This document shows, one piece after another, positions 1 to 28,240 of a DNA stretch of 28,240 nucleotides. The stretch's first letter is position 1; the number at the start of each line of letters is the position of its first letter. Origin of the DNA: a virus. The notes below the pieces were generated by a model that made no database searches, was not told where the DNA came from, and worked only from the letters and a program-made list of their open reading frames with translations. The stretch spans positions 1 through 28,240 of IMG/VR virus record IMGVR_UViG_3300048112_000194; one strand, written 5' to 3'. Both the position numbers and the translations under genes were made by a program.

Positions 1-3000
1 CATAGTGCTTCATTAGACTTTGTAGTATTAGTGCCGTATGTATCTTCCCACCATGTAGGCTTGCTTGTAAATCCTAGCATTTCCCATGGATGAGTATGAG
101 GTCTTACTGTGTCGTAGTAATATTCGAACCAACCTTTCCAGTGCCCTGGCTCATCACCATTACCCCTGTAGTTCCATGATGTAGTATCTGTTAAACTATA
201 AAAGTCATTTGTTGCAGCATCAACTTTGTTTATTTGAGCCCAATTTGTAAAACTGTTTCTCAATAAATCAGCGTATTCACTTGATGATTGATTTGTTGTT
301 CTAAATTCTCCAGCACGAACATTTCCTACGTTAAGTCTTGGAAGACTATCAGTTTTTCTAAATTGCTGTGCTGTAGAGTTGTATAATCGTTTTTCAAACT
401 CTAGTAATACTTCGTCTCTGACATCGCCTTTTAATAATGTTTTACTTCCATCGTGCCCAAGTAATAAACTTTGTGGAGTTTTAAATGTAGCATCTGTAAC
501 TATTGCCGGAGAGTATATTGGGAATAGACCCATTGTACTTGGTGTAGCTGGACACTCTGCACTATCTCTATCTTCGTTATATAGTTTAGTAATAACAGTG
601 TCACCTAAGTTTAATTCCTTGATTACAGATATTGTAATAGGGTTGACACTTGTAATCTCATAGTCTTTATCAACTACTAGTAAGTCTTGTTTGCTGGCAA
701 CAGGATCTACATGATAAACCAACATACTGTTTGTTATTTCTTCTAAGTCTAAATAGTCGTCCAGTGTATAAACTTTTGCTGCAAGGTCTGCTACATCAAA
801 TTCTTGTGTGATGTAGTTATCACCAAACGGTAATACAAAAGTTGTTCCGAATACATCTTTACCTATGCTAAAAGAAATTAAACTTCTTAGTACTTGTTCC
901 AATATATATTCTTTTGATAAATTAGTAATATCAAATCTATTGTAGTATGCATCAATTTCGTTAACTAATCTTGCTCTATACTTTTCATATTCTCTTGCTG
1001 AAAAACGCAAAGACTCAACTAAGTTATGTGGCTGGTCATCAAGTGCAAAAGCTGCAACAATTAAATCTTGATCTGTTTGTACAATATCTTTTGCATGTAT
1101 AATATCTTTTGATGTATTTGAAAAGTTGTTAGACCCTAATGCACTGCCTGTAAATCCGTCCTGTCTCTCAATATATTTCTTAAAGTGAGACATGTACTCT
1201 GGTTCAGCAATTAATTCTATCTCGTTGTTAAATGGGTTTGCTTTCCAACTTAATGGTATATCGTATCTACTATCTGTAATTTTTGATATGCCTGTCTCAC
1301 TGCTTATCTCAACATCAATTACATCGCCTGCTTTAAAAGTAAAAGTATTAAATTGTATATCAGTTGGTGCTTTATATACATAGTCTGTTACTATAGTATC
1401 GTTGACTCTAACAAGTATTTCATATCCTGACGGAGTATGATTATGTGCATCAGGTATCGCACCAATGTTGTATACTAATGTTTCATCATCTACTTCTATT
1501 TGTGTGATGTAATGAGTAGTGATAATTTTTTGTTCGTTTCCAGCTGGGCTTTGTTTCCAGGTAGAATGATACTCCGGAGTATCTTTTAATAATTTATAAT
1601 AGTAACTACCTAATATTGTCTTAGAAGTATTAGTGCCGAAAGGCATGTACGTTGTTCTATCAGTATGTATATAGTTTTCAAATGTTATTTCACTAACAGA
1701 CTTATACGGTGTGTACGTTACCGGAAATCCTAATTCAGCATCTTTTGCTCCAGTACCTACTTTGTATCCAAAGATTCGATTACCAGCAAAATCACTATTG
1801 TTATAAAGTCCGTTGTTGCTTAAAATTTTACCAGCATCATCATATAACTGGAATAACGGTGCTTGGTTTGTGCTAATTTTTCTTTGTACTAGACCATAAT
1901 CTGTTCCGTTAAATTTATAGTCGATACCTTTAAAAACATTACCATCTGCAATAGTAACTGTCTGTTCAGTTGCAATAGGAGTAGCAGAAGTAGGTGTAAG
2001 AGTAATACCAGTATTTACACCGCTAACAGTGTACAAGTATTGTTTATTACTTGCTGTTTCATTAGAGAATAACAAAACATCGCCGTCTACTAATGCTTTA
2101 GTATCAATTGTTTTTGATGTTTCGCCTTCGATATCAGTTTTTGTAATACCAGTAACATGCACTGTAGCAACGCCGTAACTAGTAGTACCGTGATCATACA
2201 ATTCTAAATATTTGCTAAATTCTAATATTGGTCTATTAGCTCTATACGTTCTGTCTGGTAGAGCCATGCCAGCATCTATAAAGTTGCTTCTGTGGTACCA
2301 ATGGTTAACTCTACTCCACGCATTTTTATTTACTGCGCCACGTTCCTGAACAATATAATCTTTATTGTCTGATGCGGCACCGCCATATTCTGTACTTGAT
2401 GTTAAGCCTTTTCTGGCTAATACAATACTGTCACCTACGCCACTTACAACGTATTCTTGTCCTGCTCTCTGAGGCATATCTGCTGCGCCTGCAGGTATAG
2501 TGAATCCGTTATCAGCAAAAAGAACTGTCATTCCGTTACGCAGTTCTGTAGTACCGTAAGTGAATTGCTTTTTACCTAATACATCTTTGTGTAAATTAAT
2601 AAAAGCATCTGGTGTTCCAGTAATTGTTATTGTAGTTAGTCCATCTACTTGCCAATAATACTCTTGATAGTTTACAAATTTATCTATATCAATAGGAGGA
2701 ACAAACGCTCTGTATTGGCTGCCGAATAATTTATTATGATTGCTAGTGTTTACACCGTAAACATTTAACGTGTCTATGAACTCATCATAGAATATTAAGT
2801 TTTCGCTGTCGCCTGTGATAGGATTAATATTGTTAACTGCTGGAGATAAGTTGTACTGACGTCTATCAGCATTATCTTCTTTAATAAATGCTCCAGTCAA
2901 CCCAACATCACTACCTGTCTTTTTACCAATGAACCCGGCTAACGGAGCAGTATTTGCTTCGCTGTATAATTGCTCAACTGTGGCCTCAAAGAAATTTTTG

Positions 3001-3056
3001 ATGGCTTTAGTTTGCAGTACTACCGGTAACTGGTTTACAATCTTTTTATCTGACAT
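1..3056 (-). CDS. Large virion structural protein, probable baseplate component (C-terminus beyond window)
   Basis: An open frame runs from an ATG at 3056 to the left edge, giving at least 1018 residues without a stop. It begins MSDKKIVNQLPVVLQTKAIK; near the left edge it contains PTWWEDTYG. I recognise this style (an N-terminal NQLP..LQT segment, a YQEYYW segment and PWEMLGF..KPTWWEDTYG) from very large virion proteins that follow gene 6 in marine T4-like phages. In T4 the gene after 6 is gene 7, another wedge component, so a gp7-like role is possible, but I see no direct gp7 homology. An AAAGGA ribosome binding site lies about 4 bases upstream of the ATG, which starts only 8 bases after the gp6 stop, so the two are probably translated from one late message. 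No signal peptide or membrane segment is evident in the N-terminus. Confidence 0.75.
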   Translation of the reverse strand, partial: MSDKKIVNQLPVVLQTKAIKNFFEATVEQLYSEANTAPLAGFIGKKTGSDVGLTGAFIKEDNADRRQYNLSPAVNNINPITGDSENLIFYDEFIDTLNVYGVNTSNHNKLFGSQYRAFVPPIDIDKFVNYQEYYWQVDGLTTITITGTPDAFINLHKDVLGKKQFTYGTTELRNGMTVLFADNGFTIPAGAADMPQRAGQEYVVSGVGDSIVLARKGLTSSTEYGGAASDNKDYIVQERGAVNKNAWSRVNHWYHRSNFIDAGMALPDRTYRANRPILEFSKYLELYDHGTTSYGVATVHVTGITKTDIEGETSKTIDTKALVDGDVLLFSNETASNKQYLYTVSGVNTGITLTPTSATPIATEQTVTIADGNVFKGIDYKFNGTDYGLVQRKISTNQAPLFQLYDDAGKILSNNGLYNNSDFAGNRIFGYKVGTGAKDAELGFPVTYTPYKSVSEITFENYIHTDRTTYMPFGTNTSKTILGSYYYKLLKDTPEYHSTWKQSPAGNEQKIITTHYITQIEVDDETLVYNIGAIPDAHNHTPSGYEILVRVNDTIVTDYVYKAPTDIQFNTFTFKAGDVIDVEISSETGISKITDSRYDIPLSWKANPFNNEIELIAEPEYMSHFKKYIERQDGFTGSALGSNNFSNTSKDIIHAKDIVQTDQDLIVAAFALDDQPHNLVESLRFSAREYEKYRARLVNEIDAYYNRFDITNLSKEYILEQVLRSLISFSIGKDVFGTTFVLPFGDNYITQEFDVADLAAKVYTLDDYLDLEEITNSMLVYHVDPVASKQDLLVVDKDYEITSVNPITISVIKELNLGDTVITKLYNEDRDSAECPATPSTMGLFPIYSPAIVTDATFKTPQSLLLGHDGSKTLLKGDVRDEVLLEFEKRLYNSTAQQFRKTDSLPRLNVGNVRAGEFRTTNQSSSEYADLLRNSFTNWAQINKVDAATNDFYSLTDTTSWNYRGNGDEPGHWKGWFEYYYDTVRPHTHPWEMLGFTSKPTWWEDTYGTNTTKSNEAL

Positions 3057-3064
3057 ATTTTCCT

Positions 3065-6000
3065 TTACCTATCAGCTCTAAGTGTTTGAGAGTTTATCTT
3101 CTCAACGATTTCGATGTCACTAACCTTAGCAGTGTTTAAGAACATTTCATGTGGCTCTGCTTTAATTTGGAATAAGTCTCCAAATGAGCCTGCACTGTTT
3201 TTAGGAATAATAACTATACTACCTATGTTACTGCCCAATCGTTGATGGACATAACTACTCAACTCTGTAAAGTAAAATGTTTCGCCGAACTCCCAATTCT
3301 CTATCGCAAAGAATGTGTTGAAGGCTTCTATTACTTTACTCTTAATCTCATTATCGCTCATAGTAGAACCTGCTAATTTAACAATTCTAAATTTAGCCTG
3401 ATCATTTGTTTCAGCGTCTGTGCCAAATAATAACTTGAACTCTGCACTTTTATAAACAAGCGTATCACTTGCACTTTTGAATTCATTTAGTTTTGCAAAC
3501 TCTGTAGACAACTGTGCAGGTGTTGGTGATAATGGAAACTCTGTTCCTGGTACCTTTTTATATTTTTTAATCTCATCGAAGTAGTTATTAGTTAAAACTA
3601 ACATCTCTACGACATTACTAATACTAGGATCTATACGCACATCTTTAGGTGCAACGTGTTTCCATTTAATTATAATTTCATCGTTTTCTATTAGTGCTGT
3701 GTTCTGTCCTGCTGACCTGCCGTTTCGCACATAGTAGTCAGTTGTCTCAACCGGTAAAACTGCTGAACCGTTACTGTTAAATATCATCTGATACATTTTC
3801 TTAGCAGTGTTATCATATATAACTAAACCATTCGAATTAGTAATTGCAGCTTCGCCTAAAGTACCTGTTACACTTTCTGGCACTTGACTGATATTCTTAA
3901 CAATCAATATGTCTGTTGTGCTTAGTGTTTCAATCTTTTGTGCATCACCATTTGTTAGTGTGTTTGCACTAAAGTCTGCTGTTATAGTTTGTTCGTTACG
4001 ATAATCTACAATGTTACCTGCTAACGGTCTAGTATAACTGTATCCATCGTAATCAGTGTAGTATTCAAAGAATACTAAATCACCGTTATTAACAAACTCT
4101 CTAAACTGTAGCGGTCTGTTAGGAACTAAGTCACCGTCAGTGTCTATCGGAGACACTACTACTTTTCTATTGTCGGTGTATCCATCGTCATACTTAACAG
4201 GAGCAACTACATTCCAATCAACACTACTTGCTAATTGTTCTTTTGATTGTTTGTAATTTACAACAACTCTATCTTGTGTTGCTTGTCCTGTGCTGTCAAA
4301 CGCATGTGTATAATTGTTGCTAAACATATTTGTAATAACTAGATTACCTGTTTGTGCTGCAACATTTGCATTTGCTAATAAAATTCTTCCTGCTTGTCCT
4401 GTATCAGCAGCATTATTAACTCCAAAACTTGTAGTACCAGTAGTTGTTGCTCTGTATGTTTCAAACATGTTTGTAGTAGTATTATAATCTCTGTATACAA
4501 CTTCTTCTGAAGCATTTATAATATTAAATCCAAATGTAGTATTACTAAAAGGAATAGTAATGTTTGAAGGTAAAGAATTAATTCTACCGCTGTTGTTTGC
4601 AATAGTAACATTTGCAGTTGTTGAGTTACCTATGCCAGCAACATCATAATGTGTATTCAATGATACTGTAGCACTGTTTACAAATACATTTGAAGCAAAA
4701 TTACCATCTCTGTATATTCCGCCACTTGTTAAATATTTAACTTCTACGTCATGCCATGTAGTTGATCTTGTTCTTAACGGAATGCCCGGGTCATAACTAC
4801 TAGGTGTATATTGAGCGCCTGTTTCGTCGCTTACCCAAACACTGCCTACTGTGCCTGCTGTAGGAGTCCATAAAAATGACTCTGCACTACCTGGCTTATA
4901 GTTTAGTGTTGTAAATTGTATTACATCTCTACTGGATTGATTATTGCTGTCTGCAACTTTAACATTATTAATGTTATAAAATTTTAAATCGTTTTTGCTT
5001 TGAACAACATATTGCTGTCCTCTCATAGTCACTGCATACTTGTAACTTTTTGAATCAATAGCACTGTAGTTAAAAAGTAATAACCAACTAGCATCCGAAC
5101 CAGTGCCGCCTTTGTTACCAGCATTGTTTAAAGCCCAATCTGATTTTTTGTCTAAATCTGCATTATCGATAACATACCATGTATCTTTATCAGTATCAAA
5201 ACCTAGTCCAAATGTTCTCTTGTTATTCATCTCAGTTGAGATACTTGTAATTTCTGCTGGTTGAATTATTTTACGCATAGTAGCAATATATTCTACTGCT
5301 TTCCAACCGTCTTGTATTGGAGCACTTAAACTAAATGGTCCTGTTGCTGTGGTTAGACCACTGTGCAATGTACCATTGTTAGCAACTCCTGTAATTCTTG
5401 CCCATGCATACTTAGATGCATCGTCTGGGTCTGCAAACTTAATAAAGTTGTTCTCTGTGAACATTGCAAATATTTTTGTGCCGTTATCTGAATATGATGT
5501 ATCTAGTACCTCAACTGAGCTATCACCAGTAGAAACAGTTTCATGGAAATAACCTGTAGCACTTGTTCCTAGCACAACTGGCAATGATTTCCATATAGCA
5601 TTCTTTGATGCTAATGAATAACGGTTTATGTCGTATAGTTCAGATGAATCACGGAACTGTTCGTATATAAAGTTATTGAGGTTTCTATCTTTTAGTATTA
5701 AAGGAATAGTAAAGTTTACCACTGCCGCAACAGGGTTGTCATCACTAATAGTAATGCCTGCTGTTCCTGGTACATCTTCTATGTACAGTGAACCATCGTT
5801 TGCAAAAGTTTCTAAATTTTGATATGTACCTGTTGGGTCATTAATATCAATAAAACGACTATGTCCAGCATGTGTTTTGTTTATTGCTTTTAGTTTAACA
5901 ATATTAGTTGTTTGACTAAAAGGAAATACATTATAGTCCTGAGCACTTACCATACGGTTTTGTGTGTAGTAAACCTGTGGAGCACGTTGCTTAATAGCAG

Positions 6001-7240
6001 TTAGTGTCTCTGGTGCTAAACTATTGTTTACTGTTTGCTGTAAACTAAATGTTACTGTTAGGTTATATATAACACCTTCAGCATTTTCATAAGGAATAAC
6101 TACTTTAATATTTCTTGCATCTTCAGGTGCAATTGCAAATGTCTCTGGGTCACTTGTTCTGTAGTATGTTCTAAATGTTCCAAAAGGAATATCGCCAAAG
6201 TTGCCATCTGGGAATCGTAATTTAATACCTGCGTTATTTAAGTTCTCAACCGAGTACAGTGTTCTAACACCAAATGCTAAATCGTTGTAGTTAAGTGTTT
6301 GACCAACAGTGTTAGGAATCTGTGTCCATTTTGCAATTGTTGCGCCGTTGCCATCAATCTCCTGCACAAACACATCTGTTTCGTTAATGTCTGGTATACT
6401 AATGTCCTGTGTTCTACTTTGTAAAGGATCAGTATAATTGTAATCTGATGATTGTAGTCTACCTTGTTTGAACATAACAAAGAAACCAGAATTTCCACTA
6501 CTAATACCAGTGCCGTCGTTTCTGTAAACTATGTTAAAGTTATTTAATCTGTCAGGATGTAATTCGCCAAGTGTGCCTTCTTTGATTGTAGGATTAACAA
6601 CTTGGAAACTTCTTTTTGTTCCTGCAACTGTTGTATCAAAATCATATGCTACTGGAGAAGTAATAGGTGTATTCAATTCGTATAAGTCTGTTGCTATGCC
6701 GCCAACTGTTCCTGATTTGGTTGGTGTACTAAATCTGTTTGCTGAATTCATTGCCGCATTAAGAATAGTAATGAACTGCTCATATGCATCTGGGTTATTT
6801 GCATCGTCCCAGAAAATATTAGTATTGTTTATGTCGTTGCCTAAACTATCTCTGAGTGGTTCGTTAGTATTGATTGCAACTACTTTCATTAATCCACTTG
6901 CTGGAATATTTCTACGTGGATTGTAGCCTAACTGTCTTGCAAGTTTAAATACTGAGTCTCTTCTTTCAGCAGTTTCTAAAAAGTTTTCTCTGCTGTTCAA
7001 ATCCATTCTGAATGTTAGCGTCTGTGAAAGATATGCTAATAATTCTATGATAGCAATAAATTCAGAACTTTCAGTGTAGTCGTTAAACGTCTCTGGGTAG
7101 TTAACTCTCACATATTCTACTAAAGCGGCCCTGATAGTGTCAAAGTCGTATGCTTGGAAATTTACTTCGCTAAATGCTTTATATGCTACTTTCCAATCTT
7201 CTGCAGCGAATAAGTTATTTTGTCTGTTTACTAATGCCAT
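3065..7240 (-). CDS. 6: Baseplate wedge protein gp6
   Basis: A 1391-residue protein of the T4 gp6 family; gp6 forms the ring that holds the six baseplate wedges around the hub. The diagnostic part is residues 1-120, with the segments NFQAYDFDTIRAALVEYVR, ESSEFIAIIELLAYLSQ and ENFLETAERRDSVFKLARQLGYNPRRN. The C-terminus is also typical (WEFGETFYFTELSSYVHQRL, then a hydrophobic IVIIP segment and FGDLF). It is about twice the length of T4 gp6 (660 aa). The extra length is a Ser/Thr/Asn-rich middle, roughly residues 480-1150, with no catalytic motif that I recognise; marine T4-like phages often have such enlarged gp6. It starts 3 bases after the gp25 stop and lies upstream of another large structural gene. 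A sequence AGGTATAATAC sits directly before the ATG. Confidence 0.93.
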   Translation of the reverse strand: MALVNRQNNLFAAEDWKVAYKAFSEVNFQAYDFDTIRAALVEYVRVNYPETFNDYTESSEFIAIIELLAYLSQTLTFRMDLNSRENFLETAERRDSVFKLARQLGYNPRRNIPASGLMKVVAINTNEPLRDSLGNDINNTNIFWDDANNPDAYEQFITILNAAMNSANRFSTPTKSGTVGGIATDLYELNTPITSPVAYDFDTTVAGTKRSFQVVNPTIKEGTLGELHPDRLNNFNIVYRNDGTGISSGNSGFFVMFKQGRLQSSDYNYTDPLQSRTQDISIPDINETDVFVQEIDGNGATIAKWTQIPNTVGQTLNYNDLAFGVRTLYSVENLNNAGIKLRFPDGNFGDIPFGTFRTYYRTSDPETFAIAPEDARNIKVVIPYENAEGVIYNLTVTFSLQQTVNNSLAPETLTAIKQRAPQVYYTQNRMVSAQDYNVFPFSQTTNIVKLKAINKTHAGHSRFIDINDPTGTYQNLETFANDGSLYIEDVPGTAGITISDDNPVAAVVNFTIPLILKDRNLNNFIYEQFRDSSELYDINRYSLASKNAIWKSLPVVLGTSATGYFHETVSTGDSSVEVLDTSYSDNGTKIFAMFTENNFIKFADPDDASKYAWARITGVANNGTLHSGLTTATGPFSLSAPIQDGWKAVEYIATMRKIIQPAEITSISTEMNNKRTFGLGFDTDKDTWYVIDNADLDKKSDWALNNAGNKGGTGSDASWLLLFNYSAIDSKSYKYAVTMRGQQYVVQSKNDLKFYNINNVKVADSNNQSSRDVIQFTTLNYKPGSAESFLWTPTAGTVGSVWVSDETGAQYTPSSYDPGIPLRTRSTTWHDVEVKYLTSGGIYRDGNFASNVFVNSATVSLNTHYDVAGIGNSTTANVTIANNSGRINSLPSNITIPFSNTTFGFNIINASEEVVYRDYNTTTNMFETYRATTTGTTSFGVNNAADTGQAGRILLANANVAAQTGNLVITNMFSNNYTHAFDSTGQATQDRVVVNYKQSKEQLASSVDWNVVAPVKYDDGYTDNRKVVVSPIDTDGDLVPNRPLQFREFVNNGDLVFFEYYTDYDGYSYTRPLAGNIVDYRNEQTITADFSANTLTNGDAQKIETLSTTDILIVKNISQVPESVTGTLGEAAITNSNGLVIYDNTAKKMYQMIFNSNGSAVLPVETTDYYVRNGRSAGQNTALIENDEIIIKWKHVAPKDVRIDPSISNVVEMLVLTNNYFDEIKKYKKVPGTEFPLSPTPAQLSTEFAKLNEFKSASDTLVYKSAEFKLLFGTDAETNDQAKFRIVKLAGSTMSDNEIKSKVIEAFNTFFAIENWEFGETFYFTELSSYVHQRLGSNIGSIVIIPKNSAGSFGDLFQIKAEPHEMFLNTAKVSDIEIVEKINSQTLRADR

Positions 7241-7243
7241 GTA

Positions 7244-7612
7244 TTATACCTGCTGTTCTGCATTGAATTCTAAGTACAGGGTGTCTTTGCTGTTTAGTAT
7301 AACGTATCTTAGTTCAACTTCTGCTCTCACTGTGTGAGCATCTGAAAACACAGAAATATTAATTAAATCAACCCTTGAATCTTTTTCTACAATTCTTGTT
7401 ATATCATCCTTGATTTCGCCTTCGGTGAATTCGTCTTCTGGGTTCATTAATAAGTCCCAAATTATGCAACCAAAATTTGGACGCATAACACGCTCACCTT
7501 TTCGAGTATTAAACTCGTTAAGTAGATCACGTTTTACTAACTCCATATCCGATAACGAAAATGGTGCTTTAATTGTATCTACTGTGCTGAATCCTCTGAA
7601 TAATGTAGCCAT
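7244..7612 (-). CDS. 25: Baseplate wedge protein gp25 (GPW/gp25 family)
   Basis: A 122-residue protein of the gp25/GpW-like family, the smallest wedge component, which joins gp6 and helps connect the wedge to the sheath; it is also conserved in other contractile injection systems. Visible family features are an N-terminal KAPFSLSDMELVKRDLLNEF segment, a GERVMRPNFGCIIWDLLM segment (the usual glycine, arginine, proline and FG residues) and a C-terminal beta-rich VRAEVELRYVI segment. The length matches T4 gp25 (132 aa). It is first in the minus-strand block gp25-gp6-large structural protein. The ATG has only a weak AAGAG-type ribosome binding site. A GATAAATA box ends 5 bases before the ATG, so a transcript from it would be almost leaderless. 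Confidence 0.93.
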   Translation of the reverse strand: MATLFRGFSTVDTIKAPFSLSDMELVKRDLLNEFNTRKGERVMRPNFGCIIWDLLMNPEDEFTEGEIKDDITRIVEKDSRVDLINISVFSDAHTVRAEVELRYVILNSKDTLYLEFNAEQQV

Positions 7613-7617
7613 ACTCT

Positions 7618-7625
7618 TATTTATC
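7618..7625 (-). promoter_or_regulatory. Possible late promoter GATAAATA before gp25
   Basis: Read on the minus strand the bases are GATAAATA, fitting the NATAAATA late-promoter element of marine T4-like phages. It lies unusually close to the gp25 ATG at 7612, so a T4-like start point would fall at about the start codon. It may be coincidental. Confidence 0.35.
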
Positions 7626-7664
7626 TACTTCTTAAACTAGAGTTTTAATGAGTGAACAAAAAGG

Positions 7665-7692
7665 TTGACACTATTACAAAAGGTGCTATAAT
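7665..7692 (+). promoter_or_regulatory. Sigma70-type early promoter
   Basis: TTGACA at 7665-7670 and TATAAT at 7687-7692 both match the bacterial consensus perfectly, with a 16-base spacer. It points to the small gene at 7772, about 70 bases downstream of the expected start. A host-type promoter inside a late structural region suggests early expression by the unmodified host polymerase. Confidence 0.88.
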
Positions 7693-7700
7693 GTATGTAA

Positions 7701-7737
7701 TGTAACGTTTTATGTTACAGAAACAGCTCGTAAGAGC
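7701..7737 (+). promoter_or_regulatory. Structured 5' leader of the 7772 gene
   Basis: Two hairpins follow the promoter. TGTAAC at 7701-7706 pairs with GTTACA at 7714-7719 around a 7-base loop, and GCTC at 7726-7729 pairs with GAGC at 7734-7737 around a GTAA (GNRA-type) tetraloop. The first could instead be an operator dyad near the transcription start. No function is known. Confidence 0.4.
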
Positions 7738-7771
7738 ATAACATCCACAAAAGCGAACAAGGTAGACAGAA

Positions 7772-8026
7772 ATGTTTAAATTGAATCGTGAGTTTGACCA
7801 ACTATGGTCTAAAGCAGTTAAGGCTAATGAGAAGAACGGCGGACATCGTTTCCATCGCATTTTTCAACAGACTAAACGCTTTGTCACAGTTGGTATCTAT
7901 GACTCAAGAACGAAGCAGTACGCACTATTTGATAGTGTGAATTTTGCTGGTAATTATCGTTACGATAAAAACATCAAACCAGATGAATTTGTTGTGATGG
8001 AAAAGATGGTCCAAAAGGCTAGTTAA
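7772..8026 (+). CDS. Small early protein of unknown function
   Basis: An 84-residue, rather basic soluble protein (MFKLNREFDQLWSKAVKANE...) that I do not recognise. It contains a His/Arg-rich stretch (GGHRFHRIF) followed by a predicted beta-rich segment (RFVTVGIYDSRTKQYALFDS). There is no signal peptide, membrane segment or cysteine. An AAGG ribosome binding site lies 9 bases before the ATG. The gene has its own consensus sigma70 promoter at 7665 and its own intrinsic terminator at 8041-8076, so it is a one-gene transcription unit between two minus-strand baseplate blocks. Such isolated, strongly promoted small genes in T4-like phages often act on the host early in infection; that is inference only. 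Confidence 0.8.
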   Translation: MFKLNREFDQLWSKAVKANEKNGGHRFHRIFQQTKRFVTVGIYDSRTKQYALFDSVNFAGNYRYDKNIKPDEFVVMEKMVQKAS

Positions 8027-8037
8027 CAGCAATGTGA

Positions 8038-8045
8038 TATAAATA
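8038..8045 (+). promoter_or_regulatory. Late promoter TATAAATA inside the terminator
   Basis: A perfect T4 late-promoter element, TATAAATA. With T4-like spacing, transcription would begin near 8051, within the 5' arm of the terminator hairpin, so the late transcript would lack most of that arm. It lies 44 bases before the ATG of the small gene at 8090. Confidence 0.65.
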
Positions 8046-8076
8046 TGTGTGTAGGAAACTACACACATATTTTTTT
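8041..8076 (+). terminator. Strong intrinsic terminator with GAAA tetraloop
   Basis: A perfect 12-base stem (8043-8054 with 8059-8070, extendable to 14 base pairs using 8041-8042 with 8071-8072) closes a GAAA tetraloop at 8055-8058 and runs into a T-tract at 8070-8076. It lies 15 bases after the stop of the 7772 gene. Its 5' arm overlaps a late promoter. Confidence 0.92.
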
Positions 8077-8089
8077 ATTAGGAATAAAA

Positions 8090-8281
8090 ATGTCACTTAA
8101 TACAGGTAATGATCTACAGTTATCTTCAGCTAATCAAAGAATCCACGAGCAAAGGGAAGAAATCAAATCACTTCAAGGTACAGTAAAAGTACTAGAGAAA
8201 ATGGTTGCTGAGGAATCAGCTGCAAAGTATAAAGCATGGAAACGATTAGCAGACGTTAACCAGTTAGATAAACTAGTTTAG
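8090..8281 (+). CDS. Small coiled-coil protein of unknown function
   Basis: A 63-residue protein beginning MSLNTGNDLQ. A longer in-frame ATG exists at 8045, but it lies inside the terminator hairpin and has no ribosome binding site, whereas the ATG at 8090 follows TAGGA by 6 bases; I therefore use 8090. Most of the protein (about residues 8-55) looks like one long amphipathic helix with coiled-coil character (QRIHEQREEIKSLQGTVKVL). I do not recognise a family. The perfect late element at 8038 suggests late expression. Its stop codon overlaps the stop of the convergent gp5 gene (8278-8281). A small structural or chaperone role is possible but unproven. Confidence 0.7.
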   Translation: MSLNTGNDLQLSSANQRIHEQREEIKSLQGTVKVLEKMVAEESAAKYKAWKRLADVNQLDKLV

Positions 8282-10701
8282 CCTCCTCTAGAGTTCTTCA
8301 AGTCTAAGGCTTGTTTATCAAAAGAAACCCTAGAAGTATATTCCGTAATCTTAACGCCATCTGGTGTTTGGTATAATTCACCTTCCATTTGTCTTCTCTG
8401 ATAATGGTCACCTTGTACTTGTGGTACACCAGCAACTTTCATTGTACAATGATTCATCATTAAGTTTGGAACTTTTTCGTCTTGTCCTTTATTCACTGCA
8501 TCAAGTACTTTACTCTTGCTAAAGTTGTTGGTACCTATGTGATTAGCCATACTTGTTAATGCACCTAGTTGGTTATCACTTACACTACGATTAATCATTC
8601 CTTTAACTTGTTGCCCAGTGCCTATTAAACTACTAGTGGTAAGCATTTGTGTTCCAACCGGGCCTAAGCCTGTTTTCATGTCAACTACCTTTAACCCAGG
8701 CGCACTATAAATTGTAGAGGCACCATCTGTGATAGTAGCGACTCCTTGTTTTTGTAATAATGATTTAAGTTCGTCTGGACTCTTAGCACCACCTTGAGCA
8801 ATTTTTATTTTGTTTTGTATTGATTTAACCTTCGCTGACTGTAAATCAACAGGCAAACCTTTGCTATCAAATGCTAACATTTTTTGCTTGTTTGCTAAAT
8901 CATCAATCATAGTTCCTAGTCCGGCTATCCTAGCACCCTTTGGAGTTATTTTAGGACTTCGTATAGGCGGAATAGTTGAACCTAGCATAGATGCTATTTT
9001 ACCTGCCTGAGCTGCTTCAAACTTTTTAGCCTTTGCGTCAGCAAAATTATTCTGTACTTGGGCTGGGCTAGTATACTTAGGTGAGCCGTCGTTGCCTAAT
9101 ACACCTTTCTTAAGTCCTGCTGGTGTATTAACATCTGCTGGTGCTCCGCCTCCTACACCGTTGCTGTTCTGTGGTAAGCCTTGTGAGATTGATTCATCTG
9201 GCACCATGTTGTCTTGATCATCTTTTGAAGGATCAGGTATACCGTGTCCTACAAAAGGTTCCGATGTAACTAACGTGCTGACAATAGTAACTACCTGTGC
9301 AACATCGCCTGATCGTTTACCATTAGTTGTAACCGGGCTTTCAGCATCTCTGTCGTATGTAGGTTGTTCAATTGGATTATCAGGGAAAGTATCTGTGCCT
9401 ATAGGCGTTGCTGGCATAGCTGCCTCTGCTTCTTCGGCGCCCGGGCCGCCACTGTTCATTAATACTTTAGTTCCTTTCTCAACAATATTACCGCCTGCTT
9501 CTAAAACTTGCACACCTGTAGACTTAGTAGTAACTTTGCCGCCGGCTTCATTTGCTATATCATTTGCTGATTTATTATGTAATGCATCTGCTGTATTGTA
9601 CATAGCGCCTGCTGAGCTAAAATGCATCTCACCTTCCATTGTGGTTGTAAATAAATTTGCATTAGATAAAATATGTGTGTCGGCTTTTGATTCTAAATTA
9701 ACTAGCCCACCTGCACCTTCGCCTTCGCCTTTATATTCTTCACCGACAGTGTCCATTGCAGCTTTGATGTTTACATTTTGGCCTGCTTCGATGTTTACGT
9801 TATGATCAGCTCGTAAATTAAAGTTACGTTTTGTTCGCATATTAATGTCGCTTTCTGCATACATAAACACTTCACCCGAACTAGCAAACTCCATCCAAAC
9901 ATTTCCATCTCTGTTTATAAGATATACCATGCCGGTAGTGTCATCCAATAACAATTGGTTACCTTGTGCTGAACGAATTCTAATTTGTCTTGACCCTAAG
10001 TTATCATCAAGTGTAATACTGTGGCCACCTAAACGATTATTATATTCGTTTGGATCTCGTGGCCCTGGTGTTAGTAAGCCGAATACTTCACTAGGCGATT
10101 CTCTTCTTGCACTAGATGAACCTGCACCTCTAATAGGATCGTGTGCTAAGCCTTGCTTAACAATAGATTCAGATAAAGTGTGCTGTATGGGTCTAAATGT
10201 ATCGTTGTGATTAATGTCCGCTGTTCTTTTATTTTTTTCTACAGTAGGCAAATTTAGACTCGGTGCTTGGTATGTCTTGCCGCCTGCATTACCAGGGAGA
10301 CTGTAATTTAATTTGTCAGCAAACAAACAACTCATTACCATAGGGTATTTCGTGTTGCCGTCTCCAAACGCTATTAATACTAAGTTACCGTTATCTGGCA
10401 CACCTGCCCATAAGCCATAACTAATCATTGACTGGCTTGGGTCTTGTATTTTCTTACCTACAGTTCTAGGATCTGTACTACCTGCAAACGGACTTGTCCA
10501 TACTGCATCAAAGTAACCTGCTGTTGAGTTTTTGTCTTTGCTGATTGCAGGAATAAACACACGCACCCTGCCTGTTCTGCTTATATCTTTAGTTGATACT
10601 ATTTCAGCAAGATATACTCCAAATACAGCATTTCTGCTTTCATTCTTTTTACCAACGGTGCTTTTTTTACTTGATCTGTTTTGATTAGATTTAATAGACA
10701 T
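8278..10701 (-). CDS. 5: Baseplate hub spike protein gp5, with lysozyme-like C-terminal remnant
   Basis: An 807-residue protein of the gp5/VgrG type, the central spike that pierces the cell envelope. Residues about 27-135 form the OB-fold (FGVYLAEIVSTKDISRTGRV, then LWAGVPDNGNLVLIAFGDGN). Residues about 220-330 contain short repeated beta segments (INMRTKRNFNLRADHNVNIE and following), typical of the trimeric beta-helix needle. A low-complexity, Pro/Gly/Asn-rich linker follows. Residues about 706-780 (QLGALTSMANHIGTNNFSKS, a VPNLMMN segment, YQRRQMEGELYQTP) resemble the C-terminal lobe of T4-type GH24 lysozyme. I cannot find the catalytic E...D...T lobe before it. In T4 the lysozyme lies between OB-fold and needle; here the similar region is C-terminal. 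The start codon overlaps the hub gene's stop (TAATG), so translation is coupled. Confidence 0.88.
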   Translation of the reverse strand: MSIKSNQNRSSKKSTVGKKNESRNAVFGVYLAEIVSTKDISRTGRVRVFIPAISKDKNSTAGYFDAVWTSPFAGSTDPRTVGKKIQDPSQSMISYGLWAGVPDNGNLVLIAFGDGNTKYPMVMSCLFADKLNYSLPGNAGGKTYQAPSLNLPTVEKNKRTADINHNDTFRPIQHTLSESIVKQGLAHDPIRGAGSSSARRESPSEVFGLLTPGPRDPNEYNNRLGGHSITLDDNLGSRQIRIRSAQGNQLLLDDTTGMVYLINRDGNVWMEFASSGEVFMYAESDINMRTKRNFNLRADHNVNIEAGQNVNIKAAMDTVGEEYKGEGEGAGGLVNLESKADTHILSNANLFTTTMEGEMHFSSAGAMYNTADALHNKSANDIANEAGGKVTTKSTGVQVLEAGGNIVEKGTKVLMNSGGPGAEEAEAAMPATPIGTDTFPDNPIEQPTYDRDAESPVTTNGKRSGDVAQVVTIVSTLVTSEPFVGHGIPDPSKDDQDNMVPDESISQGLPQNSNGVGGGAPADVNTPAGLKKGVLGNDGSPKYTSPAQVQNNFADAKAKKFEAAQAGKIASMLGSTIPPIRSPKITPKGARIAGLGTMIDDLANKQKMLAFDSKGLPVDLQSAKVKSIQNKIKIAQGGAKSPDELKSLLQKQGVATITDGASTIYSAPGLKVVDMKTGLGPVGTQMLTTSSLIGTGQQVKGMINRSVSDNQLGALTSMANHIGTNNFSKSKVLDAVNKGQDEKVPNLMMNHCTMKVAGVPQVQGDHYQRRQMEGELYQTPDGVKITEYTSRVSFDKQALDLKNSRGG

Positions 10702-13172
10702 TATTCGTCACCTTCTGCAGCTTTTTCTTTTTTCTTTAAGTCTAATGCTGTTTGCTTCTTTAACTCTAAATCTTGTGTAAACTCGCCGCCTGAGAATGTA
10801 CTTCTAAATTTATGCAATTGATATATACCTGTTATGAAATATGACGTACCCATTTTACTCCAGTACCCACTGTTTGCATCCTCGTCTTCAACATTAAAGT
10901 CAAAAAGTCTAGGAGTCTGCAAATCAAACAATATATAGTTTTCATCAGCTTCTAATCTAAGGCCACCATTATCTGTTTGGTTTTCTGCTATTTCTTTTCC
11001 AGTTTGGTTAGCCCAGTTATCGCCGGTCGGTGGTCCTAAGTACCACGGGTCACCTTTAATTTCTATATCTAAGTTTACTAAGAAATCAGCAAGACCGTGT
11101 TGTTGCATTAAATAACCAAAGATTGAGTTCCTCGGTGTGCCGTTATATGTTCCGTCTTCTGCTGGGTTAGGTATTGATTGAACTAGCACTGATTCTTTTG
11201 GGCCGCCGTCTTCTGACTCTTTGTCATCCTTTGGTTTTAACGACTCTGCTAACTTTTGCGTTTGTGTTAATTCTGCGGCCTGTGTTAATCTATCGCTAAC
11301 ACTTCCTATTATATCTGCAGAGTATGTGTTGCCACTGAGAGCAGGACTATAACCTGAAGTATTTGGGTTCCTGTTATTATCACTAGTGGTAACTGTTCTA
11401 TTAGCATTTACCTGTGCATTTCTCAATGCCTCTGCTGTGCCTTTTCGTTGCAAAACTTCTTTCATTCGATTAGCATTAGCACCGTTTCTGTTTTTAACTG
11501 CATCTTGTATTTCAGTTCCGCTCAAACCCATTAACGCACCTAACGAGGCAATGTCATTTTCTCTACCTGGTGTTTTTTCATTAAAGACTTTATTAATTGC
11601 TGCGGAGGCGTCATCATTCTTTGCTGCATTAACTGCCGCTGTGGCTAAGTCTTTGCCTTTTAAATCTTCATCCGGAGTTGCACTGTTACTAATAGTCTTA
11701 GCCATAACAGTACCAAAGTCACCACTTACGCCACCTGCTGGCGCAGCTAATAATGCAATACCTGCATCATACTTAATCTGGCACTGTTTAATTTGATCAT
11801 TCAATCCAGTATACAAATAATGGTATGCTTTAAATATTCCTAAGCCGTCAATTCTAGCTCGTACATCGCTGCTTGTTAAATCTGTGTTTTCGTTGCTTTT
11901 TGCTTGTACAGTATTTTTTGCTGTTTTAAATATAGTTGGCTTATAAACTGTTTTCATTGCATACTTGTTACGTTTATAATCAAACCCAATATACTCTACA
12001 TGGCCATTAATTTTAAACCATTCGATTGTAGGTTGTTGTTTTCTAACCTCATTATCTTCAGGAGCGTCTGCCTTTACTGCTCTAGTAGCCCTAGCGAAGA
12101 ATTCATCATTCATAGATAACAGTGTAGCAATGTATCGTTCAATTGATACGTCTTCTCTAACTGTTACTTTATTTTCAGATACAACAATATCAAGTGTACC
12201 TTCATCTTTCGCACTTTTTTCTAATATGTCTTCGTATTCGTCTTCTGTTTTACCTTCTAACTCTGGATTCATAATCCTATTAATTTCTTCAGCTCTTTGA
12301 TCATCTGTGTTTGTGAGTTTGGTATCCTTTAGTGCGTTAGGACCTTCGGTAAAACCTGATATGTCAATTTCTATCTCATCTTGTATTTGATAACTGTCAT
12401 AGTTTGCTAGGTTATGCTCGTTAATCTTTTTTATTAAGTCGGCGCAATGTTCTTCTATAGTAGTACCAATTGATTCTAGTTTCTTAGGCATTCTAAAAGA
12501 ACTGTCTAAGAACGCTCCTGTGTTGTGTGGCACAGTCATAAATGCATAGGTGCTTCCTGTATCATCAATCTCTAACGAAACTTTGCGTACTACAAGACTA
12601 AATCTATACGGACCTGCTGCAAGTATTGCTTCGCCGCCTGCGTCTTCGTCTTTGGCTGCTTCTATGTCTCCGTTGTATCCTTTAAACACAATTTCTAAAA
12701 ACAGAGGAACGTCGTTTGCTATCAGCGGACAACCAAGTTGTGCTTTGGCAGCCATAATTTGATCCATAAAGTCTGCGGCGCCGGGTTGAATAACATCAAA
12801 ATTTACTTGCGAAGTAATTATCCCGCCACCTGCACTTATTGCTGACACAATTTCTAAGTTATCAATTTGTGCGCCTGTTACACCTGTTTGTGCAAGTACT
12901 ACTGTTTCGCTAGGCTTTGCAGTAAATGAGTTTTGTAAATACCCGCCTTGTCCGGATTCGTTTTTAGTATTACCTGGCTTGTTTTCTCTAGCATCTGTTG
13001 GTCCGTCTCCTGACCCAACACTTGAACGCGGTTGAGCACCTACAGGTGCTGCTACAGGTGCTATCATGTATAGTTTTAAATTGTACTGGTATTGGTCAAC
13101 CTGATCTAAAATGTTTCCAACAACATTTTTATTTAGAAAAGGTTCAAACTGTTCTGACGCTACTAAAGCCAT
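10701..13172 (-). CDS. Large baseplate hub protein, gp27-like by position
   Basis: An 823-residue structural protein encoded between gp53 and gp5, with TAATG overlaps at both ends, so it is made together with them. In T4 the spike gp5 sits on a trimeric gp27 hub, and gene position suggests this is the functional counterpart, but it is about twice as long as T4 gp27 (391 aa). The C-terminal part contains FGYLMQQHGLADFLVNLDIE followed by IKGDPWYLGPP; this 'I.GDP.WL' pattern is common in hub and tail-tip proteins of contractile systems. The middle, about residues 500-660, is Ala/Asn/Asp-rich and looks like a flexible or helical insertion. The C-terminus is highly charged (LKKKEKAAEGDE). There is no signal peptide or membrane segment. 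The gp27 assignment is inferred from context and the GDP motif. Confidence 0.65.
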   Translation of the reverse strand: MALVASEQFEPFLNKNVVGNILDQVDQYQYNLKLYMIAPVAAPVGAQPRSSVGSGDGPTDARENKPGNTKNESGQGGYLQNSFTAKPSETVVLAQTGVTGAQIDNLEIVSAISAGGGIITSQVNFDVIQPGAADFMDQIMAAKAQLGCPLIANDVPLFLEIVFKGYNGDIEAAKDEDAGGEAILAAGPYRFSLVVRKVSLEIDDTGSTYAFMTVPHNTGAFLDSSFRMPKKLESIGTTIEEHCADLIKKINEHNLANYDSYQIQDEIEIDISGFTEGPNALKDTKLTNTDDQRAEEINRIMNPELEGKTEDEYEDILEKSAKDEGTLDIVVSENKVTVREDVSIERYIATLLSMNDEFFARATRAVKADAPEDNEVRKQQPTIEWFKINGHVEYIGFDYKRNKYAMKTVYKPTIFKTAKNTVQAKSNENTDLTSSDVRARIDGLGIFKAYHYLYTGLNDQIKQCQIKYDAGIALLAAPAGGVSGDFGTVMAKTISNSATPDEDLKGKDLATAAVNAAKNDDASAAINKVFNEKTPGRENDIASLGALMGLSGTEIQDAVKNRNGANANRMKEVLQRKGTAEALRNAQVNANRTVTTSDNNRNPNTSGYSPALSGNTYSADIIGSVSDRLTQAAELTQTQKLAESLKPKDDKESEDGGPKESVLVQSIPNPAEDGTYNGTPRNSIFGYLMQQHGLADFLVNLDIEIKGDPWYLGPPTGDNWANQTGKEIAENQTDNGGLRLEADENYILFDLQTPRLFDFNVEDEDANSGYWSKMGTSYFITGIYQLHKFRSTFSGGEFTQDLELKKQTALDLKKKEKAAEGDE

Positions 13173-13474
13173 TATTTTCCTGAGACTATGTCTGCTGTGT
13201 TTTTGCTAGGTATTCTAATTTCTAGTCCTGCTACTGCATCTCTACTTGGATCTCTGATTATGTCTAAGTTTCTTAAAGCAATTACCCACCATAGCCTAGT
13301 TGAGCCATACTTGTCAAAAGCAAGTAAGTCTAGTCTGTTATTATACTTCTGCTCAATCACATAAGTTTCGTCTGAAACTAGTTGAGGAACTGTAGGTAAG
13401 TTATTGACATCCAAGAAGGTATCATATAATCCTGTTCTTTTTAAAAAACTATCATCTCTGTGAAAACTGGCCAT
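13172..13474 (-). CDS. 53: Baseplate wedge protein gp53
   Basis: A 100-residue protein of the gp53 family, a wedge component that joins neighbouring wedges to the hub ring. The family core is clear: YNNRLDLLAFDKYGSTRLWW, then VIALRNLDIIRDP and AGLEIRIPS. This resembles LysM-like modules in other contractile tails (a short segment ending in a hydrophobic beta-strand with I.IP). It is shorter than T4 gp53 (196 aa) but of typical length for marine relatives. It is linked by one-base TAATG overlaps to the gp48-like gene upstream and the hub gene downstream. Confidence 0.88.
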   Translation of the reverse strand: MASFHRDDSFLKRTGLYDTFLDVNNLPTVPQLVSDETYVIEQKYNNRLDLLAFDKYGSTRLWWVIALRNLDIIRDPSRDAVAGLEIRIPSKNTADIVSGK

Positions 13475-14235
13475 TATACGAATCCGTCTTTGTAGTTTCT
13501 GCCTGTTGTAAAGGCTTGTAAGTCAAATCTCTTACGCAATTTATGAGGTGTGTAAGCAGGTTGTAAATTAATCTGTAAGTTAACCATTGTAGGTACATAA
13601 GTTGTTTCGCCTTGATCTACTCCGGTGTACACTGGAACGTAATCTACATCTGCTGGATAACTTATACTGTAGGATGTTAGTACCACTGGCACTTTATTAA
13701 ATCCATGGTCACCTAAATATTCAAACAATAACACTGGAGGCGGAGTACCATAGTATCCACTTGCTACTGCTGAATCACCACCAAACGATTTAGTTGCTAC
13801 TTTACAAAAATGTATTACACCCAATATGTATCTTGCTTCGTCAATGGTGTTTGCACTAAAGTCTGCTGTTACTGGAATAGCAGGTGGCATTGTATTTTTA
13901 TATGTCATCACAGGATAGTTCTGGCCGTGGAAATCAGTTTGGTTATAGTTTACCTGAGCACTCACAAGCATGTCTGGAGTATATTGCCAAACCAATCCAT
14001 TAGTTTCGTGCAATGGTTTTAATAGATAATCTACAGGGGTATCGGTGCCACCTTTCCAAAACAAATCCTTGCCGCCGTTTTTTGGTCTTAGTCTTGCTCT
14101 CCAATCAACATTAGTGGATATACCTGGCTGTTCGACTGTAGGTGCTCCGTCAGCCGTACTGACTGAATCCAAATCTCTTGCTAGTTTAGTTAAGTAACTA
14201 TAACTGTTTAATGTTCGCAGTGATCTATATGCCAT
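13474..14235 (-). CDS. Baseplate/tail-tube initiator protein, gp48/gp54 type
   Basis: A 253-residue protein at the head of the minus-strand baseplate operon. It has the look of the T4 gp48/gp54 tube-junction family, which caps the hub and starts tail-tube polymerisation. It starts MAYRSLRTLNSYSYLTKLAR; the C-terminal half has a beta-rich VVLTSYSISYPADVDYVPVY segment and a MVNLQINLQPAYTPHKLRKR segment, as in tube-fold proteins. An AGGAG ribosome binding site lies just before the ATG, and a GGTAAATA element lies 18 bases upstream. In marine T4-like phages this position next to gp53 is usually annotated gp48. I cannot decide between gp48 and gp54 from sequence alone, and only one such gene is present in the window. 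Confidence 0.75.
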   Translation of the reverse strand: MAYRSLRTLNSYSYLTKLARDLDSVSTADGAPTVEQPGISTNVDWRARLRPKNGGKDLFWKGGTDTPVDYLLKPLHETNGLVWQYTPDMLVSAQVNYNQTDFHGQNYPVMTYKNTMPPAIPVTADFSANTIDEARYILGVIHFCKVATKSFGGDSAVASGYYGTPPPVLLFEYLGDHGFNKVPVVLTSYSISYPADVDYVPVYTGVDQGETTYVPTMVNLQINLQPAYTPHKLRKRFDLQAFTTGRNYKDGFV

Positions 14236-14253
14236 ATTGTTCTCCTATGCTAG

Positions 14254-14261
14254 TATTTACC
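14254..14261 (-). promoter_or_regulatory. Candidate late promoter (GGTAAATA) for the baseplate operon
   Basis: Read on the minus strand it is CAGGTAAATAC, ending 18 bases before the gp48-like ATG. Nearly the same string precedes the tape measure gene (22950) and, with one inserted T, the cytochrome gene (19060). The core TAAATA is shared with the late element TATAAATA. Confidence 0.45.
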
Positions 14262-14267
14262 TGATTC

Positions 14268-14275
14268 AATAAATA
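14268..14275 (+). promoter_or_regulatory. Possible late promoter AATAAATA upstream of gp55
   Basis: AATAAATA fits the NATAAATA late element and points toward gp55, 100 bases upstream of its ATG. It would let gp55 be read again late in infection, in addition to the sigma70 promoter closer to the gene. Confidence 0.35.
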
Positions 14276-14290
14276 CCACTATAATTGCTG

Positions 14291-14310
14291 AAACTGGGTA
14301 AAACTGGGTA
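14291..14310. repeat. Tandem 10-base direct repeat upstream of gp55 promoter
   Basis: Two exact head-to-tail copies of AAACTGGGTA end 8 bases before the -35 box of the gp55 promoter. One helical turn between copies would place two bound proteins on the same DNA face, as in an activator site. The second copy continues into GGTAAATA. Confidence 0.6.
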
Positions 14311-14318
14311 AATAATAC

Positions 14319-14346
14319 TTGACTTTCCGTATAATGAATGTATAAT
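14319..14346 (+). promoter_or_regulatory. Sigma70-type promoter for gp55-gp47-gp46
   Basis: TTGACT at 14319-14324 and TATAAT at 14341-14346 are separated by 16 bases, the same spacing as the promoter at 7665. Transcription would start about 25 bases before the gp55 ATG. A second TATAAT at 14330 has no suitably spaced -35 box. Confidence 0.78.
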
Positions 14347-14375
14347 AAGGTTTAAACCTAGAGGTACAATAACAA

Positions 14376-15251
14376 ATGATAAAGAAACCAGCACCAGTTA
14401 ATTACTTAAACAACAAAGACATTCTTAAGGAGATTAACAAAAGTAAACTTACTTACTGTCAAATCTCAGATGAGAAGTATAGCAACTACGACATTATCGT
14501 TCGTGATATCAACGATATCAATGAAACTACTATTGCAGAAGCAAGAGTAAACAAGTCAAACAAACTGCAAAGTGAGGCGTATGCTGTAGCAATGTCTACA
14601 CATGATAGAGCAGACTATAAAAACAAGCCTAAGCAAAAAGAGTTTGCAGTAGATCCAGAATCTTTTGATTTAGACGAATTAATCTTTCGTGTTATGAATA
14701 TGGACCACATACCGTTGGAGCCAGGCAGGAAGAAAAATCCTAAAACTGAAGCAGACACAAAAGCAAAAGTAAACTTTCCTGCATTTAAACACTATGCATA
14801 TCAAGGCGATAAGTTAGTTGAGGTTGTTCGTAGTCATTGGCTAGGCAGTATTAGTAATGGGTCGTTCAGTGTTGAACATGGAAGGATCACAAACAAACTA
14901 GGAACTATGTTTTTAAAACTTGTCGAAAGGTATTCACACAGAGCAAACTGGCGTGGTTATACTTATGTAGACGAAATGAGAGGACAAGCATTAGTACAGT
15001 TATCGCAGATTGGACTACAGTTTGATGAATCTAAATCAGACAATCCATTCGCATATTATACCGCAGTTGTCAATAACAGTTTCACAAGAGTGTTAAACAT
15101 TGAGAAACGTAATCAAACTATCAGAGATGATATTTTAATTGATCAAGGACACATGCCTAGTTTCAGTAGACAGATTAAACATGAAGAAGAAATACGCAAC
15201 CTACGAGAAGCAGCAGAGACAGCCGCAGAACAAGAAAATACACCAGAGTAG
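14376..15251 (+). CDS. 55: Late-transcription sigma factor gp55-like
   Basis: A 291-residue protein with a sigma-like C-terminal half. T4 gp55 is a minimal sigma factor that directs host RNA polymerase to TATAAATA late promoters together with the sliding clamp. The recognisable part is residues about 155-265: an RGYTYVDEMRGQALVQLSQI helix, FDESKSDNPFAYYTAVVNNS and FTRVLNIEKRNQTIRDDIL, matching the region 2-like core of gp55 (compare the conserved 'NPFAYFT' in T4). About 150 extra N-terminal residues, Lys/Asp-rich and without a domain I know, make it longer than T4 gp55 (185 aa). A GAGGT ribosome binding site lies 10 bases before the ATG. It heads a plus-strand operon with gp47 and gp46, gene neighbours also in T4. 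The late elements seen in this window are its expected targets. Confidence 0.85.
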   Translation: MIKKPAPVNYLNNKDILKEINKSKLTYCQISDEKYSNYDIIVRDINDINETTIAEARVNKSNKLQSEAYAVAMSTHDRADYKNKPKQKEFAVDPESFDLDELIFRVMNMDHIPLEPGRKKNPKTEADTKAKVNFPAFKHYAYQGDKLVEVVRSHWLGSISNGSFSVEHGRITNKLGTMFLKLVERYSHRANWRGYTYVDEMRGQALVQLSQIGLQFDESKSDNPFAYYTAVVNNSFTRVLNIEKRNQTIRDDILIDQGHMPSFSRQIKHEEEIRNLREAAETAAEQENTPE

Positions 15252-15257
15252 TTTTAT

Positions 15258-16274
15258 ATGAGTCAGTTGTTTAAAACAGCGGCTTGCTTTACGGATATCC
15301 ATTATGGATTAAAGCAAAATAGTCGCTTACACTTAGAAGATTGCCATAGATATATCGATTGGTTTATAGCCGAAGCAAAAGCAAGGAATGCAGAGACATG
15401 CATATTCCTTGGCGATTGGATGCATCATAGATCAAGTATTAATGTTGCAACAATGAATGCAACAATCCAAGATCTTAAAAAACTAAATGATAATTTTGAA
15501 AAAGTATATTTCATAACAGGTAATCACGATCTCTACTACAGAGACAAACGTGATATGAACAGTATAGAATATGCTAGAGAACTTTCTAACTTTGTAATGG
15601 TAGATGAACATTTCTTACAAGACGATGTTGCTATTATACCATGGTTAGTAGGTGACGAATATAAACAAGTTGCAAAAATGCAATGTAAGTATATGTTTGG
15701 TCATTTTGAGTTACCTTACTTTAAAATGAATGCAATGGTAGAGATGCCAGACCATGGTGGCATTACTGACAAAATGTTATCTGGACCAGAACTGGTGTTT
15801 AGTGGTCACTTCCACAAACGTCAGTTTAAAAATAACATACATTACTTAGGCAATGCTTTCCCACACAACTATGCAGACGTAGATGATGACGAACGTGGTG
15901 CTATGTTCTTAACATGGGGAGAAGAACCTGTATATGTAAACTGGAGTGAATGTCCTAAGTACAGAGTGTTTAGTCTTAAACAATTATTAGACAATCATGA
16001 GAATTTACTTGACAAGTATACCTATGCTCGTGTAAAATTAGATATCAGTATTTCGTATGAGGAAGCAACTTTCATAAAAGAAAAGTTTGCGGAGCAATAC
16101 AATGTTAGAGAATTACAACTTATTCCTATCAAAGAAGAAGAAGAGCAATTCGAAGGCAGTGAAATAAAATTCGAAAGTGTGGATCAAATAGTGCTACAGC
16201 AATTAGACACAATAGAATCCAGCACAATAGAAAGAGACAGATTAATTGACATCTATAATGAGTTAGAAATTTAA
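15258..16274 (+). CDS. 47: Recombination nuclease subunit gp47 (SbcD/Mre11-like)
   Basis: A 338-residue calcineurin-like phosphoesterase, almost the same length as T4 gp47 (339 aa). With gp46 it forms the Mre11/Rad50-type nuclease that resects DNA ends for recombination-dependent replication and helps degrade host DNA. All expected metal-binding motifs are visible: D13-I-H15 (FTDIHYG), G52-D53 (LGDWMHH), G88-N-H-D91 (ITGNHD), the GHFE segment, and SGHFHKRQ near residue 190. The C-terminal 70 residues are acidic and helical, as expected for the gp46-binding region. It begins 6 bases after the gp55 stop and ends 1 base before the gp46 ATG, so the two nuclease subunits are translationally linked. 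Confidence 0.96.
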   Translation: MSQLFKTAACFTDIHYGLKQNSRLHLEDCHRYIDWFIAEAKARNAETCIFLGDWMHHRSSINVATMNATIQDLKKLNDNFEKVYFITGNHDLYYRDKRDMNSIEYARELSNFVMVDEHFLQDDVAIIPWLVGDEYKQVAKMQCKYMFGHFELPYFKMNAMVEMPDHGGITDKMLSGPELVFSGHFHKRQFKNNIHYLGNAFPHNYADVDDDERGAMFLTWGEEPVYVNWSECPKYRVFSLKQLLDNHENLLDKYTYARVKLDISISYEEATFIKEKFAEQYNVRELQLIPIKEEEEQFEGSEIKFESVDQIVLQQLDTIESSTIERDRLIDIYNELEI

Positions 16275-16275
16275 T

Positions 16276-18039
16276 ATGCTAAAGATTAAAAATGTATCAG
16301 CTCGTAACTTTATGAGCGTGGGCAATAACACCCAAGCGGTAAACTTTGACAATTGTCAACTTACTCTTGTGCTAGGGCACAACCTAGACATGGGCGGTGA
16401 TGGTAGTAGGAACGGCACAGGTAAGACAACTATTATTAATGCACTAAGTTATGCATTGTATGGTGAAGCACTTACTAACATTCGACGTGATAACTTAATT
16501 AACAAAACAAACGGCAAGGGTATGATGACCACTGTTGAGTTTGAAGCCAAAGGTGTTAAGTATCGCATTGAACGTGGACGTAGACCTAATGTGCTAAAGT
16601 TTTTAGTTAACGGTGAGGACACTGTAAGCGAAGAACAACAAGGCGACAGTAGAGAAACACAAAAAGCAATTGAAAAGATTATTGGCTTCCCTCACAATAT
16701 GTTCAAACATTTGGTTGCACTAAACACATACAGTGAACCTTTCCTCAGTATGAAAAACAACGATCAAAAAGATATGATCGAACAGTTGTTAGGTATTACT
16801 GATCTAAGTGCTAAGGCAGAGTTACTAAAAGAAAAAACTAAGTTTACTCGTGATAGCATCAAAGAGGAAGAGTTAAGAATTAATGCTGTTAAAGATGCAA
16901 ACGAACGAATAGAAAAGAATATTTCAGAAATTGAAAGTCGCAAGAAAGCATGGGATGCCACACACAGTACAAAAGTAAAAGACTTAGAAGCAGCCATTAA
17001 CACACTAGACGAGCTCGATGCTGACGCTGAAATTAAAGCACACAAACAAAATGTTGATGCTAAAGAGCAACAAGACAATTATAATACACTGTCTAAAGAA
17101 TTAAAAACATTACAGGCAAGTAATACTCGTAATGTCAAACGTTTGTCTGAACTTGAAGCAAACTTAGTAGACGCAGAAGCAGGTGTATGTCATGCATGTA
17201 AGCAAGGCACATCACACTTAGATACACACAGCGATTACATAGACGAGCTAAAAGGCAAGATTGCTTCAGAATTGGAACTGAATACTGCAAGTGAACAAAA
17301 GGTTGCTGAAATCACAGAAGCACTTGGTGTAATTAATATACCAGAAAAATTATTTACATTTTACTCAACTGTAGAAGAAGCATACGAGCACAAACACAAT
17401 TTAGAATCTCTTGCTCAACAATACCAAACCAAGCAAGAGGAAGACAATCCTTACGTTGAGCAAATAGACATGCTCAGAGAAACAGGGTTACAAGATGTTA
17501 GTTTTGATTTGATTAATGAATTAACATTCTTAAAAGATCATCAAGAGTTCTTGTACAAACTGTTAACAAGCAAGGATAGTTTTATCCGTAAAAAGATTAT
17601 TGATCAAAACATTGCATACCTAAATCATAGGTTAGCATGGTACTTAGATAAGTTAGGATTGCCGCATGATGTAAAATTTGCGAACGATTTAAACGTCGAA
17701 ATAACAGAATATGGCCGTGACTTAGACTTTGATAATCTAAGTAGAGGCGAACGTAATCGACTTATTTTAGGCTTATCTTGGGCATTCAGAGACATGTATG
17801 AGAGCTTAAATGCACCTATGAACCTGATGTGTATCGACGAGTTAATTGATTCGGGTATGGATACAATGGGTGTAGAGAACGCCTTAGCCGTCCTTAAGAA
17901 GATGAATAGAGAACAAGGTAAGAACATTTTCCTTATCTCTCACAAAGAAGAACTAGTAGGTCGAGTAAACAATGTGTTAACAGTTGTCAAGGAAGGCGGC
18001 TTCACTGCATACAACACAGACACAGATTATGTCGACTAG
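16276..18039 (+). CDS. 46: Recombination nuclease ATPase gp46 (SbcC/Rad50-like)
   Basis: A 587-residue SMC-type ATPase (T4 gp46 is 560 aa), partner of gp47. The Walker A loop is GSRNGTGKTT at 43-52; the ABC signature LSRGE is at 488-492; Walker B with catalytic glutamate is LMCIDE at 517-522; the switch histidine is H556 (LISHKEE). Long charged coiled coils flank a Rad50-type zinc hook, C305-H-A-C308, which dimerises two molecules through one zinc. The complex uses ATP to control gp47 nuclease access to DNA ends. No residue expected for activity appears to be missing. It ends 46 bases before the GIY-YIG gene, with a large inverted repeat in between. Confidence 0.96.
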   Translation: MLKIKNVSARNFMSVGNNTQAVNFDNCQLTLVLGHNLDMGGDGSRNGTGKTTIINALSYALYGEALTNIRRDNLINKTNGKGMMTTVEFEAKGVKYRIERGRRPNVLKFLVNGEDTVSEEQQGDSRETQKAIEKIIGFPHNMFKHLVALNTYSEPFLSMKNNDQKDMIEQLLGITDLSAKAELLKEKTKFTRDSIKEEELRINAVKDANERIEKNISEIESRKKAWDATHSTKVKDLEAAINTLDELDADAEIKAHKQNVDAKEQQDNYNTLSKELKTLQASNTRNVKRLSELEANLVDAEAGVCHACKQGTSHLDTHSDYIDELKGKIASELELNTASEQKVAEITEALGVINIPEKLFTFYSTVEEAYEHKHNLESLAQQYQTKQEEDNPYVEQIDMLRETGLQDVSFDLINELTFLKDHQEFLYKLLTSKDSFIRKKIIDQNIAYLNHRLAWYLDKLGLPHDVKFANDLNVEITEYGRDLDFDNLSRGERNRLILGLSWAFRDMYESLNAPMNLMCIDELIDSGMDTMGVENALAVLKKMNREQGKNIFLISHKEELVGRVNNVLTVVKEGGFTAYNTDTDYVD

Positions 18040-18049
18040 CCGGTAAAGG

Positions 18050-18087
18050 ATAGTACATAGTATTCGCAGTGGATAACTATGTACTAT
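18050..18087 (+). promoter_or_regulatory. 12-bp inverted repeat covering the GIY-YIG start codon
   Basis: ATAGTACATAGT at 18050-18061 is perfectly complementary to ACTATGTACTAT at 18076-18087, with a 14-base loop. The 3' arm includes the first two bases of the ATG at 18086. An AAAGGA sequence sits immediately before the 5' arm at 18044-18049, so the hairpin either hides the start codon or brings a distant ribosome binding site next to it. It has no T-tract and so is unlikely to be a terminator. Confidence 0.7.
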
Positions 18088-18511
18088 GTCACAATGGACT
18101 TATAACAACAAAATTATAGACACACTTCCAGAAGGTTGTGAAGCATTTGTGTACCTAATCACTAACACTACCAACGACAAAAAGTATATTGGTAAGAAGT
18201 TAGCAAAATTTAAAACAACTAAGCCTCCACTTAAAGGTAAAAAGAACAAACGTCGTGGAACTAAAGAAAGCGACTGGCGTACTTATTGGGGTAGTTCAGA
18301 TAACCTCCAAGCAGATGTTTTAGAGTTAGGTGAGGATAAGTTTACAAGAGAGATATTGCATATATGCCCTAGCAGAGGGGTTGCAAGTTACTTAGAAGCG
18401 GAAGAGCAATTTAATCGCAAAGTTCTCTTGACAGACGAGTATTATAATGGTATAATAAACGTCAGAGTAGGAGGTTCACAAATCCTCCGTGAAGCACTGA
18501 CAAAGATATAA
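18086..18511 (+). CDS. GIY-YIG family endonuclease (homing-endonuclease-like)
   Basis: A 141-residue protein with the GIY-YIG fold signature: FVYLITN at 21-27 stands for the first strand (GIY replaced by VYL) and KKYIGKK at 32-38 for the second (YIG present). It then shows PPLKGKKNKRRGTKESDW, YWGSS at 67-71, a Glu-containing helix (YLEAEEQF) and the ending EYYNGIINVRVGG. I recognise this arrangement as a common family of free-standing putative endonucleases in T4-like phages. It probably cuts specific DNA and may help spread its own gene. Its usual -YNGII- motif happens to encode the -10 box of the promoter at 18428. No intron was seen around it. The 5' hairpin suggests translational control. 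Confidence 0.8.
   Translation: MSQWTYNNKIIDTLPEGCEAFVYLITNTTNDKKYIGKKLAKFKTTKPPLKGKKNKRRGTKESDWRTYWGSSDNLQADVLELGEDKFTREILHICPSRGVASYLEAEEQFNRKVLLTDEYYNGIINVRVGGSQILREALTKI
18428..18456 (+). promoter_or_regulatory. Consensus sigma70 promoter for the non-coding RNA region
   Basis: TTGACA at 18428-18433 and TATAAT at 18451-18456 match the consensus perfectly with an ideal 17-base spacer. It lies inside the 3' end of the GIY-YIG gene and points into the 580-base gene-free region. Caution: part of it encodes the conserved Y-N-G-I-I residues, so the -10 box could be a by-product of the protein sequence. Confidence 0.65.
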
Positions 18512-18861
18512 CTATATATCGAACACGGCACACACAGACACCACGTCAATCTAATACAGAACCCTACATAAGGAACTACACCGCCCCGACAGGGCCATAA
18601 ACTGTTACCCTCGACAATCCTTAACAAGGTGCGAGAATTGGGTTGTAGTCGTAAAGATGCAAAAGACGATATGGCATTAAAATGATGCAGGCAATGAGAA
18701 AAAGCAACCTGCAAGTTTGTATAACTGAACTATTCCAGGTTATACAAATTTCCGTGAGGTCGAAAGACAGTGACGGTAGTGTATGGGGACAGAAGGCTCA
18801 CCGGTTCCTAGTAGCACCCGAGTAATAGTGACGAAGCTCATCTTGATGACGCTATTTTTTT
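18463..18861 (+). ncRNA. Candidate structured non-coding RNA of unknown family
   Basis: From the predicted start near 18463 to the T-tract at 18861 (about 400 nt), everything after the GIY-YIG stop at 18511 lacks a credible ORF but is dense in complementary segments. These include GATATA/TATATC (18505-18520), GCCC/GGGC (18583-18595), CTCG/CGAG enclosing CCTT-AAC-AAGG (18610-18635), and TGCAGG/CCTGCA (18686-18713). A 10-bp stem TTTGTATAAC/GTTATACAAA (18716-18748) is followed by CCGT/ACGG enclosing GTC-GAAA-GAC (18752-18776), then the terminator. Base composition is less A+T-rich than the flanking spacers. I compared it by eye with tRNA, tmRNA, RNase P RNA, 6S RNA and group I introns and found no convincing match. 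It may act as a free RNA or as the structured 3' end of the gp55-gp46 message. Confidence 0.6.
18824..18861 (+). terminator. Intrinsic terminator of the RNA region
   Basis: AATAGTG at 18824-18830 pairs with CGCTATT at 18850-18856 (one G-U pair). Inside, TCAT/ATGA closes a CTTG tetraloop (18838-18849). Seven Ts run from 18855 to 18861. It closes the transcription unit that starts at 14319 or 18428. Confidence 0.78.
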
Positions 18862-18883
18862 ATTCACCTGGCAACAGGTGAAT
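18862..18883 (+). promoter_or_regulatory. Perfect 9-bp hairpin with GCAA tetraloop
   Basis: ATTCACCTG (18862-18870) pairs with CAGGTGAAT (18875-18883) around a GCAA GNRA-type loop, directly after the terminator T-tract. There is no T-tract of its own on either strand, so it is not an obvious second terminator. It may be an RNA end-protecting hairpin in read-through transcripts. Confidence 0.55.
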
Positions 18884-19093
18884 TATGACTCCACTTTCTT
18901 GATAACTTCTTAATTAAAAAAACTTTCTTACAAGTGAATGAGTTTCATGAAATGAAACGATTGAATGTAGTAAGATAAGACACGAAGTGTCTATATACTG
19001 TTATAGATGTTATTAATTGTAACAAACGCATATAAACTGCTCTAGAACTTATTGTAATAGGTTAAATACTATACAGTTCCAGGAGATATATAA
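18884..19093 (+). promoter_or_regulatory. Leader/regulatory region before the cytochrome gene, with two GAA-triloop dyads
   Basis: A very A+T-rich, gene-free stretch. GTTTCAT-GAA-ATGAAAC (18942-18958) and AGACAC-GAA-GTGTCT (18978-18992) are two perfect short dyads with the same GAA centre, 19 bases apart. The second abuts a TATACT box at 18994, suggesting operators or mRNA hairpins. GTTAAATA at 19061-19068, in the context AGGTTAAATAC, resembles the late-type elements before other genes here. A strong AGGAG ribosome binding site at 19081-19085 serves the ATG at 19094. I found no convincing sigma70 promoter. Confidence 0.5.
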
Positions 19094-20377
19094 ATGAAAT
19101 ATATTACAGCAGCACTAGTAGCGTTATTCCCACTTATCCTATCAGCACAAACATACACTAACGAAGTAGCAACTATCATCAACGATAATTGTGTAGTGTG
19201 TCACCGTTCTGGAGGCATAGGACCAATGGGCTTTGAAACATACGAGCAAGTACGTCCATGGGCACCTTTAATATCACTTAAAGTAATGAAAAGAGAAATG
19301 CCACCTTATGCATACGATCACGGCATAGGTATACAGGACTTGCAAGGTGATTGGCGTTTATCGCAAAAAGATATAGACACTGTAGTCGAGTGGGTAGATA
19401 CCGGAGCAAGGTATGGCGACCCTGACAAAGTAGTACAGCCAGTAAACCTAGGTGATCCGGAAGCATGGAGTTTCGAAGCAGATTTTGGAGCGCCGGATTC
19501 AATCATCGCAAGTGTGGCCATAGACATTCCAGCAAGTGGCAACGACTTGTGGCATAAACATAATGTTCCAACAGGACTAACCGAAGACCGTTGCATTAAA
19601 GCAATACAAGTTAAACCACGTGGCAATGCCAAAGCAGTAGTACATCATGCTAACAGCAGTATTATAACTGAGGGAGGCAGAGTGGGTATGTTAACTGAGT
19701 ATGCTATGGGAAAGTGGGGAGAGATAGTTCCTGCAGGAGTATGCAGAACTATTCCAGCCAACGCAGAAGTAGCATGGGATATTCACATGTTCCCAGGTGG
19801 ACTTGGGGCAATGGCACCAGGATCAGTTATTCGAGACAACGTGGTAGAGATTGGTCTTTGGTTATACAGCGAAGAGGAAAGCCAAGAATTGAAATACAAA
19901 CAAGACTTGAGTTTGTATCGCCTAGGAGACCAGGACGATATAGTTATCCCACCACATGGTTATTACATGACACAAGGCTTCCACAGTTTTGATCATCCAG
20001 TTAGACTAGATAGTTTTCAACCACACGGACACTTGCGTATGAACGCAGCAAGTTTGGAAATATTTTATCCTGAAACAGGACACACAGAACAAATTAGTCA
20101 AGTAAGTAATTGGAGTGCAACATGGCATCACAGTCATTTGTATGATCCAGACGTAGCACCACTCTTACCAGCAGGAGCAGTTATTGTTCTAAAGCAATGG
20201 TATGATAATACAGCAAAAAATCCAAATAATCCAGACCCTGATATGTGGGTAATGGGAGGCAGTAGAACAGGCGATGAAATGACACATGCTTGGTTAGCCA
20301 TTACACATCTAGATGATGAAGGATACAATAAACTAAAAGAGGAAAGAGATGAAACATTTAATATTGCTAGTAAGTAG
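19094..20377 (+). CDS. Exported c-type cytochrome / copper type II monooxygenase-like protein
   Basis: A 427-residue protein with an N-terminal signal peptide (about 1-18, ending LSA before QT), so it should be exported. Residues 22-110 are a mono-heme cytochrome c domain: C33-V-V-C36-H37 binds heme and M69 (KREMPPY) is the likely distal ligand. Residues about 120-410 resemble the two-domain copper type II ascorbate-dependent monooxygenases (PHM type). H184-H185 (AVVHH) and H231 could form one copper site, H311-G-H313 (QPHGHLRM) and M396 (GDEMTHAW) the other; H345, H346 and H348 add a further metal-like cluster. C167 and C217 could form a disulfide. I know such cytochrome-PHM-like fusions from free-living environmental bacteria, not as standard phage genes. 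Substrate is unknown. AGGAG lies 8 bases before the ATG; the lipoprotein gene overlaps its end. Confidence 0.85.
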   Translation: MKYITAALVALFPLILSAQTYTNEVATIINDNCVVCHRSGGIGPMGFETYEQVRPWAPLISLKVMKREMPPYAYDHGIGIQDLQGDWRLSQKDIDTVVEWVDTGARYGDPDKVVQPVNLGDPEAWSFEADFGAPDSIIASVAIDIPASGNDLWHKHNVPTGLTEDRCIKAIQVKPRGNAKAVVHHANSSIITEGGRVGMLTEYAMGKWGEIVPAGVCRTIPANAEVAWDIHMFPGGLGAMAPGSVIRDNVVEIGLWLYSEEESQELKYKQDLSLYRLGDQDDIVIPPHGYYMTQGFHSFDHPVRLDSFQPHGHLRMNAASLEIFYPETGHTEQISQVSNWSATWHHSHLYDPDVAPLLPAGAVIVLKQWYDNTAKNPNNPDPDMWVMGGSRTGDEMTHAWLAITHLDDEGYNKLKEERDETFNIASK

Positions 20378-20525
20378 TATTATTATTATAACAGGATGTT
20401 CTGGTACAGGCTACAATGGGCCGCATGAGTTTGATTGGATGCCTCACCCGGTGATATGGGAGAACAATATTAGAACTTGCAGGAGTGCGGATGTTTGTAG
20501 AGCAGAAACACTTTTTAGAAGATGA
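20349..20525 (+). CDS. Short lipoprotein overlapping the cytochrome gene
   Basis: A 58-residue ORF starting at the ATG inside the last 29 bases of the cytochrome gene, in another frame, with a strong GAGGA ribosome binding site 6 bases upstream. The sequence begins MKHLILLVSSIIIITGC, a textbook lipoprotein signal with lipobox ITGC and lipidated C17. The mature part is about 42 residues with two further cysteines (C44, C50), so it could carry one disulfide, and Trp/Pro/His residues (DWMPHPVIW). I do not recognise a family. Its position suggests a membrane anchor or partner for the exported cytochrome; an outer-membrane spanin (Rz1-like) is an alternative, since those are also short phage lipoproteins. 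Confidence 0.75.
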   Translation: MKHLILLVSSIIIITGCSGTGYNGPHEFDWMPHPVIWENNIRTCRSADVCRAETLFRR

Positions 20526-20635
20526 TTATGCAAGGGTACATAATTTTTGGAATTCTTATCGGTGTTAATACAGCAGTGTATGTAATGATACAGATGTTTT
20601 TCGAAGGACACGAAGCATTTACTAATCTAAAGTAA
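20522..20635 (+). CDS. Single-helix membrane peptide
   Basis: A 37-residue ORF whose ATG at 20522 overlaps the lipoprotein stop as ATGA, typical of translational coupling; a second in-frame ATG is at 20528. The product (MIMQGYIIFGILIGVNTAVY...) has one hydrophobic segment of about 20 residues followed by a short charged tail (FEGHEAFTNLK). Its stop overlaps by 9 bases the end of the convergent minus-strand frame. The function is unknown: it could be a small subunit of the cytochrome cassette or a holin/spanin-like lysis peptide. Confidence 0.6.
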   Translation: MIMQGYIIFGILIGVNTAVYVMIQMFFEGHEAFTNLK

Positions 20636-20853
20636 TTCGTTGTTACCGGCGGTGCCTGATTTCATTTGGTTATATTTATTGAGTGTTTTGATTAGCAGGT
20701 CTCTATCCATGGGAGGAATAAACCATGCCTCCGTCCAAGACACTGCACCTTCGCTGTATATTACTAATTCAGCAATATTTTTGTTTAGGGCAGTTTGATC
20801 GTCTTTGAGCTTACCTAGGTACGCCACTATGTCCGAAGGTTCGGAGTTTGCTA
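20627..20853 (-). CDS. Frameshift extension of the gp26-like protein
   Basis: This frame is open from before the gp26-like stop (20851-20853) to the TAG at 20627. It contains no ATG; the first usable start is a GTG at 20827 (66 residues) without a ribosome binding site, so independent translation looks poor. The natural reading is as the -1 continuation of the upstream gene: after ...DPVNFF it gives HSFLANSEPSDI, then the 66-residue segment with SEGAVSWTEAWFIPPMDRDL and IKTLNKYNQMK. The predicted fusion is 364 residues (21720-20627). A Trp-containing helix followed by a 'P..DR..li' motif resembles the extension encoded after the frameshift in tail assembly chaperone pairs of other long-tailed phages. 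Confidence 0.6.
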
Positions 20854-20872
20854 AGAAGCTGTGAAAAAATTT
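20832..20872 (-). promoter_or_regulatory. Candidate -1 ribosomal frameshift site
   Basis: On the minus strand, 20872-20863 reads AAATTTTTTC, in frame as A AAT TTT TTC; both A-AAT-TTT and T-TTT-TTC are X-XXY-YYZ heptamers. The zero-frame stop follows 9 bases after the slippery run. A hairpin TCCGA-ACCT-TCGGA (20845-20832) lies about 17 bases downstream and could stimulate slipping. Confidence 0.6.
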
Positions 20873-21720
20873 ACTGGGTCAAAGTTAACGCGGCTTTTGA
20901 ACACTACTGGTTCGCCTGCATCATCTGTACATTTCTCACACTGTAGTTTCATCTCGTGGTTGATACCAATTGAATTTAAATTAGCAATTTGCTCTTCAAT
21001 TTTCTTACCTACTGTGCCTTCAGCATTATCTAAAAACTCTGTGATATGTTTTCTATCTGTTACACTTTGCTTTTCGCCGTCTTCGTCAGTATAATCAATA
21101 CTAGAAATACTATCTACAATTAAACTAAAGTTTAGTTCTGCAATTTGCTTAAAGTTATCATTAAACAGTTTTAGTCTTTCCATTTCATTACTAACGTCTG
21201 CTAGTGCTTGTAAACTTCTAGTGCTTTGAAAATTTGTAATACCTGCTTGAATTGTACTAGCATAAGTGAACGGACGAACGTGAATTTCTAAACCGTTGTG
21301 TTCTACTGTGTACGATTCTTCTAAAACACCCATGGTGCCGATTGCTTGTTCAACACTAGCAACACCTTTTTGGTCTTCGTCACACTTTGGACATGGAGCA
21401 GATACTTCTACATCGTCTCCGTAAGTAGCACCTTGTACAGCAACTAACAATACATCGATGTCACTGCTTAACATTGCCCTAGCATTCTTTACGTTAGGTA
21501 CGCAACTGTGTATAACCTGTGCTACAGCTTCGCCGTTTAATAACGCATCAGGGTTTTTCATAATCATTTCGTCTTTTGCTGTCATTGCAAAGACAGGAAG
21601 TTCTAGCGTTTCTGGCATCTCTACTACTGCCGGCTCATAAAATTTGCCAGCACTTGGAATAGGTGCAAACAATTTTGGAGCTCTAAAATGCGAACTTAAT
21701 GGATTGTGTTTGTTTGTCAT
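20851..21720 (-). CDS. Baseplate hub assembly protein gp26-like (T4_baseplate family)
   Basis: A 289-residue protein of the T4 gp26/gp51-type baseplate assembly family. The N-terminal signature is clear: FAPIPSAGKFYEP, then LPVFAMTAKDEMIMKNPDAL and an AVAQVIHSCVPNV segment, as in proteins that assist hub assembly. Two CxxC pairs, C110-P-K-C113 and C261-E-K-C264, should form a zinc ribbon. T4 gp26 is 208 aa, so this is longer. Near the 3' end the minus strand reads A AAT TTT TTC, a tandem slippery site, and the -1 frame stays open for a further 78 residues. It is transcribed divergently from the oxygenase/tape-measure block, probably from GATAAATA at 21785. The alternative is a simple one-base assembly or mutation error in the A6 run. 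Confidence 0.8.
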   Translation of the reverse strand: MTNKHNPLSSHFRAPKLFAPIPSAGKFYEPAVVEMPETLELPVFAMTAKDEMIMKNPDALLNGEAVAQVIHSCVPNVKNARAMLSSDIDVLLVAVQGATYGDDVEVSAPCPKCDEDQKGVASVEQAIGTMGVLEESYTVEHNGLEIHVRPFTYASTIQAGITNFQSTRSLQALADVSNEMERLKLFNDNFKQIAELNFSLIVDSISSIDYTDEDGEKQSVTDRKHITEFLDNAEGTVGKKIEEQIANLNSIGINHEMKLQCEKCTDDAGEPVVFKSRVNFDPVNFFTAS

Positions 21721-21777
21721 GTTCTTATATCCTAAATTTGTACTAGCACATTATGTACTATTACTTCTTTAACTACA

Positions 21778-21785
21778 TATTTATC
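21778..21785 (-). promoter_or_regulatory. Late promoter GATAAATA for the gp26-like gene
   Basis: On the minus strand it reads GATAAATA, 57 bases before the gp26-like ATG at 21720. It is divergent from, and 18 bases away from, the TATAAATA element at 21804. Confidence 0.6.
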
Positions 21786-21803
21786 GGTATTATTAACTAG
21801 GGT

Positions 21804-21811
21804 TATAAATA
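21804..21811 (+). promoter_or_regulatory. Late promoter TATAAATA for the oxygenase-HD genes
   Basis: A perfect TATAAATA element ends 16 bases before the ATG at 21828. A GGTAAATA string follows at 21815-21822. This gives the downstream metabolic-type genes late timing, like the structural genes. Confidence 0.75.
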
Positions 21812-21827
21812 TCCGGTAAATATCAAT

Positions 21828-22397
21828 ATGAAACAAGAAGATTACTTTGCTAAAATAAAAGTAGATGCTACTAATCTTATGGATAGTTGTAATAATTGGA
21901 TGAAACAATTTCCAGACTTGATTTACACATACCGAACAGATTCTGATACACTTGTAGATGTAGCAGATATACCTGATAAAGATTTTGATAAATCGTTTAG
22001 AACATTTGATATGTGGCATCCTGAATTAAACTATACTCTTTCTAGTAATAATTTTTTAAAGAAGTTACATAAAAAATTTCCTATTAACAATATAGCAATA
22101 AACAATTTCCACCCAAATTTTTATTATAGGTTGCACACTGATTGGAGAAGAGGTGTAGCAATAAATATGCTAATAACAGGCACTGATAGTCATTGTTTAT
22201 TTGTAGACGACACGGATTTCATAGAATTAGATTATAAGCCAGGTGAACTGTATTTGTTTAATACACAACAGCCTCATACTATCACAAACTTCTCTGAACA
22301 ACGTACATTGTTTTCTATACAGTTTGTAGAAGGCAAAGATACATTATCGTATAATATGCTGTATGAGTATTTAAAAAATAACGGGTTAGTAGATTGA
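21828..22397 (+). CDS. 2-oxoglutarate/Fe(II)-dependent oxygenase-like protein
   Basis: A 189-residue protein with the metal and cosubstrate motif of Fe(II)/2-oxoglutarate oxygenases on a double-stranded beta-helix: H103-T-D105 (RLHTDWRRG), distal H150 (FNTQQPHTITNF) and R159 for 2-oxoglutarate, followed by a LFSIQF strand. Such proteins are frequent in marine T4-like phages; they hydroxylate proteins, nucleotides or small molecules using O2, and the substrate cannot be read from the sequence. The N-terminal 80 residues are less conserved in appearance. A perfect late promoter precedes it and the next gene, an HD-domain oxygenase-like protein, overlaps its stop, suggesting linked function. No signal peptide: cytoplasmic. 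Confidence 0.78.
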   Translation: MKQEDYFAKIKVDATNLMDSCNNWMKQFPDLIYTYRTDSDTLVDVADIPDKDFDKSFRTFDMWHPELNYTLSSNNFLKKLHKKFPINNIAINNFHPNFYYRLHTDWRRGVAINMLITGTDSHCLFVDDTDFIELDYKPGELYLFNTQQPHTITNFSEQRTLFSIQFVEGKDTLSYNMLYEYLKNNGLVD

Positions 22398-22930
22398 AAT
22401 TAACAAACTTTAAAAACTTTGAAGAAAGCACAGCCAGAGACTGGCAGTTAATTGCTAAAGTCTATAAAAAAGACAAAAAGAAACTTGTTAATAAATTTAT
22501 AGAACAATTAAAGTTACTAGAAGGCGACTTTGGCGGCTTTCCTGTTTGTAGATACGAACATTGCTTACAAACAGCAACAAGAGCATACCGGGCCGGCGAA
22601 GACGACGAATATATTGCAGTTGCATTATTACACGACATAGGCGATACACTTAGTCCTGATAACCATGGCGAAGTTATAGGTGCTATGTTAAAACAATATA
22701 TCAGCGAAGAAAACTATTTTTTACTAGTACACCACACTGATTTTCAAGGATACTACTATTACCAGCATATAGGTAAATCACGTGACCTACGTGATAAGTT
22801 CAAAGATAGCCCTCATTACGAACACACTGAACGATTCTGCAGACTGTATGATAGCCAAAGTTTTGACGATTCGTATGAATCAGAACCATTAGAGTTCTTT
22901 ATCCCATATATTGCTAAACTTCTTAATTAA
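22394..22930 (+). CDS. HD-domain protein related to PhnZ-like diiron oxygenases
   Basis: A 178-residue HD-superfamily protein. The start is TTG at 22394, overlapping the oxygenase stop (TTGA), which implies translational coupling. Candidate metal ligands are H56 (CRYEHCLQTATRA), H80-D81 (LLHDIGD), H91 (DNHGEV), H113/H114 (LVHHTDF) and D153 (LYDSQSFDD). The GEDDEYIAVALLHDIGD stretch and later FQGYYYYQHIG match a bacterial family usually annotated as 'HD domain protein' (COG4341-like), whose studied relative PhnZ uses a mixed-valent diiron centre to cleave hydroxylated phosphonate with O2. In that pathway PhnZ works after PhnY, a 2-oxoglutarate oxygenase, a striking parallel with the gene just upstream. 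The phosphonate role is inference; an HD phosphohydrolase acting on nucleotides is the main alternative. Confidence 0.8.
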   Translation: MKLTNFKNFEESTARDWQLIAKVYKKDKKKLVNKFIEQLKLLEGDFGGFPVCRYEHCLQTATRAYRAGEDDEYIAVALLHDIGDTLSPDNHGEVIGAMLKQYISEENYFLLVHHTDFQGYYYYQHIGKSRDLRDKFKDSPHYEHTERFCRLYDSQSFDDSYESEPLEFFIPYIAKLLN

Positions 22931-22949
22931 AACTCGACTTTATAATTCA

Positions 22950-22957
22950 GGTAAATA
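22950..22957 (+). promoter_or_regulatory. Candidate late promoter (GGTAAATA) for tape measure gene
   Basis: The sequence CAGGTAAATAC lies 23 bases before the ATG at 22981 and matches the string before the minus-strand baseplate operon at 14261. A GAGAGGA ribosome binding site follows. Confidence 0.4.
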
Positions 22958-22980
22958 CATGCAGTAAGAGAGGAAACTGA

Positions 22981-25900
22981 ATGTCAAAGGTACTATTGCC
23001 TAACAATGAAGAAGCGATAATAGCAGATTTTGCACTAGAAAGCACTGCTCAGCTTATGCTGGCTCAATTATCAAAACTCAATGGTAATAAAGATTGGGAA
23101 AGGTTGGTTGACCATGCTAAGGAAAATGCAAAAGATCAAGAGGCATTCTATAACCAAACAAAAAAATACCAACAAGAATTACTTAAAGAAACACAAGACC
23201 TCGGTGACGAAATTGAGAAAGGTAACAAACAACAACAAAAACAAGTTTCAGGCCCTACTGTAGGTAATGCTGGTCCAAGTACCGGTCAAATAAGCAAAGC
23301 AGCAACTGAAGCTGCAGATTCACTAGACGGCTTTAATAAAGGTGCAGCAAGAGGCGAAAAAATCTTTGCTGGTGTGTATGGTGCAATTGCATCATCGATC
23401 AAAGGTGCAGCCACAGCAATCACAGTTTACGGTGGAATACTGTTAGACACGTTTACTGGTTTAGGTAATGAACTAAATGAGATGACAAAAGTTGGTGTAG
23501 GATTCACTGACGGTCTCGGCCAAGGTGGCATGAGTGCTACAAGTGCTATGATGCAATTGAGTAGCATGGGTATAGATGCAGCCGGCACATTAAAGAACTT
23601 GAGCGGTGTTGTTCAAACAATGAGCAAGAAATCGTTTACAGAATTTACACAGGCATTCATGGACGCAACTGACAGTGGTGTAGAGCTAGGCATGAGTCTA
23701 GACGACAGTGTTGAGCGTATGGGTGCAGAATTAAGAAAAAGGCAAGCAATGGGTGTTGCCGACGGCATGAATCAAGCCAGGATGAATGCACAAATTACCA
23801 AGACTATCAAGACACAACAAAAATATGCAAGTGTACTTGGTGAGAGTGTCGACGAGATAGTTAATTTTACAGACAGTTTAATACAGCAAACACCAGTACT
23901 TACTTCTAGTTTATTAAGGATGGACAGAGAATTAAGAGGTAAAGTTATATCAGGTATAACAGACTTTGCTGGCACTATGAGAGCTATGGGTGGAGAAGCC
24001 GGTGGTGACATAGCGGCTGCTATGACAGAGGCTGCTGCAAGTGGGCAAATGGGCTTCAGTGATTCCATGGTTGGGTATGTTACAGCATTACCTAGTTTAC
24101 AAGGCCCAATGAATAATTATATTGATGCAATCAAGAACGGTACACTGAGTCAAGAAGATGCTGAGCAAATGGCTCTAGACATGACTTCGCAGTTAGGTAA
24201 TCTCAGTAAAGCAGAAAAAGATAGAATATTCTTGCTAGACAGAGCTGGCGATGCACAGGCTGCTAGTATGGCAAAGGCTATTACACAGTTTGAAGCATCT
24301 GCTAAAAAGTTAAAAGACCTAGGTCCAGACTTATCAATGGAAGGTGTGCAAAAAGGAACTAACACATTATCAAAAATAATGAAGCAGATCACTGGTTCGT
24401 TTGAAGGTATAAAAACTGGCTTCCTACAAGGATTTGGTAATATCACCAAAGGCGGCGAAGGGTTAAGCGATACTTTCGAGAAAATGAAAAAGACCGTTAT
24501 GGACTCTATTAGTAGAACAATGGAGAAATTTAATTTAACCGGCGGCGTATTTGAGGAAATGTCCGGCGCTGGAATTAGTTTAGGCGAACAGTTAGGCGAA
24601 AGATTACCTGGCATGCTAGAAACGTTTGCAGAATATGTAGGCATGGCTATAGAAGCGTTACCAGGTATTTGGGAAGGTATTAAAAGTTTCATAAATGTTA
24701 TGAAGACAGTTGGTAGCATACTAGGTGTAGTTATGAACGTAGTGTCCGGTGCTATTACTATAGCAACTAATGCTTTCAATGCACTCTTCTCGCCTATTGA
24801 TGCAGTAGCAAGTATATTTACTAAAGTTGAGGGCGAAACTACAGGCTTCCTAGCAACACTTGGTAAACTAGCAGGTCTTACAGGATTAGTAGTACTTGGA
24901 TTTAAAGCAGTAAGCGGTGTGCTAGGCCTCTTTGGTAAATCAATGCCATCGATGTTTGCTAACATGGGCAAGTCTTTGATGGCCGGTACTAAGAACATGA
25001 TGGGCAAAGTCACAAGCGGACTAAGCAAAGCAACAGGTGGAAAACTTGATGGCTTGTTCGGTAAAGCCAAAGACAAGCTAACAGGCAAATCAAAAGAAAT
25101 GGACATGGGCTCAAAAGCCATGGACACTGCAAGTAAGAAATCTAAGAGCTTTACAAAGTCATTAGCAACAGGCATGAAAGATATATCCAAAGGTATATCT
25201 AGTGTGCTAACAAATTTAAGCAAAGGTATTAGCAACTCTGTAAGCAATATTGCAACAGGCATACAAAAAGGTATAAGTGCATTATCAAAAGGAATCGCAG
25301 ACGCAGGTAAAGGTATTGGTAAAGGCATAGGCGGCTTATTAGAAGGTACATTAACAGGACTAGGCAAAGGCTTAGCGGTACTAGGTAAACCTAATGTATT
25401 ACTGGGCGTTACAGCACTCATAGGTATTGGTGCAGCAATGTTTGTAACAGGCAAAGCATTCCAGCAGTTCTCAGACATTAACTGGGCAGGTGTAGGCGCA
25501 GGTGCTATAGCGTTAGGTGTACTAGGAGCAGCAGCATTCTTGTTAGCACCTATAGCACCTGTAATAGGCGTAGGTGCATTAGCGATTGGTGCATTAGGTT
25601 TAGCATTACTTCCATTTGCGGCAGCAGTTAAAATAGCAGCACCAGCAATGGTTGAATTAATGGGCAGTTTTCAACTGCTTAACGATGTAGATCCTAAAAA
25701 TGTATTATTGTTAGGCCCAGCACTAGTATCACTAGCGGCCGGTATGGCAGCATTTAGTGCAGGTGGATTAGTAAGCGGCATACTAGATGGTCTAGGCAGT
25801 TTGCTTGGGCAAGACTCGCCATTTGATAAACTTGCTAAAATAGGAGCGGCAGCTCCAGCAATCAATGAAATGACATCAAATATGGGTTCATTTGGCGATA

Positions 25901-26916
25901 CAGTAGACGCATTTAACGAAGCAATGGCTGACCTAGACGGAGATGCTATTAAGGATTCGTTTGAAACAATGGCAGAAGGTATTGACACATTAAATGAATC
26001 AATGTCTGAGATTAGTCTTGTTTCTATAATGAAGATGGCTGCTATGAAGTCATTTGGTCCTGTACAACAAAAAACAGCATCAGAAGAAACAGAACCAGAA
26101 GACGCATCTAAAGAAACAGCACCGGTTGAACTAACACAAAAAGATTATGCCCTTGCAAGATTGGGCGATCCAGACGCACAGGCAAAAGTGGAGGCCAACG
26201 ATCCTAGGTCTCAGGAAGATAAAGATAGAGAAGCTGCATTTAATAATTCTGATATTGGGCAAATGCTAAACGACATTGAAGTCCAGCCACTTAGTGTAGA
26301 CGAAGCACAGGTAGCATTAGATACAGCAATAGCAGCACAGGCAAAAGGCATTAATGATTTTATAGATGCATATGATCAAATGGCATTAGATGCTGATGTA
26401 AGATTTGCACAAATGGATCTAGATGATGCTAAACGAGCAGAAGTAGACAAAGAAGCAGCAACTAGCAACGATGCTAAGCCAGCAGAAGTAGACAAAGTAG
26501 ACAAAGAAGCAGCAACTAGCAACGATGATAAAACAGCAGAAGTAGACAAAGAAGCAGCAACTAAGAGTCGTGCAGAGATGACTCCGTTTGAACGCAAACA
26601 GGCCCGAGTCAAAAGTAGAAGAGCCACAATGGAGAATGGTGGCATGGCTGCAAGTGTATCTCCAGAAGATGCTGCTAGAGCTAAAGCACAGGCTCCAGCA
26701 ATGGCTAAAGCCAGTATGCCAACTGGTACTAAAGTACAAACTGCTCCAAAACCAGAAAGTGCTACCAGTACAGAACAAGCAACAGATTCGAAATCAACTA
26801 ATGAACCAACATCAAATAAAGAATTATTTGAGCAGATGGTTAAAAATCAAGAACAAACCAATAAACTACTTAAATCAGGAAACAGAATTACTAGTGATTT
26901 AAGTGATGAATTCTAA
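22981..26916 (+). CDS. Tail length tape measure protein (gp29-like role)
   Basis: A 1311-residue protein with the build of a myovirus tape measure. It has a helical, charged N-terminus (about 1-90), a long Gly/Ala/Ser-rich helical body, and hydrophobic segments about 540-650 and 805-900 (GVLGAAAFLLAPIAPVIGVG and neighbours) that could insert in the host membrane during DNA entry. A repetitive region about 720-800 has spaced Lys-Gly-Ile motifs (KGISS, KGISN, KGISA, KGIGK). It has no enzymatic motif that I can see. It is much longer than T4 gp29 (590 aa); length would set tail length. The C-terminus from about 1040 is acidic and low-complexity, with three AEVDKEAAT repeats at 1153-1194. A strong GAGAGGA ribosome binding site precedes the ATG. 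Large reverse-strand ORFs inside it are shadows. Confidence 0.85.
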   Translation: MSKVLLPNNEEAIIADFALESTAQLMLAQLSKLNGNKDWERLVDHAKENAKDQEAFYNQTKKYQQELLKETQDLGDEIEKGNKQQQKQVSGPTVGNAGPSTGQISKAATEAADSLDGFNKGAARGEKIFAGVYGAIASSIKGAATAITVYGGILLDTFTGLGNELNEMTKVGVGFTDGLGQGGMSATSAMMQLSSMGIDAAGTLKNLSGVVQTMSKKSFTEFTQAFMDATDSGVELGMSLDDSVERMGAELRKRQAMGVADGMNQARMNAQITKTIKTQQKYASVLGESVDEIVNFTDSLIQQTPVLTSSLLRMDRELRGKVISGITDFAGTMRAMGGEAGGDIAAAMTEAAASGQMGFSDSMVGYVTALPSLQGPMNNYIDAIKNGTLSQEDAEQMALDMTSQLGNLSKAEKDRIFLLDRAGDAQAASMAKAITQFEASAKKLKDLGPDLSMEGVQKGTNTLSKIMKQITGSFEGIKTGFLQGFGNITKGGEGLSDTFEKMKKTVMDSISRTMEKFNLTGGVFEEMSGAGISLGEQLGERLPGMLETFAEYVGMAIEALPGIWEGIKSFINVMKTVGSILGVVMNVVSGAITIATNAFNALFSPIDAVASIFTKVEGETTGFLATLGKLAGLTGLVVLGFKAVSGVLGLFGKSMPSMFANMGKSLMAGTKNMMGKVTSGLSKATGGKLDGLFGKAKDKLTGKSKEMDMGSKAMDTASKKSKSFTKSLATGMKDISKGISSVLTNLSKGISNSVSNIATGIQKGISALSKGIADAGKGIGKGIGGLLEGTLTGLGKGLAVLGKPNVLLGVTALIGIGAAMFVTGKAFQQFSDINWAGVGAGAIALGVLGAAAFLLAPIAPVIGVGALAIGALGLALLPFAAAVKIAAPAMVELMGSFQLLNDVDPKNVLLLGPALVSLAAGMAAFSAGGLVSGILDGLGSLLGQDSPFDKLAKIGAAAPAINEMTSNMGSFGDTVDAFNEAMADLDGDAIKDSFETMAEGIDTLNESMSEISLVSIMKMAAMKSFGPVQQKTASEETEPEDASKETAPVELTQKDYALARLGDPDAQAKVEANDPRSQEDKDREAAFNNSDIGQMLNDIEVQPLSVDEAQVALDTAIAAQAKGINDFIDAYDQMALDADVRFAQMDLDDAKRAEVDKEAATSNDAKPAEVDKVDKEAATSNDDKTAEVDKEAATKSRAEMTPFERKQARVKSRRATMENGGMAASVSPEDAARAKAQAPAMAKASMPTGTKVQTAPKPESATSTEQATDSKSTNEPTSNKELFEQMVKNQEQTNKLLKSGNRITSDLSDEF
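26437..26562 (+). repeat. Three in-frame repeats in tape measure C-terminus
   Basis: Three near-identical DNA units start at 26437, 26482 and 26536, each encoding AEVDKEAAT; the second has an internal VDK duplication. The DNA match is close enough to suggest recent slippage or unequal recombination. They add charged linker length near the protein's end. Confidence 0.8.
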
Positions 26917-26953
26917 GCACAGCCAATATTAAATTTTATACTTTAAAATAGTT

Positions 26954-26961
26954 GATAAATA
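26954..26961 (+). promoter_or_regulatory. Late promoter GATAAATA before the portal gene
   Basis: GATAAATA lies 31 bases before the portal ATG at 26993, in the short spacer after the tape measure stop. It fits the NATAAATA late element. Confidence 0.65.
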
Positions 26962-26992
26962 GTATTATCAAGCAGATAGGACTATTAGATAT

Positions 26993-28240
26993 ATGAGTTG
27001 GCGAAAGCATTTTACACCCTTTGATAATTCAGGTTTACCCTTAAACATCCAGCCGGGTGCAGATAAGAGTGACGGCACATTCGGTGCAGCCGCAACAAGT
27101 AGATTTAACAGTTGGCTTCCAGAAGTATATGCAGGAAGTCCTAACAGACTTATGCGTTATGTTCAATACGATCAAATGGACAGCGATCTAGAAGTAAATG
27201 CCGCATTAGATACTATTGCAGAATTTGGAACACAAGAAAACGAATACTCAGGTTTGCCGTTTACTATTGATTACTTGTCAACACCGAGTGACACAGAAGC
27301 AAAAATCATAGATAAGACATTACATAGTTGGGTACGTTTAAATAAATTGCACAAACGTGCATTTAGAATGTTCCGTAGTACTTGTAAGTATGGTGATCAA
27401 TTCTTTATTAGAGATCCAGAAACATATGAATTGTACTGGGTAGATCCTGCAAACATAGAAAAGGTTGTTGTAAACGAAAGCGAAGGCAAAAAGATAGAAC
27501 AATACTTCATCAAAAATTTAGAAGCAAACTTTGCAGAACAAGTAGCAACAAACGCAAGTGGTTTACATGCTAGACCATATGGTAGTGGACAAGGCCTAAC
27601 AGGCATAATGAGTCCTACTAATACAGTGAGCAACAATTACCTAACAGGTTCTGTTGACGGTGCTGGAGAAGGCGTACCAGTTGATGCTAAACATGTTGTG
27701 CATGTTAGTTTAACAGAAGGTATGGATCATTCATGGCCTTTTGGTGTAAGCATACTAGAACCAATTTTTAAAGTGTTCAAGCAAAAAGAACTATTAGAAG
27801 ACTCTATAATCATTTATCGTGTACACAGAGCACCAGAAAGACGTGTGTTCTTTATTGATGTAGGTAATATGCCTGCACACAAAGCACAGCAATACTTAGA
27901 ACGTGTGAAATATGAAGTACAACAAAAACGTGTACCTAACAGCAAAGGTGATGGTAGTAGTGTAACAGACAGTGCATACAATCCAATGAGTATGTTAGAA
28001 GACTATTTCTTTGCACAAACAGCAGATGGACGTGGTTCCAAAGTTGATACACTACCAGGTGGTGAGAACTTAGGACAAATAGACGACCTTAGATACTTTA
28101 ATAACAAACTATTACGTGGTTTGCGTATTCCTGCTAGTTACTTGCCAACAGGACCAGACGATGGAAGTGCTACTTACAACGATGGTAAAGTAGGTGTTGC
28201 ATACATTCAAGAATATAGATTTGCAAAGTATGTTGAAAGA
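26993..28240 (+). CDS. 20: Portal vertex protein gp20 (C-terminus beyond window)
   Basis: An open frame of 416 codons running off the right edge, starting MSWRKHFTPFDNSGLPLN. It is the T4 gp20-type portal, the dodecameric ring at one head vertex through which DNA is packaged and ejected and to which the tail docks. Family landmarks are the early segment VNAALDTIAEFGTQENEY, then FRSTCKYGDQFFIRDPE, the highly conserved VHRAPERRVFFIDVGNMP and, near the edge, TLPGGENLGQIDDLRYFNNK followed by LLRGLRIPASYLP. T4 gp20 is 524 aa, so about four fifths may be present. The ATG has only a weak TAGG ribosome binding site 13 bases upstream. It follows the tape measure gene and has its own late promoter. Confidence 0.95.
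   Translation, partial: MSWRKHFTPFDNSGLPLNIQPGADKSDGTFGAAATSRFNSWLPEVYAGSPNRLMRYVQYDQMDSDLEVNAALDTIAEFGTQENEYSGLPFTIDYLSTPSDTEAKIIDKTLHSWVRLNKLHKRAFRMFRSTCKYGDQFFIRDPETYELYWVDPANIEKVVVNESEGKKIEQYFIKNLEANFAEQVATNASGLHARPYGSGQGLTGIMSPTNTVSNNYLTGSVDGAGEGVPVDAKHVVHVSLTEGMDHSWPFGVSILEPIFKVFKQKELLEDSIIIYRVHRAPERRVFFIDVGNMPAHKAQQYLERVKYEVQQKRVPNSKGDGSSVTDSAYNPMSMLEDYFFAQTADGRGSKVDTLPGGENLGQIDDLRYFNNKLLRGLRIPASYLPTGPDDGSATYNDGKVGVAYIQEYRFAKYVER

Follow-up and report, generated by a model that had tools for sequence, protein, structure and literature searches.

Three HD-domain oxygenases, myo-inositol oxygenase (MIOX), PhnZ and TmpB, were listed in a 2020 review, which also gives H..HD..H..H..D as the motif of these enzymes and defines the YxxE substrate loop (PMC8177086). 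A later review added a PhnZ from Gimesia maris and a fungal fusion protein, PhoF (PMC10574752, 2023). A viral phnZ gene has been listed from seamount sediments (PMC11018836), and the literature that we searched contained no description of a phage pair of a phnZ-like HD gene and a 2-oxoglutarate (2OG) oxygenase gene.

In the 2-aminoethylphosphonate pathway, the gene for PhnZ (4N6W/4MLM) adjoins that of the 2OG oxygenase PhnY, and TmpB (6NPA) has the same two-gene layout with TmpA. TmpA belongs to the TauD/GBBH family. MIOX (2HUO) shares the HD diiron oxygenase fold and ligand order, is larger, and has neither a partner oxygenase nor a YxxE loop. Here we describe a pair of overlapping phage genes that resembles these systems in layout, HD fold and metal ligands, and that differs from the phosphonate enzymes in the signatures of its HD protein and in the family of its oxygenase.

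Results

The analysed stretch of DNA (the window) is an entire IMG/VR virus record, 28,240 bases long, and probably a fragment. Its gene content is of the T4 type (late sigma factor, SbcCD-like subunits, SegE-like endonuclease, baseplate hub and wedge). For its hub and sigma proteins, the nearest relatives among annotated phages, 32-47% identical, belong to Sinorhizobium phage Phosso, with 469 kb, and to phages of the Pseudomonas PA5oct group, with ≈287 kb; from this likeness we infer that its own genome may be very large. Two ORFs sit between the hub gene on the minus strand and a large tail gene on the plus strand (Table 1).

Table 1. Features of the oxygenase-HD gene pair and its flanks in the window.
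Feature	Position	Strand	Basis or remark
T4-type baseplate hub gene, left flank of cassette	20851..21720	-	PF12322 3.8e-16, PHROG 150; flank kept in cassette-free phages
Oxygenase gene	21828..22397	+	Intact ORF, 189 aa, ATG start
Predicted Fe ligands H103-T104-D105 of oxygenase	22134..22142	+	Alignment of four phages
H150 ... R159, predicted third Fe ligand and 2OG-binding Arg	22275..22304	+	Alignment of four phages
Start/stop overlap TTGA	22394..22397	+	HD TTG and oxygenase TGA share four bases
HD-domain gene	22394..22930	+	Intact ORF, 178 aa, TTG start
HD-domain protein, 'FQG' subfamily, predicted diiron oxygenase	22394..22930	+	Pfam HD 5.4e-7, fold, hexad, tree
F46-G-G-F49, in place of PhnZ/TmpB YxxE substrate loop	22529..22540	+	Alignment
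H56, predicted metal ligand	22559..22561	+	Invariant in both subfamilies
H80-D81, HD motif	22631..22636	+	Invariant in both subfamilies
H91, predicted metal ligand	22664..22666	+	Invariant in both subfamilies
H114, predicted metal ligand	22733..22735	+	Invariant in both subfamilies
F117-Q118-G119, in place of A-K-R of phosphonate group	22742..22750	+	Alignment
D153, predicted metal ligand	22850..22852	+	One E among 41 phosphonate-type sequences
Large tail gene, right flank	22981..26916	+	ORF; tape-measure-like by position and size; flanks empty site in L196-L200 and L203-L205

The overlap of the HD start with the oxygenase stop that the original prediction had noted recurs in relatives as TTGA (L002), ATGA (L017) or a 14-nt overlap (L003), and the TTG start is therefore credible. 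We read the hub-tail junction in 12 contigs, comprising the window and 11 others with a hub-gene relative. Both genes were present in four, one gene alone in none, and neither in eight, which amount to fewer independent observations because L196-L198 are alike in hub identity and junction, as are L199-L200. The carriers are the window, L195, L201 and L202 (the last three being the contigs L002, L003 and L017, respectively), with identical oxygenase-HD order; the search for the same pair in other phages was thus successful, and at the same junction. The gap between the hub and tail genes in cassette-free phages is 160 bases in L196 and L199 and 113 bases in L204. When empty junctions were compared with the window, homology extended on the left as far as the start codon (ATG) of the oxygenase and resumed on the right near the stop codon of the HD gene, so that the insert consists of the two ORFs alone. 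Presence and absence of the insert require two to three changes on the hub tree. The oxygenase and HD genes form an all-or-none auxiliary cassette of T4-type phages, carried as one unit at the hub-tail junction.

Among the pair-bearing phages, identity to the window is 97-54% for the HD protein and 92-41% for the oxygenase. Both genes are under purifying selection, with dN/dS values of 0.080 (oxygenase) and 0.048 (HD) between the window and L002; these ratios and the conservation rule out chance ORFs.

We modelled the HD protein with AF2 from 33 sequences (pLDDT 95.8). Foldseek placed the model closest to TmpB (3.3e-5) and PhnZ (1.2e-4), followed by a gap, with MIOX at a probability of 0.99. 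The VIA-align Z scores were 17.8 for PhnZ (152 residues, 2.9 Å), 17.0 for TmpB and 12.8 for MIOX, compared to at most 8.6 for the others listed, including the HD hydrolases. The six residues H56, H80, D81, H91, H114 and D153, plus Q59, are invariant in 33 relatives. These results bear out the proposed likeness to PhnZ, the nearest solved folds being PhnZ and TmpB and the diiron hexad being complete, and they match the list of expected ligands except that H114, and not H113, is the conserved member of that histidine pair. By predicted fold and ligand order, the protein would fall within the wide MIOX/PhnZ/TmpB group. The same hexad is found in dinuclear HD hydrolases as well, which counts against the diiron oxygenase reading. 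Annotated phage records contained only two weak partial matches to the protein.

The HD protein was then compared with the phosphonate enzymes in an alignment of 46 proteins of its own type and 41 TmpB-, Phn-HD- or PhnZ1-like proteins, for which 'phosphonate-type' is a label by similarity, many of them scoring below the curated family cut-offs. One D-to-E change aside, the hexad is common to both groups. By contrast, the YxxE, HDxGH and AKR signatures, near-universal in the 41, are missing from the window protein and almost throughout its relatives. Position 46 is Y in 41/41 phosphonate-type proteins, mixed in the other group and F in the window; position 49 is E in 36/41 compared to F, Y or C; position 84 is H in 39/41 (HDxGH) compared to D in 46/46 (HDxGD); and positions 117-119 are A-K-R in 41/41 compared to F-Q-G (F-Q-x in three). 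The window protein departs from the phosphonate enzymes, PhnZ and TmpB included, at six signature positions. The NCBIfam models Phn-HD (5.5e-9), TmpB (4.8e-7) and PhnZ1 (3.6e-5) match its core, but with scores of 23-36 bits against cut-offs of 215-300 and over only ≈40-60 residues. In a midpoint-rooted tree whose bootstrap was not fully settled, a single branch of length 3.04 with 100/100 support splits the two groups. The HD protein falls on the side of bacterial proteins that carry F..F, HDxGD and FQG. Sequence comparison indicates that it is not a PhnZ or a TmpB and belongs to a sister subfamily of TmpB/Phn-HD.

The HD proteins of the four pair-bearing phages form one clade (100/99), and that of L018 branches elsewhere in the tree, which implies that phages acquired such HD genes at least twice. 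In L018, another T4-like phage, the FQG-type gene (4920-5576) stands alone, overlapping an SbcC-like gene and lacking an oxygenase. Tandem pairs of FQG-type HD genes occur in L211 and L212, where one copy each has Y and E at positions 46 and 49 in addition to FQG.

The subfamily is present in 82 of the 289 alphaproteobacterial genomes sampled. Bacterial 'FQG' proteins (e.g., of Hyphomonas and Sphingobium) share 46-53% full-length identity, the hexad, FQG and the subfamily with the phage protein, and are annotated as HD domain-containing proteins or phosphohydrolases. All of 42 further alphaproteobacterial members have the hexad and all but one have F-Q; position 84 is D, Q, F, Y or H in divergent members. 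Unlike the phage gene, the close bacterial relatives lack a 2OG neighbour. The 80 closest loci have mixed neighbours, and no relative of the phage oxygenase lies beside these 80 HD genes. Among 87 neighbour proteins at 33 of these loci, the family seen most often is class II aldolase (5), and the 25 most frequent families include none of the 2OG type.

At 40 loci picked for sequence spread and not for neighbours, 6/81 neighbour proteins in a first set matched 2OG-FeII_Oxy/DIOX_N and 2/51 in a second set matched TauD. In 15 of these genomes, which contain 38 PF03171 matches in ≈64 Mb, 7/28 HD genes have a PF03171 2OG oxygenase gene no more than 2 kb away, compared to ≈0.08 expected at random, a count made by hand from two tables over genomes that are not independent. 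The seven cases are G289, G234, G130, G073, G165, G168 and G037, and the last two look like one context. Their HD proteins are divergent (28-42% identity to the window), with H, F or Y as residue 84, a point against the two-step reading discussed below. A TauD/TfdA-type gene also adjoins an HD relative on a Pseudomonas plasmid (L011). The pairing had been called suggestive; in its support, the pair behaves as a unit, and divergent bacterial relatives of the HD protein adjoin 2OG oxygenases far above chance.

The AF2 model of the oxygenase, made from four sequences, is a double-stranded beta-helix (pLDDT 77.8) with poor confidence at residues 39-57. Foldseek retrieved P4H, PHD2 and AspH from the PDB and cyanophage 2OG oxygenases from BFVD, and VIA-align returned ALKBH7/AlkB at Z 9-10; the model thus shows a predicted fold of the general prolyl-hydroxylase/AspH/AlkB kind. 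The HxD...H...R triad (H103-T-D105, H150, R159) is kept in 4/4 pair-bearing phages. With this triad and fold the protein is a candidate 2OG/Fe(II) oxygenase for which metal and 2OG binding are predicted. No Pfam or NCBIfam family could be assigned (only Cupin_2 at E 0.14 in Pfam and nothing in NCBIfam), and sequence searches gave no match in phage records, plasmid records or the PDB. Neither the PhyH model (the family of PhnY) nor the TauD model (that of TmpA) matched in Pfam or NCBIfam, in agreement with the earlier remark that the oxygenase does not clearly resemble PhnY.

The oxygenase matches PHROG 274 at E 2e-6. The 'DNA endonuclease V' label of this family is contradicted for the window protein by the 2OG triad and beta-helix fold; PHROG 274 and BFVD entry Q58MQ0 are 2OG-fold phage proteins for which the label is apparently wrong. 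Cyanophage 2OG oxygenases of PHROG 274 share fold and triad with the window protein. A profile scan with the four-sequence alignment found relatives in 33 viral contigs. Three carry the pair. In the other 30, the available flanks, short in some cases, showed no HD gene as partner; one of these contigs, L131, matched weakly. Two tandem, mutually overlapping copies of the phage oxygenase occur in L126 (4259-5396) and L127 (44-1175).

Discussion

We tentatively favour, at somewhat short of an even balance, a two-gene cassette of T4-type phages that would perform a two-step oxidation. If the pair works as PhnY-PhnZ and TmpA-TmpB do, the first protein would act as a 2OG/Fe(II) hydroxylase that installs a hydroxyl group, and the second, as a putative mixed-valent diiron oxygenase of the PhnZ/TmpB/MIOX fold, would use O2 to break the adjacent C-X bond without needing an external reductant. 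The fold, the hexad, the cassette behaviour and the repeated bacterial neighbourhood lead us to favour a 2OG hydroxylase whose product passes to an HD diiron oxygenase; this reaction logic is plausible for the pair, and we infer that the two steps are coupled. Because the HD protein keeps the iron-binding residues but differs at six signature positions, a two-step oxidation of another compound is the likeliest reading. Most likely, the substrate is something other than a phosphonate, and our guess from the bacterial gene neighbourhoods is a carboxylate or quaternary-amine metabolite. A complete phage pathway of oxidative cleavage, in which a 2OG hydroxylase is followed by an FQG-type HD diiron oxygenase acting on a non-phosphonate substrate, and whose logic evolved independently in bacteria that use other 2OG families, is a more doubtful proposition, and would, if true, represent a new activity class of HD oxygenases.

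It is unlikely, to a slightly greater degree, that two unrelated accessory genes were inserted together once, the oxygenase hydroxylating a protein or nucleic acid and the HD protein acting otherwise. The 30 oxygenase contigs without HD and the lone HD gene of L018 are consistent with such an event and imply that neither gene needs the other everywhere; moreover, the single clade of the four paired HD proteins means that the pairing is possibly of single origin. However, the 4/8/0 distribution of both, neither and one gene holds despite two to three changes on the hub tree, the start/stop overlap persists among relatives with oxygenases only 41% identical, and separate 2OG-HD neighbourhoods occur in bacteria.

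Less credible again is a hydrolase role for the HD protein, for instance on a nucleotide or another phosphoester, with the oxygenase working independently or on that same modified nucleotide. Dinuclear HD hydrolases do exist, such as the dinuclear Fe diphosphatase YqeK (PMC8177086). Nucleotide enzymes are also common in T4-type phages. Against this, the HD hydrolase folds score far below PhnZ, TmpB and MIOX in the structural comparison, and the phosphohydrolase PHROG match reaches only E 0.075. Phosphonate scavenging, in which a phage PhnY/PhnZ would free phosphate from aminoethylphosphonate or a related compound, is rejected as highly improbable because signatures, NCBIfam scores and tree all stand against it, as does the lack of a PhyH or TauD match for the oxygenase, despite the nearest folds and the NCBIfam core matches; what survives of the proposed analogy to PhnY/PhnZ is the fold, the hexad, the unit behaviour and the bacterial 2OG neighbours.

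The phage pair is compact and comes with no other pathway genes, which makes it convenient for seeking a new activity. Through it, attention is drawn to a large bacterial HD subfamily that has the full diiron ligand set, lacks the phosphonate signatures and includes divergent members found repeatedly beside 2OG oxygenases. Such HD proteins should not be labelled phnZ auxiliary genes.

Other features of the region

The stretch TATAAATA (window 21804-21811, plus strand), 24 bases 5' of the oxygenase ATG, is kept in L002 and lies in a segment that cassette-free phages share. We give it no weight as a late promoter because the window shows no excess of the motif (2 occurrences compared to 3.5 expected).

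The window also encodes a 427-aa protein (19094-20377, plus strand) that has a signal peptide and a cytochrome-like CVVCH motif, with weak Pfam matches to cytochromes, as well as His-rich motifs that recall copper monooxygenases. It had no match among phage or plasmid records; it is kept in L002 and L003 and absent from L017 and the cassette-free phages. At its place, L017 has IMP dehydrogenase/GMP reductase-like and cupin-like genes (1170-2629). A small predicted lipoprotein is encoded at 20349-20525 (plus strand) of the window, and its relatives recur by the SegE/hub region in L195-L201.
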